Positions 1 to 64,000 of a DNA stretch of 64,000 bases are shown here, in pieces. The notes beneath the pieces are model-generated. The model searched no databases. It saw only the letters and a program-made list of their open reading frames with translations, and was not told the DNA's origin. Positions within the stretch are counted from its first letter, which is position 1. Every line of letters begins with the position of its first letter. Origin of the DNA: Prevotella sp. (GTDB taxonomy: Bacteria; Bacteroidota; Bacteroidia; Bacteroidales; Bacteroidaceae); NCBI GenBank assembly GCA_017413085.1, contig JAFPVC010000062.1, forward strand, positions 38,698 to 102,697, in the 5' to 3' direction. Made by a program: the position numbers and the translations under genes.

Positions 1-726
1 CTCCTTGGTAATAGCGCCCGGATGATCATCTATGCCACCTACCAACAGGACCTCAACTTTATCCTCATATTTTGAACGCAATTTTTCTGCCGCTTCCGTA
101 AGAATGAAAATACCCTTTTCTACTATCATTCTGGCGGTAAGGATAACCTTCACCTTACCCTCGTTAGGTTCGGGCGTATAGCAGAACTCCTGCAGGTTCA
201 CACCAGACCCTTTGATGAATCGTGCCTGACTATCATCGATGATGCCCTTCTTAACATACATTGCACGGTCTTCATTGTTCTGGAAGATAACTAGAAGGTT
301 CTTCCTATTATGTGAGAACTTCAGCACCTTTGGCATCACCTTAGCCAACATCGACTTGTTGTCCTCAGCGAAGAACCCTCCAAGCCCACTTACTGCATTC
401 ACCACACCGTTCACCTTGGCAAACTTTGCTGCCAACGTTCCCCACAGGATAGTCTTCATGCCTACATGATGCACCACATCGGGCTTCTCTCGCTTATACA
501 GGTTATAGAGGAACCACATAGTACCAAGTTCCTCTTTAATGTTCATACCGGAGCGTGACATTGGCAGGTTGATAGTCTTCAAACCAGCAGCCTCAATATC
601 CTTCAGCTTTCCTGTGTCCGCAGTCACTATGGTCACATCCCATCCCGCCTTCTGTGCAGCCAAAGCCACAGGCAAACGATGCGACAGGAAGAACCAATCA
701 ACATTAACTATAATAAACAATTTCAT
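1..726 (-). CDS. Glycosyltransferase family 4, partial (C-terminus outside window)
   Basis: The visible 242 residues are the N-terminal part of a GT-B fold glycosyltransferase, expected to add a sugar from a nucleotide donor to the lipid-linked polysaccharide repeat at the cytoplasmic face of the membrane. The N-terminal acceptor-binding half shows FFLSHRLPVALAAQKAG and VTIVTADTG, and the second domain begins with ILTARMIVEKGI, a typical GT4 pattern. The gene is cut at the window edge, so the E-x7-E donor motif is not seen. It starts 7 bp after the stop of the upstream iron-sulfur gene, with GGGAG just ahead of the ATG, so it is probably co-transcribed with the capsule cluster. Sugar specificity cannot be told. 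Confidence 0.85.
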   Translation of the reverse strand, partial: MKLFIIVNVDWFFLSHRLPVALAAQKAGWDVTIVTADTGKLKDIEAAGLKTINLPMSRSGMNIKEELGTMWFLYNLYKREKPDVVHHVGMKTILWGTLAAKFAKVNGVVNAVSGLGGFFAEDNKSMLAKVMPKVLKFSHNRKNLLVIFQNNEDRAMYVKKGIIDDSQARFIKGSGVNLQEFCYTPEPNEGKVKVILTARMIVEKGIFILTEAAEKLRSKYEDKVEVLLVGGIDDHPGAITKE

Positions 727-733
727 CTCCCAA

Positions 734-1930
734 TCATCTATGAATTATCAGATGTTTTACATGCCTCACTATATTCTGCAGTCCTAGTCTCCATAACCAA
801 TACCTCCCTGCATTCTTTATGCGAACCTTCATCGAATACGGAGCATACTTTGCAAAGAATGCCTTTGCCTCCATGTTGTTGGCATCCTCAAATAACTTCT
901 CTCTATTCTGTTGCACTGTCAGGGTGTTCTTCCTCTCCATACCTCTTGACCTCTCCACTGGATATGTCACAATCCTGACATTATCCCTTACGCTATTCAA
1001 AAACTCCTCCCCTTTCTGTGTCCACACATGTACAAGTGTTGATCCCCTGTTGTCATCCAGCTTCGTATATCCTGTTTCCCAGATATCTCCAAGCGTAAAA
1101 TCGCTCACCCTCTGTATTGTCTGATAATGGCATATCATACAAGAACGCCTTGAAATCTTTCCGCTGAGAAACATACGTAACCACTCATCCGACTCACTGC
1201 CCCGGCGATAGACATCCTTGCCTTTTTGCCTGTCATCATGCGTAAGGTAATGTGCCATCGTACAATATAGGAATCCCCGTTTCTTATCACGGAAAACGAC
1301 ATCAGAAATACCCCCTTCCTGGCCCTTTTTGTATTCCACATACTTCTTGAATATCAAAGGGGATGGAACAGACTTACATACCACATCAACAGTGACAAGC
1401 CTTTCATAGTCTCTACCGAGAAATTTAATCAGTCCATTGATTTGGCAAGGCGTTCCACTGAAGCATACCCATCTACCTTCATTCAAAAGGTGCTTGACAT
1501 GGCTATAGCAGTCACCTATCTCGCTTTGCACATACTTAGAGTTACGGAACCGAGCAAGGTCTTCCATAGTTTCTACACAGCCATGTACGACCCTCAGATC
1601 TTCCGTCATCACAGCACCAAACACAACACCTCCACGTCGTATTACTTCTTCAGCTATAGCCGTAAAGGCTCCTCCAGAGGTCGATTGGTAACGTACAGCA
1701 TCGTTTTTGTGCTGCAGGACAAATGCCTCTTTCAATGCGTTCTCATTATACGCAGGATGAAGTCCAGGGCATGCTTTCTCACATGCTCCACACTCCACGC
1801 ATTTCTCTGCATCCACTACAGGATGCAGAAAACCCTCATGGTTTGGAAGCATACTGATGGCCTGTTTCAGGCACTTGTTAGCGCAAGCACCACATCCGCA
1901 GCACTGTTCCCAATTTACAAGTTTCGGCAT
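734..1930 (-). CDS. FrhB-like iron-sulfur protein (coenzyme F420 hydrogenase/dehydrogenase beta-subunit family) of a capsule cluster
   Basis: This 398-residue protein starts with two four-cysteine clusters, CCGCGACANKC (Cys10, 13, 16 and 20) and CVECGACEKAC, expected to hold two [4Fe-4S] centres. An FrhB/FdhB-type domain follows with SGGAFTAIAEEVIRRGG, FRNSKYVQS and FSGTPCQINGL. In methanogens this family binds F420 or flavin. In bacterial capsule loci it is common beside pyruvyl transferases and its reaction is unknown; a redox step on a sugar is only an inference. The ATG at 1930 was preferred to a GTG at 1933. It starts 3 bp after the stop of the pyruvyl transferase gene. A second copy of this family is at 13054-14217. 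Confidence 0.88.
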   Translation of the reverse strand: MPKLVNWEQCCGCGACANKCLKQAISMLPNHEGFLHPVVDAEKCVECGACEKACPGLHPAYNENALKEAFVLQHKNDAVRYQSTSGGAFTAIAEEVIRRGGVVFGAVMTEDLRVVHGCVETMEDLARFRNSKYVQSEIGDCYSHVKHLLNEGRWVCFSGTPCQINGLIKFLGRDYERLVTVDVVCKSVPSPLIFKKYVEYKKGQEGGISDVVFRDKKRGFLYCTMAHYLTHDDRQKGKDVYRRGSESDEWLRMFLSGKISRRSCMICHYQTIQRVSDFTLGDIWETGYTKLDDNRGSTLVHVWTQKGEEFLNSVRDNVRIVTYPVERSRGMERKNTLTVQQNREKLFEDANNMEAKAFFAKYAPYSMKVRIKNAGRYWLWRLGLQNIVRHVKHLIIHR

Positions 1931-1933
1931 CAC

Positions 1934-3109
1934 TTATGCGTTCAAAGCGTTGACCAAATAGTCCATCAACTCCTTCCTGCGCTGAGCCACACGCTCTAAC
2001 ACATCCTTGAAATCGATACCGTCTCCTATACATCTGTTTACGTCCTCGCTGCCATCCAGCATTCTGCGCTCCAGACCAGTAAACTTCAGGAGCGTATAAA
2101 GCCTGTCATTGGCAGAGAATTTACTGCCGTCAGGCCATCTGCGGAAAGCAAAGAACTTGGTAGAGTTCAGTATGCTGAACACACAGCAGTGGAACGAGTC
2201 CGTACATACATACTGAGCATTGCGTATCAGGTTCACAAACTCTGCAGGTCCCACATTAAACGGCTTCTCATCCACCACATCCTCATCGTATGATATGTAT
2301 GTCGCGCCATGCAGCAGTCCTATCACCCTGCATCCCGTCGCCTTACTCAGTTTCTTCACAAACTCCCTCTGCTCAGGGTTGTCACCCATCAGATACATCA
2401 GTATATACTTACCCTCAGCAAAAGGCTTCTCATCCTGTATGTGCAACCACTCCTCAGCCGTCAGCATCATCGTGGGGTCACACACCACCTTAGCCTCTCT
2501 TCCACTCTCCTTCTTCACTATCTCAGCACCGCTATCCTCTCTCACGCTTATGTGCTCTATGCGCGACAGGTATCTCTTAGCGTGCTTATGCAGACGGGCA
2601 GGTATTTCAGGCACACCGAATGAAGTAGAGAAGGCTATCTTCTTCACATTGTCAGGCACAAACTCCAGAGTGTAGTAGCATCCCACTATGTTCGATGGTC
2701 TCCATAGCTGGTCGCTACCCACCACCACTGCATCCATCTCCGCAGCCTGCTTTCTCAGTGCATCCCAGCCCTTCGCCATAGGCAACATCTTGTTCCATTT
2801 CTTGTTGAAGTCCTGGTACATCTTATGCCTCACCTGCATATCCTGTGCAAAGTGGTCCGACGAAGCCCCCACCTGTTTCCTTGAGCGGCTCGTCAGGTTA
2901 GCAAACAGGTACTTCGCCTCTACGGGGTCAAACAATCTGCCAGCATAATACAGCAACTTCTTAATAAAGATGCTCCTATGCACACCCTTTATTTCAAATA
3001 TCCTGGCATCATACCCTAACTTCTCCAGCGTATATTGCGTAGCATACGTCTGCAGGGCACTGCCAAAATTATCCTTATATGTTACAGCTGCTATTCCTAT
3101 TCTCTTCAT
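1934..3109 (-). CDS. Polysaccharide pyruvyl transferase family protein
   Basis: The 391-residue protein belongs to the polysaccharide pyruvyl transferase family, which moves a pyruvate ketal from phosphoenolpyruvate onto a sugar of an exopolysaccharide or lipid-linked repeat. The N-terminus has NFGSALQTYATQYTLEKLGY. The middle has VVVGSDQLWRP and FSTSFGVPEIP, and the C-terminal half has AQYVCTDSFHCCVFSI, the conserved late family motif with a His. It is followed after 3 bp by the FrhB-like gene and preceded by a GT4 gene 3 bp away, so translation is tightly coupled. A sulfur or other small-group transfer cannot be excluded because the family is broad. Confidence 0.88.
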   Translation of the reverse strand: MKRIGIAAVTYKDNFGSALQTYATQYTLEKLGYDARIFEIKGVHRSIFIKKLLYYAGRLFDPVEAKYLFANLTSRSRKQVGASSDHFAQDMQVRHKMYQDFNKKWNKMLPMAKGWDALRKQAAEMDAVVVGSDQLWRPSNIVGCYYTLEFVPDNVKKIAFSTSFGVPEIPARLHKHAKRYLSRIEHISVREDSGAEIVKKESGREAKVVCDPTMMLTAEEWLHIQDEKPFAEGKYILMYLMGDNPEQREFVKKLSKATGCRVIGLLHGATYISYDEDVVDEKPFNVGPAEFVNLIRNAQYVCTDSFHCCVFSILNSTKFFAFRRWPDGSKFSANDRLYTLLKFTGLERRMLDGSEDVNRCIGDGIDFKDVLERVAQRRKELMDYLVNALNA

Positions 3110-3112
3110 TTC

Positions 3113-4189
3113 CTATCTGTCTATATATTCAGACTTCAAAAAATCTATCCACTCCTTATTTATCTTATCCTTATTCAGTATCTGGTACAACTCTGATGCC
3201 TTCTGTCCTATCTCATTTGCTTTTTCGGGATTGTCTGCAATAAAATTCATTCTCTCTACCAAGCCGTCAATATCACCTATATCTACAAGAAGTCCGTTTT
3301 CGCCATCCTTTATAAGGTCTATAGCTCCAGACACCTTGGTGCATATACAAGGCAAACCGAGACACATAGCCTCTATCATTGCGTTCGACATACCCTCACG
3401 CTGAGAAACCAGACACATCATTTCCGCATTCAGTATGTCCTCATGAATGGTTTTACTTGCTCCTGGTATCGCAACCTTATCCCCCACTCCTAACGTTTCT
3501 GCCAGTTCTTTCAGTTCTTCCCCTTGTGGTCCGTTGCCGTAAATCGTAAGTGTATAATCAGGGTGATTCTTTGAGAATATTGCAAAAGCCTTTATCAGTA
3601 CGTCATGATTCTTCTGTGGCATCAATCGGGCTACTGACACTATCCTCTTTTTCTTTTCTACCTCCAATGCCTTCCCCACCATTTCCTTTGGCAGGTTTAC
3701 GGGGTTATATATGATATGAGTTCGTTCCTTCAACGCTCCATCAAAGAATTTCTTTATAGTATCCGTTTGAACAAGTATTCTGTCAGCCAATCTATAGACT
3801 AGTTTCTCAAACTGTTCCATTATCCAATACTTGTTCACCCCATGTGGGTCATTTCTTTCTGCCACTATTGTCTTCACTCCTAAGCCTAATGTGCATAGCA
3901 GCACTCTGATGTTGAATGGCTCCAAGAAAGACAATATCAGGTCAGGTTTCTCTCGCTTTACCAATTGCCTGAACCATCTCATTCTCTTTATATCGCTTGC
4001 ACCTCCAGCCTCTTTAGTCAGATTATACCACTTCGCCCTGTGGTCATACTCGTAGAACTGAGGTACATCAGCCCATGTTACAAGAATCACCTCATCATAC
4101 GTATCGCAAAGAGGGTATGACAGGTTCGCACATACCCTCGCTGCTCCTCCTTGCGCTAATGTTGCAAATGAAAGAATTATTTTTGACAT
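3113..4189 (-). CDS. Glycosyltransferase family 4
   Basis: This complete 358-residue GT-B enzyme should transfer a sugar during assembly of the polysaccharide repeat. The N-terminal glycine-rich loop is LAQGGAARVCANL. The C-terminal donor domain has VSVARLMPQKNHDVLIKAF and the E-x7-E motif in REGMSNAMIEAMCLGLPC. Length and order fit the retaining GT4 family of N-acetylgalactosamine or galactosyl transferases, but the donor cannot be named. It lies 3 bp ahead of the pyruvyl transferase gene and 24 bp after the beta-helix lipoprotein gene, in the same direction. Confidence 0.9.
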   Translation of the reverse strand: MSKIILSFATLAQGGAARVCANLSYPLCDTYDEVILVTWADVPQFYEYDHRAKWYNLTKEAGGASDIKRMRWFRQLVKREKPDLILSFLEPFNIRVLLCTLGLGVKTIVAERNDPHGVNKYWIMEQFEKLVYRLADRILVQTDTIKKFFDGALKERTHIIYNPVNLPKEMVGKALEVEKKKRIVSVARLMPQKNHDVLIKAFAIFSKNHPDYTLTIYGNGPQGEELKELAETLGVGDKVAIPGASKTIHEDILNAEMMCLVSQREGMSNAMIEAMCLGLPCICTKVSGAIDLIKDGENGLLVDIGDIDGLVERMNFIADNPEKANEIGQKASELYQILNKDKINKEWIDFLKSEYIDR

Positions 4190-4213
4190 AACGCGTTCTT
4201 CTTTTTTATATAC

Positions 4214-5533
4214 CTATTCCTCTCTTGCAATGCTTTTGTTATTTTTCACGCTTTGCTTATTTGTCTTTCTTATGTCTATCGGAAATTTCTTTCCTTTACC
4301 AATCAACTCTCTGAATTCATTCTTTGCCTTGTCTAACATATCGTAGTAATAGCTTAAGTTATTGTTATGCACTATTGCATTACCAGAATAAGTCACTGAG
4401 ATTGGCGGTAATCCGTCTGGAGCATTCAGCTTACATTTATTTATTTCTATCTTTTTGCATTTTTTAAATCTAATAGGATACTTTTTCCTACACTTCACAT
4501 CGCAATTCCTTATAGTCACAGCTCCTATCCATGGTGTCTTAGCGCCATCTTTCGTCTTTCCAGTCGTAGCTTTAAATCCTCCTTCACAATCCCTCACTAT
4601 AACATTCTCTATCAATATATTATCTACAAAATCATGTCTTTTAGGCTCTATATCTATAGCATATTCTGGTGCCGTTCCACACACATTCGTTATTGTGCAA
4701 TTCCTAACAGTTACTCCATTAGCCTTAGTAATGGAAATTCCCTGCCTACGTCCACCATCTAATTTGCAGTTCTCTATTATAACATTCTTTGAGTTACCTC
4801 CAACATATATGCAGTCTCCCCAGCAGTCCTTGATAGTTAAATCTGATATGTTAGTTTTTATGACACCTGTTAGTCTAATACCCATCCCCCATTCACCTCC
4901 TTGTCCAGTATGGGTATGCTTGTCACCTATAATCGTGCCATTACCTCTTATTTTTATGTTCTCACCTTGCGCTTGAATAATATTATAACTCTTAAGGTCA
5001 TTCGGAGCCAATCGAATAGTTCCTTTAATTATGAGGTCTGTATTACTACATACAGGCACACATACTTTTGCTTTATTCTCTGCTCTAACCTTATAGTCCC
5101 CTTTTTCTATCACTATTCTGTTTTTTACTCTTGGATTAGCCAATGCCACCACATCACGCAGAGAATTCACATAATCCAAATTAACGAATAGATTTGTTGA
5201 TATTTCTGGCACATTCCAACTTCCCTTTATCGTCACCCTATCAAATGCTTTTCCTTTGCATTCTATCTTTGTCATATTACCATCCAGGATACCGTTCTTT
5301 ATCACTCCTCCATTAAAGACTACAGTATTTCCTTTTGGGATTATACACTCTTTACCTTCCAGGTCAATGTCCTTATCTATTATTATCCTCTTCTCCCTAT
5401 TTCTGCCAAGAACTGATGCATCTACCTTATCTGCCACAACAATCTCCTGTTCTTGGGAACTCGTCCCCGCATTTCCTGAGTCACATGACAGGAAGACTGC
5501 CACAGAGATTATCATCAATATCCTTAACACCAT
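4214..5533 (-). CDS. Secreted lipoprotein with right-handed beta-helix (pectate-lyase-like fold)
   Basis: The 439-residue protein starts with a lipoprotein signal, MVLRILMIISVAVFLSC, with Cys17 as the lipidation site. The rest is rich in beta-helix coils: repeated short hydrophobic strands with Asn ladders such as NTDLIIKGTIRL, VIIENCKLDGG, VTVRNCTITNV and ILIENVIVRDCEGG. The fold is shared by polysaccharide lyases, epimerases and glycoside hydrolases such as GH28, but no catalytic signature is obvious. In the capsule operon it could trim, modify or bind the polymer outside the inner membrane. It starts 11 bp downstream of the ATP-grasp gene. Function is inferred from fold and place only. Confidence 0.8.
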   Translation of the reverse strand: MVLRILMIISVAVFLSCDSGNAGTSSQEQEIVVADKVDASVLGRNREKRIIIDKDIDLEGKECIIPKGNTVVFNGGVIKNGILDGNMTKIECKGKAFDRVTIKGSWNVPEISTNLFVNLDYVNSLRDVVALANPRVKNRIVIEKGDYKVRAENKAKVCVPVCSNTDLIIKGTIRLAPNDLKSYNIIQAQGENIKIRGNGTIIGDKHTHTGQGGEWGMGIRLTGVIKTNISDLTIKDCWGDCIYVGGNSKNVIIENCKLDGGRRQGISITKANGVTVRNCTITNVCGTAPEYAIDIEPKRHDFVDNILIENVIVRDCEGGFKATTGKTKDGAKTPWIGAVTIRNCDVKCRKKYPIRFKKCKKIEINKCKLNAPDGLPPISVTYSGNAIVHNNNLSYYYDMLDKAKNEFRELIGKGKKFPIDIRKTNKQSVKNNKSIAREE

Positions 5534-5544
5534 CTTTACGTATT

Positions 5545-6468
5545 CTATATTCTTTTCTCTTTTGGCAATTTAATCCATGAGCCGAAAGTGTAGTCCCATT
5601 TCTCCGGAGTGAATGGAACTATCCCTCCATGATGGAAAAACGTCAACTCACCGAAATACGCCTTTCCATTAACCTCATAGAAATCAACACGCACTTGAGG
5701 CAGCCCCTTACTCAGTTTTGAAGCAAGCATTTTCATTTCATCAAAGCATACAGGTTTCTCAGGAGCGCTCTTGCCTGCATCATGATACTGATGAATATCA
5801 AGGTGATTAAAGTCTGCATCAAAATAATCAAACTTCACTTCCTCACCAGCCTTGCCTCTATCCTGAGAAATAAACATAGCTTTTACCTCGCCATCAAAAC
5901 TGAAGAACTTATAATCTCTCAATTCTCCAGTCTTAGAGTCTTCCATATACTGCTCAGCAATAACTCTGCGGTGCACATTCTTATATGGCCACTCGCGCGT
6001 TACCGCATAGTTGTCGCTCTTCAGACACTTGTTCAACTTTGCAATTGCCTTAGCCTTATTCAGGCTATCCTTATCTTTCACCACTATCACTCCCCCAGAG
6101 TCATGGGTTGTTTTCAGAACGAACTGGTTAGGCAATTTGTCCCAATCTATTTCTTCCGGTCTTTCCCAATGTCCTATTGTCGGGATGATATATTTATCAC
6201 CTATTATGTTAGCAACATACTCCTTTGCAGCATATTTATCAACCATTGTGGTATATAACGGATTATGGTCATACAGTTTCTGCCAACACAGTTTTTCATT
6301 ATATGTCTGTGGATTATTCAAATTAAGTTTCTTACCAACATATAAACGGTAACGCATTTTGACATACCACTCATCATCTTTTATCCAATGTGCTAAAAGA
6401 TATAATATTTTGCTTCCAAGATATCTTGGTTGCTTCATTGTACGAATAATTCTTTCCGTTGTTGTCAT
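5545..6468 (-). CDS. TupA-like ATP-grasp protein (capsule-associated transferase)
   Basis: The 307-residue protein matches the TupA-like ATP-grasp family, found in teichuronic acid and capsule loci, where it is thought to form an amide, ester or glycosidic-type bond with ATP. Visible marks are LNLNNPQTYNEKLCWQK near residue 55, MVDKYAAKEYV, a stretch binding ATP phosphates around QFVLKTTHDSGG, and a C-terminal VRVDFYEVNGKAYFGELTF with acidic and Asn-type metal ligands. It lies 2 bp after the upstream GT4 stop and 11 bp before the lipoprotein gene. The exact acceptor is unknown. Confidence 0.87.
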   Translation of the reverse strand: MTTTERIIRTMKQPRYLGSKILYLLAHWIKDDEWYVKMRYRLYVGKKLNLNNPQTYNEKLCWQKLYDHNPLYTTMVDKYAAKEYVANIIGDKYIIPTIGHWERPEEIDWDKLPNQFVLKTTHDSGGVIVVKDKDSLNKAKAIAKLNKCLKSDNYAVTREWPYKNVHRRVIAEQYMEDSKTGELRDYKFFSFDGEVKAMFISQDRGKAGEEVKFDYFDADFNHLDIHQYHDAGKSAPEKPVCFDEMKMLASKLSKGLPQVRVDFYEVNGKAYFGELTFFHHGGIVPFTPEKWDYTFGSWIKLPKEKRI

Positions 6469-6470
6469 AA

Positions 6471-7553
6471 TTACACTTCCTCTATTAGATTAATATACTT
6501 ACTAACGAATGATTCGCCTGATAAACTCTCTATGGCAATTTCTCGACTTCTCTTACCCATCTCCAAACGTTCATCTTTACTCAGATTACAGAAAATCTCC
6601 ATTTTTTCTGCCATATCATCTACTGATTTGGGATCAAAAAGAAAACCATTTTCTTTATCATGCACTATTACTGCATTATCATTTACATCACTGCATAGAA
6701 CAGGCTTCCCACAACTCATCGCTTCACATACTACATTAGGGAACCCCTCAAATAGTGAAGGAAGACAAAATACATCACATTGTTGATATTCCTCCAATAT
6801 ATTATTCGATGGAGGATAAAAAACAAATCTCTCACTCAGTCTGTCCTCTTGTCTAAGTTTTTCAACCTCTTCCTTATAGTTTTCCTGCCCAAACGATGTA
6901 CCCCCATACCATTTCACGAATATGTTGGTTCCATGACTGATTGCTATATTGACAGCCCGCATAAAACGCTCTATATTCTTTTGTTTAGCAATTCTACCCA
7001 CAACAAGAATATGTATTCCATCATGCTCTGTTTGATTCTTTGATGGACAAAAATATTTCGTATCCACAAAATTTCTTATCGTCACTGTTTTATTTTGTAA
7101 CGAAGAAAAGTTCCTATTAATCAAATCCGTCTGTTCTTGAGCATTTGAAACAATATAATCAGCCCAATGATACAAGAAGAATTTTATCTTCTGATTACGA
7201 TCTATTTTTTGGAGTACTGCACGTTCAGAAACTATTACTTTGCTTCTTAATCCTAGTATCTTAAGAAAACATGAAGCCTTATTAGGACCACCCAAATAAG
7301 ATATGACAACATCTGGTTTAAAACAATTTATTACTTTTTTAATTCTCCAAAATTTCCGAAAAACATCTTTGGCATGTATCTGCTCATACTTTATGCCATT
7401 AATCTCCAAGTCTTTTCTATAGAAATCTTTCTTATGATACCAAACGAAAAGGACATCGTAGCCTTTACATTGCAGCAAGTTGGCAAGTCCAACTAGCTGT
7501 CGCTGTGCTCCGCCAGAACCAAGACCATCTATCAAACATAATACTTTCTTCAT
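6471..7553 (-). CDS. Glycosyltransferase family 4
   Basis: This 360-residue GT-B enzyme carries DGLGSGGAQRQL near its N-terminus, VVGRIAKQKNIERFMRA at the start of the donor domain and the E-x7-E motif in SLFEGFPNVVCEAMSCGKPV. The ATG at 7553 was chosen because family members begin just before this glycine-rich loop and GAAGAG precedes it; in-frame ATGs at 7568 and 7577 are possible. Base use is clearly AT-richer than in the genes below 5.5 kb, which suggests a patchwork cluster. The 250 bp ahead of it hold only a short open stretch (see the remnant at 7578-7760). Confidence 0.9.
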   Translation of the reverse strand: MKKVLCLIDGLGSGGAQRQLVGLANLLQCKGYDVLFVWYHKKDFYRKDLEINGIKYEQIHAKDVFRKFWRIKKVINCFKPDVVISYLGGPNKASCFLKILGLRSKVIVSERAVLQKIDRNQKIKFFLYHWADYIVSNAQEQTDLINRNFSSLQNKTVTIRNFVDTKYFCPSKNQTEHDGIHILVVGRIAKQKNIERFMRAVNIAISHGTNIFVKWYGGTSFGQENYKEEVEKLRQEDRLSERFVFYPPSNNILEEYQQCDVFCLPSLFEGFPNVVCEAMSCGKPVLCSDVNDNAVIVHDKENGFLFDPKSVDDMAEKMEIFCNLSKDERLEMGKRSREIAIESLSGESFVSKYINLIEEV

Positions 7554-7577
7554 ACTATTTCTCTTCATGCGAACCAT

Positions 7578-7760
7578 TATACTCCCGCCAACATGTTGAA
7601 TCTTGTCTCACAACCCTACCAGAAATACCAAGGAATAACACTATTAATAATTTCTCATTGCAAAAAATTTCGCCAAGCTTAGATGTATATAATATACCAC
7701 TGGTAAACCAAACAAAGCATCGTATTATACTTCACTTTTGACCTACTAAACAATTCTATT
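7578..7760 (-). other. Possible decayed gene end between two capsule genes
   Basis: On the minus strand one frame stays open for about 58 codons and ends in a TAG inside the start region of the next glycosyltransferase gene. It reads with hydrophobic and aromatic runs (CFVWFTSGILYTS, KLLIVLFLGISGRVV) and has no start codon of its own. It could be the 3' end of a lost glycosyltransferase or membrane protein gene. No family can be recognised, and chance is a real alternative in AT-rich DNA. Confidence 0.25.
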
Positions 7761-7828
7761 CTGTAAAAATCTCTTAATTCCTTTAATTTCAAGGTAGTTT
7801 TATAAAATATATTGTTTATTTTATTCTT

Positions 7829-9007
7829 CTATAAGTGTGAAGAAATCAAAGTAAATGGATTTGTATATAATATAGAAATATCTTGAAATTTCACGAGAGT
7901 CATTGAAACAATATAAAGTTTTCTTATTAAAAATAATGGCATCAAATAAATCAATATATTGTACTTGTTTTTTGTACCCATTATATTAAGCCATAAAAAA
8001 GCAATAAACACCTCAGAAATTGTTGCAAAACGTCCACCTAAAGATGGTACAGGCATCACAAAATTCACTATACTCATAAAGATTAATGTAAATTGATACA
8101 TAGACTTAACCTTTTCGGGTAGATAAGTTTTTGTTTTATTCATAATAAGTATGAAGAGTACATTGTCATATATAATATTTATACTAGTCAGGAATGTTTT
8201 GGTTAAAGAATTTCTCTCAAATGTTGTTTCAACTGTATATGCTTCTATCATCCCAGACAGGAAACTTGGAAGATAATTCGTCGCATCACGAATAATGTAG
8301 ATTGAAAAACCAGAAAACAAAACACTAAAAAAATACGAGTATTTCCAAAAACTTTTATCTCTATAAAAAGAGGTTAGTAAAATTACAGGGTACATGAAGA
8401 AAAAAGCGCGATGTATTAAAGGTAATACAAAAAGTAAAACCATGTATACAACCTTCCTATTGTATAAAAATTGCAAGACTCCATAAACACACATCCACGC
8501 GGCTGTCGCAAAACGTAAAACAGAAATGTTTGCTATCGTATTTAAACTAAATAACATACATATCATCAAACACACTATACTATTATCAAATGCTGGACTG
8601 TCAACAAGAAAACGAAAGGACTTTAACTGAAAATATGAAAACACTAATGCTGCAGACATAAAAAACACATGGTAATTGTCCGAAACAAAATGGACAACGA
8701 AAGACAAAGTCGCAAAATACAAATCATGAATCTCTGTTCCAATAAACAGAAAATATTCTGAACAAAAATCCACATAGTCACTAATTGTATATATATTTGT
8801 ATTTTCAAAACGGAAACGCCATTTCGCCGCATCATTATGTTCCCACACATCCAAATTATCTGCAATTACTGTGAAACACAAACCATATATCAAAGCAAAA
8901 AGGAAGAATACTACGAATGATGACCTTGTATTTATTCGCTTCAATGAATAAAGGAAAGAAATGAATGGAGATATCATGAAGGTCATAATTTTAATCACGA
9001 TGTCCAT
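7829..9007 (-). CDS. wzy: EpsG-family polysaccharide polymerase (Wzy type)
   Basis: The 392-residue protein is a polytopic membrane protein with about ten hydrophobic segments and fits the EpsG family, which polymerises lipid-linked repeat units on the outer face of the inner membrane in Wzx/Wzy pathways. Marks are the first loop VWEHNDAAKWRFRFEN after the first helices, FVVHFVSDNYHVFF and FVLPLIHRAFFFMYPVI with the conserved His. The ATG at 9007 follows AAGGAAG at good spacing; in-frame ATG 9052 and TTG 9088 would add N-terminal residues. It is the only polymerase candidate here and pairs with the flippase at 14221-15753. Confidence 0.82.
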   Translation of the reverse strand: MDIVIKIMTFMISPFISFLYSLKRINTRSSFVVFFLFALIYGLCFTVIADNLDVWEHNDAAKWRFRFENTNIYTISDYVDFCSEYFLFIGTEIHDLYFATLSFVVHFVSDNYHVFFMSAALVFSYFQLKSFRFLVDSPAFDNSIVCLMICMLFSLNTIANISVLRFATAAWMCVYGVLQFLYNRKVVYMVLLFVLPLIHRAFFFMYPVILLTSFYRDKSFWKYSYFFSVLFSGFSIYIIRDATNYLPSFLSGMIEAYTVETTFERNSLTKTFLTSINIIYDNVLFILIMNKTKTYLPEKVKSMYQFTLIFMSIVNFVMPVPSLGGRFATISEVFIAFLWLNIMGTKNKYNILIYLMPLFLIRKLYIVSMTLVKFQDISILYTNPFTLISSHL

Positions 9008-9108
9008 CGAATCTTCCTTTAGCCACGTATTTTCTTTATATACTTCTATCATAGGTATATTATTACATATTAGTTTTTTATAATACAAAATGGCATAACA
9101 TAAATTCT

Positions 9109-9999
9109 TTATTTATTTCTTTTAGATTCAAGGAATTCTGCATATTTACCAGAATCTTTCTTGAATTTATCTAAATTTCTATAATGATTATATAATACTT
9201 TTATTCCTAATAATGGTTTTTTCTTAAAATGATTAAAATAAAATCTGATGAATGAAATCTTTTTCCACTCTAGATGTCCTATATACCCTAAATATACTCT
9301 TGTTTTATAGTTGTGGTCTATGCGGCTCATCCATGCATCAATTTTGCTTTTTTGATTAGTTAAACCTTTATTAGATGTCGTATACACATATAATTTATCA
9401 GGTATCACCTTACATTTTTTTGCCAAATAACCTACATAATAGGAAAACATCATATCATTTCCATTTATTGTTTCTTCAAAAGATATTCCTTGATACTCTA
9501 CAAAAAGTCGCCGCGTCATTTTTGCCCATGGAGTCTTATAGAAACATCGTAACTTAAAAAAAACTTCTTCATTATCAAGGCTGTCCTTTACCAATCTATT
9601 CAATTTATTGGTTCCTATTGGAGTCGCTTTTAAAGTCTTTGTATCAACACTTTCTGCATTAAAATACAAAACATCCAGATCACTTTCCCTATATTGATCT
9701 AAAATATGTAGAAATCCTTTATTATAGAAATCATCACAATCAGCGAATAGTAACCACTTACCTTCTGCATGTTCTAAGCCTACATTACGAGCCCTGCCAG
9801 CACCCTTAGACCGTGAGGCATCAAGAAGTATCACCTGAAGATTCTTACGTTCTTTTAAAGTAGGTTTCTTTCCTTCCTCACTATTATCATCCACAACTAC
9901 CACCTGAACATCATCACGTTCGGGTATGCTATCCACACACCTTTGCAATAAATCTGGGCAATTTTTGTGGGGTATTATAAAACTATAATTTATATTCAT
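9109..9999 (-). CDS. Glycosyltransferase family 2
   Basis: The 296-residue GT-A enzyme begins with YSFIIPHKNCPDLLQRCVDSI and has VVVVDDNSEEG (nucleotide binding) and LLFADCDDFY, which carries the DxD metal-binding motif. These are standard for inverting GT2 enzymes that build polysaccharide repeats. The C-terminal third is basic (FNHFKKKPLLGIKVLYNHYRN) and could touch the membrane. It lies between the acyltransferase gene (28 bp upstream) and the polymerase gene. Donor and acceptor are unknown. Confidence 0.9.
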   Translation of the reverse strand: MNINYSFIIPHKNCPDLLQRCVDSIPERDDVQVVVVDDNSEEGKKPTLKERKNLQVILLDASRSKGAGRARNVGLEHAEGKWLLFADCDDFYNKGFLHILDQYRESDLDVLYFNAESVDTKTLKATPIGTNKLNRLVKDSLDNEEVFFKLRCFYKTPWAKMTRRLFVEYQGISFEETINGNDMMFSYYVGYLAKKCKVIPDKLYVYTTSNKGLTNQKSKIDAWMSRIDHNYKTRVYLGYIGHLEWKKISFIRFYFNHFKKKPLLGIKVLYNHYRNLDKFKKDSGKYAEFLESKRNK

Positions 10000-10027
10000 A
10001 TATTCGTAATATTATAATTCAAATAAT

Positions 10028-11050
10028 CTAAAACCTACCTATCATCCAACTAAATTTTCTATATTGAAATACTCTTACCAATCCTAAACTAATCAACAAA
10101 GCTATGACAACTAGAGAGACAAACATAATTGATGGCACTGCTTCTAAATTAGGACACAACACCTGCCATAAGACTATTAGTGTCTTAATTATTATCCAGT
10201 GTGTTAGATATATTACTAAAGAATTTCGTCCTAAATATTCTAATATGTCATTCCTATCTATCATCTTGCTTATATACCAGACTATTAATGTTCCAGAAAT
10301 TGCACCTATTAAGAATAATGGGATTTCATACGGATATAAAGATAACTTTGAAGTAATTCTAGGTAAATGCATATCATAGTGAACCAATATACACATATAC
10401 ATCGCATATACAATGAGTGAAGAGATGAATGTCCACAAACCTATACTAAGTTTCTTCATATACATTCCTATAAACATAAATATCACCAACCCTAAAGAAT
10501 GGTACATACACCATGGTTCTATGATTTTATATGTGCTTAGAACCGAAGATAGCAGCATCAAAAACAACAAAAATACAAAAACATGCCACCCCCATGAGTC
10601 GGAATGATAAATCTTTTTTATTTTCTGATTATTGATTAACGAATATGCAATTAGTTTTGCGAAGAATAAAGACGTCAGAAACCAAACGCCACCAAATATA
10701 AGAATTCTCCCTAGCATCTTCACCAACTTCAATAATGTGAATTGGTGTGTTAACATTAAATCAATAGAATGTATTAGCAAATAAAATATTACGGCTGGCA
10801 CTAATAAAGTTTTTATGTTTTGTCTTAGGAAACTCTTGAAATCCTTATTGTAATTACTGCAAAATCCTGTCACTACAAAAAAAGCCGCCATAAAAAAGGG
10901 AACATATAGTTTTTCTATATAATCAGTTTGTTCGGGCAAATATTCATATTTTCTCATCAAGCCAAACACATGGTGCAAAACAACTATTATTATCAGGATT
11001 CCTTTGCATACATCGATATAATGTAAACGTGTGCTATTTCTCATTTGCAT
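10028..11050 (-). CDS. Acyltransferase 3 family membrane protein
   Basis: This 340-residue polytopic protein has about ten transmembrane segments and fits the acyltransferase 3 (OafA/NodX) family, which acetylates or otherwise acylates sugars of surface polysaccharides. The early motif RLHYIDVCKGILIIIVVLHH supplies the conserved His, and FFVVTGFCSNY follows. A second ATG at 11044 would shorten it by two residues. Only 1 bp separates it from the GT8 gene stop, so the two are coupled. A second gene of this family is at 16503-17486. Confidence 0.87.
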   Translation of the reverse strand: MQMRNSTRLHYIDVCKGILIIIVVLHHVFGLMRKYEYLPEQTDYIEKLYVPFFMAAFFVVTGFCSNYNKDFKSFLRQNIKTLLVPAVIFYLLIHSIDLMLTHQFTLLKLVKMLGRILIFGGVWFLTSLFFAKLIAYSLINNQKIKKIYHSDSWGWHVFVFLLFLMLLSSVLSTYKIIEPWCMYHSLGLVIFMFIGMYMKKLSIGLWTFISSLIVYAMYMCILVHYDMHLPRITSKLSLYPYEIPLFLIGAISGTLIVWYISKMIDRNDILEYLGRNSLVIYLTHWIIIKTLIVLWQVLCPNLEAVPSIMFVSLVVIALLISLGLVRVFQYRKFSWMIGRF

Positions 11051-11051
11051 A

Positions 11052-11990
11052 TTAAATCTTTCTATAATTTCTTTGTTTAACCTTTTTGTGCAACATCTTT
11101 CTTATTATTCTCCTTATATGAATCAATATCGTCGACTTATTGAAAATATGAGATATCTCCATTTCATAATTGCTTTTCCACCGTGTCCTTGAACGATATT
11201 CATAATATACTTTTCTAAACGGATGTTTACATTCAAAATGCCAAGGCTTAACATCGGTATAATGTATTATACAGGGATCGTATATAGCTTTCTCTATCTC
11301 GTCTGTATTTTCACATGGAACACACTCTCTCCCTATTCTGTAAAATGCTTCCTGTACATTATATCGTTCTGGCAACAATTTCTTATAATCCTGCAGAACT
11401 ACATTTAGAACATCCTGGTCAGGATAAGATAATTTGTCTGGATTTTCCTTAATATATTTTATATACTGTAGTGATAGATTATGTTCACGCCAGTATTTTA
11501 AATTAATTAAAAGTACTCCAGAGTTAAAATATCCTTTTTCTTTTGGATATCCTAAACGATTCCAGAAACTGGAACTATTAGTTTGATTTACAACAGCACC
11601 TACCGCATAATCGGCTATATCTGTTTGCCATAAATCTTTTAAGTTGTGTCTCACCACTATGTCTCCATCAAGATATAATATTTTATCTATATTTGATGGA
11701 AGAATATTTTCGAGTAGTAATCTATAATATATTGATACTGGGAAACAAGCTCTTTTTACTATCAGATATTTTTTTATATCGTCTATTTGTATCAAATAGA
11801 AAGACAGCGTAGTATTTGAATATTTTTTTTCTATTTCTTCTCTTAAAGCCTCCTTTTGACTTTCTGTTACACTTCCATCAATAATCAAATGAAAATTCAG
11901 TTTTTCATCCTGATTATTTATACAGATTGATGAGAACATAACTCCCGTCGGAATAACAAAACGAGAGTCCGTACATGTTAAAATATTCAT
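11052..11990 (-). CDS. Glycosyltransferase family 8
   Basis: The 312-residue protein shows the GT8 order: an N-terminal MNILTCTDSRFVIPTGVMFSS, FHLIIDGSVTESQKEAL, then LYLDGDIVVRHNLKDLW with the DxD metal site, and FNSGVLLINLKYWRE. GT8 enzymes are retaining galactosyl or glucosyl transferases of lipopolysaccharide and capsule. The C-terminal 40 residues are strongly basic and probably bind the membrane. Its start overlaps the stop of the pyruvyl transferase gene by 4 bp (ATGA type), which shows translational coupling. Confidence 0.92.
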   Translation of the reverse strand: MNILTCTDSRFVIPTGVMFSSICINNQDEKLNFHLIIDGSVTESQKEALREEIEKKYSNTTLSFYLIQIDDIKKYLIVKRACFPVSIYYRLLLENILPSNIDKILYLDGDIVVRHNLKDLWQTDIADYAVGAVVNQTNSSSFWNRLGYPKEKGYFNSGVLLINLKYWREHNLSLQYIKYIKENPDKLSYPDQDVLNVVLQDYKKLLPERYNVQEAFYRIGRECVPCENTDEIEKAIYDPCIIHYTDVKPWHFECKHPFRKVYYEYRSRTRWKSNYEMEISHIFNKSTILIHIRRIIRKMLHKKVKQRNYRKI

Positions 11991-13057
11991 GACAAATTTT
12001 TAATTAAGAATTGCTGAGAGTTCTGTCTAAGAATATCTAACTTTTCCGTTACACTTTTATAATCTATATCCTCAAATTTTGGTTTTTCTCCTTTTTCTAC
12101 AACTCTATCCGTCAAATCTAATAATTCCAATAAATTTAAGATGCGTTCATCCCCACCATCATATAATCTCGTGGCATAAAAAGGAACATTTGTAACAAGT
12201 GCTATAGCTATGCCATGAAAGGAATTTGAAACAAGACACTGAGCGTTTTTTACAAGTGCCACAAATTCGGAAGGAGAACAGGAATATACATTTTCACTGT
12301 CTTTGAAACTATTGCTATGCATATCCGCTGTAATAACCTTTGCATTTATCTGCTTAGCTATAGCCTTCGCAAGTGTATAAATATACGAATCGCTACGTGC
12401 TTGCCTAACCAAAATATATCTGTCATTTATAATAGGATTAAACCATTTCTCGTATACTTCATATGGAACCATTAATGTCGGATCTAATACTATCTCTGTT
12501 TTTTCTTTGATATAGTCAGCTAACTTCTTTTCCCTAACGGAAATAGCCTTAAATTCTTCTACTGCCATCTTCATCAAATCTTCACCAATCTCGGAGAAGA
12601 TAACATCACCAGCACTTGCAGCATAACTAATAAACTTTACATTTTCATTATGTCTTAGATTTCCATACCAAACAGTATCCTTCTTATTAAATTTTTCACA
12701 CCAAATCTGATCACTACCAAAGACTATCACATCAAATTCGTCAACACATTCCTCAATATCATCCTTCGTACATAAGTTTTTGGTTAACTGGTAGTACTGT
12801 TTTTCAAACTCTACGAACTTTGCATATCTACTTTTTCGTAAAGGATACTGCCTTACGATGTAAGAGAATGCTGACAACGGATGTTTAACTAAATATTTAA
12901 AATTTATTTTAGGTACTTTTGTTGTGAGATAGACAGGACGATAGTTTAGAATCTTCACATCATGACCTAACGATTTCAAATATTCTTGCAATGCGTAGCA
13001 TTGTAACACCGCGCCAAAATTATAACTACAATGAAATGTTAGTATTCCTATTTTCAT
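11987..13057 (-). CDS. Polysaccharide pyruvyl transferase family protein (second copy)
   Basis: This 356-residue family member has MKIGILTFHCSYNFGAVLQC at its start, VIVFGSDQIWCEKFN and SYAASAGDV in the middle, and AQCLVSNSFHGIAIALVT with the conserved His. The ATG at 13057 fits family alignments and has AAAGAAGAG upstream; the frame stays open for 23 more codons but those lie inside the previous gene. Start and previous stop overlap as ATGA. It is about one third identical by eye to the copy at 1934-3109, so it is a paralogue, not a recent duplicate. It probably puts pyruvate on a different sugar or position. Confidence 0.88.
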   Translation of the reverse strand: MKIGILTFHCSYNFGAVLQCYALQEYLKSLGHDVKILNYRPVYLTTKVPKINFKYLVKHPLSAFSYIVRQYPLRKSRYAKFVEFEKQYYQLTKNLCTKDDIEECVDEFDVIVFGSDQIWCEKFNKKDTVWYGNLRHNENVKFISYAASAGDVIFSEIGEDLMKMAVEEFKAISVREKKLADYIKEKTEIVLDPTLMVPYEVYEKWFNPIINDRYILVRQARSDSYIYTLAKAIAKQINAKVITADMHSNSFKDSENVYSCSPSEFVALVKNAQCLVSNSFHGIAIALVTNVPFYATRLYDGGDERILNLLELLDLTDRVVEKGEKPKFEDIDYKSVTEKLDILRQNSQQFLIKNLS

Positions 13058-14217
13058 AAGCTCTTCTTTATTTTTCTTTTTATCCTGGAAATAATTTTTA
13101 TTACACTCTTGATTTCCGCTTTCCAACCGATAAATCCATACTTCCTAATTGTTTTGTAGAAACCACTATTTATATAATCTTTTTCAAAGTGAATTCGTTT
13201 CGGATTTATTTTTGATGGGGACTTCAGATTGGGTTGCATCAGTTTAGCTACAGTCGTTTTGAAATTCTGTAATCCATCTTTTATTGCCTCAAATATCTCT
13301 CGTCCTTTTTCTGTATTAATCAATAACAGGCTCTCACCTTTGTTGTCATTATTAATCTTTGGAAAATAATTTTCTTTATCCCACATATCCGCAAGAGTCA
13401 AATCAGAAGGACGAATAGTATTACAAAAATAGCAATTACCACATGAATGTCTGAACATTATATGAGCATAGAAGATTTTTGTAAATAAAGTACTATCTAT
13501 CACCTTTCCATTCGCTAACCCAAAAGTCTCAATATGCGCTTTCCATCCATATTTTAACTTATTGCGAAAATCAACGGATACTATCTTACTCGAGTATTTC
13601 TTCTCTATGTATTCCAAATAATCATGCCAAATGAATGGGCTAGGTACGCCATGACACACTATATCAACAAGAATTAGATTATTACGCAGCTTTTTTCCTA
13701 TGTATGAATTTAATCCGGCAGTTTGACAAGGGGTTCCTGAGAAAAGAACTAACAATCCATTTCTTAAGTCCTCCTTAACCTGCTTGAATACACCAGTCAA
13801 ATCGCTTTGGACATATTTGCTACCGCGGAATTCATCACGCTCTATTTTAGTAGTAGCACGCTTATGCGCTACACGGAAATGATCTTTATAACCCGCACCA
13901 TATACTACGCCCCCTTGCTCCATGACATAATCGCTAATGGCAGCAAATACCGCACCTGAACGGGATTTCATTACCTCATACATATCTTTATGGCGAGCAC
14001 CGTAAACATCTGGCATGGGTAAGTTCAAAGATTTATCATAGTCTCCGTTAAAGGCACAGACCTTATCACACAAACCACAATCAACGCACTTAGTCTCAGC
14101 TACCTTAGGGTAGAAGAAGCCAAATGCATCTGGCAGCATCGTAATGGCATCATGTGCACATACATTAGCACATGCAGTGCATCCACAACACTTACTTTTA
14201 TCCGTAATATTTATCAT
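13054..14217 (-). CDS. FrhB-like iron-sulfur protein of a capsule cluster (second copy)
   Basis: The 387-residue protein repeats the layout of the gene at 734-1930: CCGCTACANVC and CVDCGLCDKVC clusters at the N-terminus, then SGAVFAAISDYVMEQGG, FRGSKYVQSDL, FSGTPCQTAGLNSYIG and DIVCHGVPSPFIW. It should bind two [4Fe-4S] clusters and probably flavin. Here it precedes its pyruvyl transferase, while in the first pair it follows. The extreme C-terminus is very basic. It lies 3 bp after the flippase stop, so it is part of the same transcript. Confidence 0.88.
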   Translation of the reverse strand: MINITDKSKCCGCTACANVCAHDAITMLPDAFGFFYPKVAETKCVDCGLCDKVCAFNGDYDKSLNLPMPDVYGARHKDMYEVMKSRSGAVFAAISDYVMEQGGVVYGAGYKDHFRVAHKRATTKIERDEFRGSKYVQSDLTGVFKQVKEDLRNGLLVLFSGTPCQTAGLNSYIGKKLRNNLILVDIVCHGVPSPFIWHDYLEYIEKKYSSKIVSVDFRNKLKYGWKAHIETFGLANGKVIDSTLFTKIFYAHIMFRHSCGNCYFCNTIRPSDLTLADMWDKENYFPKINNDNKGESLLLINTEKGREIFEAIKDGLQNFKTTVAKLMQPNLKSPSKINPKRIHFEKDYINSGFYKTIRKYGFIGWKAEIKSVIKIISRIKRKIKKSL

Positions 14218-14220
14218 TAC

Positions 14221-15753
14221 TTAGAACTTCTTTCTTATTTTATTAACTGCAGCCGTCAACAATGCACGTTCATTAGCATTACAACCCACATAATATATGA
14301 CAACTATACCACACAACAGACACAGACATACATTCAAGATGAATGTGTAGAAATTTTCTGGCAGATAAATATATACTAACACTGGTATGGGTGCTGATAA
14401 CAAAACAACTATACAGCATTTAAGAATTACATCACGCAAAAATATACTTGGCTTAAATCCTTTAACAGTTAATGGTAACATATACATTCTTGCTAAAAAA
14501 GCCAGTATTTCCACCACAATAGCTACTACGACAACTATTTCAGGCATCATACCGAAACTGAGCAATATGTAACAGAAAGGAAGGTTTAGTAGTAATATTC
14601 CACCTACTACCAATTGATAATTTCTAACGTTTCCTGTTGCATTCTGAGCTGTCATCAATGATCTAGATACTGAAGTTATAATCATAGATATCAGCGTTAA
14701 TTGTATAAATGGTACCGTATGATCTGGTATCTCTTTCAGCCACAGATGCAATATATAATCCGTATTTATAATAACAGGTAACGCCAATATAAACAATAGA
14801 TAAAAGGAGAAACGAGACCCTCTATTGACCAACTGAAACATAGTTTTTAATTCTCCGCGCGAATATGACTGGGTTATCTGTGGATTCATTGCCATCATAA
14901 AGTTAGACGCAAACTGATTTACAGCATGATCAACCTGATTTGCTACTGCACGAGCCGCATTCACCGTTGGCCCAAAGAATAAGTTTAATACTATATTGAC
15001 TCCGTGTCCTTTTAAAACAAATGCACCATTTCCCACCAAATGCCAAACAGAATAGGATAACATGTGTTTGAATAGAGGTTTGTCAAATACCCGGATATAT
15101 GTACATTCTTGAAAATTTCTCCTGCAATAAACCTGGTATGCATAACGTACCGTAAACTGAACAACAAGAAGCATGAACGCATAGAACACAAGTCTATCTA
15201 TAGGTGACCAACTTACAAGGAAAGATATAGCAAGTATTGCTAATCCCTGATATATGCTGACATAAGCAAAGGCTTTCATTCTCTCATGAGCTACTATAGA
15301 AGCATTATAGGGCACTGTTATAAGGCTCATACAAAAGTTGAACACTGAGAACTGGAAGCACCAGTTTGCAGCCTCTAATCTCTCTGGTGGAAGTACCATT
15401 ATGTTATTAACATACCATACTCCAATTACTTCCGCTAAAACTGCAACTATAATAGCAAGCCCCCACTGAATTGACAAGGCTGTAGAGAACACTACCTTCT
15501 GGCGTTCCATATCTCCTTTTCCCATTTCGTAATTGAGGAATCGAGAGCAGGCACTGGTCAATGCTGCACTTATGAGTGCAAACATAGATACGAAACCACC
15601 TACGACATTGTATATACCATAGTCTGTTACTCCCAATGCATTAAGAATAACTCTGCTCGTATATAGCGAGATAAGCATCAGAAATAACATTCGGAAATAC
15701 AACAATAGTGTATTCTTTGCTATTCTTTTATTATTTGCAGAAGTTGAAGACAT
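14221..15753 (-). CDS. wzx: Polysaccharide flippase (Wzx, MOP superfamily)
   Basis: This 510-residue protein has 12 to 14 transmembrane segments and fits the Wzx/RfbX branch of the MOP exporters, which moves undecaprenyl-linked repeat units across the inner membrane. The N-terminus NNKRIAKNTLLLYFRMLFLM followed by LYTSRVILNALGVTDYGIYN is characteristic of the Bacteroidetes group. NAARAVANQVDHAVNQF in the middle and ITSVSRSLMTAQNATGN further on also match. The first 25 bp after its start region are repeated at 17495-17519 as part of a flippase remnant. Upstream, 73 bp separate it from the hexapeptide acetyltransferase. Confidence 0.92.
   Translation of the reverse strand: MSSTSANNKRIAKNTLLLYFRMLFLMLISLYTSRVILNALGVTDYGIYNVVGGFVSMFALISAALTSACSRFLNYEMGKGDMERQKVVFSTALSIQWGLAIIVAVLAEVIGVWYVNNIMVLPPERLEAANWCFQFSVFNFCMSLITVPYNASIVAHERMKAFAYVSIYQGLAILAISFLVSWSPIDRLVFYAFMLLVVQFTVRYAYQVYCRRNFQECTYIRVFDKPLFKHMLSYSVWHLVGNGAFVLKGHGVNIVLNLFFGPTVNAARAVANQVDHAVNQFASNFMMAMNPQITQSYSRGELKTMFQLVNRGSRFSFYLLFILALPVIINTDYILHLWLKEIPDHTVPFIQLTLISMIITSVSRSLMTAQNATGNVRNYQLVVGGILLLNLPFCYILLSFGMMPEIVVVVAIVVEILAFLARMYMLPLTVKGFKPSIFLRDVILKCCIVVLLSAPIPVLVYIYLPENFYTFILNVCLCLLCGIVVIYYVGCNANERALLTAAVNKIRKKF
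15705..15729 (-). repeat. 25-bp exact repeat, copy in the flippase gene
   Basis: The segment codes for the RIAKNTL region of the flippase and is identical to 17495-17519. The similarity continues imperfectly on the upstream side. It marks a likely recombination point at the 5' end of flippase genes. Confidence 0.85.
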
Positions 15754-15826
15754 ATCATTTTGATATAAAAAAGAGGAGAAGATATGATTTTTCTATACAA
15801 ACCTCATATTTCACTTTGCTTTCTTG

Positions 15827-16369
15827 CTATTCTATCTTCAATTGTCTCTTATGAATAAACTTACTTTCATCTAGCGAAAGTAACAACTCTTTCTTCTTTT
15901 CCTTACTCAGACCTTTAAAGTCCGTATTATACTTTTTATTCCTCTCAATATATTCTTCTATAGAGCAAACATACCTTGCAGGATTGCCTGCCACCACGAC
16001 ATTGGAAGGGATCGATTTTGTAACGATGCTACCAGCAGCAATTAACACATTATCTCCTATTGTAACACCTGGCATGATAAGGGAGTTATTACCTATATAC
16101 ACATAGTCACCGATGGTAACTTTTCCGAAAATATCAAATTTAGGATACCATCTACGAGCCGCTCTAGCCCCTCCATGGGTGTATAACTTTACCCCCGCAG
16201 TTATTGCGCAATGAGAACCAATCTTTATAAAATATGGCTCTGCAGAAGTCCAAAATCTGGATGAAATATAATTACTCTCCCCCATAGAAACTCCAGCATA
16301 TCTAGCTTGTTTTTCCATTGACCAAAAAATCGTCTGATATGCAGAAATAATTTTCTTAAATATTTTCAT
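15827..16369 (-). CDS. Hexapeptide-repeat acetyltransferase (LbH fold, WbbJ-like)
   Basis: The 180-residue protein has left-handed beta-helix hexapeptide repeats: FIKIGSHCAITAGVKLYTHG, then IFGKVTIGDYVYIGNNSLI, MPGVTIGDNVLIAAGSIV and NVVVAGNPARYV. This is the signature of acetyl-CoA-dependent sugar O-acetyltransferases such as WbbJ and NodL. LYTHGGA carries the catalytic-type His. It probably acetylates the capsule repeat in the cytoplasm. Together with the neighbouring acyltransferase 3 gene it sits between the intact flippase start and a flippase remnant, so the pair may be a later insertion. Confidence 0.9.
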   Translation of the reverse strand: MKIFKKIISAYQTIFWSMEKQARYAGVSMGESNYISSRFWTSAEPYFIKIGSHCAITAGVKLYTHGGARAARRWYPKFDIFGKVTIGDYVYIGNNSLIMPGVTIGDNVLIAAGSIVTKSIPSNVVVAGNPARYVCSIEEYIERNKKYNTDFKGLSKEKKKELLLSLDESKFIHKRQLKIE

Positions 16370-16502
16370 ATTACGTTTTTTAAAAAATGACTTATGTTGT
16401 TTTTAATCACTATGTATTCTTGTTTTTTCTAAATTTCTCACTTTTCTCTTGTCATTTTGCAGAAGAATATATACATATACTAGTTGAGGCGTTTTCTTTA
16501 TG

Positions 16503-17486
16503 TTAGTATATTCCCAAATAGTAATGATATCTTAATGGTAAAATCTTTTTTATTATCTCTATCAGCACAATTGAAATTATCAAAACAACTAAGAAGTATA
16601 CCGTCCAATTTTGAGTCATATTCATAACTATGCGTGTATATTTTACGACATGGATATGTAGCAGATATAAAATAAAAGAATGCTTTCCTAAATATACTAT
16701 TACATTAGCGATTTTGCCATTTATACTATCATATAATTCCTCCATGCGAGCAGATAGTAATAGGTAGCACATTCCTGCAGAAAAAATAAATGATGTTAGC
16801 TTATACCCTGCACCATTTCCGTAATTTTCTATAAGGTATAAGCTTTCATAATACGAAGAAAAAAGCCCAAATAGCATTACTACCAATGGCGGTATAAGAC
16901 CATACTTTCTATCTGATTGTGATAATCTACATCCTATTACAAAAAAACATAGCCAGTACAAACAAGAACCATAACGTATTATAAGAGACAGATGTATTCT
17001 CTCTATAATGTACACATAGGTAATGAAGCCAACTGAAATAAAACTTATTATATAAGGAATTGCCCACCCCATTGTTCTATTACCTAGCCTATATCGCTGC
17101 AATAATGGAAGAAGCAGGTAAAACTGTATTATAACAGCAATAAAATAATACACACTATAACCACAACTGAATAAGCGTAAAGGAGCTTGAATTAACTTTC
17201 CATGCATTATCCCCAGAATAAACCAAGGCAGTGACCATATTAAAACAGGAATATATACCTTGGGTATTTGCTTTCTCCAAAAAGAATACATCTGCTCTTT
17301 CGTCTCAAGAACTTTCTTATAAAGGAAAAATCCAGACAAGGCAAAGAAAATTGGAACAGCACAATTAAGGATCTGCCTAACAAATAAATTAAAAGAGGAA
17401 TCCGAATGGGGGTATGTATGTATAGCTAAAACCATAATGATGGCTATGCCACGAAGAGCCTCAAAATATTTTATTTTCTTTGTCAT
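16503..17486 (-). CDS. Acyltransferase 3 family membrane protein (second copy)
   Basis: The 327-residue polytopic protein begins with MTKKIKYFEALRGIAIIMV and has the conserved His in LAIHTYPHSDSS, then ALSGFFLYKKVL. About ten membrane segments follow. It belongs to the family that O-acylates surface polysaccharides or peptidoglycan. A 133-bp gap with no gene separates it from the acetyltransferase downstream. It is the first gene of the capsule cluster as seen here, and no TTTG/TAnnTTTG promoter could be found in the 210 bp upstream, which instead hold a flippase remnant. Confidence 0.88.
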   Translation of the reverse strand: MTKKIKYFEALRGIAIIMVLAIHTYPHSDSSFNLFVRQILNCAVPIFFALSGFFLYKKVLETKEQMYSFWRKQIPKVYIPVLIWSLPWFILGIMHGKLIQAPLRLFSCGYSVYYFIAVIIQFYLLLPLLQRYRLGNRTMGWAIPYIISFISVGFITYVYIIERIHLSLIIRYGSCLYWLCFFVIGCRLSQSDRKYGLIPPLVVMLFGLFSSYYESLYLIENYGNGAGYKLTSFIFSAGMCYLLLSARMEELYDSINGKIANVIVYLGKHSFILYLLHIHVVKYTRIVMNMTQNWTVYFLVVLIISIVLIEIIKKILPLRYHYYLGIY

Positions 17487-17489
17487 ATA

Positions 17490-17540
17490 TTATGATAGTG
17501 TATTCTTTGCTATTCTTTTGTTATTTACGCTATTATTTGC
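17490..17540 (-). pseudogene. Remnant of the 5' end of a second Wzx flippase gene
   Basis: On the minus strand this 51-bp stretch reads ANNSVNNKRIAKNTLS and a stop, the typical first residues of Bacteroidetes Wzx proteins. 25 bp of it (17495-17519) are identical to the start of the intact flippase gene at 15705-15729. No further flippase sequence follows; the next acyltransferase gene starts 4 bp away. It is a scar of gene replacement or insertion. Confidence 0.7.
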
Positions 17541-17696
17541 CAATTTTGAAAAAATGAAAGTTGAAAAGTGAAAAGTGAAAAGTTTGCTTGTAACGGTTAA
17601 AGGTTATCGTTTAAAGAATTGCGAAGACCTGAGAGCTCGGAGTAGGGTTAGAGTTGTTTTAGAGCAGATGTTAGAGAAATGCGTTGGAACTTATAT

Positions 17697-18239
17697 TTAC
17701 TCGTTAATTATTGACCTTAATACTTCAATGTCAACAGAATATTTTTTGTCAGCAAGGTAGGTAAGTACGTCTTGTAACTTGTCCACTTCTGGCGACTGAC
17801 GTAAAGACCTACATAATTTCAATATTCTAGGGTCTTTTTGAGTTGACACACTATCTTTTGTTTGTTCTATCAGTTTGGCAAGATCTGAAGGCAAACCAAA
17901 ATTTTCCATCTTCATTCCTATCGCATCCACATTTGCTTTAATGAAAGTCTCCATTGCCTTGTGTTCTTTCCCAACTTTTATAACATACTGATGCTTATCT
18001 TTATGTTTCAAAAAGGTAAGGTTATCCGTTCTTCCTATCTCTTCAAAGTTCTCTATATAGGATATTTTCCTTTTATCATTGTCTATAATACCAACTGCGA
18101 ATGAATCTTTATATTTTCCTTTCTCCATTTCCCTTGCCACTTCATTGCAACTATGTTTATGATTTACCTTAGCATCCAGCAATGAACCAACAAGAGTGGT
18201 GTCAATAAAACACTCTGGCATTATCTCATTATACTTCAT
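17697..18239 (-). CDS. Small TOPRIM-like partner of an OLD-type ATPase
   Basis: I do not recognise the exact family of this 180-residue protein. Near the N-terminus ECFIDTTLVGSLL has the E-x3-D spacing of the first TOPRIM strand, and AVGIIDNDKRKISYI around residues 48-62 has a DxD after a hydrophobic strand, the second TOPRIM element. HQYVIKVGKEHKAMETFI follows and the rest is helical. TOPRIM domains act as metal-dependent nucleases in OLD, Gabija and the AriB protein of PARIS. The ATG at 18239 lies inside the last codons of the ATPase gene, an 11-bp overlap, so the two proteins are made together. A nuclease or toxin role is inference. Confidence 0.65.
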   Translation of the reverse strand: MKYNEIMPECFIDTTLVGSLLDAKVNHKHSCNEVAREMEKGKYKDSFAVGIIDNDKRKISYIENFEEIGRTDNLTFLKHKDKHQYVIKVGKEHKAMETFIKANVDAIGMKMENFGLPSDLAKLIEQTKDSVSTQKDPRILKLCRSLRQSPEVDKLQDVLTYLADKKYSVDIEVLRSIINE

Positions 18240-19404
18240 CACCTAGCCTTTCTATATTAAAGAATGCATCTACGCCATCTTCAAACATATCCTGAACGTC
18301 AACCTCTGTGGCTGTTCTAACGATAGAGCCTTTTTCAGAAGACTGAATATAGAATAAGCCGAAGTCATAATCTTCTCTTTCTAGTAGGATATCCAAAACA
18401 TAAGGGCTATGGGTAGAAATGAAAAGTGTATTGCCATCATCACGCTTTAAAAGTTTCAAGAGCGACCTCATAAGAGTTTGCTGTGTTGGTGGAAAGAGAT
18501 TCTCCTCTGGTTCCTCAAGAAAAACTTCACAGTGATGTGTTCTTGATATATTGAGATACCTTCCTAAGGTCCAGTTTGTCATTTCAGGGTTCGGTATATA
18601 TTCCATGTCCAAACTTTCTTTTGCATTAGCTTTTCCATAATTTGGATTCTTCATGTAAGAATTACCCATATTCTTATCATAGTAATCTATTAGCGAGTCT
18701 ATCAACTTATCACGTTCTGATTTATGCTTCACAGAATTATCCTCTCGCTCTCTATAGTTATTACTCGTAATATTGACCAAATGAACATACAACGGAATCA
18801 GTGACTGAAGACCACTAGACACATTCGTAAATGGAAGATAATGTCCATCAGCCATCTTGACAAAGTCCTTATCATTCCCCTCGTCATAATGGTATGCCAC
18901 GTCAAGGTTAAGTATCTCCTTATCATTGTCAACAGATTTTCTAGCATCAGACCAATCTGCCATAAAATCTTGAATATTTTCAGCTACTGATTTAACCTCA
19001 AACCAATTCGGAATAACTGCAACCAAGTTTCTTTCCGCTGGAATGTAACTCACTTTTGGTCGTTTGTATTCCCATCTTCTATCTTTCCATTTATAGGCAA
19101 AACCATGTATCTTGTCATATGAGAATTTAATAAAATCAGATTCGTATCCTATGTACGTATTCTCTTGCATATAGCCATTCAAGCGATGAAAGTTCTCAAG
19201 TTCCTCTACAAATACCCCATTTTTCTCAAATCTATGAGCATTTTGTTCTATTTCAATACGTTTCTCCACCCACGTACAAAAGCAAGAAACCTTCAGTACA
19301 CAACTTTTGCCAATACTTTGCTCACCAACGATAACATTAACATCTTTGAGCACAATATCAGCTTCCTTTATCGGTCCAAAGGCACGTATTATAATCCTCT
19401 TCAT
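18229..19404 (-). CDS. AAA/ABC-type ATPase of the OLD/RecF group
   Basis: The 391-residue ATPase has Walker A GEQSIGKSC at residues 27-35 after a short IIIRAFGPIKEADI strand. A long middle region with FTNVSSGLQSLIPLYVHL (signature-like) follows, then Walker B FLEEPEENLFPPTQQTLM near residue 295 and LFISTHSPYVLDILL with the switch His near 325. This order matches AAA_15/AAA_21 ATPases of OLD, AriA and related defence systems, which sense phage or DNA damage and control a nuclease partner. The gene directly downstream encodes the TOPRIM-like partner with an 11-bp overlap. The Walker A has EQSIG in place of the more usual NGSGKS. Confidence 0.82.
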   Translation of the reverse strand: MKRIIIRAFGPIKEADIVLKDVNVIVGEQSIGKSCVLKVSCFCTWVEKRIEIEQNAHRFEKNGVFVEELENFHRLNGYMQENTYIGYESDFIKFSYDKIHGFAYKWKDRRWEYKRPKVSYIPAERNLVAVIPNWFEVKSVAENIQDFMADWSDARKSVDNDKEILNLDVAYHYDEGNDKDFVKMADGHYLPFTNVSSGLQSLIPLYVHLVNITSNNYREREDNSVKHKSERDKLIDSLIDYYDKNMGNSYMKNPNYGKANAKESLDMEYIPNPEMTNWTLGRYLNISRTHHCEVFLEEPEENLFPPTQQTLMRSLLKLLKRDDGNTLFISTHSPYVLDILLEREDYDFGLFYIQSSEKGSIVRTATEVDVQDMFEDGVDAFFNIERLGDEV

Positions 19405-19449
19405 ATCGTATTTTTTTTCTTGGTATATTCGATTTATATCTTTTGTTAT

Positions 19450-19806
19450 TTAACTTATATTTATTCCGTCTTTTATCAATAACTGTTCAATAATAGGTTC
19501 TACAGCTTCTTTTGCTTGCTTGCCCAGTTGAATCAAGTGTTCCTTTTCTGTTTCGTTCATCTTAGGGATTTGGCGAATAGAAACACATATATCTGTATAA
19601 CAGTATTCTACCGCTTCATCAATAGTTTCTTTATGAACAGTTCCTTCCAAAAGTTCTTTGTCAAACAAATCCTTGTATTTCTTTAGGATTGCAGACTTGA
19701 AAAGTTCAAAGATCATTTTCTCTCCTTGGCTCTTTGCCTTTTCAATCAGCAAGTCTGTCTCTTTTAGAATTGCATCTTCGAGTTTTTTATATTTAGTATT
19801 GTTCAT
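19450..19806 (-). CDS. Small helical protein of unknown function upstream of the ATPase
   Basis: The 118-residue protein is almost wholly predicted alpha-helix and rich in Lys and Glu: KYKKLEDAILKETDLLIEKA, KKYKDLFDKELLEG and EAVEYCYTDICVSIRQI. I do not recognise a family. The ATG at 19806 was chosen because residues from there look like one helical protein, while the open frame upstream up to 19923 reads through a dispersed repeat region. It lies 45 bp ahead of the ATPase gene in the same direction and could be a third component or a regulator of the pair. Confidence 0.55.
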   Translation of the reverse strand: MNNTKYKKLEDAILKETDLLIEKAKSQGEKMIFELFKSAILKKYKDLFDKELLEGTVHKETIDEAVEYCYTDICVSIRQIPKMNETEKEHLIQLGKQAKEAVEPIIEQLLIKDGINIS

Positions 19807-19825
19807 CAACTTCTTGTTTATATGT

Positions 19826-20113
19826 TTATGTATGAAGGAACGCCATAGTCCCATGAACGAAGGCTGATGTTTGAAGTAGGATGGATGATGTGATTCTTGT
19901 TGTATGCTTATACAGCCCAGCATCTAGTGCCTCCTTGATGAAATCCGCCTCGACATTCATCAGGCTTGCTATTCTATCGCAGTTGACCTTTGGTCGAGCT
20001 TGCTCACGCTCTGGATAGTGAGCGAGCTCCCTCTCCACTCGCTTAATCGCAGCCTTCAATTCAATGTTATCGGGATTAAATATCGCTTCGTATCGTGGAT
20101 TGAGTTGAATCAT
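19826..20113 (-). CDS. Hypothetical small protein, doubtful
   Basis: A 95-codon frame starts with ATG 9 bp after the stop of the KAP NTPase gene. Its first part, NPRYEAIFNPDNIELKAAIKR, looks like real protein, but the middle (HYPEREQARPKVN) is coded by a dispersed repeat that recurs at 25052-25117, and the C-terminal part has no pattern. It may be the tail of a decayed gene or a small protein that absorbed the repeat. It overlaps no certain gene. Confidence 0.35.
   Translation of the reverse strand: MIQLNPRYEAIFNPDNIELKAAIKRVERELAHYPEREQARPKVNCDRIASLMNVEADFIKEALDAGLYKHTTRITSSILLQTSAFVHGTMAFLHT
19996..20056 (-). repeat. Dispersed repeat, copy 1
   Basis: Two blocks here, gagcttgctcacgctctgg (19996-20014) and a 26-bp block at 20031-20056 ending in cttaatcgcagcctt, recur almost unchanged and in the same order at 25052-25117. 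Translated on the minus strand both give a KAAIKR start followed by an Arg/Glu-rich stretch. Confidence 0.6.
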
Positions 20114-20121
20114 AGAGGTGA

Positions 20122-23100
20122 TTAGGCGACAATCGTTTTTAATTCATCTGCAATCTCAGCGAATCCATCCATTGCAACCATTTCTTTAACTATAGGCTCA
20201 GCTATGGAGGTGTCCTTGCGCAATATAGTAAGGTAGAAGTCTTTGTGACTTACAATGACAGCAGTACATTCTGCTTCCTTACCAATTGGCTTAATGAAGT
20301 GCGTCATCAATCCGCGAGCGGTATTCTGATCCATATCTGCACCCAGTAGCGGCAATAACTTGCCAAACCACAAGAATTTCGCCTTTGTACTATTGGTCTT
20401 CGACAAATGGTCATTCATCATAGAATGAAGATAACTCCTCAACGTACCTTCGTCAGCATGTTTCAAAACAATTTCCAGCAAACCTGCATCCGTCACCTCA
20501 TTATGGTCATACAGCCATTGTAGCATGGTCACAGCTTCATTCGTCAGAAGTGCTACTGCTTGAGGCATATACTCCGTTCCAAGAAAAGTTTCCACAAATG
20601 CTTTCCAATAGCCATCCACCACCAGTTTCGTAACAATGCTATAGTTTTGTTGAACCTGTCTGGCACCAGCCAGAAATCCGTTCTTCTGGCATTCTATTGC
20701 TCCCACACCCAGCATAATCACGCTATCTGAGAAATTTCCTGGATTGTCTCGATAGGAAGAAAAGAAACTCTGATGCACATAGTTCTTCACACCCTTCACA
20801 TACTCATTCTCTGCATTCATCTCGCCCCACTCAATAGCAGACCAGCGGTTAAACTGCTTCAGCAGCTGTTCCTGTTCCAGACCCAATGCCTTCTGCAATT
20901 CCGCCATGTGCAGAGCTGCATACTTCGTATCAAGCTTATTGCCCGCAAGATGCTCTACACAGTAGATATTCAACTTCCTGTATGCACTCCCCTCCTTGCC
21001 GGTATGTTTCAGCAGGTCGGTATATTCAAAATACCTGTCCATACACCCACATATCCTGGGTAGCATTTTATCATCTATCGCACTCAGGTCTTTCCCGTCT
21101 GCCAGCGACATCGCCATCACGTCTTCCAAACCCACAGGCAGTTTCTCTGCCCACGGAGCAGGCTTTGTATTCAGATACCCAGCAACTGTCTCTTTGCTGA
21201 ATCGCACCTTCAACACGTCTTCGCCCTTATCAAGCACCCGGTGCACATATGCTGCAATAGTGATATTATCCTTGATACCGTCAGCAGCAATTGTCTCAGA
21301 CAGACCGTCAATAAGTTCCGACAGGTCATATTCCTCATCATTCTTAATGTAGTCTACCACCGTTGCCACCTTTTCATTTCCGCTCATGGCTCCATTCGTC
21401 AGATATTCGTTGAGTTCCTTCGTCTCGCAGGTCAAACCATAGTGCTGATATGCTTCCTCTGCCTCACAAACATATTGTACGAACTGCTCTGCATTACAGG
21501 TCACAATCTTATACCATTCCTTATCGTCAAACTTCACTTTGGCTGCCTTCAACTCCTGTCGCAACTTGTCCTGTGCCTTGAAGTAAGCCGCTCCGTCCGT
21601 CACTACAACACCTTGCATAGCTTTTGCATAAGCCTTCGCCAATTCGTTCACACGCTTCTCTGTGGCATGATTAATCAGTATGGTCAATATCTCATCAAAC
21701 TGATGTTTGTCATACCGACTCGTTACCTTTATATTGGCCAACATGTCCCATTTTTTCCGGATATGCTCTTTCATGTCTTCTGCCAGTTTTACACCATCTA
21801 GCGAAGCCAAGCTCCTCACGGCATTGTCAACTGTGGCAACATCTACATCATTTAGCACATCTTCCAAAACAGTCAGGAGATTATCTTGTCCGGCATATTC
21901 GCCAAGAGCACCTCCAGCTTCAATAAGTCGTTTCAACTCATTACGTAATGGCAATTCCCCTGCCAGTTTCTCATCATCCAATCCGTAGGCATACTGGCAC
22001 AACTCTATGCGCACCTTCTTTTGCTTCGGATAAAAGGCTCTAATCTTATCAAACAGTCCCTCACTCAGCAGTTGTACATCCTCACTATCGCCCTCATAGT
22101 GGATATAATCTTTTTTCAAGGCATAAAGCGCCAGATTCTGCAATCTATATTTCGCCGTATCACTCCATTGCATCCGTAGTGCCACCAGTTCGTTCACAAA
22201 TCTGATGACAGTCCGTGGATTAGGTTGTGGATTCAGGTGAATAAACACTTGGCATATATGTTCCCTGTCGTGTTCGTCCGCACCGAATGCTGCATCGAAA
22301 TAGGTATAGAACAGCTTCTTATAGTCCGTTATCACAGGCTCCGGCACGTGGTAGGTAATGGGGAACGTCTTGCTGATAAACTTTTTTATGCGCTCCATAT
22401 CCTCTTTTTTAACATCACCACTCTCTTCACTCCCATATATAGCCTGACAAAGATGCTTGTAATCATAGGGTATCACTGTCCAGATATTCTTGAACTCACC
22501 GCCTGCGAAGAACGTATAGATGCTCGACCACAGCTGCATCACCTTTTCCGACGGCAAACGGTCCATATTGTCAAACACAATGATAAGCTTATTGAACTTC
22601 TGCTTCGTGCTCCCCAGATAGTCAGACATCGCCCGCATCCAGTTCTTAAACTCTGCCACCGACGGCTCCTCACTGCTGGTGTATTCTTCGTCGATGGTAT
22701 CATCCTCTCGCTGACTTATCAGTTTCAGTGTTCGGTCCCAATTACCATCCTTGCAGCGATAGAAGATAGATAAACCAAGACCTAAGATAACAGGCAACAA
22801 GTCCATTAATACAGCCACCCAAAAGGGGAAGCCATCCACTTCATTAAGAAGGACTCCCGATATCACGGTCAAAACAGCAAACGAAGCCACCAAGCATATA
22901 CCCCAAACCGCAGCACCAGCCAACTTTGGAATAGACTTGCGAATAGTCGTCGTTTTGTTCGAGAGCAATAGTGACAGTTGGTTCTTCCAAGTATCCTCGT
23001 TCACCTTGCCGCTGCGCATCGGTATCTTTACTTTCCCTTGCAGTATCTGCTTATCTATCAGGTGACTCGTCATCGTCTCCAGTATCGACCTGCGTTGCAA

Positions 23101-23391
23101 GTCCTCCTGATGTCCCCATGCGTCGTAGGTGAAGGTATAGTAGCCCTCCTTTGCCAGTTCATCCTCTACCATCCGCACCACATTCGACTTACCCGTACCC
23201 CAGCCGCCTTCCAATCCAATGATGCGAGGCATCGTGTTCTCTGCCTGCCCTTCCATTGCGGTCTTGGCATCAATCCTTCTCACATAGTCGCACACGCTAT
23301 GAGCCAGCCGCTCCTGCGAGTGGCCTTCAAAGCAGTCCTTCCCTACAGGCTTGTCGGGGATGAAACGTGGATATTTGGTAGTGTCTTGCAT
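20122..23391 (-). CDS. KAP family P-loop NTPase with two membrane segments
   Basis: The 1089-residue protein is a KAP NTPase. Walker A is GLEGGWGTGKSN at residues 59-70 and Walker B is LIIVFDNMDRLP at 269-280. Between them, as is typical for KAP proteins, are two transmembrane helices at about 158-183 and 188-211, so the ATPase is anchored in the inner membrane with most of it in the cytoplasm. The C-terminal 700 residues are helical with no named domain. Single-gene membrane KAP ATPases (Tmn) and KAP-like QatA have been reported in phage defence, so a defence role is plausible. The ATG at 23391 starts at the conserved N-terminal IPDKP block; the open frame upstream runs through a tRNA-like inverted repeat and is not used. 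Confidence 0.85.
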   Translation of the reverse strand: MQDTTKYPRFIPDKPVGKDCFEGHSQERLAHSVCDYVRRIDAKTAMEGQAENTMPRIIGLEGGWGTGKSNVVRMVEDELAKEGYYTFTYDAWGHQEDLQRRSILETMTSHLIDKQILQGKVKIPMRSGKVNEDTWKNQLSLLLSNKTTTIRKSIPKLAGAAVWGICLVASFAVLTVISGVLLNEVDGFPFWVAVLMDLLPVILGLGLSIFYRCKDGNWDRTLKLISQREDDTIDEEYTSSEEPSVAEFKNWMRAMSDYLGSTKQKFNKLIIVFDNMDRLPSEKVMQLWSSIYTFFAGGEFKNIWTVIPYDYKHLCQAIYGSEESGDVKKEDMERIKKFISKTFPITYHVPEPVITDYKKLFYTYFDAAFGADEHDREHICQVFIHLNPQPNPRTVIRFVNELVALRMQWSDTAKYRLQNLALYALKKDYIHYEGDSEDVQLLSEGLFDKIRAFYPKQKKVRIELCQYAYGLDDEKLAGELPLRNELKRLIEAGGALGEYAGQDNLLTVLEDVLNDVDVATVDNAVRSLASLDGVKLAEDMKEHIRKKWDMLANIKVTSRYDKHQFDEILTILINHATEKRVNELAKAYAKAMQGVVVTDGAAYFKAQDKLRQELKAAKVKFDDKEWYKIVTCNAEQFVQYVCEAEEAYQHYGLTCETKELNEYLTNGAMSGNEKVATVVDYIKNDEEYDLSELIDGLSETIAADGIKDNITIAAYVHRVLDKGEDVLKVRFSKETVAGYLNTKPAPWAEKLPVGLEDVMAMSLADGKDLSAIDDKMLPRICGCMDRYFEYTDLLKHTGKEGSAYRKLNIYCVEHLAGNKLDTKYAALHMAELQKALGLEQEQLLKQFNRWSAIEWGEMNAENEYVKGVKNYVHQSFFSSYRDNPGNFSDSVIMLGVGAIECQKNGFLAGARQVQQNYSIVTKLVVDGYWKAFVETFLGTEYMPQAVALLTNEAVTMLQWLYDHNEVTDAGLLEIVLKHADEGTLRSYLHSMMNDHLSKTNSTKAKFLWFGKLLPLLGADMDQNTARGLMTHFIKPIGKEAECTAVIVSHKDFYLTILRKDTSIAEPIVKEMVAMDGFAEIADELKTIVA

Positions 23392-23429
23392 ATAAAGAAT
23401 ATTGAGCTTAAAAAAGTGAAATAAAAAAG

Positions 23430-23519
23430 TGGGCTGTGTGGGAATTGAACCTCGGGCTTCTACCATATCTATTACTTTCAATGACTCCGACTCTACTTTT
23501 TGGGGTTTTGCACAGCCCA
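23430..23519 (-). other. tRNA-like inverted repeat, degenerate
   Basis: On the minus strand tgggctgtg and cacagccca form a perfect 9-bp acceptor-like stem closing 90 nt, and the 3' part carries ggttcaattcc like a T-arm. The T-stem has three mismatches and no D-arm is seen, so it is not a working tRNA. It may be a decayed tRNA gene or integration scar. It sits 39 bp upstream of the KAP gene start. Confidence 0.35.
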
Positions 23520-23747
23520 GATGAAGCCCCAACCCACCTTAACAAAAATCTTCCTGTAGTTTCCATACTGTCTATCATTTTATTCATGTTAATACCAACC
23601 GTAAAATACGCCATACTGAACTGAAAGAAGGTTGCAGCAGGACATCCAAACAGCATTGTCGAAATCAAATCCAGAACAAATACGATCTAATTTTAAAATA
23701 TTAATAACTCACGAGAATTATTCTTATCTTTTTCTTTAATTTGAATG

Positions 23748-23827
23748 TTCTGACTGGCAGTATCGAACTGCATCACTTTTGCGACCACCTGTGCAATCAG
23801 ATATTTGTTTCAAGTCATTAGCCAGAA
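23748..23827 (-). other. Second tRNA-like remnant
   Basis: On the minus strand ttctggct pairs with agtcagaa (8 bp, one G-U) and encloses an 80-nt segment whose 3' part is a T-arm look-alike, gcag-ttcgata-ctgc, followed by the acceptor strand. The length suits a tRNA, but no normal D-arm or anticodon arm can be folded by eye. It could be a pseudo-tRNA left by integration of the island. Confidence 0.3.
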
Positions 23828-24064
23828 GCCAAGCTCCTGTCATCTTGCCATTACTTTTGTTAAAGGATGTTTATTATTGTAGAATTTTGTTTTCTAGTTA
23901 AACAAGGGTATTTTCAACTTCTCTCAAAATTCCTCAGAACAGGCCGACCCCTGATTTTTCTCGATTTTCTCTCAATATCCTCTCAAACACCCTTTTAGTC
24001 ACCTCAACCAGCCTCCTTAAAATTAACATTTCTTTACTCTCAATGGATAAGAAATCTTAACGCT

Positions 24065-24096
24065 CTTGCATATTTGAGTAAAAAGTGGTATCTTTG
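24065..24096 (+). promoter_or_regulatory. Orphan Bacteroidetes-type promoter
   Basis: cttg at 24065-24068 and tatctttg at 24089-24096 are 20 bp apart, fitting the TTTG / TAnnTTTG consensus. The only frame behind it is a 30-codon ORF (24104-24196) beginning MSGKGSISRMSDECRIDVRW. The transcript would run antisense into the DUF4160 gene. Confidence 0.4.
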
Positions 24097-24183
24097 TATA
24101 GAAATGAGCGGAAAAGGCTCAATTTCCCGGATGTCTGATGAATGTCGTATAGATGTTAGATGGAAGAAGGAAGATGGAAGATG

Positions 24184-24390
24184 TTACTTTTCGTAATATC
24201 CTTTATTGCTATACTGTGACCAGCGGAGATACATTTCCTGATAGTGATCTTTGATGAATTCTGATATTCTGGCTATCTCTCGGTCATTGAGGATGCCACG
24301 GTTTTGAAGTACTGCATCGCCATTGCTCTTGACGAAAAATTTTGCTGAGCCACCCTCTGTAAGTTTGCTATCGCTAGCATGAACATGCAT
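24184..24390 (-). CDS. DUF4160 family protein, N-terminally short
   Basis: The 68-residue product has the core of DUF4160: MHVHASDSKL, SAKFFVKSNGDAVLQNRGIL and ISEFIKDHYQEMYLRWSQY. DUF4160 genes are usually next to a small partner (often DUF2442) and have been viewed as toxin-antitoxin-like, without proof of mechanism. Family members have about 25 more residues before the HVHV motif. The frame does stay open upstream and reads YKSFYLYFTSFCVVEC, which resembles that missing part but lacks a start codon. So the gene is either truncated or starts internally. It follows the 101-residue gene by 48 bp. Confidence 0.6.
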   Translation of the reverse strand: MHVHASDSKLTEGGSAKFFVKSNGDAVLQNRGILNDREIARISEFIKDHYQEMYLRWSQYSNKGYYEK

Positions 24391-24438
24391 ACACTCTACT
24401 ACACAGAAAGATGTGAAATAAAGATAAAAACTTTTGTA

Positions 24439-24744
24439 TCAGACATATGCTACACGTACACTTTTAATTGGTTTTAAGAAATCATCGCAGTCAATATAAA
24501 GTCCATCCAAAATGGGTTTTAGATCGATATATTCCTCTTCTGGTTCTGAATTATGACGATATTTGGCTTTTACCACTAAATAACCATCTTCCCATTTCAG
24601 TACATCAGTGTATCGCTCTAGGCTATATGGAGCCTTGAAACGGATATTATACCCACCGTAATTGAAGGTTGAAAAGCCACCTGCATTGCTGAGGATTGCC
24701 TCATGATTATTGTCGGCAGATATGTTTGATAATGATGCTACCAT
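24439..24744 (-). CDS. Small conserved-looking partner of the DUF4160 gene
   Basis: I do not recognise a named family for this 101-residue protein. The second half is orderly (VLKWEDGYLVVKAKYRHNSE, EEYIDLKPILDGLYIDCDDF, LKPIKSVRVAYV) and looks like a compact alpha/beta domain. The order small protein then DUF4160 on one strand resembles antitoxin then toxin pairs with DUF2442. A direct role is inference. Confidence 0.6.
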   Translation of the reverse strand: MVASLSNISADNNHEAILSNAGGFSTFNYGGYNIRFKAPYSLERYTDVLKWEDGYLVVKAKYRHNSEPEEEYIDLKPILDGLYIDCDDFLKPIKSVRVAYV

Positions 24745-24811
24745 ATTATTGTAATAGAATTGTGTGAAGATTTAGAAAGATGAGGGAAGAACTTATGTTC
24801 AGGGTTAATGG

Positions 24812-25144
24812 TTAATGACATGTATTTTTGTTTACAGTTGAAAGTTTACTATTTATTGTTGACGTCTGACAGAAAAAGGGAAAATGTAAGATGAGTGATG
24901 TTTTGAGAAACAAGGGGACAGGTTCCTGTTTCATTTTATCTATATCTGAAGGGCAGCCATAATCCTCATAGCATTCGCTTTGCAGAATTTCTTTATGACC
25001 CTGTTCCAACAAGTCTTGTGACTCAACATCTATCTCATGTTTAATTTCATTGAGCCTGCTCACGCTCGGGAAAGCACAAGTCGTAACTTGACCCTCCTCT
25101 CGCTTAATCGCAGCCTTGCGCATCGCCTCGTATATCCATTGCAT
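24812..25144 (-). CDS. Doubtful small ORF running through two repeats
   Basis: The frame of 110 codons starts with MQWIYEAMRKAAIKREE, then passes through the dispersed repeat also found at 19996-20056 and, near its end, through a REP-like palindrome (KQEPVPLFLKTS). The middle part LLEQGHKEILQSECYEDYGC could be real protein. As the ends are built from repeats, this is likely a gene fragment or chance frame downstream of the nuclease-like gene. Confidence 0.3.
   Translation of the reverse strand: MQWIYEAMRKAAIKREEGQVTTCAFPSVSRLNEIKHEIDVESQDLLEQGHKEILQSECYEDYGCPSDIDKMKQEPVPLFLKTSLILHFPFFCQTSTINSKLSTVNKNTCH
24907..24936 (-). repeat. REP-like palindrome, copy 1
   Basis: A 30-bp segment identical to 26830-26859 and in the same direction. 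Its core acaggttcctgt is an ACAGG/CCTGT hairpin inside a gaaac/gtttc outer stem. It resembles REP elements linked to Y1 (RAYT) transposases in other bacteria; no transposase is in the window. Confidence 0.75.
25052..25117 (-). repeat. Dispersed repeat, copy 2
   Basis: Blocks gagcctgctcacgctcggg (25052-25070) and the cgcttaatcgcagcctt block (25094-25117) match 19996-20056 in order and direction, with a longer spacer. Confidence 0.55.
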
Positions 25145-25199
25145 CGTATACTCAGGACTTTACTCTTCTTGTCCCCTACTTCTTTGGGGCCTCGATCTG

Positions 25200-25790
25200 C
25201 TACTCGTGAGCAGTGAACCAGGCTTGTACCTTGGCATCGTCGATACTGCCATCGGGCTGGCGCAAGGCCGCGGTTTCAGGCCTTGGTATATAAGCCACTA
25301 TGAACTTGTTTTCGAGAGCTGTGGCCTCGTTATATACCTTGACATTGGCATCACGAAGGTTCCACTGCTTCACCACATCCTTCAGTTCCTTACGCAGAGC
25401 ATCCGTGAGACCCAACAGCCAGTCGAGCTGATGGCCATGGATAATGAGGTATACCTTATAAGCCTCGGTGGGTACTTGGGGATTCTGCAGATTGAGTGGC
25501 AATCGCTGAAAAGCCTCATCGCCCTTGGCCTTGCTCTTGATATCGCTGAACAGCTGAAGGGAGTCGGCAAACTTCTGCCCTATATCGGAGATGAAATTCT
25601 GGAACTTCTCCTCGTTATCAATTCGTGGTGATGACGACTTGGCCTCGATAAGCGCCACATTCTGGCTGATGAGCACCACACACTCGCAGGCCTTTACATT
25701 CTCGACATCCTTCACCAATTCGTCCTCCTCGATACGAAAGATATCGTCATCGCTGAAGGAGAATTTCATAAACGACTCAATGAACTCCAT
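25200..25790 (-). CDS. PD-(D/E)XK-like partner of an ABC-type ATPase
   Basis: The 196-residue protein has no family I can name with certainty. Near residue 40, CECVVLISQNVALIEAKSSS ends in the E-x-K of a PD-(D/E)XK nuclease core, with an acidic residue on the preceding strand (Glu where Asp is usual). HGHQLDWLLGLTDALRKEL and a C-terminal FIVAYIPRPETAAL follow. The start is 1 bp after the ATPase stop, so it is a coupled pair. By analogy with ATPase-nuclease defence pairs it may cut nucleic acid when the ATPase is triggered, which is inference. The altered acidic residue leaves activity open. Confidence 0.6.
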   Translation of the reverse strand: MEFIESFMKFSFSDDDIFRIEEDELVKDVENVKACECVVLISQNVALIEAKSSSPRIDNEEKFQNFISDIGQKFADSLQLFSDIKSKAKGDEAFQRLPLNLQNPQVPTEAYKVYLIIHGHQLDWLLGLTDALRKELKDVVKQWNLRDANVKVYNEATALENKFIVAYIPRPETAALRQPDGSIDDAKVQAWFTAHE

Positions 25791-25791
25791 A

Positions 25792-26793
25792 TCACAAACT
25801 GATTTCGTCTTTGTAAAGGGCTATCGACTCGTCGATGATGGGATTCTGGGGCATCTCATCACGCAGGTTGCTTACCGAACAAACGCCCTTGTCGAACGAA
25901 AGAACCGGCAGGCTAACGTCTTTGCGATGAGCCAGAATATACAGTCGCTTTATGACAAAATAGGAATGTGACGATATGAAGAATTGTATGCCAGACTCGG
26001 CCAGCATAAAGATGGTGTCGAGGAACTTGGCTATCATGGATGGGTGAAGGTTGGCCTCAAGCTCATCGATGATAATCACTGAATTGTTGTCGAGATAGCG
26101 GTTGCCCAAGAGGATGTCGAGAATAGACAGCTTCTTGACGCCCTCGGAGGTGGTAGATACCTCGTATATCTTACGGTCGTTGTCGCGGAACTGCCACTCC
26201 TTCTTGTCCTCGTTATACTCCAAGCGGCCTCCTACCATGCTGCTTACAATGTCGCGTGCCTGGGTAAAAGAGTTGTAGTTCTTGCCCTTCTGGGTACGAT
26301 TGAGTGCCTTAGCCAGATCGCTATAGGGCTCTTCGAAGCCAAACTGGTTCTCGTCCTTAGCCTCAAGAATGATATCGCGAATAGACAGGATTTCCTTGGC
26401 CGGAATGAACACGGTATTAGAAGAACGTGGACTGAAGGTGTTCTTATCGATATTGGCCTGCTTCTTGGCTGAGGGGCCAAAGGAATAGGTCAGCGTCTCC
26501 TTTTTATCAGACTCCATAGTGAACGACATTGAGCTATCGCCCTTGCGCACGATATTGCCGAGCTCAGAGGCCTGGAAAGTCCAGTACAGCTTGTCGGAGA
26601 GGATCTCCTTATCGGTGCGGTTCTCCTTTCCACGCTTGTACTGCTCCACAGTCTTCATGCCTGCGAAAAGTGCTTTGAGCAGGAACGTCTTACCCGACTG
26701 GTTTGGACCAATAATCAGATTGACCTTTCCCAGTCCGTCGGCCTTCATCTGGGGGATAGGCCCCAGACTATCTATGGATATTGATTTAATCAT
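25792..26793 (-). CDS. ABC-type AAA ATPase (AAA_15/AAA_21), probable defence sensor
   Basis: The 333-residue ATPase starts MIKSISIDSLGPIPQ, with Walker A GPNQSGKTFLLKALF at about 27-41, a signature-like STTSEGVKKLSILDILLGNR, Walker B SVIIIDELEANLHPSMI and switch IQFFISSHSYFVIKRL. This is the core of OLD/RecF-type ATPases without a fused TOPRIM. The frame is open 12 codons upstream from a TTG, but those codons run into the REP-like repeat, so ATG 26793 is preferred. Its partner follows after 1 bp. The two genes lie between two identical REP-like palindromes, 1.9 kb apart, and are GC-richer than the neighbouring capsule genes. Confidence 0.8.
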   Translation of the reverse strand: MIKSISIDSLGPIPQMKADGLGKVNLIIGPNQSGKTFLLKALFAGMKTVEQYKRGKENRTDKEILSDKLYWTFQASELGNIVRKGDSSMSFTMESDKKETLTYSFGPSAKKQANIDKNTFSPRSSNTVFIPAKEILSIRDIILEAKDENQFGFEEPYSDLAKALNRTQKGKNYNSFTQARDIVSSMVGGRLEYNEDKKEWQFRDNDRKIYEVSTTSEGVKKLSILDILLGNRYLDNNSVIIIDELEANLHPSMIAKFLDTIFMLAESGIQFFISSHSYFVIKRLYILAHRKDVSLPVLSFDKGVCSVSNLRDEMPQNPIIDESIALYKDEISL

Positions 26794-26829
26794 ATTTCGT
26801 TGTTCTGTTGTTTTAAGCTGAAGAAACAA

Positions 26830-26859
26830 GAAACAAGGGGACAGGTTCCTGTTTCATTT
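26830..26859 (-). repeat. REP-like palindrome, copy 2
   Basis: Identical over 30 bp to 24907-24936 and in the same direction. It fills the gap between the stop of the 121-residue gene and the ATPase start. Confidence 0.75.
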
Positions 26860-27224
26860 CAATCGGTATAGTTTAGCCACAATAGATCAGTCCCATTCAA
26901 CTCCACACCTTTAAGTAGTTTGTTCTGTTGTTTGTAGCTAAGAGCATCATTTTTTAATAGTTCATGAATTTCAGGATTTGCCGTTGATGTTTTGAGTTGT
27001 TCCTCTATCATTTTATCGGTTTCTTGAAGTACAAAGTCTCTCACCATATTATCTGGTATCGGCATGGGACTCTTAACCTTCAATACATCACTAAAAAGAT
27101 TGGATGCGATTTCAACATGGCCATACTTGAAATAGTCCAATGGAGCACAGTTTATATCATTTTTGGGACCTATGCCACGTATAGCCATGTTTCTCTCCTT
27201 GTCCTTAAAATAAAACTCTACCAT
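26859..27224 (-). CDS. Hypothetical protein
   Basis: The 121-residue protein is not recognised. It has MAIRGIGPKNDINCAPLDYF near the start, a central DVLKVKSPMPIPDNMVRDFV and a helical C-terminal half (DKMIEEQLKTSTANPEIHEL). A clear AAGGAGG ribosome site precedes ATG 27224, so translation is likely. It lies upstream of the ATPase pair on the same strand and could be an extra component or regulator. No membrane segment or signal peptide is seen. Confidence 0.55.
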   Translation of the reverse strand: MVEFYFKDKERNMAIRGIGPKNDINCAPLDYFKYGHVEIASNLFSDVLKVKSPMPIPDNMVRDFVLQETDKMIEEQLKTSTANPEIHELLKNDALSYKQQNKLLKGVELNGTDLLWLNYTD

Positions 27225-27339
27225 CGCTTTATTGCCTCCTTCTTATTTCAAAATAATGCTAAGAAATTGAACTTATAAAACGCTGTTTACTCTCCATCAT
27301 CTCCCATAACATTTGTTTGTCACAGGTACTTTTTAATAC

Positions 27340-27612
27340 CTATATGCCTATATGCCGGCAAGGAATTGCGAAAGTAACGTTACGAGCCTTTTCACCCTTT
27401 AGAATGGTTGCCAGCATGTATAGTCCACGCTCTGTGAAAACCTTAGTTGTGCCACGGCGGTTGTTGTCAGAAACTTTTGATATCAAAATTTTTGATTTTA
27501 AATCGTGCACCTCACCCTTACTCAATTCAAACATATAGTGCGCAGGAAACTTATCAGGATTATTCTTTACTGTCTGATTCCCTTCACGTGTCTCCACTCC
27601 ATAGAGGCTTAC
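27340..27612 (-). pseudogene. ORF6N-domain protein remnant
   Basis: The frame reads LYGVETREGNQTVKNNPDKF, then PAHYMFELSKGE and TKVFTERGLYMLATILKGEK. This is the ORF6N domain of phage-type DNA-binding proteins and of chromosomal paralogues. The family's first 15 residues are cut by a stop at 27613-27615, and the sequence after KARNVTFAI loses similarity and stops early. No proper ATG is available (a GTG at 27597 is internal). It is a decayed gene. Confidence 0.7.
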
Positions 27613-27731
27613 TTAACTATATATCCACCTTATATTACGAACACGAATTGCTCGAATTAACACGAATGAACTTTTAACGCATTACTGATTCGTGAGGATT
27701 AGTGATACCTCGTTCTCACCATAGCCTTACG

Positions 27732-29315
27732 TTATTCGCCTATCACCCAATTCTCTATCGTGCGGTCGGCGGCATTCATCTTTACTCCTACCTTTACCAC
27801 ATTGCGGCCGTCCGTTTCGTATGCCAGGGCATAGTCTTTCTCGTCAATCTGTTTCAAGGCCTGCTCCGCCGTGCCTTCCGTCTTCAGTTCAAACACGTAT
27901 GTGGTGTCTGGCATTAACACCACCATGTCTATCCTGCCGCCACGACACTTCACTTGGGTGCGCACATACACATTCAGCATTGAGAATATCAGATACATTG
28001 TGTATTCATAGAATCCCTCTGCCGTCGCTGCATCCTGTAACTTCTTCTTGAACCCTTCCACGTATGGCACACCTGCCAGATAGACCTGCATCTCACGCAT
28101 GGCGAGGTCTATATCATTCTGCTGCAGGGCGCGCCAGAACTTCAGCGCGAAGCCTGTCTGTACATCATAATTCTTCAAGCCCGTATATGACGGCAACAGC
28201 CCCTTCGCGTAGCCTATGCGCACTTCCTGATTGGGAATGGACAACTGATAAACATCTCCATACTTATCATAGTCCTTTATCGTAAGATATCCACTCTGAT
28301 ACAGCAACGGCAAGGCATCCTGCATATTCTCCGTCGGTTGGTCGAAAGCATCGGAAGGCACTTCCAACTTATCCAACGACATGATGTCGGTGCCGAAACG
28401 TTGCATCTGCTGTATCAGGAACGTCGGCGTACCTGTGGAAAACCAGTAGTTGTCCAACCGGGCATCCATGAAAGCATTCAACAAACTAAACGGATTGTAT
28501 ATATCCTCCGACTCCGCCGCAAAATGATAGCCGTCATAGCGTTCCTTTATCTTTTGAAACATCTCCTCGTCTGACACCCTGTAGTATTCTGCCATTGGAG
28601 CGATATCATCCTTGAATGTGTCCCTCACCTCCTGCTCAGTAATGCCACAGATGGCAGAGAAAGCAGGATTCAACGTAACGTTCTTTATGTTGTTTAGTGT
28701 AGAGAATATACTCAGTTGCGAGAACTTTGTTATGCCAGTGATAAAACAGAATTTAATTATTCTTTCATTAGCCTTGAGCGGTTGGTAGAACTCTTGCATT
28801 ATCTGCCTGTATTCATCCAGCCGGTGGTCATCTGTCAGCACATCAAGCAGTGGTGCGTCATATTCATCTATTATCACTGCCACCTGCTTGCCTGTCAGCT
28901 CATAGGCACGTTGCATCACAATCTCAAAGGCGCTACCAGGAGTCAACATCTCCTCTTCTACGCCATATTCTTTCAGGTAAGGACGTATTATATACCATAG
29001 ACGAGCTCGTAATTCCTCTGGCGTCCACTGATTCTTGGCAGTACTCAAGTCCAAACGAATCACAGGATAACTGTCCCACTCTTTCTCCAAATCCATTATC
29101 TTCAGCCCCTTGAAGAGTTCACGTTCTCCCTTGAAGTATGATTCCAAGGTTGACGTCAGCAGCGACTTTCCAAACCTACGTGGGCGGCTGAGGAAAGCAA
29201 AAGATGAATAGTGTGCTAGTTCCCACACCAAATCAGTCTTATCAATATATACGTATCCCTCACGTATTATGCGTGAAAACGTCTGTATTCCTACAGGATA
29301 TCTATTTCTTGCCAT
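27732..29315 (-). CDS. AAA-ATPase-like protein with C-terminal PD-(D/E)XK nuclease domain
   Basis: The 527-residue protein belongs to a family abundant in Bacteroidetes and Clostridia that joins an AAA-ATPase-like domain (PF09820) to a PD-(D/E)XK domain (PF08011). Visible are GYVYIDKTDLVWELA, the phosphate loop RPRRFGKSLLTSTLESYF at about 44-61, VAVIIDEYDAPLLDVL as Walker B, and FCFITGITKFSQLSIFSTLN. Near the C-terminus GGRIDMVVLMPDTTYVFELK shows the D and E-x-K nuclease residues. The role is unknown; a mobile or defence role has been suggested for the family. Length is normal. It follows the aminotransferase gene by 34 bp. Confidence 0.88.
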   Translation of the reverse strand: MARNRYPVGIQTFSRIIREGYVYIDKTDLVWELAHYSSFAFLSRPRRFGKSLLTSTLESYFKGERELFKGLKIMDLEKEWDSYPVIRLDLSTAKNQWTPEELRARLWYIIRPYLKEYGVEEEMLTPGSAFEIVMQRAYELTGKQVAVIIDEYDAPLLDVLTDDHRLDEYRQIMQEFYQPLKANERIIKFCFITGITKFSQLSIFSTLNNIKNVTLNPAFSAICGITEQEVRDTFKDDIAPMAEYYRVSDEEMFQKIKERYDGYHFAAESEDIYNPFSLLNAFMDARLDNYWFSTGTPTFLIQQMQRFGTDIMSLDKLEVPSDAFDQPTENMQDALPLLYQSGYLTIKDYDKYGDVYQLSIPNQEVRIGYAKGLLPSYTGLKNYDVQTGFALKFWRALQQNDIDLAMREMQVYLAGVPYVEGFKKKLQDAATAEGFYEYTMYLIFSMLNVYVRTQVKCRGGRIDMVVLMPDTTYVFELKTEGTAEQALKQIDEKDYALAYETDGRNVVKVGVKMNAADRTIENWVIGE

Positions 29316-29349
29316 AATTTACTCCTCACCTTTATTGTAGTTGCCTAGC

Positions 29350-31080
29350 CTACTCAATCGCAGCCTTGATACAGTCTACGATATATTTCACGTCATCATC
29401 TGTGACATACGGTCCAGTAGGCAAGCACATGCCTACTTTAAAGATAGCATCAGAAACTCCATTCACGTATGCAGGTGCATCCTTATAGCACGGTTGCCTG
29501 TGCATAGGCTTCCATACTGGACGAGCCTCAACCTGTGCCTTATCAAGAGCAACGCGTAATGCTTCCACATTATCATTTGGCTGACAGTCGGTGGTTGCAC
29601 TTTCGGCTACATGAATGACACCAGCAGCACCACCTACAGCTCCCTGCACAATGGTCTTATAGGCGTTCTCCTGACCTTTCACCTTCACCTCTGGTTCAAT
29701 AGTGATAGTGCTGAGCCAGTAGTTGCTGTCGTAAACGGAAGCCCCCTCTAAATCTCCCCCTTCAGGGGCGACTATGGGTTGCGAGTGAACGGTAATGCCC
29801 GGTACGTCAGCCAACAGCTCTTCATACATCTTTTGCACATGCTTATGGTGAGCCAGATGGTCATTCAACACAGTCATCTGACCGCGGCCAATTCCAGCGC
29901 AGATATTACTCATACGATAGTTGTACCCTATCTTCTCATGCTGATAGTATGGATAGCTCTCACGATATTGCGTGGCATACATCATTATTTCACGCCATTG
30001 GTCATTAGCCCCCTCTAAATCTCCCCTTTCAGGGTGAGACCTGCTTGGCAGGACGTTACAGAAATTTGAAATTCTTTGTAAGACGCCATCAATATCTCCA
30101 AGCACCTCCTCGTTCTTAAACCTAATCTCAATATATCCTAGTTTAGATAAAACTTTTGTGCGTTCTGCATCTGACTTCATCTGTGGAGGATAATTGTGAC
30201 AACCACCATCAATTTCTATGACTAATCCTTTATCCACGCAGAAGAAATCAACTATGAAATCGCCAATGATGTGCTGTTGGCGGAATTTTTCTCCAATGCC
30301 CTTACCTTTGAGGGCCTCCCAAAGTACCGCCTCTGCCTCGGTAGGTTTCTTTCTATTATTCTCAGCATATTCCTTCAGCAAACCATATATCATTGGATCT
30401 GCGGTGTAGACACTCCCATTCCCTTCAGGAGAGGGGTTAGGGGTGAGGCTTCCATTGCATATAAGTGCACCACCACCGCTGGTGGTAATCATCTTATTAC
30501 CGTTAAAGGACAGTGCTCCATACTTACCAAATGTGCCCAATACCTGACCGTTATAGCGTGACCCCATACCCTCGGCAGCATCTTCCACTACGGGAATGTC
30601 ATACTTATTGGCAACAGCCATAATCCTGTCTGCCTTATACGGCATACCGTAAAGAGCCACCGGCACGATAGCCTTGGGTTTCTTGCCTGTCTTGGCAATG
30701 CGGTCTTTGATAGCCTCTTCCAACAGGTCTGGGTCTATATTCCATGTGTCTGGTTCAGAATCCACCAGCACAGGTGTCGCACCAAGATAAACTACGGGGT
30801 GTGTCGATGCACAGAATGTAAAACTCTGCACAATTACTTCATCACCAGGCCCTACGCCGCAGGCCAACAGTCCCAAATGAACCGCAGCAGTACCTGCTGA
30901 CAATGCAACTACCCTCTTGTTCTGACCGACGAATTCTTCCAAATCTTTCTCAAATCCATCCACATTCGGTCCAAGGGGTACTACCCAATTTGTATCAAAA
31001 GCTTCCTTGATATACTTCTGCTCCAATCCTTCATCGCTCATGTGAGCGAGGCAAAGATATATTCGCTTACGTTCAGACAT
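29350..31080 (-). CDS. DegT/DnrJ/EryC1-family aminotransferase with an inserted DUF559 domain
   Basis: The outer parts form a PLP-dependent sugar aminotransferase. ALSAGTAAVHLGLLACGVGPG, VVEDAAEGMGSRYNGQVLG and SFNGNKMITTSGGG carry the PLP-binding Lys at about 196, and YNYRMSNICAGIGRGQM, RPVWKPMHRQPCY and GMCLPTGPYVTDDDV complete the fold. It would make an amino sugar for the surface polysaccharide. Residues 210-357 are foreign: LTPNPSPEG, then a DUF559 endonuclease-like domain (TEAEAVLWEALKGKG, FIVDFFCVDKGLVIEIDGG), then SHPERGDLEGA. The insert is in frame and lies right after the PLP Lys loop. A second short repeat gives APEGGDLEGA at 438-447. The protein is 576 residues against about 400 for the family. 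Whether it is still active is not known. Confidence 0.88.
   Translation of the reverse strand: MSERKRIYLCLAHMSDEGLEQKYIKEAFDTNWVVPLGPNVDGFEKDLEEFVGQNKRVVALSAGTAAVHLGLLACGVGPGDEVIVQSFTFCASTHPVVYLGATPVLVDSEPDTWNIDPDLLEEAIKDRIAKTGKKPKAIVPVALYGMPYKADRIMAVANKYDIPVVEDAAEGMGSRYNGQVLGTFGKYGALSFNGNKMITTSGGGALICNGSLTPNPSPEGNGSVYTADPMIYGLLKEYAENNRKKPTEAEAVLWEALKGKGIGEKFRQQHIIGDFIVDFFCVDKGLVIEIDGGCHNYPPQMKSDAERTKVLSKLGYIEIRFKNEEVLGDIDGVLQRISNFCNVLPSRSHPERGDLEGANDQWREIMMYATQYRESYPYYQHEKIGYNYRMSNICAGIGRGQMTVLNDHLAHHKHVQKMYEELLADVPGITVHSQPIVAPEGGDLEGASVYDSNYWLSTITIEPEVKVKGQENAYKTIVQGAVGGAAGVIHVAESATTDCQPNDNVEALRVALDKAQVEARPVWKPMHRQPCYKDAPAYVNGVSDAIFKVGMCLPTGPYVTDDDVKYIVDCIKAAIE
29741..29770 (-). repeat. Short GC-rich element without DUF559, in frame in the aminotransferase
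   Basis: The plus-strand text gccccctctaaatctccccc followed by ttcaggggc matches the end of the DUF559 insert at 30008-30034. It is read as APEGGDLEGA in the protein, in a loop between strands. Confidence 0.75.
30008..30448 (-). mobile_element. DUF559 insertion cassette inside the aminotransferase gene
   Basis: The segment is bounded by GC-rich ends, gccccctctaaatctccccttt at one side (30008-30034) and cccttcaggagaggggttag at the other (30421-30448). It is 441 bp, exactly 147 codons, so the host frame is kept. It codes for a DUF559 domain, related to very-short-patch-repair and PD-(D/E)XK endonucleases. DUF559 genes with the same kind of GC-rich flanks occur alone in many Bacteroidetes. Here it is fused within a host gene, like an intein without splicing motifs. 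Confidence 0.7.
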
Positions 31081-31146
31081 TATATTGTTCTATGATTCTT
31101 TTTATTGATTAACCTTGTACTCTGGTTTCATGGTCATTTCCCTTCG

Positions 31147-31737
31147 TTACCTCAATTGATAGCGTTCTTCCACGACTTTCCAGTCCACTATCTGCCAAAG
31201 TGCTGCAAGATGAGCAGCACGACGATTCTGATAGTCAAGGTAATATGCATGTTCCCAAACATCGAAAGTGAGGAGAGGTGTCATTCCATTAACTATCGGG
31301 TTCGATGCATTTGTTTCCTGAGTTATAACCAAAGTTCCGTCTTTTTCAGCGGAGAGCCATACCCAGCCAGAACCGAACAGGCCTATTCCCTTGGCTTCAA
31401 ACTCAGCCTTGAAAGCGTTGACGTCTCCCCATTGCTTGTCTATCTGCTCTGCGAGAGCACCTGATGGAGTATGTGAAGCTTCATTGGCTGCACGGAACTG
31501 CAAAAAATACATTTCGTGGTTTAGAATCTGTCCGGCATTATTGAATAAAGCACCGGCAGGAGCCGCCTTTACAACCGACTCCAGTGACAAACCTTCATAA
31601 TCGCTGTCTTTAATCAGTTTATTGTAATTATCAACGTATGTCTGCAGGTGCTTGCCATGATGGAACGACAGTGTCTGTGCACTGATAACAGGCTCCAAAG
31701 CATCAAGAGCGTATGGAAGTTGGATTAACGTTTGCAT
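31147..31737 (-). CDS. sodB: Superoxide dismutase, Fe/Mn type
   Basis: The 196-residue enzyme turns superoxide into peroxide and oxygen in the cytoplasm and helps this anaerobe withstand air. Metal ligands are seen as His26 in LSFHHGKHLQTYV, the His in LNHEMYFLQF, and Asp and His in DVWEHAYYLDYQNRR. The GLFGSGWVWL stretch is typical of the Fe/Mn family. ATG 31737 gives the standard N-terminus; a TTG two codons upstream is unlikely. It lies 61 bp after the UpxY-like gene on the same strand and 66 bp before the aminotransferase, so it may share their transcript. Confidence 0.96.
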   Translation of the reverse strand: MQTLIQLPYALDALEPVISAQTLSFHHGKHLQTYVDNYNKLIKDSDYEGLSLESVVKAAPAGALFNNAGQILNHEMYFLQFRAANEASHTPSGALAEQIDKQWGDVNAFKAEFEAKGIGLFGSGWVWLSAEKDGTLVITQETNASNPIVNGMTPLLTFDVWEHAYYLDYQNRRAAHLAALWQIVDWKVVEERYQLR

Positions 31738-31798
31738 AATCAACAGATTATTAGTTCGTATAAAAGAGATTATTGCTAATATATTTTGCCTTCTTTGG

Positions 31799-32977
31799 CT
31801 AACTTACAGGCTTCGTAATAAATGCGACGTCGTGTTTTGCCACGCGGTCACGTTTGCTGTGCATCCTGCATGCAAGAGACATCAGACGGCGTAGAGACGC
31901 ATTGTCTGAACACTCGGGATGCTGCTGCACCTGCTGCTTGGCGGCGGTGCGGTAATGGGCATCGCGGGTTGCTATATACAGTGAGAAATAGAGATACGCA
32001 AGAATTTCAGGACTATACTCTTGATGACTGAGCAATAAGCTTTGAACTCGTTCTGAGAGCACACGGGCGCTTTTCCTGTCAAAGCGCAGCGTGGCACAAA
32101 TGAGCATCAATGAGAGGAAACGAGCGTGAAGCAATCTGTCGCGAATGGTTATATAACTGTGGAGAAACAGATGATTGAGTTGCTCCATATCTTCCTTCAC
32201 AGCGTCGGCCGTTTCCTTATGATTAACACGTCGGCTGATGATTCCAAGCAGGACGGACTCTGCTTCACGGATGAAACGCAGACCGATGATGTCGCCTGTA
32301 TCGTCCAGACTCTGTATGTCGTCGGAAGAGAAGTCTTTCAATTTGAGCTCTTTCGTACCGCCGAACATCTTGATTCCAAGCTGCAGACTTATGCCGCCGT
32401 TACCTGTGGGTTTGGCTTCGATTATCCTTGCGGTCTGTCCCTTGAATGTCCCTTCCCTGATTACCATCACTTCAACGTCAGGCCCGAGATTAACCACTGG
32501 CATGCCTATGGAGAGCCGTATGCGCTTCTCACTGAACAGTCTGATGAGCTGCGACATTTCTTCATTACCCAGCGTAACGGCCTCTTTCTTGAAGTCACGG
32601 TAGTGATACAGACGGCAACGCATGGAAGCGTTCCACTCACTGTCAAGCAGTTTTGCAAGACCGCGTTGAGTTGTATGAATGAACACGAAGTCGTGGAGGT
32701 CTTTACGAAGACGATTGGCAAAACCGACCTCCTTGGCTTGCTTCTCATTATCTTTTTCTGACGTATGGGGCAGGAAACAGAAAGGAATGAAGTATTCCAA
32801 CTGAAAATTATCGCCGTCATCAGTTTGCCTGCGTACAGCGTTTTCCCTTTTCAGTTGGAAGTCAATCAGTTTAGGATTGCTGTGCTGCATGACATACCAT
32901 ATCATTTTGGTGTCATCCAGTGTCTTGTAATAGTTTTCCCGCTGCTGTATGCGGATATTGTCATTATTCGTTTGCAT
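31799..32977 (-). CDS. UpxY-like NusG-family transcription antiterminator with long helical C-terminus
   Basis: The 392-residue protein starts with a NusG N-terminal-like domain (MIWYVMQHSNPKLIDFQLKR, YFIPFCFLPH, LHDFVFIHTTQRG) and then a KOW region at about 180-215 (GMPVVNLGPDVEVMVIREG, TFKGQTARIIEA). Bacteroides UpxY proteins, which let RNA polymerase read through capsule operons, are about 180 residues. This one has some 190 extra helical residues (LLHARFLSLMLICATLRF, YLYFSLYIATRDAHYRTA). ATG 32977 was chosen; the GTG at 32992 is weaker. A good promoter lies at 33208-33239, giving a leader of about 220 nt. The capsule genes are on the same strand, but the nearest one starts about 14 kb downstream, beyond the island. 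Confidence 0.75.
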   Translation of the reverse strand: MQTNNDNIRIQQRENYYKTLDDTKMIWYVMQHSNPKLIDFQLKRENAVRRQTDDGDNFQLEYFIPFCFLPHTSEKDNEKQAKEVGFANRLRKDLHDFVFIHTTQRGLAKLLDSEWNASMRCRLYHYRDFKKEAVTLGNEEMSQLIRLFSEKRIRLSIGMPVVNLGPDVEVMVIREGTFKGQTARIIEAKPTGNGGISLQLGIKMFGGTKELKLKDFSSDDIQSLDDTGDIIGLRFIREAESVLLGIISRRVNHKETADAVKEDMEQLNHLFLHSYITIRDRLLHARFLSLMLICATLRFDRKSARVLSERVQSLLLSHQEYSPEILAYLYFSLYIATRDAHYRTAAKQQVQQHPECSDNASLRRLMSLACRMHSKRDRVAKHDVAFITKPVS

Positions 32978-33267
32978 AGCACATCCCCACACGATACAGT
33001 TTCCTGTCCGCGCCAGTCTTCATTTCTACTGATGGGATTCGCGTCAACCATGCAGTCTATCGCCTTGCTCGGTTTTTGCGCAAACTGAAGTAACCGTTAC
33101 CGATTCTTCTCGACAAACGACGAATCCCTGTCGTTAACCATCTCAGTTTTAAACTGAAATAGCAAGTAAACTGCCCTACAGCGTAACCGCAGAGCAGTTT
33201 AACCATGCAAAGTTACGATTTTTTTTAGAAATATCCAAACAATGACCTTAAATATGTAAAAAAGTTT
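32978..33267 (-). other. Structured leader between trpA and the UpxY-like gene
   Basis: No gene is seen. The stretch holds the promoter of the UpxY-like gene (33208-33239) and, just after the expected start of transcription, an 8-bp inverted repeat taaactgc/gcagttta (33167-33174 and 33194-33201). A palindrome cagttttaaactg follows at 33144-33156. A leader of this length ahead of an antiterminator gene suggests RNA-level control, which is inference. Confidence 0.5.
33208..33239 (-). promoter_or_regulatory. Promoter of the UpxY-like gene
   Basis: On the minus strand TTTG (33236-33239) is followed after 20 bp by TAACTTTG (33208-33215), a full match to the Bacteroidetes -33/-7 consensus. It faces the UpxY-like gene and lies just beyond the trpA stop. 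Confidence 0.75.
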
Positions 33268-34047
33268 TTATTCTGCCAAGCATTCAGTCAGTTTATCAAA
33301 TGCAATATCGGCATTGCCGCCGGCATCGTTGAGCAGGTTGACAAACTTCGAGCCGATTATCACACCAGCGGCGTTTTCCTCAGCCGCCTGCAGGGTCTGC
33401 TTATTGGATATGCCGAAGCCTATCATCAGCGGATTGCGCAGGTTCATTCCATTGATACGGCGGAAATAAGCCTGCTTCTGTTCGTTGAAACTCTGCTGGG
33501 CACCAGTGGTGGCAGCCGAGCTGACCATATAAATAAAACCGCTGGTATGCTCGTCAATGAGGCGGATGCGTTCGTCTGATGTCTCGGGAGTTATGAGCAT
33601 AATGATACGCAGGTCGTAACGGTCGGCAATGGGCTTGACGTTTTTCATATACTCCTCAAAAGGCAGGTCGGGAATGATGGCACCACTCACGCCAGCCTCA
33701 GCGCACGACTGGCAGAACTGCTCTATTCCGTATTGCATTATCGGATTCAGATAGCCCATAAGAACGAGCGGAATGTTTACCTGTGCTTTAACCTCTTGCA
33801 ACTGTTTGAAAAGCTTGCGCAGCGTCATGCCATTTCTAAGAGCCGTGGTGGCAGCCGTCTGTATTACCGGGCCGTCTGCTAGTGGATCACTGAAAGGTAT
33901 TCCTACTTCAAGCATGGATATGCCACGGCGCTGCAATGTGAGTATAACGTCGGCAGTACCATCGAGTGTAGGGCAGCCGGCACAAAAATACAGCGATTTG
34001 ATTTTCTTGTCGCCACGATTGGCGAAGATTTCATTTATCTTGTTCAT
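33268..34047 (-). CDS. trpA: Tryptophan synthase alpha subunit
   Basis: The 259-residue TIM-barrel enzyme cleaves indole-3-glycerol phosphate to indole and glyceraldehyde 3-phosphate, and indole passes to TrpB. The catalytic Glu and Asp are in [49 protein letters not shown] and [12 protein letters not shown] with phosphate-binding glycines are all in place. Length is normal. Its ATG overlaps the trpC stop by 4 bp, with no trpF between them. It is the last gene of the operon. Confidence 0.98.
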
Positions 34048-34787
34048 GATTTTATCTTTTTTATAAATTCATTAACGGCACAGCCAGGGTCGGCAGTCGC
34101 CATAAAACTTTCACCTATGAGGAAGCCACGGAAACCTACTGAGCGCAGTTGACTGACAGTCTCAGGATTGGATATTCCGCTTTCACTCACTTTCACTGCA
34201 TCAGCCGGGAGCAAGTCGGCAAGTCGGAAACTATTCTCCACATCTGTCACAAACGAACCGAGGTTGCGATTATTGATTCCACAGAGGTCTGGTTCAAGTT
34301 CGGCATACTCCAATTCTCTCTCATTATGCATCTCAAGCAGAACCTCAAGCCCCAGTTCATGAGCCTTGTGCAGCAGTTCCTTGCACCGTTCCTTGGTAAG
34401 GCAAGCGACAATGAGCAGTACAGCCGAGGCACCACACAGTGCTGCAGCATACAACTGTGCTTCATCAATTACGAAATTCTTATAGAGAATGGGCAGCGTA
34501 ACCCCCGACTGTCTTGCCTGACGGATAAATTCATCTGAACCGCCGAAGTATTCCTCATCGGTGAGAATTGACAGAGCCGCGGCTCCGTTGTGTTCATAAC
34601 TCAGCGGAATGATGTCGGCACGTCCGTCTTGCTTTATCCATCCCTTGGATGGCGAGCGGCGCTTAAACTCTGCTATGATGCCGGTATTGCTCTGCAGCAA
34701 CGCCTCGCGCAGCGACGGCTTGCGTGCATACAACGCATCCATTTCCTTATGCTTGTGAGCAATGATGTCTTGCAATACGTCTTTCAT
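34044..34787 (-). CDS. trpC: Indole-3-glycerol phosphate synthase
   Basis: The 247-residue TIM barrel closes the ring of CdRP to give indole-3-glycerol phosphate. The signature [13 protein letters not shown] is near residue 37, then [26 protein letters not shown] (catalytic Lys), [13 protein letters not shown] (catalytic Glu) and [11 protein letters not shown]. The length is that of the single-function enzyme, so no PRAI (TrpF) domain is fused. Its start is 5 bp from the trpD stop and its end overlaps trpA by 4 bp. Confidence 0.97.
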
Positions 34788-34792
34788 AATAA

Positions 34793-35791
34793 TCAGCTGT
34801 TCAGTTCAACAAATTTCTTGAATGTACGCAGTGCCGATCCGCTGTCGATACTCTCGCGTGCTATCTCCACGCACTCCTCAATGTCCTTCTGTCCTCTTTC
34901 GAGCACCTGTATGCCGAAGGCCGCATTTGCCAACACGATATTCTTCTGTGCGGGCAGCGCACGATTTTCAAGCACTGAATCAAATATCTCGGCTGCCTCC
35001 TGCTCTGTGGCACCGCCAACGAGTTCCTCTGGCTTTGCAATGTCGAAGCCGAGGTCTTTCGGTGAGAATATACGCTCATAATTCTTAGTCGTAACCTTGA
35101 AGTCACCTGTCAGTGAAATCTCATCATAACCATCGATGGAGTTTACGATACCGTAGTCAATGCCTATCTTCTGGTATACAGAGTTGTAAAGGCGCATCTG
35201 GTCAAGGTTAGCCACGCCAAGCAACTGACACTGCGGACGTGATGGGTTGACAATCGGGCCGAGCAGATTGAAGATGGTTGGGAACGGCAGTGCCTTGCGG
35301 ATAGGTCCCACAAACTTCATGGCACGTGCGAAGAGTTGTGCGTGCAGATATACTATGCCGGCCTCGTTGAGCGAGCGGTTCAGGCGGTCAACGTCGTCGG
35401 TGAATTTTATGCCGTGGTGCTGAATCACGTTTGATGCGCCGCTGACCGATGTTGCTGCATAGTTGCCGTGCTTTGCAACCTTATATCCGGCACCTGCAAT
35501 GACGAAACATGCAGTGGTGGAGATATTGAAGGTGTTTTTGCGGTCGCCACCAGTACCCACCACGTCGATGTAGCGGTCAGCGTTGAGCACGGCAGGGACA
35601 CCTGTCTCGAGTATGCCGTCGCGGAAACCAAGCAGTTCGTCTACGGTCACGCCGCGCATCTGCAGACAAGTCAGCAGTGCCGTGATTTGCTCGTTGGGAA
35701 ATTCACTTTGTGTTATGCCAATCAATATCGTTTTCATCTCCTCGCGTGTGAGGTTTTCATGATTGAGCAGTTTTTCAAAAATATGTTTCAT
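34793..35791 (-). CDS. trpD: Anthranilate phosphoribosyltransferase
   Basis: The 332-residue enzyme joins anthranilate and PRPP. The PRPP-binding loop VVGTGGDRKNTFNISTTA is at about 77-94, followed by KHGNYAATSVSGASNVIQ, FPTIFNLLGPIVNPSRP and GYDEISLTG. Length is normal for the stand-alone enzyme and it is not fused to TrpG. It lies 32 bp after trpG in the operon. Confidence 0.98.
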   Translation of the reverse strand: MKHIFEKLLNHENLTREEMKTILIGITQSEFPNEQITALLTCLQMRGVTVDELLGFRDGILETGVPAVLNADRYIDVVGTGGDRKNTFNISTTACFVIAGAGYKVAKHGNYAATSVSGASNVIQHHGIKFTDDVDRLNRSLNEAGIVYLHAQLFARAMKFVGPIRKALPFPTIFNLLGPIVNPSRPQCQLLGVANLDQMRLYNSVYQKIGIDYGIVNSIDGYDEISLTGDFKVTTKNYERIFSPKDLGFDIAKPEELVGGATEQEAAEIFDSVLENRALPAQKNIVLANAAFGIQVLERGQKDIEECVEIARESIDSGSALRTFKKFVELNS

Positions 35792-35823
35792 AGTGTTTTC
35801 TTTATTTTTGTGGTTGTGTTATC

Positions 35824-36390
35824 TTAAGAAAGTTGCAGGAAGTTTTGTATAATTTGTCTGCCGTCAGGCGTCAGCACGCTCTCAGGATGGAATTGTATGC
35901 CATGAACGGGCAGTTCTCTGTGGCGCAGTGCCATAATCTGTCCTTCAGGACTCAGGGCTGTTGCCTCAAGGCACCGGGGCAGGTCATTGCGCGATACTAC
36001 CCACGAATGGTAGCGGCCAACGGTTATGTTGCGCTGCAAGCCATTAAACAGTGGGTCGTCGGCCACTATGCTGCACTCTGTGGCAACACCATGAAACACC
36101 TCTGCGAGGTTTTCCAACTTTGCCCCAAACACCTCACCGATAGCCTGATGTCCCAGACACACGCCGAGCATCGGCTTACGGCCGGCATAGGTACGGATAA
36201 CATCGCAGAGCAGACCTGCCTCTGATGGTATGCCGGGACCCGGCGACAGGATAATTTTATCGAAAGAGGCTAACTCCTCTATGTCGAACGAGTCGTTGCG
36301 CTTTACGCTGACATCGGCTCCAAGTTCTTTTATCAGGTGACTCAGATTATATGTAAAAGAGTCGTAATTATCTATGATAACTATTTTCAT
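35824..36390 (-). CDS. trpG: Anthranilate synthase component II (glutamine amidotransferase)
   Basis: The 188-residue class I amidotransferase feeds ammonia from glutamine to TrpE. IIDNYDSFTYNLSHLIKELG opens the protein, the nucleophile Cys is in MLGVCLGHQAIGEVFGA, and the His-Glu pair is in IQFHPESVLTPDG. It follows trpE by 26 bp. It could also serve para-aminobenzoate synthesis, as seen for some TrpG proteins, but its place in the operon fits tryptophan. Confidence 0.98.
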   Translation of the reverse strand: MKIVIIDNYDSFTYNLSHLIKELGADVSVKRNDSFDIEELASFDKIILSPGPGIPSEAGLLCDVIRTYAGRKPMLGVCLGHQAIGEVFGAKLENLAEVFHGVATECSIVADDPLFNGLQRNITVGRYHSWVVSRNDLPRCLEATALSPEGQIMALRHRELPVHGIQFHPESVLTPDGRQIIQNFLQLS

Positions 36391-36416
36391 AATTCATTCG
36401 GTTATCTGTTGTTCCG

Positions 36417-37808
36417 TTAAATTTTCTCGGCAGCCTCTATAGCCTTGCGCAAGGCACCGAGTTTGTTGTTTACTTCCTGCAGCTCGTACTCCACATCGCT
36501 CTTGGCCACTATGCCGCCACCGGCCTGAAACCACAGTTCGCCATTTCTGCTGACGAACGTGCGTATGGTGATAGCCTGATTCAGCGAACCGTCAAGCCCG
36601 ATGATGCCTATGCACCCGCCGTATGCACCACGGTTGTGCGGCTCATATTCGCTTATCAGCTGCATGGCGCGAACCTTTGGCGCACCACTCAGTGTGCCAG
36701 CCGGGAATGTATCGATAAACGCCTCGATAGGGTCAGCACCGTTGTCAAGTTCGCCCGACACCCTTGATACGAGGTGAATCACGTGTGAATAATACTGCAA
36801 ATCCTTGTAGAAGTCTACCTTCACGTCGTGGCAGTTGCGTGACAGGTCATTTCTGGCAAGGTCGACGAGCATTACGTGCTCCGCATTCTCTTTCGGGTCG
36901 TTACGCAAGTATTCAGCCCCACGCCTGTCGGCTTCAGCATCGCCGGTGCGCTTGGTGGTTCCGGCTATGGGGTCGATGTAGGCCCTCTTGCCCTCTATGC
37001 GGCAGTGGGTCTCCGGACTGCTTCCGAAAATACGGAAACCACCGAAATCAAAGTAGAAGAGATATGGCGAGGGGTTGATGCTGCGCAGTGCACGGTAAAG
37101 TTTGAAGTCATCGCCTTCGTAGCGTTGAATGAACCTGCGGCTCAGCACAATCTGAAACACGTCACCTCGCAGACAGTGGCGTATGCCGCGGCGTATGTTC
37201 TCACGGTGCTCGTCATCGCTTAAGGTGCTGCTCACGTTGCCCACGGGGTGGAAGTCATAGGCCTGCACATTAGCCTTGTTCATTGCCTTCAGTATGCCAT
37301 CAATATCTGATGCGTCACCGAGCGTGACTACTTTCAGCGTATTGTTGTGGTGGTCAAACACTATCACTGTCTTGTAAAGTATGTAAAGCATGTCTGGTGC
37401 ATCATCGCGCTCCTGCCTCTCGTCCTTCACGGCAATGTTCTCAAAGTATCTAACAGAGTTGAAACTCGTGTAGCCGAAGAGACCGCACACGTTGGCATCC
37501 TCGCCGCTAACCTCAATGTTATCGATAAGCTCGTGTATGGCCTTAGCCGTAGTGTAGTCTTTGTTCACCTCGCGCTGCACGCCACTGCCGTCGGGCATGG
37601 TTACGGTTGCCACCCCATGGGCTATGGCCACGCTGGCCATGGGATTTACACCGATAAACGAGCGTGAGTTGTCGGCATCGTGATAGTCTGAGCTCTCCAT
37701 CAGTGCGCTCTGCGGATACAGGTCACGCAGCCGCATATATGCACCCACCGGCGTATACATGTCGGCCAATATTGTCTTGCTCAGGGTATTATAGCAGAAT
37801 TTATCCAT
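36417..37808 (-). CDS. trpE: Anthranilate synthase component I
   Basis: The 463-residue enzyme makes anthranilate from chorismate with TrpG. The chorismate-binding half has FQIVLSRRFIQRYEGDDFKL, IFGSSPETHCRIEG, IAGTTKRTGDAEADRRG, DPKENAEHVMLVDLARNDL, GTLSGAPKVRAMQLISEYE and GGCIGIIGLDG. An N-terminal DSRSFIGV-like motif reads NSRSFIGVNP, in the region that binds feedback tryptophan. It lies 49 bp after trpB and before trpG. Confidence 0.98.
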   Translation of the reverse strand: MDKFCYNTLSKTILADMYTPVGAYMRLRDLYPQSALMESSDYHDADNSRSFIGVNPMASVAIAHGVATVTMPDGSGVQREVNKDYTTAKAIHELIDNIEVSGEDANVCGLFGYTSFNSVRYFENIAVKDERQERDDAPDMLYILYKTVIVFDHHNNTLKVVTLGDASDIDGILKAMNKANVQAYDFHPVGNVSSTLSDDEHRENIRRGIRHCLRGDVFQIVLSRRFIQRYEGDDFKLYRALRSINPSPYLFYFDFGGFRIFGSSPETHCRIEGKRAYIDPIAGTTKRTGDAEADRRGAEYLRNDPKENAEHVMLVDLARNDLSRNCHDVKVDFYKDLQYYSHVIHLVSRVSGELDNGADPIEAFIDTFPAGTLSGAPKVRAMQLISEYEPHNRGAYGGCIGIIGLDGSLNQAITIRTFVSRNGELWFQAGGGIVAKSDVEYELQEVNNKLGALRKAIEAAEKI

Positions 37809-37857
37809 AGTAGCAAATAATGGTTAAATATGTTTTTATGTTTAATGAGTTCTTTTA

Positions 37858-39063
37858 TTACATGGTTTCGTTGCTGTTCACCATATCCTTGTTCTTCAGG
37901 TAGGTCTCGATGTCCTTGTCGCCTCGTCCGCTAACGGTCAGCACCACCACGTCTTCAGGCTTGAACGTCAGTTTCTGCAGTGCAGCAATGGCGTGGGCCG
38001 ACTCTATAGCAGGTATGATGCCCTCCATGCGTGTCAATTCGTAACCGCCGCGTATGGCCTCGTCGTCGTTGATGCTCAAAACCTTAGTGCGTCCCTGCTG
38101 CGCCATGTTGCAGTGCATGGGACCAACTCCTGGGTAGTCCAGTCCTGCCGATATACTGTAGGCCTCCTGTATCTGTCCGTCTTCATCCTGCATCACCATC
38201 ATCTTCGCTCCATGCAGTATGCCCACGGTGCCCCTGTGTATCGTGGCTGCCGTGTGGTCAGTCTGCCAACCGTCGCCACCGGCCTCTGCCAGTACGATGT
38301 TCACGCGCTCGTCATCGGTGTAGTGATATATCGTGCCTGCAGCATTAGAGCCTCCGCCAATGCAGGCTATCAGGTAGTCTGGATAGTCGCGTCCTATTTT
38401 CTCCACCAACTGGTGCTTTATTTCTTCTGATATCACACTCTGCAGGCGTGCCACGAGGTCAGGATAGGGATGAGGTCCCATCGTCGAACCTACCAGATAG
38501 TAGGTGTCTTGCGGATTGCAGCACCAGTCGCGGATTGCAGCCGAACAGGCATCGCTGAGCGTCATGTTGCCTGTGCGCACCGGGTGTACTTCGGCTCCAA
38601 GCATTCTCATGCGCTCCACGTTGGTGTGCTGACGCTCCACGTCGGTGGCTCCCATGAACACCTCGCACTGCATACCCATCAGGGCACAGACCGTGGCGGT
38701 GGCTACGCCGTGCTGTCCTGCTCCCGTCTCGCATGTGATGCGAGTCTTTCCCATCTTGCGGGCAAGCAATATCTGACCGATGGTATTGTTGATTTTATGT
38801 GCGCCTGTATGGTTCAAGTCCTCGCGCTTCAGATAAAGGCGGCAACCGTATTTCTCGCTCATCCTGCGTGCATAATACAGTGGTGAGGGACGGCCTACGT
38901 AGTCGCGCAGCAACGTGTAATATTCATCCTTGAATTCCACCGACTCGATTATTGGCAGGTAAGCCTCCTGCAACTCATGAACACACTTGTAGAGTATCTC
39001 TGGCACGTATGCACCACCAAACTCTCCGTAATAACCTTTCTCGTCTACATGATAGTTTTTCAT
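37858..39063 (-). CDS. trpB: Tryptophan synthase beta subunit
   Basis: The 401-residue PLP enzyme condenses indole and serine to tryptophan. GEFGGAYVPEILYKC is at the start, the PLP Lys in LNHTGAHKINNTIGQ, the phosphate loop in CIGGGSNAAGTIYHY and ETGAGQHGVATATVCALMG in between. It is the first structural gene of the operon, as in other Bacteroidetes, and stands behind a leader peptide and attenuator (39118-39243). Confidence 0.98.
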   Translation of the reverse strand: MKNYHVDEKGYYGEFGGAYVPEILYKCVHELQEAYLPIIESVEFKDEYYTLLRDYVGRPSPLYYARRMSEKYGCRLYLKREDLNHTGAHKINNTIGQILLARKMGKTRITCETGAGQHGVATATVCALMGMQCEVFMGATDVERQHTNVERMRMLGAEVHPVRTGNMTLSDACSAAIRDWCCNPQDTYYLVGSTMGPHPYPDLVARLQSVISEEIKHQLVEKIGRDYPDYLIACIGGGSNAAGTIYHYTDDERVNIVLAEAGGDGWQTDHTAATIHRGTVGILHGAKMMVMQDEDGQIQEAYSISAGLDYPGVGPMHCNMAQQGRTKVLSINDDEAIRGGYELTRMEGIIPAIESAHAIAALQKLTFKPEDVVVLTVSGRGDKDIETYLKNKDMVNSNETM

Positions 39064-39117
39064 ACTGTAATTTTTATTTTTTGTTTTTTGTTTTCGTAAT
39101 TAATTAATGCAAAAAGA

Positions 39118-39151
39118 AAGGTGGCCTGTCGCAAGAACGACAGGCCACCTT
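39118..39151 (-). terminator. trp attenuator hairpin
   Basis: The arms aaggtggcctgtcg (39118-39131) and cgacaggccacctt (39138-39151) pair perfectly over 14 bp around a 6-nt loop. On the minus strand TCTTTTTG follows, so it is an intrinsic terminator. It lies 55 bp before trpB and 45 bp after the leader peptide stop. An upstream GCCTGTT at about 39174-39180 could pair with one arm as a rival structure. Confidence 0.85.
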
Positions 39152-39195
39152 CAGTATATCCTCTGTGCAAAACTAACAGGCATGCGGCTATCTTC

Positions 39196-39243
39196 TCACG
39201 ATTTTTTGAATCCTGAGCTACGCCACCACCAGTTATTTTGCAT
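39196..39243 (-). CDS. trpL: trp operon leader peptide with three tandem Trp codons
   Basis: The frame ATG to TGA codes for MQNNWWWRSSGFKKS, 15 residues with TGG TGG TGG at positions 5-7. It lies between a good promoter (39296-39327) and a strong terminator hairpin, ahead of trpB. This is the layout of ribosome-mediated attenuation: when charged tRNA-Trp is scarce the ribosome stalls on the Trp codons and the terminator is avoided. The sequence shows the parts; the switching itself is inference by analogy with enteric trp leaders. Confidence 0.9.
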   Translation of the reverse strand: MQNNWWWRSSGFKKS

Positions 39244-39295
39244 TGTAATCATCATTAATTCTAATAAGTTTTATCTGTTTTTTCAAATTTGGGTG

Positions 39296-39327
39296 CAAAG
39301 TTAAGACTTTTTTCTGAAACCTCCAAA
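39296..39327 (-). promoter_or_regulatory. trp operon promoter
   Basis: On the minus strand TTTG (39324-39327) and TAACTTTG (39296-39303) are separated by 20 bp, matching the Bacteroidetes -33/-7 consensus. Transcription would begin near 39289, about 46 nt before the leader peptide. Confidence 0.8.
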
Positions 39328-39695
39328 TTTTTCTATACTTTTTTTGCCGTTTAATTAAAATTTGTTATCGCCGCTAAACAACTGAAGAAAAAGTAGTGCG
39401 CTGTCGCGCAGAAATCTCTCAATTCTTTTCAAAAATCTTTCAAAAAAATGATTTCGCATTAATACAACAAACAATGATAAAGAAGCAATTCAAGTCATAT
39501 AGTGGCATGGCAGCAGTGCGCGCCATGCTATCGAATAAAGACACGCGCAAGGAGGCGGAATGGTAGAAAATCGGTTCACGGAGGTTGTAAAGATATGCCT
39601 TTTTAACCCTGTAGACATGAGGATATGCAATTTTTTGCCGTTACAAAGCAAAAGATTGCATATTTTTTTGTAACTTTGCCAACTGAATAATTTTC
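39328..39695. other. Intergenic region between the divergent trp and GH43 genes
   Basis: About 370 bp. It holds a TAACTTTG -7 box on the plus strand at 39671-39678 ahead of the GH43 gene, without a clear TTTG at the right distance. A 30-codon plus frame at 39474-39566 (MIKKQFKSYSGMAAVRAML...) has no support beyond being open. A small inverted repeat gcatggc/gccatgc is near 39510-39530. Confidence 0.4.
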
Positions 39696-39722
39696 ATGAA
39701 CAGAGAACAACTATTTTTCATA

Positions 39723-41444
39723 ATGAAGAAAACACTTTTTGCTTTCTTGCTGGTGCTGCCAATCGTGGCCGGCGCAGTGAACTATAAGTCTGAAGTTTGG
39801 TCGCCCGACAATGGCGACGGTACGTTTACTAACCCCGTAATCAATGCAGACTATTCCGACCCCGACGTGTGCGTGGGTGCAAGCGGCGAGGACTTTTATC
39901 TGACCGCCTCGTCATTCAACTGCATACCCGGTCTGCCGATACTTCACTCAAAAGACCTCGTAAACTGGGAAATCATCAACTATGCCGTAAAGGCACTGCT
40001 GCCGTTCGACCGCTATGCCGTGCCGCAGCATGGCAACGGCGTGTGGGCACCGTCAATACGATACAACGAGCATAACAACACCTATTATATATATTGGGGC
40101 GACCCCGACCTCGGCGTGTTCGTCGTAACGGCGAAAGACCCTGCCGGCGAGTGGACCGAACCCAAGTGCATCATTCCCGGCAAAGGCATGATAGACACTA
40201 CCCCACTCTGGGATGAGGACGGCAGATGCTATCTCGTGAACGGCTGGGCAAACTCACGCTGCCAGTTCAACTCGGTGCTGACGGTGCGAGAGATGAGCGC
40301 CGACGGCATGAAGCAGATAGGCGACCCTGTGATAGTGTTTGACGGCAACGGCACAAACGATCGCACGGCAGAAGGTCCTAAGTTCTACAAGCGCGACGGC
40401 TGGTACTGGATAATGTGTCCTGCCGGCGGCGTACCCATAGGTCATCAGCTGGCCATGCGCTCCAAGTCGCCATTCGGCCCTTATGAGAGCAAGACAGTCT
40501 TGGCACAGGGCACGACAGACATCAACGGCCCTCACCAAGGCGGATGGATACACCTGAAGAGCGGCGAAGACTGGTTTCTGCACTTCCAGGACAAGGAAGC
40601 CTACGGTCGTGTGGTGTGGCTCGAACCAGTAAAATGGATTGACAACTGGCCTGTTATGGGCGAGAACGCAGGCAAGGTAAAGGCTTACGGCAAGACAGAG
40701 AAATACTGTGGACAGCCGGTGCTGACATACAAGAAACCCAACGTGGGCGGCACATACCCCGTGGTGAACCCTGTAGAGAGCGACGAGTTCAACGCCACCA
40801 CACTGGGCAAGCAGTGGCAGTGGCACGCCAACTACGACCAAACCTTTGGCATGCCTACGCCATACGGTTACTTCCGAGTGTTCTGCCACCGTCAGAGTGC
40901 AGAATACAAAAACCTGTGGGAGGCCGGCAACCTGCTGCTGCAGAAGACGCCAGCCGACAATTTCACGGCAACAACGAAACTTACCATGACCGCCAAGGAT
41001 GAGCAACAGTATGGAGGCATAATCTGCATGGGCATGGACTACTCCTCACTGGTACTGCGCCGCGTGGGCGATGAGTTCCAGTTGCAGCAGATAACCTGCA
41101 AGAGTGCCGACAAAGGCAAACCCGAGACTATAAAAGTACTTGACACGCTGAAACCAACTTCTGCCGACAAGATAGACTACCAGCCGTCACTGCACTGCGA
41201 CCTTTACATGCAGATGAAGGTGGAATACATTGGCGGCAAGACAAAGGACGGCAGCAACAAGCACGAGGCACGCGTGACATTCGCCTATTCAAAGGACGGC
41301 AAGAAGTTCACCCCTTGCGGCGAGGCCTTCACCATGCGCCAGGGCAAGTGGATAGGAGCCAAGATAGGCATCTGCGCTGCCGAGCAACCAGGCAAGAAAG
41401 TGCGTGGTTGGGTTGACGTGGACTGGTTCCGCATCACGAAGTAA
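39723..41444 (+). CDS. Secreted glycoside hydrolase family 43 (beta-xylosidase/arabinofuranosidase type)
   Basis: The 573-residue protein starts with a signal peptide (MKKTLFAFLLVLPIVAGA); an ATG at 39696 is in frame but would put extra residues before the signal. The five-bladed propeller domain has the catalytic base Asp46 in NADYSDPDVCV, the pKa-modulating Asp158 in MIDTTPLWDEDGRCYL and the acid Glu217 in TAEGPKFYKRDGWYW. A C-terminal beta-sandwich (about 345-570) with NPVESDEFNATTLGKQWQWH resembles the accessory domain of xylan-active GH43 enzymes. It probably cuts xylose or arabinose residues from plant glycans in the periplasm. A small lipoprotein gene follows by 39 bp. Confidence 0.93.
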   Translation: MKKTLFAFLLVLPIVAGAVNYKSEVWSPDNGDGTFTNPVINADYSDPDVCVGASGEDFYLTASSFNCIPGLPILHSKDLVNWEIINYAVKALLPFDRYAVPQHGNGVWAPSIRYNEHNNTYYIYWGDPDLGVFVVTAKDPAGEWTEPKCIIPGKGMIDTTPLWDEDGRCYLVNGWANSRCQFNSVLTVREMSADGMKQIGDPVIVFDGNGTNDRTAEGPKFYKRDGWYWIMCPAGGVPIGHQLAMRSKSPFGPYESKTVLAQGTTDINGPHQGGWIHLKSGEDWFLHFQDKEAYGRVVWLEPVKWIDNWPVMGENAGKVKAYGKTEKYCGQPVLTYKKPNVGGTYPVVNPVESDEFNATTLGKQWQWHANYDQTFGMPTPYGYFRVFCHRQSAEYKNLWEAGNLLLQKTPADNFTATTKLTMTAKDEQQYGGIICMGMDYSSLVLRRVGDEFQLQQITCKSADKGKPETIKVLDTLKPTSADKIDYQPSLHCDLYMQMKVEYIGGKTKDGSNKHEARVTFAYSKDGKKFTPCGEAFTMRQGKWIGAKIGICAAEQPGKKVRGWVDVDWFRITK

Positions 41445-41483
41445 CATACACAGACACATATTAACTAACATAACTATTAAGAG

Positions 41484-41981
41484 ATGAAAAAAATTTTAAT
41501 GCTATTCGTCATGGCAGCCACAATGCTGTCATTAACCTCATGTGATGACGACAAGATTGCACGCTCACTCGACGGAGTATGGGAGGGTAAAATATCCACG
41601 GCGTATTTTAACTACCGAGGCAGCGGCAACAGCCAGTATGTAGACATCCAGTTCTATACTGACCCCTCGCAGTATGCCAAGGGCACAGGCACAGAACGAG
41701 ACTATTCCACCATCACCGAAACATACACAGAGTGTGATTTTGATTTTGAAGTAAGAAACGGCAGGATATACCTCTACTATGCCGACGGTGTAGACGTGGT
41801 GATACGCAACTACGAACTGCACGACGGTCGCTTCTCAGGAGAATTCCTTGACAGAAACGGCAACCTCCTTGCCACGTTCGACCTGTACCGTGTAGAAAAC
41901 TGGCGTCACCTCCGCAGTGGTTATAACTACAGATACACAGCATCGGAAAACAAAGGAGAACGCCACGAGATAGAAAAATAA
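41484..41981 (+). CDS. Small lipoprotein of unknown function
   Basis: The 165-residue product has a lipoprotein signal, MKKILMLFVMAATMLSLTSC, with Cys20 for lipid attachment followed by Asp residues (CDDDK), which in Bacteroidetes often goes with export to the outer membrane. The mature part looks like a beta-barrel or lipocalin-like fold with alternating strands (VWEGKISTAYFNYRG, CDFDFEVRNGRIYLYYADG, FSGEFLDRNGNLLATFDL). No named family is recognised. It probably shares a transcript with the GH43 gene, which ends at the hairpin at 42108-42150. Confidence 0.75.
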   Translation: MKKILMLFVMAATMLSLTSCDDDKIARSLDGVWEGKISTAYFNYRGSGNSQYVDIQFYTDPSQYAKGTGTERDYSTITETYTECDFDFEVRNGRIYLYYADGVDVVIRNYELHDGRFSGEFLDRNGNLLATFDLYRVENWRHLRSGYNYRYTASENKGERHEIEK

Positions 41982-42107
41982 ATCCGAATTGTTCTATTTC
42001 TCCACTAAACAGAAAACTCGCCGTTTAACGGTATAAAAGCATCACGGTGGACATCACTCCCACAGAAGGGGTGAAAATGCGCAGAGGTGCCTTTAAACGA
42101 AAAACAG

Positions 42108-42150
42108 AAGAAAAGCCTGTTTCCACAAATTGCGGAAACAGGCTTTTCTT
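42108..42150 (+). terminator. Terminator after the GH43 and lipoprotein genes
   Basis: Arms at 42108-42124 and 42134-42150 pair perfectly over 17 bp around a 9-nt loop, with tttctt at the right-hand end. The A-rich left arm lets it work in the other direction too. Confidence 0.8.
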
Positions 42151-42152
42151 AT

Positions 42153-42257
42153 CGTTTGCAATGCAATTAGCACCTGATTACCATGCAATCAGCACCCGAT
42201 TACACCATAATCACGGCCTGATTACACCGTAATCAGCACCAAATTACAGCCAACTTT
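42153..42257. repeat. Phased array of 17-bp palindromes, 22-bp period
   Basis: Three clear units, tgattaccatgcaatca (42175-42191), cgattacaccataatca (42197-42213) and tgattacaccgtaatca (42219-42235), repeat every 22 bp, flanked by weaker units at 42153 and 42241. Each is an inverted repeat TGATTAC-N3-GTAATCA. The regular two-turn spacing and symmetry suggest binding sites for a dimeric regulator ahead of rpoD, though a simple tandem repeat is possible. Confidence 0.6.
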
Positions 42258-42479
42258 TTAACCACTCTTAACACAGGGCGCATCTAACGATTATTTTTTA
42301 AGAAAACTTTACATTTTAGCGATTATTCTATTTGTCGCATTTTGTCTGCTATGCCATTATGTCAGCCGACGGCGTATCGATGATATAAATCATTAAGTGG
42401 CACTTTTTTTGCTTAGTTGCACAATATCAGGGCACCACCTTCGTTATATAAGTGGAAAATTATTGCAAAGATAAAATCA

Positions 42480-43352
42480 ATGAGGCAGTTAAAGATTCAG
42501 AAGAGTATTACGAACCGTGCCAGCGAAGCGCTGGACAAGTATCTTGTTGAAATCGGCCGTGCGCCGCTCATCTCCATTGACGAGGAGATAGAACTCGCAC
42601 AGCAAATCAGAAAAGGCGGTCCGCAGGGCGAGCGCGCCAAAGACAAGCTGGTAACGGCAAATCTGAGGTTTGTCGTATCGGTAGCGAAGCAGTATCAGCA
42701 CCAAGGATTGTCGCTCACCGACCTCATCGATGAGGGAAACATCGGACTTATCAAGGCAGCGCAGAAGTTTGACGAGACGCGCGGCTTCAAATTCATCTCG
42801 TATGCCGTATGGTGGATTCGCCAGAGCATACTGCAGGCCATAGCCGAGCAGAGCCGCATCGTGCGTCTGCCGCTCAACCAGGTAGGCTCACTCAACCGCA
42901 TCAACCATGAGATAAACCGCTTCGAGCAGGAGAACCAGCGCCACCCGAGCGTGGGCGAACTGTCAGAAGTGACGAAGATAGACGAAGAGAAGATAGGACA
43001 GAGCCTGATGGCCGACGGCCACCACGTAAGCATAGATGCACCATTCCAAGACGGCGAGGAAAACTGTATGCTCGACGTAATGGCAAGTGGCGACGACTCA
43101 CGTACTGACCGCACCGTAGACCATGAGTCAATGGCACAGGAACTGAACGCCGTACTGACACGAGTACTCAAGGAACGCGAGATAACCATCATACGCGAGT
43201 GCTACGGCATCGGCTGCCCGGAGAAAGGACTGGAGGAGATTGGCGACGAACTCGGACTGACACGTGAACGCGTGCGTCAGATACGCGAGAAGTCAATAGC
43301 CAAGCTGCGCGACAGCGGCAATGCCAAAATCCTTATTAAATACTTAGGATAA
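42480..43352 (+). CDS. rpoD: Primary RNA polymerase sigma factor (sigma-70, Bacteroidetes type)
   Basis: The 290-residue protein begins MRQLKIQKSITNRASEALDK and has regions 1.2 to 4.2 without region 1.1: DLIDEGNIGLIKAAQKFDET and YAVWWIRQSILQAIAEQSR (region 2), then VGELSEVTKIDEEKIGQSL (region 3) and ELGLTRERVRQIREKSIAKL (region 4.2 helix-turn-helix). This short form is the housekeeping sigma factor of Bacteroidetes, which reads TTTG/TAnnTTTG promoters. No purine-rich ribosome site is seen before ATG 42480, which is usual in this phylum. The manC gene follows after 8 bp. Confidence 0.97.
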   Translation: MRQLKIQKSITNRASEALDKYLVEIGRAPLISIDEEIELAQQIRKGGPQGERAKDKLVTANLRFVVSVAKQYQHQGLSLTDLIDEGNIGLIKAAQKFDETRGFKFISYAVWWIRQSILQAIAEQSRIVRLPLNQVGSLNRINHEINRFEQENQRHPSVGELSEVTKIDEEKIGQSLMADGHHVSIDAPFQDGEENCMLDVMASGDDSRTDRTVDHESMAQELNAVLTRVLKEREITIIRECYGIGCPEKGLEEIGDELGLTRERVRQIREKSIAKLRDSGNAKILIKYLG

Positions 43353-43360
43353 TCGTAAAG

Positions 43361-44419
43361 ATGAATCATTTAGTGATAATGGCCGGCGGCGTGGGCAGCC
43401 GCTTCTGGCCGATGAGTACAGAGGAGAACCCAAAACAGTTTATCGACGTGATGGGTGTGGGACGGTCGCTGATGCAGCTGACCTACGACCGCTTCAGTGG
43501 AGTGTGCCAGCCGGAGAACGTATGGGTGGTGACCAGCCGCGACTATAAGGAGAAGGTGCATGAGCAGCTGCCCGACGTACCCGTAGGCAACATACTGGCA
43601 GAACCCTGCCGCCGCAACACCGCACCGTGCATAGCCTACGTGAGCCACCGCATCAAGGCCGCCGATCCGAAGGCAAACATCGTGGTGACACCAAGCGATC
43701 ACGTAGTGATGAACGTGGCAGAGTTTCAGCGTGTCATCAGTGCAGCGCTGCAGTTTGCAGGCGAAACAGATGCCATCGTGACACTCGGTATGAAGCCCAC
43801 ACGCCCCGAAACAGGCTACGGATACATACAGGCTGACATGTCGGCACAGAGTTTGCGCAACAAGGAGATATACCGTGTGGAATCCTTCCGCGAGAAACCC
43901 GACTTGGCAACGGCAGAGGAATACATCAGCCACCACAACTACTACTGGAACGCCGGCATCTTCGTATGGAACGTAAGCACGGTGATTAACGCCTTCCGCA
44001 TTTACCAGCCTGCAATGAACGACGTGTTCGAGCAGCTCACGCCACTCTACGGCACAGAGCAGGAGCAGGCAGCGATAGACGAACGCTACGGCGACTGCGA
44101 GAACATATCGGTAGACTACGCCATCATGGAGAAAGCAGAGGAAATATTCGTATTCCCAGCCGACTTCGGTTGGTCAGACCTCGGCACATGGGGTTCGCTC
44201 CACACACTGTCTAAGAAGGATGCTAACGGCAACGCACTGATAAGCAAGGGCGTCAAAACATACGAGACTTCCGGCTGCCTAATTAACGTGGAGGGAGCCA
44301 CCCAGGTAGTGGTACAGGGTCTTGACGGCTACATAGTGGCCCAGCGAGACGGCAGGTTGCTGATATGCCGCTTGAGCGAGGAGCAGCGCATAAAGGAATT
44401 CAGCAGTTCTATGCAATAA
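43361..44419 (+). CDS. manC: Mannose-1-phosphate guanylyltransferase
   Basis: The 352-residue nucleotidyltransferase makes GDP-mannose from mannose 1-phosphate and GTP, a precursor of GDP-fucose and mannose-containing glycans. IMAGGVGSRFWPMSTEENPKQF gives the nucleotide-binding loop and the catalytic region, then TLGMKPTRPETGYGYIQ, FREKPDLATAEEYI, YYWNAGIFVWNVS and PADFGWSDLGTWGSL. It lacks the C-terminal phosphomannose isomerase domain of the two-domain enzymes. It sits 8 bp behind rpoD and 17 bp before clpS. Confidence 0.96.
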   Translation: MNHLVIMAGGVGSRFWPMSTEENPKQFIDVMGVGRSLMQLTYDRFSGVCQPENVWVVTSRDYKEKVHEQLPDVPVGNILAEPCRRNTAPCIAYVSHRIKAADPKANIVVTPSDHVVMNVAEFQRVISAALQFAGETDAIVTLGMKPTRPETGYGYIQADMSAQSLRNKEIYRVESFREKPDLATAEEYISHHNYYWNAGIFVWNVSTVINAFRIYQPAMNDVFEQLTPLYGTEQEQAAIDERYGDCENISVDYAIMEKAEEIFVFPADFGWSDLGTWGSLHTLSKKDANGNALISKGVKTYETSGCLINVEGATQVVVQGLDGYIVAQRDGRLLICRLSEEQRIKEFSSSMQ

Positions 44420-44436
44420 CGCACAAAGGAGACAGA

Positions 44437-44742
44437 ATGGCAAAGACACAGACTGACAAGAAAAAGAAAGTAAATGCAGGATTACAGGTGCCACGCAGTT
44501 ACAACGTGGTGTTCTTCAACGACAACGTCACCCCGATGGATTTCGTTGTCAACGTTCTGCGCAGCGTGTTCCGCAAACAGGAGGACGATGCACAGGCACT
44601 GATGCTGAAGGTACACAACGAAGGCAGTGCAGTGGCCGGCACCTATCCGCTTGACATAGCAGCCAGCAAGACCAACAAGGTCATGCGCATGGCAAAGCAG
44701 CAGAACCATCCATTGAAAGTGACCGTGGAGCACGCTGAGTGA
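44437..44742 (+). CDS. clpS: ATP-dependent Clp protease adaptor ClpS
   Basis: The 101-residue adaptor binds proteins with N-end rule residues and brings them to ClpA. The core is SYNVVFFNDNVTPMDFVVNV, then LMLKVHNEGSAVAGTYPLDI with the conserved HxxG. An AAAGGAGA site stands before ATG 44437, and the frame upstream is not needed. The clpA gene follows 58 bp later, the natural partner. Confidence 0.96.
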   Translation: MAKTQTDKKKKVNAGLQVPRSYNVVFFNDNVTPMDFVVNVLRSVFRKQEDDAQALMLKVHNEGSAVAGTYPLDIAASKTNKVMRMAKQQNHPLKVTVEHAE

Positions 44743-44800
44743 CAAGGCACGCAGGGATGGGGGATGAGTAACAAAGAAACAACAGCATTTAAATTATATA

Positions 44801-47173
44801 TTGGAAAGTTACGGTTTTACTGAGCTGACCGAGGAGGCAGTGAGCTATGCTGCGTTCTGGGCATCAAAGAAGAGAAAGGAGTTCATCACACCAGAGATGG
44901 TGCTGGTGGGACTGACCGTGCAGAAGGCTTTCGGCGAACTGGCTGCCAAGGCAAACATAGATACCAGCGCCATGCGCATGGAACTGCAGCAGTACATCGA
45001 CCAGTTGGACGACGTGGAAGAGGGCGAGGAATACATGCTCGAGGTGTCGATGCAGACGCACCAGATGTTTGAGGAAGCACAGCGTGCCGCAAAATTCTCA
45101 GGAATAAAGGAAATCAACGTGCCTAACCTCATCAGGGGTATACTGGCACTCGATGACAGCATGGCCGCCTACGTGCTGCGCAAGTATCTTGGCAGCGACG
45201 ATGCACACATACTGCTGTTCTTCAACGATGCCTACGGCAAACGTACGAAGATGGGACACGGCGGCATAAACACCTTCACTGAGGAAGAGGTGGCAGAGAT
45301 GTTTGACAACATGGACATCGAAAACGGGGTGCTGATGCAGAAAGACGGCTGGAAGCAACTTGTAACGTGCATAGACGAGAAACTCGTGGCACGCCATCCG
45401 CTCGTAGGCCGCGAGGAAGAGATAGAACGCACAATACAGATTCTATGCCGCAAGGAGAAAAACAACCCGCTGCACATAGGTGAGCCAGGCGTGGGAAAGA
45501 CCACGCTCATCTACGGACTGGCAGCGAAGATATTCAGTGGCGACGTGCCAGAAGACCTGAAGAAATCAAAGATATACTCCGTAGACCTCGGCACCATTCT
45601 GGCAGGTTCACAGCTCCGCGGCGAATTTGAACGCAAACTGAAGAGCGTGCTTGAGGGAGTGAAGAAAGAACAGGGCGGCATACTCTATATAGACGAGATA
45701 CACAACCTGATAGGAGCCGGGCAGATAGGTGAGAGTTCGATGGATGCTTCAAGCCTGCTCCTGCCATATCTGGAAGACGGCACGGTGCGATTCATCGGCA
45801 GCACGACATATCAGGACTACAGCCGCCACATGGAACGAAGCAAGGGCGTGGTCAGACGTTTCCAGCGCATGGACATTACCGAACCGTCGGTTGACGACAC
45901 GGTGACGATAATCAACGGTCTGCTCCCGTCGTATGAGAAATACCACGGAGTAAAATATGATGCCGACGCAGTGAGGTATGCAGTGGAGAAAAGCAGCAGT
46001 CTGATAGCAGACCGCTTCCTGCCCGACAAGGCTATCGACATAATCGACGAGGCCGGGGCATACCGCAAACTGCATCCGCTTTACACACGCAACGGCAATC
46101 TGAAACCGAAACGCAGCCAGATGATAGACCGCAAGGTGATGGCAGACATCCTGGCGAGAGTATGCAAGGTAGATGCCAAGGCACTGTCGGAAGACAGCAA
46201 CGAGTTGCTGAAAACGCTGGCAGAACGCATCTCCAACCAGATATACGGACAGGACGAAGCAATCAAAAGCGTAGTGGAGGCCGTGCAGATGTCGAAAGCC
46301 GGACTGCTTGACAGCGACAAGCCACTGGCAAGTCTGCTGTTCGTAGGTCCAACGGGCGTGGGCAAGACCGAAGTGTGCAAGGTGCTTGCACAGGAACTGG
46401 GCATAAAACTAGTGCGCTTCGACATGAGCGAGTATACAGAAAAGCACACCGTGGCAAAGCTCATAGGCTCGCCGGCAGGCTACGTGGGTTACGAAGATGG
46501 CGGTCTGCTGACCGACGCCATTCGCAAGACGCCGAACTGCGTACTGCTGCTCGATGAGATAGAGAAGGCACACAGCGACATATATAACATACTGCTACAG
46601 GTGATGGATTATGCACGCCTGACTGACAGCCGTGGCAACAAGGCCGACTTCAAGAACGTGATACTCATAATGACCAGCAACGCCGGTGCACAGTATGCCG
46701 GTGCGGCAGGCATTGGTTTCACAGGTGGCGTCACACGCGGTGACTCCATGCTGCAGACGGTCAAGAAGACGTTTAAGCCGGAGTTCCTCAATCGTCTGTC
46801 TGGCACAGTGGTGTTCCGCGACATGGACATGACAATGGCGTCGCTCATACTCGACAAGAAGCTGCGCCAGCTTGGCAAGCGACTGGAAACGAAAGACGTG
46901 ACGCTCAAACTCAGCGACGAGGCACGCCAGTTCCTGCTCAGCAAGGGATATACAAAACAGTATGGGGCGCGAGAGATGGACCGCACCTTGCAGCACTGGC
47001 TCAATCCGTTGCTGATGCGTGAGATACTCTTCGGAAAACTACGCAAGGGCGGATGCGCAGAGGTGACGCTCGACGGCGGCAAACTGACAATAGACACCCC
47101 TACCCCACCCGTCAAGGCAAAGGCAACGCCAAGAACAAGTAAAACGAAAAAAGCACAAAAAGTGGGTTCTTAA
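44801..47173 (+). CDS. clpA: ATP-dependent Clp protease ATP-binding subunit ClpA
   Basis: The 790-residue AAA+ unfoldase works with ClpP and ClpS. An N-domain spans residues 1-150, NBD1 has GEPGVGKTTLIYGLA near 226, and NBD2 has LFVGPTGVGKTEVCKVLAQE near 510 and NCVLLLDEIEKAHSDIYN. AGIGFTGG near 637 supplies the IGF loop that docks on ClpP. The frame starts with TTG (44801); no in-frame ATG lies close upstream and the next one inside is at residue 33, so the TTG fits the N-domain. A basic tail (TPRTSKTKKAQK) ends the protein. Confidence 0.95.
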   Translation: MESYGFTELTEEAVSYAAFWASKKRKEFITPEMVLVGLTVQKAFGELAAKANIDTSAMRMELQQYIDQLDDVEEGEEYMLEVSMQTHQMFEEAQRAAKFSGIKEINVPNLIRGILALDDSMAAYVLRKYLGSDDAHILLFFNDAYGKRTKMGHGGINTFTEEEVAEMFDNMDIENGVLMQKDGWKQLVTCIDEKLVARHPLVGREEEIERTIQILCRKEKNNPLHIGEPGVGKTTLIYGLAAKIFSGDVPEDLKKSKIYSVDLGTILAGSQLRGEFERKLKSVLEGVKKEQGGILYIDEIHNLIGAGQIGESSMDASSLLLPYLEDGTVRFIGSTTYQDYSRHMERSKGVVRRFQRMDITEPSVDDTVTIINGLLPSYEKYHGVKYDADAVRYAVEKSSSLIADRFLPDKAIDIIDEAGAYRKLHPLYTRNGNLKPKRSQMIDRKVMADILARVCKVDAKALSEDSNELLKTLAERISNQIYGQDEAIKSVVEAVQMSKAGLLDSDKPLASLLFVGPTGVGKTEVCKVLAQELGIKLVRFDMSEYTEKHTVAKLIGSPAGYVGYEDGGLLTDAIRKTPNCVLLLDEIEKAHSDIYNILLQVMDYARLTDSRGNKADFKNVILIMTSNAGAQYAGAAGIGFTGGVTRGDSMLQTVKKTFKPEFLNRLSGTVVFRDMDMTMASLILDKKLRQLGKRLETKDVTLKLSDEARQFLLSKGYTKQYGAREMDRTLQHWLNPLLMREILFGKLRKGGCAEVTLDGGKLTIDTPTPPVKAKATPRTSKTKKAQKVGS

Positions 47174-47208
47174 GATTCCCACCAACAGCAAAACATAATC
47201 AAAAGAAT

Positions 47209-47940
47209 ATGGAATACAGAGATTTTGACCGTGCAGTGAACACACCGCTTGACGGAAGCCGTTCATGGGCACCCACATCATCCTTCCCCGCACTGATGCA
47301 GAAAGTCTACACATGGATGGCACTGGCACTGGTGATAACGGGAGTGACAGCCTACGGCGTGGCAAACTCACCATCAATACTGCAGGCACTATACGGCAAC
47401 CAGATACTGTTCTGGGGCCTCATCATAGCCGAGTTCGGACTGGTGTTTGCCATCAACGGCATGCTCGACCGCATCAGTCTGACAACAGCCACACTGATGT
47501 TTGTGGCATACAGCGTGATAAACGGTGCCGTAATGTCAAGCATATTCCTCGTGTATACGCTTGAAAGCATCGGCACGGTGTTCTTCACCACGGCAGCCAC
47601 GTTCGGAGTAATGGCAGTGATAGGCTACACCACGAAGACAGACCTGACATCGATGGGCAAAATAATGATGATGGCACTGATAGGCCTAATCATAGCCACA
47701 GTGGTAAACATCTTCGTGAAATCAAGTGGACTACAGATGATAGTAAGCTATGCTGGCATACTGATATTCGTAGGCATGACGGCATACGACTCGCAGAAGA
47801 TAAAGAGACTGCTCATTGAGCGTGACGTGCAGGAAGAAGGAGCCCAGAAACTTGCGCTGATAGGCGCACTGACGCTCTATCTTGATTTCATAAACCTGTT
47901 TATTTACCTGCTGCGCATCATGGGAAGCCGCCGCGACTGA
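47209..47940 (+). CDS. Bax inhibitor-1/YccA family membrane protein
   Basis: The 243-residue protein has seven membrane segments from about residue 40 on, as in the BI-1 (TMBIM) family: KVYTWMALALVITGVTAYGV, LIIAEFGLVFAINGML, NGAVMSSIFLVYTLESIG, VIGYTTKTDLTSMGKIMMMA, LIFVGMTAYDSQKI and a last LTLYLDFINLFIYLLRI. The conserved Asp residues of the calcium/proton leak channel are in YDSQ and LYLDF. Bacterial members such as YccA bind the FtsH protease. It follows clpA by 35 bp and ends the operon. Confidence 0.94.
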   Translation: MEYRDFDRAVNTPLDGSRSWAPTSSFPALMQKVYTWMALALVITGVTAYGVANSPSILQALYGNQILFWGLIIAEFGLVFAINGMLDRISLTTATLMFVAYSVINGAVMSSIFLVYTLESIGTVFFTTAATFGVMAVIGYTTKTDLTSMGKIMMMALIGLIIATVVNIFVKSSGLQMIVSYAGILIFVGMTAYDSQKIKRLLIERDVQEEGAQKLALIGALTLYLDFINLFIYLLRIMGSRRD

Positions 47941-47967
47941 TTACGCATATCACACTAAGAACGCAAT

Positions 47968-48018
47968 TTATGGTGTAAAACCATTCGCTGATATACGCAG
48001 AATGGTTTTACACCATAA
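47968..48018 (+). terminator. Terminator after the BI-1 gene
   Basis: Arms at 47968-47985 and 48001-48018 pair perfectly over 18 bp around a 15-nt loop, followed by ttttatg. It closes the rpoD-to-BI-1 gene run. Confidence 0.8.
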
Positions 48019-48137
48019 TTTTATGCAAAAAAACACTCGCCTGCTTTACAAATAACACCGAAAAAACATTGTTTTGTTTCAAAGTGACAGAAAAAGAATA
48101 AAAATAATATCCATTTGTAAAATAAGACGCAAAAGAT

Positions 48138-48168
48138 TTTGTCATTTTAATAAAATATATTAACTTTG
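48138..48168 (+). promoter_or_regulatory. asnA promoter
   Basis: tttg at 48138-48141 and taactttg at 48161-48168 are 19 bp apart, a full consensus match. The start of transcription would be near 48175, about 27 nt before the asnA ATG. Confidence 0.75.
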
Positions 48169-48201
48169 CACACCGAAATCGACATAAACATTGATAACGT
48201 A

Positions 48202-49239
48202 ATGAGCAAACTGATTAAACCAGCTGGATATAAGGCTCTGCTCGATTTGTGGCAGACAGAGCAGGGAATTAAACTGATAAAAGATTTTTTCCAGCAGAAT
48301 CTCAGCACCGAACTGCGTCTGCGCCGCGTAACGGCACCGCTCTTCGTGCTTAAGGGATTGGGCATCAACGATGACCTAAACGGAGTGGAGCGTGCAGTAA
48401 CGTTCCCTATCAAGGATTTGGGCGACAAGCAGGCAGAAGTGGTACACTCGCTTGCAAAATGGAAAAGACTGACACTGGCAGAATATGGCATAGAGCCAGG
48501 ATACGGCATCTATACTGACATGAATGCAATACGTGCCGACGAAGAACTGGACAACCTGCATTCTCTCTATGTAGACCAGTGGGACTGGGAAATGACAATC
48601 AGTCAGGCCGACCGTAACCTTGAATTCCTCAAGAAAGTAGTAAGGCGCATATACTCGACCATGTTGCGCACCGAGTTCCTGACATGCGAGACATATCCAC
48701 AGCTCAAGCCGTTCCTGCCAAGCGAGATACACTTCGTACACTCTGAGGAACTGTTGCAGATGTATCCAGGCATGACTGCCAAGGAGCGCGAAGACGAAAT
48801 ATGCAAAAAATACGGTGCAGTGTTCATCATGGGAATCGGTGGCAAGCTGTCTGACGGAAAGAAGCACGATGGCCGCTCACCAGACTATGACGACTGGACA
48901 ACACCAAACTCCGACGGTTTCCTCGGACTGAACGGCGACATACTGATATGGTATCCAGTGCTTGAACACAGCATAGAACTTTCATCAATGGGAATACGAG
49001 TTGACAAGGAGGCCCTGCTGAAACAACTGAAGATTGAAGGACAGGAGCAGCGCGAAAACCTCTACTTCCACAAGAAACTGCTTGACGGAACACTGCCGCT
49101 CTCAATAGGCGGTGGCATAGGTCAGAGCCGCTTGTGCATGGTCATGCTGCAGAAAGCCCACGTAGGCGAGATACAGGCAAGCATCTGGCCAGAGGAGCAA
49201 CGCCGCGAATGTCAGGAAAACGGAATGAACCTGATATAA
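48202..49239 (+). CDS. asnA: Aspartate-ammonia ligase (asparagine synthetase A)
   Basis: The 345-residue enzyme makes asparagine from aspartate, ammonia and ATP in the cytoplasm and is related to class II aminoacyl-tRNA synthetases. Marks are LSTELRLRRVTAPLFV, VHSLAKWKRLTLAEYGI, HSLYVDQWDWEMTI and GGGIGQSRLCMVMLQKAHVG (motif 3). The in-frame ATG-like start upstream (48166) lies within the promoter, so ATG 48202 is used. Escherichia coli AsnA has 330 residues. Confidence 0.97.
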   Translation: MSKLIKPAGYKALLDLWQTEQGIKLIKDFFQQNLSTELRLRRVTAPLFVLKGLGINDDLNGVERAVTFPIKDLGDKQAEVVHSLAKWKRLTLAEYGIEPGYGIYTDMNAIRADEELDNLHSLYVDQWDWEMTISQADRNLEFLKKVVRRIYSTMLRTEFLTCETYPQLKPFLPSEIHFVHSEELLQMYPGMTAKEREDEICKKYGAVFIMGIGGKLSDGKKHDGRSPDYDDWTTPNSDGFLGLNGDILIWYPVLEHSIELSSMGIRVDKEALLKQLKIEGQEQRENLYFHKKLLDGTLPLSIGGGIGQSRLCMVMLQKAHVGEIQASIWPEEQRRECQENGMNLI

Positions 49240-49271
49240 TGAAAAAGCATTTTTAGAACACTTATATGAAG

Positions 49272-49303
49272 CGAAGACGAAGGCAGGAATGTTTTCGTCT
49301 TCG
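49272..49303 (+). terminator. asnA terminator
   Basis: cgaagacgaa (49272-49281) pairs with ttcgtcttcg (49294-49303) and is followed by a run of five T. The next promoter begins 6 bp later. Confidence 0.8.
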
Positions 49304-49308
49304 TTTTT

Positions 49309-49340
49309 CTTGGTGGTTCGAAAAAAATATCGTAACTTTG
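49309..49340 (+). promoter_or_regulatory. Promoter of the secreted protein and lyase genes
   Basis: cttg (49309-49312) and taactttg (49333-49340) are 20 bp apart, a near-full consensus match, 44 bp ahead of the ATG at 49384. Confidence 0.65.
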
Positions 49341-49383
49341 CAAACGGACATATTTCCAATTCATATATAAAAACACAGCAAAA

Positions 49384-49938
49384 ATGAAAAGTAGGATAAT
49401 AATACTGCTGGCATTGCTTGCCACACTGACTACAATGCCGCTATGCGCACAGCGTATCATATACAACGAGCACACCTCTGGCGGCGCACGCATACTTGAA
49501 ACGACACAGAAGAAGGTTACGAGTCTGGGCGAGGGAGCACGCAAGTTCTACATGTGGGCAGGTCTGACATCACTCGACATCAAGGGCATCGTAATATACA
49601 AGTTGAAAGTGATGTATACCTCGGAATACCATTTGTCGGTGGAACAGGGCGCCCCGCTGGTGCTGACACTGAAAAATGGCGAAAAGGTGACTTTACATGC
49701 CGGAGCCAAGGGCGAGAGCAAACGCCTGGACGGAGTGGAGACAATGTTTGCTTCATACGAAATCAAGGAGGATGCACTGATGGAAATTGCACGCACCGGT
49801 ATAACGAATGTAGCCCCGACGGTATTGTGCTTCGGCAACAAAGACTACTCCAAGGATATCAGTCTGTGGCGACTGGCACGCCCGCTGTCGCTGCGCTATG
49901 AACTGCTGAAGGACTACATTGAGAAGCACCCGGAATGA
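49384..49938 (+). CDS. Secreted protein of unknown function
   Basis: The 184-residue product starts with a signal peptide (MKSRIIILLALLATLTTMPLCA). The mature part has a strand-rich middle (KGIVIYKLKVMYTSEYHLSV, APLVLTLKNGEKVTLHAGA) and a helical C-terminus. No family is recognised. Its stop overlaps the start of the large lyase gene by 4 bp (ATGA), so the two are translated together, and it may be a periplasmic partner. Confidence 0.7.
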   Translation: MKSRIIILLALLATLTTMPLCAQRIIYNEHTSGGARILETTQKKVTSLGEGARKFYMWAGLTSLDIKGIVIYKLKVMYTSEYHLSVEQGAPLVLTLKNGEKVTLHAGAKGESKRLDGVETMFASYEIKEDALMEIARTGITNVAPTVLCFGNKDYSKDISLWRLARPLSLRYELLKDYIEKHPE

Positions 49939-52883
49939 TGAAGTCGTGGAGTTTATCAACTATATGTCTGCTTGCATTATGCCAGTGGTGCATGGCTGCG
50001 GCTCCATACCTGCAGTGGGTTACAGAGGCTGAGGGAGACGGACATGTGACATGGAGCAGAGATTCTGTGGCCGACATACATGCCACAGGCGGACTGACCT
50101 TGTGGTTCAATCATGAGATGCACGGAAACGTGGTGATTGAATACGACGCACGCATCGTAGGCGATGCGCGTGTGTCAGACCTCAACTGCTTCTGGATGGC
50201 GCAATGGAAGAAAGGCAGCGGACGTTTCCTCGACACATACGCCATGCCCTTGTATTACGTGGGATATGGCGGAAACCACAACTCTACCACACGCTTCCGC
50301 CGCTATAGCGGTGATGTGCGCGGCGTGGACTCTGCACAATACCGTCCGCCCATACTGCGTGAGTATCTTGACAGTACCCACCTGCTTAAAGCCGATCATT
50401 GGTATCATATACGACTGGAGCAGCGCAACGGTCGAGCATTGTACTACATCGACGGCGAGTGTCTCGTTGACTATGCTGACCCCATGCCGCTGACAAGTGG
50501 ATATTTCGGTTTCCGCACGACATTGTCACACGCACAGATGAAAAACTTCAGGTGGAGCGAATCTCCTGCCGACGACAGCCAAGGCATAATGATAAGGAAT
50601 ATCATGCCATGCGGAGATAAAACTGGCAGACTTACAGCACCGACAACATTCGGCATCCCATTCATGCCCGGCGAAGTGACATCAGATGTATGTCTACAAA
50701 TTGCAGACATACACGGTAAGGAAATACCACTTGACCAATGGACACTGGCACACTGGCCTGACGGTTCGGCCAAATGGATAGCAGTAGCCACAGTGGCTAC
50801 TGCCGACACATTGTTTGTAAAGAAAGAGGGGAAACAGAAGAAGAAGAAAGGAAACAGTCAGGTTCCGATGCAGGAATACATACTGCATCCATCGGCAAAC
50901 AACTCCTACATGCTTGACAGCATCAGCCACCACGGCAAGCGCGTAATAGGCAGAATGTGGGTGGAACGCAACGGCGAAGTGCTGCCGGTGAGCAGTGCCG
51001 TAATGGAACAGCAGGGAAGCGTAAGGAACACATGGAAGTTTGACGGTAAGGACTTCTGCATAAGATTCTATACATACAACGGTGCAGAGGAAATCAAACT
51101 GGTATGCACCACTTTTATCGATTCACTGACAAACACCGACGGTCTCAGCAGTCTGTCGGTGAAGGCAGAAGTGCCACTGAACGGCAAACTGCACAGGCGC
51201 ACCGTAGCCTTTGCCGGCGATGACGGCAAAGCAATACGCATGGACGTTAAACCGCTGAAATCGCGCCGACGCATCACCCTTGACGACAACGACGAGCCTG
51301 CCGACCAATTAAGCCGCTCGCTTCTGCCACAGTTAGCCGAATGGGATGGTTTCCGGCTGTCACAACTATCGCCCAATGCCTTTTCCGTAAGAAAGCGAGC
51401 GACAAGTCTGTCACCATGGATAGGCACAATAGAAGGGCATAGGTCACCTGGCTTAGTAGCCGTTGGCGATGCCATGCAGTCGGTGACATTCCACCTTGAG
51501 GATTTCTGGCAGTCCTATCCGTCGACACTGCTGATAGACTCCATGCGCTCGCATAACGCAGTTGTGAGTCTGTGCCTGTGGAGTCCAGAGGCGGAACGCA
51601 TGATGTTCTGCCATTACGACACTGTGGCTCACGGACTGGAAGCCGCATACGAGGACGTGCAGCCGGGCATGAGCACTGCCCTGGGGACGGCACACACCAG
51701 CACGATATACATCACACCATCCCCCCATTCTATAGACTCAACCATTGCCGACCTTGGCAACAAGAGTCAGCACAAACAGTTTCTGCCCACACCAGAGTAC
51801 CTGCATCGCAAGAGAGCTTTCGGAATCTGGAGTTTAGACAGCGGAACCGCCATCGATACCACCTTATATAATATAGTGCACCAGTATGCCGCAGAACAGG
51901 AGCGCAACTCATGGTACGGGTTCTTTAATTACGGCGACGTGATGCACACCTATGATGCAGCAAGCGGCGAATGGATGTATGACGTGGGCGGGTTTGCATG
52001 GGACAATACCGAACTGGCCACGCCAGCCATGCTGTGGTATGAGTTTCTGCGCACGGGGTCACCGCTTGCGTGGCGCATGGCAGAGGCAATGAGCCGTCAC
52101 AACGCAGAAGTGGACTGCTACCACCGCGGGCCACATGCCGCACTGGGCACGCGCCACAACGTGCTGCACTGGGGATGCGGTGCAAAGGAAGCACGCATAT
52201 CGCAGGCTTTCTTCAACCGCTTTCTGTATTACCTGACAGCCGACGAGCGCATGGGCGACATAATGAGCGAAGTGAGGGATGCCGACCAGTTGCTATACAC
52301 ACTCGATCCGATGCGACTGGCACAGCCGCGCTCGGAGCAATATCCATGCACGAAACCGGCAAGGCTGCGCATCGGACCAGACTGGCTTGCGTATGCAGGA
52401 AACTGGTTTACAGAATGGGAGCGCACGGGCAACACTAAATATCGCGACAAGATACTTGCTGGCATGAACAGCATCGCTGCCATGCCTCACGGCATATTCA
52501 CTGGGCCGAAGGCTCTGGGATATGACCCTGCCACAGGCATCATATCATGGGAGGGAGGCTCTGACGTGATGAACACCAACCATCTGCTGTCTATCATGGG
52601 AGGGTTTGAGATGATGAACGAGATGATGATGTCGCTCACCACACCGGCATGGAACCAGACGTGGCTCACCCATGCCATGCAGTATAAGGAGAAGGCGATG
52701 AAAATAAGCCGCAACCATTTCCGCATACCACGACTTAAGGCTTATGCTTACTGGTTGACGGGCAAGCCGGAATACAGCAGTGCAGCGAAAGCCGACCTGC
52801 GGTCGCCACTCCCGCTGCACTCCACCAACAGCGCCGCCACGTATGGACTCGACGCTATCTTCATGCAGGAGGTCATAAAATGA
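49935..52883 (+). CDS. Putative polysaccharide lyase: DUF6250 plus PcRGLX/YetA (PL26-like) domains
   Basis: The 982-residue protein has a signal peptide (MMKSWSLSTICLLALCQWCMA). Residues 22-215 look like a DUF6250 beta-sandwich (LTLWFNHEMHGNVVIEYDAR, LNCFWMAQWKKG, WYHIRLEQRNGRALYYIDGE). From about 218 on it follows the PcRGLX/YetA layout, with a beta-sandwich (FGIPFMPGEVTSDVCLQIAD, LAHWPDGSAKWIAV) and a C-terminal alpha/alpha toroid (NYGDVMHTYDAASGEWMYDV, HWGCGAKEARISQAFF, GPDWLAYAGNWFTEWER). The PL26 enzyme of Penicillium is an exo-rhamnogalacturonan lyase, so pectin side use is a fair guess. The stop codon lies in a terminator hairpin. Confidence 0.78.
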   Translation: MMKSWSLSTICLLALCQWCMAAAPYLQWVTEAEGDGHVTWSRDSVADIHATGGLTLWFNHEMHGNVVIEYDARIVGDARVSDLNCFWMAQWKKGSGRFLDTYAMPLYYVGYGGNHNSTTRFRRYSGDVRGVDSAQYRPPILREYLDSTHLLKADHWYHIRLEQRNGRALYYIDGECLVDYADPMPLTSGYFGFRTTLSHAQMKNFRWSESPADDSQGIMIRNIMPCGDKTGRLTAPTTFGIPFMPGEVTSDVCLQIADIHGKEIPLDQWTLAHWPDGSAKWIAVATVATADTLFVKKEGKQKKKKGNSQVPMQEYILHPSANNSYMLDSISHHGKRVIGRMWVERNGEVLPVSSAVMEQQGSVRNTWKFDGKDFCIRFYTYNGAEEIKLVCTTFIDSLTNTDGLSSLSVKAEVPLNGKLHRRTVAFAGDDGKAIRMDVKPLKSRRRITLDDNDEPADQLSRSLLPQLAEWDGFRLSQLSPNAFSVRKRATSLSPWIGTIEGHRSPGLVAVGDAMQSVTFHLEDFWQSYPSTLLIDSMRSHNAVVSLCLWSPEAERMMFCHYDTVAHGLEAAYEDVQPGMSTALGTAHTSTIYITPSPHSIDSTIADLGNKSQHKQFLPTPEYLHRKRAFGIWSLDSGTAIDTTLYNIVHQYAAEQERNSWYGFFNYGDVMHTYDAASGEWMYDVGGFAWDNTELATPAMLWYEFLRTGSPLAWRMAEAMSRHNAEVDCYHRGPHAALGTRHNVLHWGCGAKEARISQAFFNRFLYYLTADERMGDIMSEVRDADQLLYTLDPMRLAQPRSEQYPCTKPARLRIGPDWLAYAGNWFTEWERTGNTKYRDKILAGMNSIAAMPHGIFTGPKALGYDPATGIISWEGGSDVMNTNHLLSIMGGFEMMNEMMMSLTTPAWNQTWLTHAMQYKEKAMKISRNHFRIPRLKAYAYWLTGKPEYSSAAKADLRSPLPLHSTNSAATYGLDAIFMQEVIK

Positions 52884-52889
52884 CCTCCT
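52867..52889. terminator. Bidirectional terminator between convergent genes
   Basis: aggaggtca (52867-52875) pairs with tgacctcct (52881-52889) around a 5-nt loop, followed by tattttttg on the plus strand. It overlaps the lyase stop codon and lies 11 bp before the end of the minus-strand gene. Confidence 0.75.
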
Positions 52890-52899
52890 TATTTTTTGC

Positions 52900-53820
52900 T
52901 TATTCACTGTACACGGCACGAATGCAGCGACCGTAGCATCTGTCTCCACCCGTGGCATTAACAGTGATATTGTTCGTCTTCAAGTTTAGCATGTTGGCAT
53001 TAGACGGTGTGCCCTTGTCTATGTCGGCAGTCCAGTAATTGCCGCTTGTTCCCAGAGACCATACACCAGCCGCATTAAAATTACTGGTATCACTACCACC
53101 AGCACCCCTTCTGTATCCGGCCATTGGCAGGAAAATGTGCACGTCGTCGATGTCGTATGTAGCTTTTGGCTGTCCTCTGAACGAGAAGAGTTGCTTATCT
53201 TGCTCATCTTTTACCTTGAACACGATATAACCTGGAATGCCAGTGCCTTTATAATCATCAGTCCACTGCCAGTAGCAATTGTTTTTCAGCTCTATCATCT
53301 GGCTTCTTGTAGGCGTGCTCCATCCCTCGCCCATGTATCTCAATGCAGCATCATCCTCGGGAAGAAGAGTCACAAGGTCGTCAACGAATTTCTCACCCGT
53401 CTCCTCATTAACCACATAACCATAGGCAGGGAGGTTGCAGTACTTTGACAACGATCTGTCAGTGCCCTTGCTGTAAACATAGTTGTTCATGGAGAACTGT
53501 TTCTCGTCAATGCGGTAGTCGGTATAGCCTATGGTATCAGCCCATGCGATGTAATAGCCGGCCTGCTGAGGTTCTGCAGCACCAACGTTGCATGTGGCCC
53601 ACTTTACGCTCAGGTTTAAATCCACATACTCAAAACCATTGTGATAGGTAGGCTCAGGACGGTACTTCTCAAACATCACGCTGTCAACGTCGCTGAGCAG
53701 ATACTGCACCCTCGTGCCGTCATTAAGATAAACCACAAGCGCCTTGTCATCAGCATGGAGCTGCGAGGCGCCAATAAAGAATAAAACTACTGATAAGAAT
53801 AAAAGGTAATAGTTTTTCAT
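52900..53820 (-). CDS. Secreted protein with FISUMP-like domain
   Basis: The 306-residue product has a signal peptide (MKNYYLLFLSVVLFFIGASQLHA). A short N-terminal domain typical of Bacteroidetes secreted proteins (VVYLNDGTRVQYLLSDVDSV) precedes a Fibrobacter-type paralogous domain: YVDLNLSVKWATCNVG, AGYYIAWADT, GWSTPTRSQMIELKNNCYW and GRCIRAVY at the end. Such proteins are exported and often lie on the surface; the role is unknown. ATG 53820 was chosen as it starts the signal peptide. An 8-bp TAATTTTG -7 box is at 53869-53876 on the minus strand. Confidence 0.8.
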   Translation of the reverse strand: MKNYYLLFLSVVLFFIGASQLHADDKALVVYLNDGTRVQYLLSDVDSVMFEKYRPEPTYHNGFEYVDLNLSVKWATCNVGAAEPQQAGYYIAWADTIGYTDYRIDEKQFSMNNYVYSKGTDRSLSKYCNLPAYGYVVNEETGEKFVDDLVTLLPEDDAALRYMGEGWSTPTRSQMIELKNNCYWQWTDDYKGTGIPGYIVFKVKDEQDKQLFSFRGQPKATYDIDDVHIFLPMAGYRRGAGGSDTSNFNAAGVWSLGTSGNYWTADIDKGTPSNANMLNLKTNNITVNATGGDRCYGRCIRAVYSE

Positions 53821-53940
53821 TACGTATATGATTGTTGTGAAAATTATTCCGCATAACCGTTCACGTTGCAAAATTACTAAAAAATATCCTAACTTTCATC
53901 TACCAATATCCTAAAAAATATTAAATATGCAATGCAAAGT

Positions 53941-53971
53941 ATTGCAGAACGGAAAAAGTTTTGTACTTTTG
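53941..53971 (+). promoter_or_regulatory. Promoter of the EF-G paralogue gene
   Basis: attg (53941-53944) and tacttttg (53964-53971) are 19 bp apart and lie 66 bp ahead of ATG 54038. The -7 box is a full TAnnTTTG match; the -33 box differs at one base. Confidence 0.6.
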
Positions 53972-54037
53972 AAGTCACTAAACAATTTCAAGATTTTCTA
54001 AACAATTATCATACACTAACAAATTAATTCTAAGACT

Positions 54038-56185
54038 ATGAAAGTGTATCAGACAAACGAGATTAAGAACATTGCCCTGCTTGGCAATGATGGGTCTGGA
54101 AAAACAACCCTGACCGAGTCGCTCCTCTTTGAAGCCGGCATCATCAACCGGCGCGGACGCATTACACAGAAGAACACTGTTTCTGACTACTTCCCTGTGG
54201 AGCAGGAGTACGGATATTCCGTTTTCTCCACCGTCTTCCATGTGGAGTGGAACAACAAGAAACTTAATATAATAGACTGTCCGGGCTCCGACGATTTCGT
54301 TGGCGCTGCCCTGACGGCTCTCGAGGTTACTGACACCGCAGTGCTGCTCATTAATGGTCAGTACGGTCCGGAGGTAGGTACGCAGAACCATTTCCGCTAT
54401 ACGGAGAAGCTGAAGAAGCCTGTCATCTTCCTCGTCAACCAGCTTGACGCAGAGAAGTGCGACTTCAACAGTTCTTTGGAGCGCCTGCAGGAGATTTACG
54501 GACAGAAGGTGGTGCCTATACAGTATCCGCTCAATGAAGGCCCAGACTTCAATGCTCTCATCGACGTGCTGCTGATGAAGAAATATTCATGGGGTCCTGG
54601 CGGTGGTGCTCCTACCATCGAGGAGATTCCTGACAGCGAGAAGGAAAAGGCTATGGAACTGCACAAGGCTCTCGTAGAGGCTGCTGCAGAGAATGACGAG
54701 GGACTGATGGAAAAGTTCTTCGAGACTGAGACGCTGACTGAGGACGAACTGCGCGAGGGTATCCGCAAGGGCCTCGTCACACGTTCCATCTTCCCAGTAT
54801 TCTGCGTTTGCGCAGGCAAGGACATGGGCGTACGCCGCCTGATGGAGTTCCTCGGCAATGTGGTGCCTCACGTTGATGAGATGCCTAAGGTGCACAACAC
54901 CCGCGGCGAGGAGGTTGCCATCGATGCCAACGGACCAGAGTCTCTGTATTTCTTCAAGACCGGCGTGGAGCCGCACATCGGTGAGGTGCAGTATTTCAAG
55001 GTGATGAGCGGAAGCGTGAAGCCTGGTGACGACCTGACAAACTCTGACCGTGGCTCTAAGGAACGCCTCGGACAGATATTCGCTGCAGCAGGTGCCAACC
55101 GTATTTCTGTTGACCAGATGGTGGCAGGCGACATTGGCTGCACGGTGAAACTGAAGGACGTGAAGACGGGCAACACCCTCAACGGCAAGGACTGCGAATA
55201 CCGCTTCGACTTCATCAAATATCCTAATCCGAAGTATTCTCGCGCCATCAAGGCAGTGAAGGAGGCCGACACCGAGAAGATGATGGCTGCACTCACACGC
55301 ATGCGCCAGGAAGACCCGACGTGGATGGTGGAGCAGTCTAAGGAACTGCGCCAGACCATCGTGCGCGGACAGGGTGAGTTCCACCTGCGCACGCTGAAAT
55401 GGCGTCTGGAGAACATCGACAAGATTCAGGTGGAATACCTCGAGCCGCGCATACCTTACCGTGAGACTATCACCAAGAGCGCACAGGCTGAATACCGCCA
55501 CAAGAAGCAGTCGGGCGGTGCCGGACAGTTCGGCGAGGTTCACCTCATCGTTGAGCCGTATGCCGACGGAATGCCAGACCCGACAACATACAAGGTGAAC
55601 GGCACTGAGACGAAGATAAACATCAAGAGCCGCGAGGAGATAGACCTGGAATGGGGCGGCAAACTCGTGTTTATCAACACTGTCGTGGGCGGTGCCATCG
55701 ACATGCGTTTCATGCCTGCCATCCTCAAGGGTGTCATGGAGAAGATGGAGCGCGGTCCGCTGACAGGCTCTTATGCGCGCGATGTCCGCGTCATCGTCTA
55801 TGACGGCAAGATGCACCCCGTTGACTCCAACGAACTGTCATTCATGCTTGCCGCACGCAATGCGTTCAGTGAGGCGTTCAAGAATGCCGCACCGAAGATT
55901 TTGGAGCCTATCTACGACCTCGAAGTCTATGTGCCAGCCGACCTTACCGGTGATGTCATGAGCGACCTGCAAGGCCGTCGCGCCCTCATCATGGGCATGG
56001 ACATGGAGAATGGCTATCAGAAGCTCCAGGCCAAGATACCTCTCAAGGAACTGAGCAACTACTCTATTGCACTCTCCAGCCTTACAGGCGGACGTGCATC
56101 GTTCACAACGAAGTTTGCTTCCTACGAACTCATGCCTAATGAGTTGCAGCAGCAGCTCATTGCCGAGCACACCGAGGAAGAGTAA
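54038..56185 (+). CDS. fusA2: Elongation factor G paralogue (EF-G2 type) lacking the catalytic switch II His
   Basis: The 715-residue protein has all EF-G domains: G domain with P-loop GNDGSGKTT (16-24) and NQLD in place of NKxD, domain II, III, and domains IV and V (SGGAGQFGEVHLIVEP, GSYARDVRVIVYDG, GRRALIMGMDMENG). Switch II reads DCPGSDDF, so Ser84 stands where EF-G has the His that activates water (DTPGH). Switch I has YGYSV instead of RGITI. In Bacteroides thetaiotaomicron an EF-G paralogue without GTPase activity, needed for gut colonisation, has been described; this protein fits that type. It is a single-gene unit with its own promoter and terminator. Confidence 0.88.
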   Translation: MKVYQTNEIKNIALLGNDGSGKTTLTESLLFEAGIINRRGRITQKNTVSDYFPVEQEYGYSVFSTVFHVEWNNKKLNIIDCPGSDDFVGAALTALEVTDTAVLLINGQYGPEVGTQNHFRYTEKLKKPVIFLVNQLDAEKCDFNSSLERLQEIYGQKVVPIQYPLNEGPDFNALIDVLLMKKYSWGPGGGAPTIEEIPDSEKEKAMELHKALVEAAAENDEGLMEKFFETETLTEDELREGIRKGLVTRSIFPVFCVCAGKDMGVRRLMEFLGNVVPHVDEMPKVHNTRGEEVAIDANGPESLYFFKTGVEPHIGEVQYFKVMSGSVKPGDDLTNSDRGSKERLGQIFAAAGANRISVDQMVAGDIGCTVKLKDVKTGNTLNGKDCEYRFDFIKYPNPKYSRAIKAVKEADTEKMMAALTRMRQEDPTWMVEQSKELRQTIVRGQGEFHLRTLKWRLENIDKIQVEYLEPRIPYRETITKSAQAEYRHKKQSGGAGQFGEVHLIVEPYADGMPDPTTYKVNGTETKINIKSREEIDLEWGGKLVFINTVVGGAIDMRFMPAILKGVMEKMERGPLTGSYARDVRVIVYDGKMHPVDSNELSFMLAARNAFSEAFKNAAPKILEPIYDLEVYVPADLTGDVMSDLQGRRALIMGMDMENGYQKLQAKIPLKELSNYSIALSSLTGGRASFTTKFASYELMPNELQQQLIAEHTEEE

Positions 56186-56205
56186 GTATTGTCTAACATA
56201 TCATT

Positions 56206-56238
56206 CCGCCTCCACATTCTGCATGAAAGTGGAGGCGG
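56206..56238 (+). terminator. Terminator of the EF-G paralogue gene
   Basis: ccgcctccac (56206-56215) pairs with gtggaggcgg (56229-56238) and is followed by tttataattt. Confidence 0.78.
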
Positions 56239-56336
56239 TTTATAATTTATCCCTCACCTTGCACAATGTGATTTTTTTCTAACCTACGCCACGATTTGGC
56301 GTACCTATGCAATACCTTTGCTAAAAAAATGGAATT

Positions 56337-57272
56337 ATGGCAGACAACGACAGAGGACAAGGCTTGTTAAGCAAATACGTCTGGGTGGTGGAAACCATAC
56401 GCCGCCACAAGCGTATCTCGTTTAAGGAACTGAACGAGCGATGGCTGCGCGACGAAATCAGTCGCGGCGTGGACATTCCCAAGCGCACTTTCGACAACTG
56501 GCGAAGCGCCATCTGGGACACTTTCGGCATCAATATCGAGAATGAAGGGCATGGCGAATACCGCTATTACATTGAGAACGATGACGAAATCACCAGGGGC
56601 GGACTGCGCTCATGGCTCTACAATACGTTCTGCGTGAGCAATTCCCTGGCAAACAGCCAGAGTATCAAAGACCGCATACTGCTGGAGTACGTGCCGTCCG
56701 GGCAGAACTACCTACAGCCCATCGTCAGTGCCATGAGGGAGAACCGTGTGCTCAACATCACTTATTATTCTTACTGGAAGGATGCGGAGTACAACTTCGA
56801 CGTTGAGCCTTATTGCGTGAAACTGTTCCGCCAGCGTTGGTACATGGTGGCACGCAGCACGGATCCATATTATTACGAGAAAGGCCCACGCGTCTATGCG
56901 CTCGATCGCACCAGATATCTTCATGTGATGGATGAGACCTTTGAGATGCCAAAGGATTGGAAGGCTAAGGACTTTTTTGAAGGCTGCTTCGGAATCATTG
57001 CCGAACAGTCTGTCAAGATTCAGCCCGTTAAACTGAAAGTATCAGCAGGACAATCCAACTACATCCGTGACCTGAAGATGCATGAGTCGCAGGAAGAGAT
57101 AGAACGCAATGAGGAATACAGCATCTTTACCTTCAATCTCCGTCCTGAGTTTGACTTCCTGCAGGAACTGCTTTGGAACGGTGAGGACGTGGAGGTGCTC
57201 GAACCTCTCTGGCTCCGCAATGAGATTGCGGGTAAGATAAGACGCATGGCGGAAAAGTACAAGGAAGTATAA
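56337..57272 (+). CDS. WYL-domain transcriptional regulator
   Basis: The 311-residue protein has an N-terminal winged helix (LLSKYVWVVETIRRHKRISF, IPKRTFDNWRSAIWDTFG), a WYL domain at about 125-205 (RVLNITYYSYWKDAEYNFDV, EPYCVKLFRQRWYMVARST, RVYALDRTRYLHV) and a C-terminal WCX part. WYL regulators bind nucleic acid or nucleotide ligands and often stand ahead of phage-defence genes (BrxR, CapW). Here it precedes an exonuclease gene and the DUF262 cluster, so it may control them. A taccttt g -7 box (56313-56320) lies only 16 bp before the ATG. The same gene pair could also be a core chromosomal unit. Confidence 0.88.
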   Translation: MADNDRGQGLLSKYVWVVETIRRHKRISFKELNERWLRDEISRGVDIPKRTFDNWRSAIWDTFGINIENEGHGEYRYYIENDDEITRGGLRSWLYNTFCVSNSLANSQSIKDRILLEYVPSGQNYLQPIVSAMRENRVLNITYYSYWKDAEYNFDVEPYCVKLFRQRWYMVARSTDPYYYEKGPRVYALDRTRYLHVMDETFEMPKDWKAKDFFEGCFGIIAEQSVKIQPVKLKVSAGQSNYIRDLKMHESQEEIERNEEYSIFTFNLRPEFDFLQELLWNGEDVEVLEPLWLRNEIAGKIRRMAEKYKEV

Positions 57273-57287
57273 ATTTAAAAGATTCTT

Positions 57288-57779
57288 ATGTTAGATTTTG
57301 CAGCTATAGATTTTGAAACGGCTAACAACGAGCGCAGTTCGGTGTGTTCCGTTGGTGTGGTCATAGTGCGCGGCGGTGAGATAATTGACAGGTATTACTC
57401 TCTCATCCAGCCCGAACCGAACTATTATAACTACTGGTGCTCTCAGGTGCATGGTCTCTGCCGTGAGGACACCGAGGACGCCCGAGTATTCCCCGAGGTG
57501 TGGGCAGAGATAGAACCACTGATAGAGGGCCAGCCCCTCGTCGCCCACAACAAGCCATTTGATGAAGGGTGTCTGAAGGCAGTGTTCCGTTGCTATCAGA
57601 TGGACTACCCCGACTACGAGTTCTACGACACACTGTGCGTTTCGCGGCGAGTACTTCCTGATTTAGAGAATCACCAGCTTCAAACTGTAGCAGCCGCCTG
57701 TGGCTATGAGTTAGAAGATCACCACCATGCATTGGCAGATGCAGAAGCATGTGCATGGATAGCAAGAGAAATATTGTAA
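57288..57779 (+). CDS. DEDDh 3'-5' exonuclease (DnaQ-like)
   Basis: The 163-residue protein has all DEDDh residues: Asp8 and Glu10 in FAAIDFETAN, Asp92 in VAHNKPFDEGCL, and His146 and Asp151 in DHHHALADAEACAW. Such short stand-alone members remove nucleotides from DNA or RNA 3' ends. It starts 15 bp after the WYL gene stop. Its last 20 bp (57761-57780, into the stop codon) recur exactly at 62979-62998, and the DUF262 genes lie between the copies. Confidence 0.92.
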   Translation: MLDFAAIDFETANNERSSVCSVGVVIVRGGEIIDRYYSLIQPEPNYYNYWCSQVHGLCREDTEDARVFPEVWAEIEPLIEGQPLVAHNKPFDEGCLKAVFRCYQMDYPDYEFYDTLCVSRRVLPDLENHQLQTVAAACGYELEDHHHALADAEACAWIAREIL

Positions 57780-57780
57780 A
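57761..57780 (+). repeat. 20-bp direct repeat, left copy
   Basis: agcaagagaaatattgtaaa at the 3' end and stop codon of the exonuclease gene is identical to 62979-62998. The repeats bracket four genes (5.2 kb). Confidence 0.85.
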
Positions 57781-57790
57781 TTATTATTAT

Positions 57791-59584
57791 ATGGAAATTA
57801 TGACATCATTATCCGAACGAATTAAGGAAGAAATAAATAGGACTACAATAAGTCTTAGAGAATACATTGGACTCCTACATAATGAAGGAAGCTTTGTTAT
57901 ACCTGATTATCAGCGTGGGTATGTATGGGGACAGCGAAAGAAATATGAACCGATAGACTCTGTTACCTATTTAATAGGAACGCTGAAAGATGCTTATTCT
58001 CAAAAAAAAGATGTCTTTTTACAAGGAATAACAGTACATGGGGATGATAATTCCTATGATATCAATTTGGTTGACGGTCAACAACGTACAACATTCTTTT
58101 ACTTATTACTTAAATATTTAGGGTATGATGGAGTGCTAAGAATTAAGTATCAAATACGAAAACAATCTAATGTTTTCCTTTCTAAAATCGATTTGGATTC
58201 TATTTCCAAAGATGAAAACGAGGTTTTCCAAGATGTCTTCTTTTTTAAAAGGACACTTCGTATATTTACAAGAGAACTTGATGGATATGATAAGCAAGAT
58301 TTCTTAACCTTTATATTAGATCATGTGAAGTTTTTGTTTGTTATCATTCCAGAAGAACAAGCAAAAATCGTATTCACAATGATGAATGGCAATAAAGCTA
58401 AAATGACAGACGAAGAGCTTATAAAGGCAGAGCTATTGAGATGTGCTTCACTAAAACACGATATCATAAAAGAAGCTGAACACTCAGAGATGCGTAGTCG
58501 TTTGGCTCGTGAATGGGATCATTGGCTACATTGGTGGAATAATGATAGTGTTGTTAAGTTCTTCCGTACTGATGCAAGGCAATTGGGGTGGTTATTGCCC
58601 TTAATAGCCAACAATAATAAAACCTCTTTCAAGGATTTCCGTCATAGAATGCTTAGTGAGCAAAGCATCAAACAGTCGAAAGCTGTATTTAAGCGAATGA
58701 GACTTCTTCAAAAGAATATTGAGGATGCGTATAATGATTCGGAATTGTATAACTTTATTGGTATGATCCTTTATATTCGGAACAACTCAGAACAGCGTTT
58801 TGCCTTTCTAAGATGGTATTTTGGGCAGAATAATCAAAATGAAGTGACTCATGCAAAGTCAGAGAAAGAGTTAAAACGCTATTATGATTGGGCTATCATT
58901 GGCGTAAATCATGAGGATATTGTTTCTGGTAATATTGAGAAGTATAATGATGCTAGAAGGGCATTCTTGACAGCACTTGAAAGTAATCTGTTGTTCTTGC
59001 AAAATTATGAGGTTGCTTATAAATGGCTTCTTCGACAAAATATTAAACAAGATAATCAAATTAAGCAAGATAATAAAGACCAAAAGTGTAAAGGACGCAA
59101 ATTTAATTTTAATATCGAGCCAGCCCGTTCTTTAGAACATATATATCCCGAATCTAAGATTGGGCATAAAAGTGATGATGGAGAATCACTTGGTTGGAAT
59201 GATGAGAAATTAGATTCAAAACATCTATCAGAAATAAAGTTATGGCGTGAAGACATGACATGGACATGTCCTGAAGATAATCACGTCTATCATGGTTCTG
59301 AGCATTGCATTGGAAATTTAGTTTTGTTGTATAAAAGGGACAATTCCAAGTTTAATGATGCGGATTTCAAACAAAAGAATCACTATTTCTTTAGGGATTT
59401 GGATGACGAAGCCTTTGAGAGCCGTCACTTGATTCATACTACTATGATCTTTTCAGATGTAAGTTGGGAAGATAAAAATACTGGCAGCGCATGGAATAAA
59501 GAACAGGTTCCTCATCGGAAATATGAGGAGTTGAAGTGCTTTTATGAAGAATATCCAGAACTTAATGTTATAAACAATGAATAA
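57791..59584 (+). CDS. DUF262 and HNH (DUF1524) protein, GmrSD-like
   Basis: The 597-residue protein has an N-terminal DUF262 domain with IPDYQRGYVWG (about 37-47) and NLVDGQQRTTFFYLLLKY (about 92-109), the NTP-binding ParB/Srx-like part. The C-terminal DUF1524 HNH nuclease has RSLEHIYPESKIG near 446 and HCIGNLVLLYKRDNSKFNDA near 506. The same join is found in GmrSD type IV restriction enzymes, which cut DNA with modified bases, and in SspE. ATG 57791 is 11 bp after the exonuclease stop; ATG 57800 is also possible. Its base use is much AT-richer than that of the exonuclease, a sign of transfer. Confidence 0.88.
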   Translation: MEIMTSLSERIKEEINRTTISLREYIGLLHNEGSFVIPDYQRGYVWGQRKKYEPIDSVTYLIGTLKDAYSQKKDVFLQGITVHGDDNSYDINLVDGQQRTTFFYLLLKYLGYDGVLRIKYQIRKQSNVFLSKIDLDSISKDENEVFQDVFFFKRTLRIFTRELDGYDKQDFLTFILDHVKFLFVIIPEEQAKIVFTMMNGNKAKMTDEELIKAELLRCASLKHDIIKEAEHSEMRSRLAREWDHWLHWWNNDSVVKFFRTDARQLGWLLPLIANNNKTSFKDFRHRMLSEQSIKQSKAVFKRMRLLQKNIEDAYNDSELYNFIGMILYIRNNSEQRFAFLRWYFGQNNQNEVTHAKSEKELKRYYDWAIIGVNHEDIVSGNIEKYNDARRAFLTALESNLLFLQNYEVAYKWLLRQNIKQDNQIKQDNKDQKCKGRKFNFNIEPARSLEHIYPESKIGHKSDDGESLGWNDEKLDSKHLSEIKLWREDMTWTCPEDNHVYHGSEHCIGNLVLLYKRDNSKFNDADFKQKNHYFFRDLDDEAFESRHLIHTTMIFSDVSWEDKNTGSAWNKEQVPHRKYEELKCFYEEYPELNVINNE

Positions 59585-61769
59585 ATTATTTAGCGGCAAT
59601 ACATACTCCTTGAAAGAAATCTTCTCAGGAGAAAATGACAAAATTATTATCCCTGATCTACAGAGAGACTATTGTTGGGGGAATCCATACTCAAAAGATA
59701 GTGAGGAATCTCTGGTAGATTCTTTCCTTGACAGCGTGCTAGGCCTATTTAAACAAAACCCCGATAAGGATATCACAATGGGATTGATATATGGCTATTA
59801 CGACGAGCTTAAACCTTATCATCTACAGTTATGTGATGGTCAGCAACGCTTGACAACCCTATTTCTGATAATGGGAGTTATCAATAGAAGTGTGAACAAT
59901 AGATACAGAGAACTGCTAATCTCTAATTTCGAATTAAACGAAGACGACAAAGAACCCCATTTGCTCTATGGAATCCGAGATAGTTCTTTATATTTCCTTA
60001 GTGATTTATGTACACACTATTTCCTTGATTCCCAAATTATATATAACGATATAAAGACTCAGTATTGGTTCTTGAATTCATACGATCAAGACCCTACGAT
60101 TCTTAGTATATTAAGAGCACTTGAAACAATAACAAATCGTTTGAAGGACATCGATGTATTAGAGGCATTAGGTGATTTTTTACAAGAGCATCTGAAGTTT
60201 TTGTTTTATGATATGAATAACAGGCAAAATGGTGAAGAGACCTTTGTTGTTATAAACACCACTGGTGAACCATTATCTGCTAATCAAAATCTAAAGCCCC
60301 TCATTATTCTGGAAAATTCGGACTATGTGCGAAAGGTATTTGATTCAAATGGAGTTGAAACAGAACATGATACGGCAGAGGATTGGGAGGAAATGGAGAC
60401 ATGGTTTTGGAAACATAGAAGACTAAATGATGCAGACACCTCAACAGAGGGTATGCTTGCTTTCCTTCATTGTGTTAGGGTCTTGGAGAGTGTTTCAGAA
60501 GCAGATTGGCATCATACTATAGATATCAGTGATGAAAAGTTCCCAGTTACAATTAATATGAAAAGCATCTGGGATTGGTTCTGTGCATATAAAAGACTTT
60601 ATGAACTAGATTATAGTTGGTTATCGATCCCGAATCTTATTTATCCGGACAATCAGACACATTATACACAGAAGGATCTCTATTCTATTCTTCCTACGAT
60701 GCTCTATTGCAAGAACAATAATGATGCTACTGATGTAGATATTCAGAGAATATATCATCTCTTTTATAATATGGCAAGATATAGGACTGTTACTCGTTCA
60801 TCTCAAAATGAAGCGATTAGAGTGCCTGCATACCGGTCATGTCAGATAGTAAAAAAACTACCGTCAAAAGACGTTTTATCATTACTTGAAGTTGATTCAT
60901 TTGAGGTTGATGAAGAGAAAAACAAACTATCTTTCCTCAATAATTACAAATATGATGAGTCAATGCGCCTTCATATTGAGAAATTGTTTGCTAATGCAGA
61001 AAGCTTTAAAATTTATGAGGGAAGGATTTCAACTTTGGTTAATTGGAGTGATTCCTCAATAGATAAGTTGGATTATTATTACAATAGGATAAAAGACTTA
61101 TGGATTGAACCAGAAAGCCGTAATAAGCTACGTCGGGCACTATTGGCTTTCGGTATAAGTGGATATCCAATGCCCACAGGTACAGCGAATCTGACCTTAT
61201 GCTCTGATACAGAATGGCGTGAACTATTTGAAAGTCAAGGTAATCAAGTCGTTGACTTTATTAATTGCGATAGTCTTGATGATATAATAAATAATTTTTC
61301 AGATGTGGAGTCCCCCTACTATCCCTTAGTACACAATGAAGAGTTCCTTAATTTTTCCAGAGACCATAAAATACGTATCCATGCTCAGGGCGTTATTGAA
61401 TTGATGGCAAAAACAAAGGCCAGCGCAAACTTCCTTCTTTTCCATAGAGGTCAGGTGTTTGAAAAAAATATGGTTGACATGAATAAATGGAATGGCTTTT
61501 GGGTATGGTCTGATGATACGATGTCCGTTTTCTATTCAGGATGCCATGTGTATAATATTGTTCTTGATATGAAGATCTTGGATAATGGTTACCAGATTAT
61601 TGCATGGATAGATAGGATGCCTGCAAAACCATCTGTAAAAACAGAAACATTAGAAAAATTGGGCTTTAGTTTCATCGATGGGAAATGGAGTTATCCAATA
61701 ATTGAAAATCCGCTGGATGCAAAAAATAGATTTAAAGATCTAACTGAAGGTATAGTTTCTTATACTTAA
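59577..61769 (+). CDS. DUF262 protein without visible HNH domain
   Basis: The 730-residue protein begins with DUF262: IIIPDLQRDYCWGNPYSKDS (about 22-41) and LQLCDGQQRLTTLFLIMG (about 82-99), then FVVINTTGEPLSANQNLKPL. The C-terminal 400 residues lack the H-I-x-P and N-L-x-L motifs of DUF1524 and end in a separate domain (WNGFWVWSDDTMSVFYSGCH). Its start overlaps the stop of the HNH-bearing gene by 8 bp, so the two are made together, perhaps as one complex with one nuclease. AT-rich like its partner. Confidence 0.82.
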   Translation: MNKLFSGNTYSLKEIFSGENDKIIIPDLQRDYCWGNPYSKDSEESLVDSFLDSVLGLFKQNPDKDITMGLIYGYYDELKPYHLQLCDGQQRLTTLFLIMGVINRSVNNRYRELLISNFELNEDDKEPHLLYGIRDSSLYFLSDLCTHYFLDSQIIYNDIKTQYWFLNSYDQDPTILSILRALETITNRLKDIDVLEALGDFLQEHLKFLFYDMNNRQNGEETFVVINTTGEPLSANQNLKPLIILENSDYVRKVFDSNGVETEHDTAEDWEEMETWFWKHRRLNDADTSTEGMLAFLHCVRVLESVSEADWHHTIDISDEKFPVTINMKSIWDWFCAYKRLYELDYSWLSIPNLIYPDNQTHYTQKDLYSILPTMLYCKNNNDATDVDIQRIYHLFYNMARYRTVTRSSQNEAIRVPAYRSCQIVKKLPSKDVLSLLEVDSFEVDEEKNKLSFLNNYKYDESMRLHIEKLFANAESFKIYEGRISTLVNWSDSSIDKLDYYYNRIKDLWIEPESRNKLRRALLAFGISGYPMPTGTANLTLCSDTEWRELFESQGNQVVDFINCDSLDDIINNFSDVESPYYPLVHNEEFLNFSRDHKIRIHAQGVIELMAKTKASANFLLFHRGQVFEKNMVDMNKWNGFWVWSDDTMSVFYSGCHVYNIVLDMKILDNGYQIIAWIDRMPAKPSVKTETLEKLGFSFIDGKWSYPIIENPLDAKNRFKDLTEGIVSYT

Positions 61770-61783
61770 TCACTTATGTCATT

Positions 61784-62299
61784 ATGATTACTTACATCTC
61801 CAACTCTTCCCATTACAAAGAGGTGCTTTCACGGGTACAATCCGTGAAGCACATGCTTTGGATTGGTACTGCTGACATCAAAGACCTATATATAGAGATA
61901 GGAAAGGAGAAGAAGCCATTCCTCGCTCTCATTGCCATGCTCATAAGGCGTGGCGTGGAGGTGCGGCTCATTCATGCTAAAGAACCGGGACCGAACTTCC
62001 GCGAGGACTTTGACAAGCACCCTGTTCTATATGATCGTTTGGAGCGTGTGCTCTGTCCGCGTGTGCACTTCAAGATGATGGTTTTCGACGGGAAGGAGGT
62101 TTATGTAGGCAGTGCTAATCTCACTGGTGCCGGCATTGGAATGAAAGGCGAAGATAAGCGGAATTTTGAGGCTGGCATACTGACTGATAACCCTGAAATC
62201 GTAGAACAGGCAATGAACCAGTTTGACGAAGTGTGGATTGGCAAGCATTGTAAGACTTGCAAGCGTAGAGATTTCTGCGCTGACCCGATAGTGTGCTGA
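61784..62299 (+). CDS. Phospholipase D-like protein with one HKD motif and a Cys-rich tail
   Basis: The 171-residue protein has a single HKD motif, VHFKMMVFDGKEVYVGSANL, with His95, Lys97 and Asp102, and would need a dimer for a full active site, as in Nuc and BfiI-type nucleases. The C-terminus has four Cys (CKTCKRRDFCADPIVC) that may bind zinc. Small PLD proteins act as nucleases in defence and repair. It starts 14 bp after the second DUF262 gene, on the same strand, but its GC content is closer to the core genes. Confidence 0.82.
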   Translation: MITYISNSSHYKEVLSRVQSVKHMLWIGTADIKDLYIEIGKEKKPFLALIAMLIRRGVEVRLIHAKEPGPNFREDFDKHPVLYDRLERVLCPRVHFKMMVFDGKEVYVGSANLTGAGIGMKGEDKRNFEAGILTDNPEIVEQAMNQFDEVWIGKHCKTCKRRDFCADPIVC

Positions 62300-62354
62300 T
62301 TTTTAGTTTTTAAGAGTGAGTAAGTGAAAGTATATTCTACAAAGAGTGACGTTT

Positions 62355-62879
62355 ATGAACAAAATAATATTTCTCGACTTTGACGGTGTGTTGAACACTG
62401 AGTATTATCAGAACTACCTGATGTATCAGGGTAAGCCGTGGCGGGATGAATATGGGGCTTTGTTTGACCCCAAATGCGTACGCTGGCTGAAACGGATTAT
62501 CGATGAGACGAAGGCTGACATCGTAATAGAGTCTTCGTGGAAGGTGCTCGGCCTAGATGCCATGCAGAGTATGTGGACAGGCAGACAGTTGCCCGGAAGG
62601 GTGATAGACGTGACAGATTCTCATGTCAACGATAAGTGGCTGCTTAGTGCTGACCTTGATGACATAGACCCAGCAATGGGGCACTGCAAGGGTACAGAGA
62701 TTGCGTCATGGCTGGCAGAACATACTGACGGCAACGTGCGTTATGTCATCATAGATGATGAGGCTGTATGGCTGAAATCCCAGTCGTCCTATTTCATCCT
62801 GACAGACCCGTATGACGGCATTACACGTGATATCGCAGACAGGGCTATAGCACTTCTGAACCATGATTCTCAGATTTAA
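62355..62879 (+). CDS. HAD-family phosphatase (RNA-repair-type HAD domain)
   Basis: The 174-residue protein has the HAD nucleophile motif IIFLDFDGVLNTEYYQN at its start, VIESSWKVLGLDAM as motif II and VRYVIIDDEAVWL as motif IV with the acidic pair. The pattern resembles the HAD domain of Swiss-army-knife RNA repair proteins, so a nucleic-acid 5' or 3' phosphatase role is possible. ATG 62355 is used; the frame opens 3 codons earlier at a GTG. The gene lies 55 bp after the PLD gene. Confidence 0.78.
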   Translation: MNKIIFLDFDGVLNTEYYQNYLMYQGKPWRDEYGALFDPKCVRWLKRIIDETKADIVIESSWKVLGLDAMQSMWTGRQLPGRVIDVTDSHVNDKWLLSADLDDIDPAMGHCKGTEIASWLAEHTDGNVRYVIIDDEAVWLKSQSSYFILTDPYDGITRDIADRAIALLNHDSQI

Positions 62880-62978
62880 CGACCACAGATTACATGGATT
62901 GACAGGATTTTTTCAAACAACGGATTAAGACGAATTACACGGATTGCACAAATTAAAGATAATTACAAACAATATAAA

Positions 62979-62998
62979 AGCAAGAGAAATATTGTAAA
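62979..62998 (+). repeat. 20-bp direct repeat, right copy
   Basis: Exact copy of 57761-57780, here without the rest of the exonuclease gene and 28 bp before the third DUF262 gene. Just upstream (62884-62960) is an AT-rich stretch with repeated cacagattac / attacacggatt words. Confidence 0.85.
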
Positions 62999-63026
62999 AA
63001 AGAGAAAAGAGAAAAGATAAATCATT

Positions 63027-64000
63027 ATGGCAGAAAATAAGATTGAACTAAAATCGGTGAACGAACTTCTTGAAATGAAGTTCTTTATACCAAGCTATCA
63101 GCGTGGATATCGTTGGACGGAACAGCAAGTTAAAGACTTGCTGAATGACATATTGGAGTTCTTGCAAAAGAAAAAGCAAGAATATGAATTTTATTGTTTA
63201 CAGCCATTAGTTGTTAAACGAAAAGATGAAGATGTCTTAAATAGCATTAAAGCTGCGACTTCGATTGAAGAAGTTGAAACATTGTTAAAGGGTTCTTGGG
63301 AAGTCATTGATGGTCAGCAACGATTGACGACTCTATTCATAATCCTTTCTGTGCTAGAAGAAAAATCTTTATATTCCATAGAATACGAAACTAGAAATGA
63401 CAGTAAAGATTTTCTAAAAAATATTGACGAAAGCAAGAAGAATGAAAATATTGATTATTATCATATTTATCAGTCGAAACAAACCGTGACATCTTGGTTC
63501 AACAATGATGAAGAAAAGAAAGCAAAATTCAAGAATATTCTTCTAAATAGTGTGAAATTCATTTGGTACGAATCCGTTAATGAAGACCCCATCAAAGTTT
63601 TCACTCGTCTTAACATCGGTAAGATTTCATTGACAAACGCCGAACTTATCAAAGCATTGTTCCTTAACCATTCTAACTTTGGAGAGAAAGATTCTGAACA
63701 TTTGAGACTACGTCAGCAAGAAATTGCCAGTGAATGGGATAACATTGAATACACTTTACAAAATGACGAGTTTTGGCTATTCTTACACGAAAAAGGCTAT
63801 GATCGCCCAACAAGAATCGATTTCATATTTGATTTGATTTGTGAGCAAAATAGTCTGAATTTGGGAGATGAATTATACGATTCTATAGGAACTGACGACT
63901 ATAGGACATTCCGTTATTTTTACGAGCATTTCAAATTAGGACCATCAAAAATAAAAGACTGTTGGAAGGAAGTGAAAAAATATTTCCAGACATTCAAAGA
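63027..64000 (+). CDS. DUF262 protein, partial (C-terminus outside window)
   Basis: The visible 324 residues start MAENKIELKSVNELLEMKFF and carry FIPSYQRGYRWTEQQVKDLL and WEVIDGQQRLTTLFIILSV, the two DUF262 motifs, then FTRLNIGKISLTNAELIKAL. The part beyond the window should show whether a DUF1524 HNH follows. It is the third DUF262 gene in 6.2 kb. Its gene start stands directly behind the second 20-bp repeat, so it may once have followed the exonuclease gene. Confidence 0.86.
   Translation, partial: MAENKIELKSVNELLEMKFFIPSYQRGYRWTEQQVKDLLNDILEFLQKKKQEYEFYCLQPLVVKRKDEDVLNSIKAATSIEEVETLLKGSWEVIDGQQRLTTLFIILSVLEEKSLYSIEYETRNDSKDFLKNIDESKKNENIDYYHIYQSKQTVTSWFNNDEEKKAKFKNILLNSVKFIWYESVNEDPIKVFTRLNIGKISLTNAELIKALFLNHSNFGEKDSEHLRLRQQEIASEWDNIEYTLQNDEFWLFLHEKGYDRPTRIDFIFDLICEQNSLNLGDELYDSIGTDDYRTFRYFYEHFKLGPSKIKDCWKEVKKYFQTFK

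Follow-up and report, generated by a model that had tools for sequence, protein, structure and literature searches.

An in-frame DUF559 nuclease cassette with REP-like palindromic ends in a DegT aminotransferase gene of Prevotella

Insertion sequences have one enzyme gene flanked by terminal inverted repeats and are found at multiple genomic sites. In REPIN/RAYT systems (TnpA-REP, Y1/HUH), inverted REP pairs occur in many copies per genome and are associated with a single nuclease gene, which these same repeats flank. Rickettsia palindromic elements (RPE) and intragenic GTAG/CGTC REPs are described as short palindromes, single or dimeric, that lie in unrelated protein genes (tRNA synthetase genes among them) and add 20–30 (up to 82) residues (PMC3733652, PMC10969869). 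Homing endonucleases of the EDxHD type (I-Bth0305I) are similarly described as spreading in an allele-specific manner between lineages, into a fixed site in conserved target genes (PMC3943268). Here we analyse a DegT gene located in a 64,000-nucleotide stretch of Prevotella DNA (the window), in which an earlier note had reported an in-frame DUF559 insertion. The features of this locus are as follows:

29350..31080, minus strand: DegT/DnrJ/EryC1 aminotransferase (PglE-like) frame with DUF559 insert, 576 aa (open reading frame and Pfam)
30451..31080, minus strand: host N-terminal part, through the PLP-lysine block SFNGNKMITTSGGGALIC-NG (alignment)
30007..30450, minus strand: inserted element AGCC...GGCT, 444 bp, frame kept, no net target duplication (junction comparison)
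30412..30450, minus strand: left REP-like end AGCCTCACCCCTAACCCCTCTCCTGAAGGGAATGGGAGT, translated SLTPNPSPEGNGS (repeat search and junctions)
30058..30375, minus strand: DUF559 nuclease domain (PF04480), residues 236–341 (Pfam)
30007..30034, minus strand: right REP-like end CCCTGAAAGGGGAGATTTAGAGGGGGCT, translated HPERGDLEGA, of another REP type than the left end
29350..30006, minus strand: host C-terminal part NDQWREIMMYATQYRE... (alignment)
29740..29769, minus strand: second REP-like insert in the DegT gene, without a gene, APEGGDLEGA

The DUF559 cassette resembles an insertion sequence in being one enzyme gene at many sites, in typical copies between inverted ends, but it holds DUF559 only, with no known transposase domain by Pfam and no target duplication at the DegT site; its repeats are palindromic and private to each element, and no recent movement to a new site was found. 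As with RPE, a palindrome lies in frame in a conserved gene and is absent from orthologues (the 29740–29769 insert is absent in L121; such inserts also occur in the DegT N-loop of L027 and L030 and in LeuRS loops). RPE and intragenic REPs, as described, code no enzyme, whereas the cassette holds a whole nuclease domain between its repeats, and these are CCCCTC/GAGGGG palindromes with AGCC-type tips in place of the GTAG/CGTC tags. In-frame palindromes alone are already known. The likeness to REPIN/RAYT is in the inverted pairs, the copy number and the repeat-bounded nuclease gene, but the enzyme here is DUF559/Vsr-like and not Y1, and Y1 does not predict these REPs in independent pairs. Homing endonucleases (PMC3943268) share with it conserved target genes and an allele-specific spread between lineages into a fixed site, which for the cassette is clear in some of the pairs compared; the cassette's nuclease also weakly matches the mobile-intron protein 3r3p. 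The DUF559 insert, by contrast, apparently belongs to no intron or intein, stays in the protein or between genes and is bounded by palindromes. In the literature searched, 14 papers contain 'DUF559' and no listed title deals with palindromes or in-frame insertion; a prior description elsewhere is possible.

In the 576-aa frame, DegT_DnrJ_EryC1 is matched by Pfam in three stretches (E 3.3e-82; nearest solved structures 1o61 and 4ztc) and DUF559 at residues 236–341 (E 3.8e-27), which confirms the insertion proposed earlier. The insert, bounded by AGCC/GGCT, corresponds to CDS 631–1074 (window 30007–30450). Its length does keep the frame, as had been claimed, but measures 444 bp (148 codons) and not 441 bp (147 codons). 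The site reads NG, 148 codons, NDQ, so that the five host codons are the same as in empty relatives; the host codon count is unchanged, and the DegT site thus carries no target duplication. No intein family was found in the Pfam scan (E up to 0.01), on which a splicing element is unlikely; the absence of splicing residues is as read in the earlier note.

The window DUF559 domain scores 94.7 bits against a curated cut-off of 20.6 and covers profile positions 4–108 of 109. Residues D50, E61, D63, H67 and D76 of the domain are kept and are conserved in 156–157 of 157 elements, while six DUF559 positions are conserved in 155–157 of the 157; we take the conserved acidic and His positions to be active-site-like residues. 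Its sequence matches 3hrl, an endonuclease-like protein (E 2.5e-16), and at a far weaker level 3r3p (E 0.17). The insert thus codes for a predicted nuclease of Vsr-like, PD-(D/E)XK type. The Caulobacter DUF559 protein VsrA is reported to be a predicted mismatch-repair endonuclease that is necessary for a DNA damage response (PMC12907096). An AlphaFold model of the 576-aa fusion was poor (mean pLDDT 57.4, pTM 0.36, 12 sequences in the alignment), with residues 168–231 and 348–404, which hold both junctions, at pLDDT <50, and we therefore make no claim on the fusion joint. Within this model the DUF559 region mostly reaches pLDDT 70–88, with elements in the order helix-helix-three strands-helix-strand-helix.

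Both parts of the fusion are conserved. In fusion pairs, pN is 0.12–0.15 against a pS of ~0.8 for the host part, and 0.10–0.14 at a pS of 0.77–0.87 for the DUF559 part. Only pN and pS are quoted, because synonymous sites are saturated in all pairs except L118–L119 and dN/dS was dropped. Of the two options in the earlier note, a host enzyme that tolerates the domain or a dead one, the first agrees with an open and conserved gene.

The GC-rich ends were compared across 157 unique DUF559 elements. The 200 bp upstream contain a GC-rich palindrome in 120 of them, the 200 bp downstream in 116 and both sides in 105, compared with 70/1190 control 200-bp windows. The up-flank and the reverse complement of the down-flank align with a median score of 53 within an element and 21 between random elements, and 56/157 elements lie above the 99th percentile of between-element scores; outside the genus this holds for only 5/29 loci. 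Judged from these repeats, the typical copy is REP-DUF559-REP, with ends inverted and matching within the element. The window copy is not among the 56: its left and right ends belong to different REP types and give no inverted-repeat alignment (score 14). Its left end does carry the same terminal motif as the terminal inverted repeats of free-standing DUF559 elements, which bears out the earlier note's observation that such ends are common to free-standing genes. A chance origin of the ends was ruled out by counts in the window, where the right-end 17-mer occurs twice (29743, 30010; 0.03 expected) and the left-end 28-mer once (0.00 expected). Genome G154 contains at least 18 inverted REP pairs, picked among the 36 listed of its 52 REP places; 17 have a spacing of 69–214 bp and the 18th is a DUF559 element. 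The gene-less REP pairs look like non-coding relatives of the DUF559 cassette, and a REP-nuclease-REP cassette akin to these pairs is the more fitting description of what moves.

Across Bacteroidota, DUF559 is found in frame inside unrelated hosts including LeuRS, MazG, ABC-F, CCA transferase, RecG, MetH and HsdR, and some of the in-frame host genes are essential. The host family was named by Pfam in 18/19 scanned fusions (L109 gave none); others were read by eye from translations (L064, L081, L087, L090, L094, L095, L097, L099, L113), as were the IspF and guanylate-kinase fusions, ValRS and IleRS among class I synthetases, and etfA and acd. Most DUF559 copies are intergenic. By hand count, 107 of the 150 DUF559 loci listed have open frames <180 aa and 43 larger ones, 10 of the 43 being classed as internal insertions, so selection seems to have left the in-frame cases as survivors. 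The earlier note had envisaged a selfish nuclease spreading into protein genes; the evidence for a mobile unit stands, but a specialisation in protein genes does not, given the 107/150 short frames. Cargo carriage by phages or plasmids was rejected, relatives of the window domain being present in only 2/50,697 phage and 38/72,556 plasmid records, all at <60% identity.

REP copies number a median of 21 in 163 DUF559-positive genomes and 1 in 136 negative ones (p = 4e-23). In 20 independent pairs, REP abundance and DUF559 changed the same way in ~10.3 and the opposite way in 0 (p ~0.002), and among 81 genomes of at least 97% completeness, 28/43 DUF559-positive but 4/38 negative ones have at least 10 REP copies. 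The association has exceptions, with 15/163 DUF559 genomes lacking the REP pattern and 23/136 negative ones having at least 10 copies. The control was a scrambled REP pattern, any copy of which occurs in 54/299 genomes; the reversed pattern is a poor control because the palindrome partly matches its own reverse. Y1 (PF01797) has no match in the window genome. Genomes with Y1 have a median of 9 REP copies versus 5 without (unadjusted p = 0.016), but independent pairs divide 3.8 vs 5.2, and RAYT/Y1 was rejected as the mobiliser. The match between genome REP type and DUF559 ends was dropped as proof of mobilisation, since p rises from 0.005 to 0.12 once an element's own ends are removed.

At the etfA-acd site, G025 is filled (608 bp) and G002 empty (2 bp), with flanks 98.7/97.8% identical. 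The G025 insert and the one in G123 share 98.8% identity, while flank identity between these two genomes is just 82–83%. Over the element there are 12 mismatches in 600 bp, against 116 and 134 in 700 bp of each flank, and the identity shifts where the element begins and ends. Here, as at the DegT site, one fixed position has both filled and empty alleles, and the insert has been replaced horizontally in recent time. In several of 6 pairs profiled, the insert clearly has a more recent common origin than the flanks. This is not the rule: of 179 same-site pairs, only 26 have an insert closer than the better-matching flank, so DUF559 units are mostly in vertical descent. A recent jump to a new site (defined by <400 bp of flank in common) was sought and not found; the closest copies at different sites share 77% identity, and movement to new sites is therefore rare or old. 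The recent events, on these comparisons, are confined to already used sites.

Such data could also arise if other machinery spreads REPs while a host-useful DUF559 protein (Vsr-like, in repair or defence) rides between two of them and is handed on through the usual routes of horizontal transfer and homologous recombination. The REP pattern reaches 277 copies per genome against 1–7 DUF559 genes, 153/179 same-site pairs look vertical, the weak Y1-REP link is present before allowing for phylogeny and DUF559, and a repair function would fit the prediction for Caulobacter VsrA in the cited account (PMC12907096). We regard this explanation as less likely than homing-like copying: the independent pairs tie REP abundance to DUF559 (~10:0) and not to Y1, and recombination tracts would be expected to extend into the flanks, whereas the G025-G123 identity drops at the element ends.

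The domain is not carried by all related DegT proteins. We sampled 29 loci of the genus (L019–L047), 28 of which cover the insertion site; 27 of these lack the insert and have exactly the five host codons (L030, which escaped the pattern search, was classed as empty from the alignment), while L021 has the five codons plus 18 bp, AGCCCCTCAGAGGAGGCT, an AGCC/GGCT remnant. Locus L025 starts at a contig end, at most 2 bases from the block after the site, and is therefore uninformative; a repeat at the site could have caused the contig break. The distribution is patchy, with DUF559 at the identical site in L118, L119 and L121, from three other assemblies, so the window insert is common to at least three relatives and hence not unique. 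At the 29740–29769 place, L118 and L119 have two REP-like peptides. Placing the inserted DegT rows in one clade is rejected (AU p = 0.008, lnL 29 lower), marginally so if L021 is included (p = 0.047). Their DUF559 domains do cluster (95/89 for three rows of 60; 77/72 for four rows of 18), and this lineage adjoins DUF559 domains hosted by an epimerase and by DegT at a second site (six rows in one clade, 99/95). In these alignments the host tree and the insert tree disagree. Between L118 and L119, a 485-bp tract without mismatch spans most of the insert, and the outer parts of the gene differ.

It is improbable that DUF559 joined DegT once, as a functional accessory domain, and was then inherited vertically with losses. 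A common site and DUF559 lineage in the window, L118, L119 and L121 would be expected from such an old fusion, as would low pN in both parts, and one gain with several precise losses could draw on the L021 remnant and the marginal p = 0.047. Against this, the inserted rows do not form a clade, 27/28 sampled orthologues are empty, the L118-L119 insert is near-identical in genes that differ outside it, and the same DUF559 lineage sits in an epimerase and a second DegT site. A dead gene or an assembly chimera, both considered in the earlier note, is hardly credible: the assembly of the window genome is 79% complete, in 62 contigs, and the DegT gene of a relative (L036) has an internal stop, but here 576 codons are open with low pN in host and insert, L118, L119 and L121 repeat the architecture in other assemblies, comparable cases occur in one-contig genomes, and one in-frame case, L108, lies on a 3.45-Mb contig.

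We consider it fairly probable, from sequence comparison, that the insert represents a chromosomal REP-bounded nuclease cassette that is copied in a homing-like manner, its in-frame intragenic copies being tolerated survivors. The cassette would comprise a single Vsr-like DUF559 gene between two inverted REP-like palindromes (AGCC...GGCT type ends). A role of the nuclease in cassette movement is inferred: it may cut alleles that still lack the cassette, or DNA with REPs, and repair of the break would, as in homing, copy the cassette in from a donor. Since no splicing removes the insert, intragenic insertions would persist only if their length keeps the frame and the loop accommodates a folded domain, and for this reason the window host enzyme is probably made as a fusion that still works.

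More tentatively, DUF559 may be the mobilising enzyme of a whole class of REPs and REP pairs in Bacteroidota, independent of RAYT/Y1: a nuclease-only element of 0.4–0.7 kb that homes without intron or intein, enters essential enzymes in frame and stays in them folded and unspliced, gene-less REP pairs being derivatives that depend on it. If true, this would supply a mobiliser for GC-rich REP palindromes in genomes without the known one, account for odd peptide inserts (SLTPNPSPxGxG and similar) in many Bacteroidota proteins, and mean that conserved enzymes, tRNA synthetases among them, can be invaded by a folded nuclease domain that is not spliced out. Annotated DUF559 'fusions' may be insertions rather than host functions, and the sites concerned offer natural insertion-tolerant positions to protein engineering.

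The DegT aminotransferase gene of the window (PglE-like) is interrupted directly behind SFNGNKMITTSGGGALIC-NG by 148 codons that contain a DUF559 domain (PF04480, a Vsr-like nuclease).

29350-31080, minus strand: DegT/DnrJ/EryC1 aminotransferase open frame, 576 residues
30007-30450, minus strand: DUF559 insert of 444 bp, starting with AGCC and ending with GGCT
29740-29769: second copy of the insert's right end, without a gene, in frame in the same DegT gene

The ends of the insert, one C-rich and one G-rich, are both REP-like and translate as SLTPNPSPEGNGS and HPERGDLEGA. The insert is atypical in that its two ends are of different REP types (end-matching score 14). Few amino-acid changes are seen in both the host and the nuclease part of the fusion (nonsynonymous differences, pN, ~0.10-0.15 at synonymous pS ~0.8). 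The closest solved structures are 1o61, which aligned in three pieces, and 4ztc; in the predicted structure the nuclease part is modelled at fair confidence, and the joints and the whole poorly. The gene directly downstream of DegT (27732-29315, minus strand) has an AAA-ATPase-like/PD-(D/E)XK (DUF1703-type) look, judged by eye from its translation. Only one further DUF559 gene turned up in the window genome (L001, G000:C4:146998-147309); it is free-standing, flanked by inverted REP-like palindromes and neighboured by a gene for what looks, by eye, like a Der/EngA-like GTPase.

The fusion protein was searched against 100 genus genomes including the window's own, 34 of which matched with an E value no higher than 1e-60, and at least 29 DegT loci besides the window's own (L019-L047, among the matches listed) were compared. 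With L025 set aside, as its contig begins just behind the site, 27 of the 28 listed loci spanning the site hold five host codons and nothing more; the remaining one, L021, holds five host codons plus AGCCCCTCAGAGGAGGCT, an 18-bp remnant bearing the element's tips. The empty site that the earlier note proposed to seek in related Prevotella thus exists, and its claim of an in-frame DUF559 insertion into DegT stands, at 148 codons. The same five host codons surround the window element, and there is therefore no net target duplication. A scan of named genomes (34 DUF559 loci) found exactly the same DegT site filled by DUF559 in L118, L119 and L121. The L025 contig (G040:C25) breaks exactly at the insertion site, as might happen at a repeat; a relative's DegT copy (L036, G063) has an internal TAG stop; and L021, L023, L027 and L030 carry short, nuclease-free, REP-coded in-frame peptides (e.g. 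SLTPNPSPKGEG) in the DegT N-terminal loop.

Host and insert histories were compared using a host tree of 33 rows, two from viral contigs. Accounting for the inserted rows on this tree takes three changes, two of them forced by the starred branches; the window and L121 lie within a starred eight-row set alongside six uninserted rows. In an 18-row tree a single clade of inserted rows was rejected (AU p = 0.008; p = 0.047 with L021 counted in), while a clade of L118, L119 and L121 with the window left out was not (p = 0.094). In trees of the DUF559 domains themselves, those of the DegT site cluster together with support of 95/89 (60 rows, with one member of an identical pair omitted) and of 77/72 (18 rows). 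Their nearest relatives lie in an epimerase (L105, L120) and at a second DegT site (L124), so that a single DUF559 lineage has settled at three host sites. L118 and L119 are free of mismatches over a 485-bp tract that opens 22 bp ahead of the left end and runs on into the right-hand repeats; outside it, divergence within the gene grows outwards, and past the gene the two no longer align.

Evidence of recent movement comes from 179 pairs of inserts at a shared site; in at least six of these pairs both members are one and the same place. In 153 of the 179 the insert does not exceed the better flank in similarity. Insert identity is far above that of the flanks in several pairs: G025-G123 (98.8% vs 81-83%), L169-L180 (98.8 vs 90-93), L052-L069 (98.5 vs 85-92), L133-L139 in ValRS (95.4 vs 84-86) and L118-L119 (100 vs 77-88). 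For G025-G123, mismatches fall from ~10 per 60 bp outside to 0-3 over the element, changing at the element's ends (12 in 600 bp of element; 116 and 134 in flanks of 700 bp each). The G025 element lies between etfA and an acyl-CoA dehydrogenase (acd) gene (named by eye). A query with this region found whole or partial matches in 172 of 199 genus genomes, and 20 loci among the matches listed were surveyed with 15 earlier loci, 9 of the 15 without one or both flanks. G002 has an empty site, with 2 bp in between and flanks 98.7/97.8% identical to those of G025. Other species are also empty (0-16 bp; G016, G184, G083, G162, G009, G107), G066 holds a REP pair of 108 bp, and DUF559 elements with other end types occur in G131, G145, G015, G116, G190, G022, G172, G286 and G216. 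About 15 bp beside the G025 left end agree with G123 and not G002; the right flank agrees with G002 at once. Judged from sequence, these junctions have a copy-repair pattern.

At L349 (G026), L201 (G164) and L352 (G045) the etfA-acd site is filled by a different unit of 484-574 bp with a four-helix-bundle gene, 23S rRNA intervening-sequence-like (named by eye), flanked by AACTTCTTTAACTTC repeats in L349 and L201; it may represent another family of one-gene cassettes with repeat borders. Three further species, at L340 (G043), L348 (G054) and L341 (G074), have small open frames of 51-67 aa there.

The earlier note had also proposed a search for GC-rich ends around other DUF559 genes, and these proved widespread. 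We compiled 157 unique elements, a non-random set of all large open frames listed, then small ones in list order, and loci from the named-genome scan. GC-rich palindromes within 200 bp flank 105 of the 157 on both sides (upstream 120, downstream 116), compared to 70 of 1190 control windows. The up-flank, matched to the reverse-complemented down-flank, scores a median of 53 when both belong to one element (23 in direct orientation) and 21 when they are taken from random elements; 56 of 157 exceed the 99th percentile. Typical elements have the end form AAGCC(T/C)C(A/T)CCCCC-NN-CCCCTC(T/C)CC-loop-GG(A/G)GAGGGGAGT ... inverted copy ... GGCTT, with loops often alike inside one element and unlike from element to element. 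Gene-less pairs of such ends are common: in G154, 36 of 52 REP places form 18 inverted pairs (picked by hand), of which 17 are spaced 69-214 bp and the remaining one, at 562 bp, is a DUF559 element. The window genome has one gene-less pair at contig ends (L010-L015; C45 and C46), where near-identical inverted REP pairs occur; this suggests that REP-type repeats break its assembly. Among 29 loci from a phylum search end-matching is weaker (median 30 vs 19; 5 above the 99th percentile). DUF559 genes also lie near C-rich repeats in Thiorhodococcus (L147) and a Syntrophobacteraceae assembly (L148); the two L148 ends pair as inverted repeats with a score of 66, which suggests that the arrangement may extend beyond Bacteroidota.

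PF04480 is present in 163 of 299 genus genomes and 63 of 148 drawn from the phylum. At least 150 DUF559 places were counted by hand among the matches listed, 43 with open frames of at least 180 aa. Classed from translations, these are 10 internal insertions, 26 N-terminal fusions (11 IspF, 8 guanylate kinase, 4 RNase H, 3 others), 2 C-terminal fusions and 5 unassigned read-throughs. Pfam named the host family in 18 of 19 scanned fusions (none for L109): ABC-F, CCA/poly(A) polymerase, epimerase, DegT (two), LeuRS (three), two other class I tRNA synthetases (ValRS and IleRS by eye), MazG, acetyl-CoA synthetase, RecG, methylmalonyl-CoA mutase, HsdR, MetH, AAA helicase and an epimerase with a polysaccharide-synthesis C-terminal domain. 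Host matches flank DUF559 on both sides or in two stretches in 15 of the 19, lie only behind it in L083 and L089, and only before it in L105. DUF559 occupies the LeuRS editing-domain loop (by eye) in Flavobacteriaceae (L127, L128, L129, L134) and in L136 and G088; among 82 genus LeuRS the same loops also carry nuclease-free REP-coded peptides (e.g. G074, G015).

Copies of the REP-end pattern (2 mismatches) were counted across the 299 genus genomes. The median was 21 in the 163 DUF559-bearing genomes vs 1 in the 136 without (p = 3.8e-23), with at least 10 copies in 108/163 vs 23/136 and zero in 15 of the 163. A composition-matched scrambled pattern occurred in 54 of the 299, almost always at 0-7 copies (maximum 21). 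The association persists in 81 genomes at least 97% complete. A LeuRS tree covering 81 genomes yielded 20 independent pairs differing in DUF559; REPs follow DUF559 in ~10.3 of them, go opposite in 0 and are equal in the rest (p ~0.002). The Y1 (RAYT-type, PF01797) transposase, present in 122 of the 299, is weakly linked to REP number when unadjusted (median 9 vs 5, p = 0.016); it has no effect in DUF559-free genomes (1 vs 1), little in DUF559 genomes (19 and 27.5), and goes the same way in 3.8 independent pairs vs 5.2 the other way. Against the REP-DUF559 tie counts the REP-type test, in which 3 genomes with both types were set aside: genome REP type matched the DUF559 end type with element ends counted (p = 0.005, 15 genomes), and the match was no longer significant once the element's own ends were removed (p = 0.12, 12 genomes, one without counts).

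These comparisons establish the nature of the unit, its positions and its precise and recent gain. Six nuclease positions are kept in 155-157 of the 157 copies, and the domain resembles 3hrl and, weakly, 3r3p, a mobile-intron protein; in Caulobacter, a DUF559 relative reportedly triggers a damage response upon methylation loss (PMC12907096). In the probable mechanism, the nuclease would cut either a target allele or REP DNA, and the break, when mended from a donor, would take up a copy of the cassette; folding of its palindromic ends on single strands may help to guide this copying. In needed genes only frame-keeping insertions in permissive loops would stay visible, because the cassette seems not to splice.

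REP pairs with Y1 enzymes are known. In-frame palindromes are described in Rickettsia and several other bacteria (PMC3733652; PMC10969869). Homing endonucleases, too, are a known kind (PMC3943268). In the literature searched, no description was found of a DUF559/Vsr-like nuclease with REP borders or in-frame insertion. The REP-bounded in-frame DUF559 cassette is therefore judged a variant that combines features of all three; should its nuclease turn out to mobilise REPs, it would count as more than a variant.
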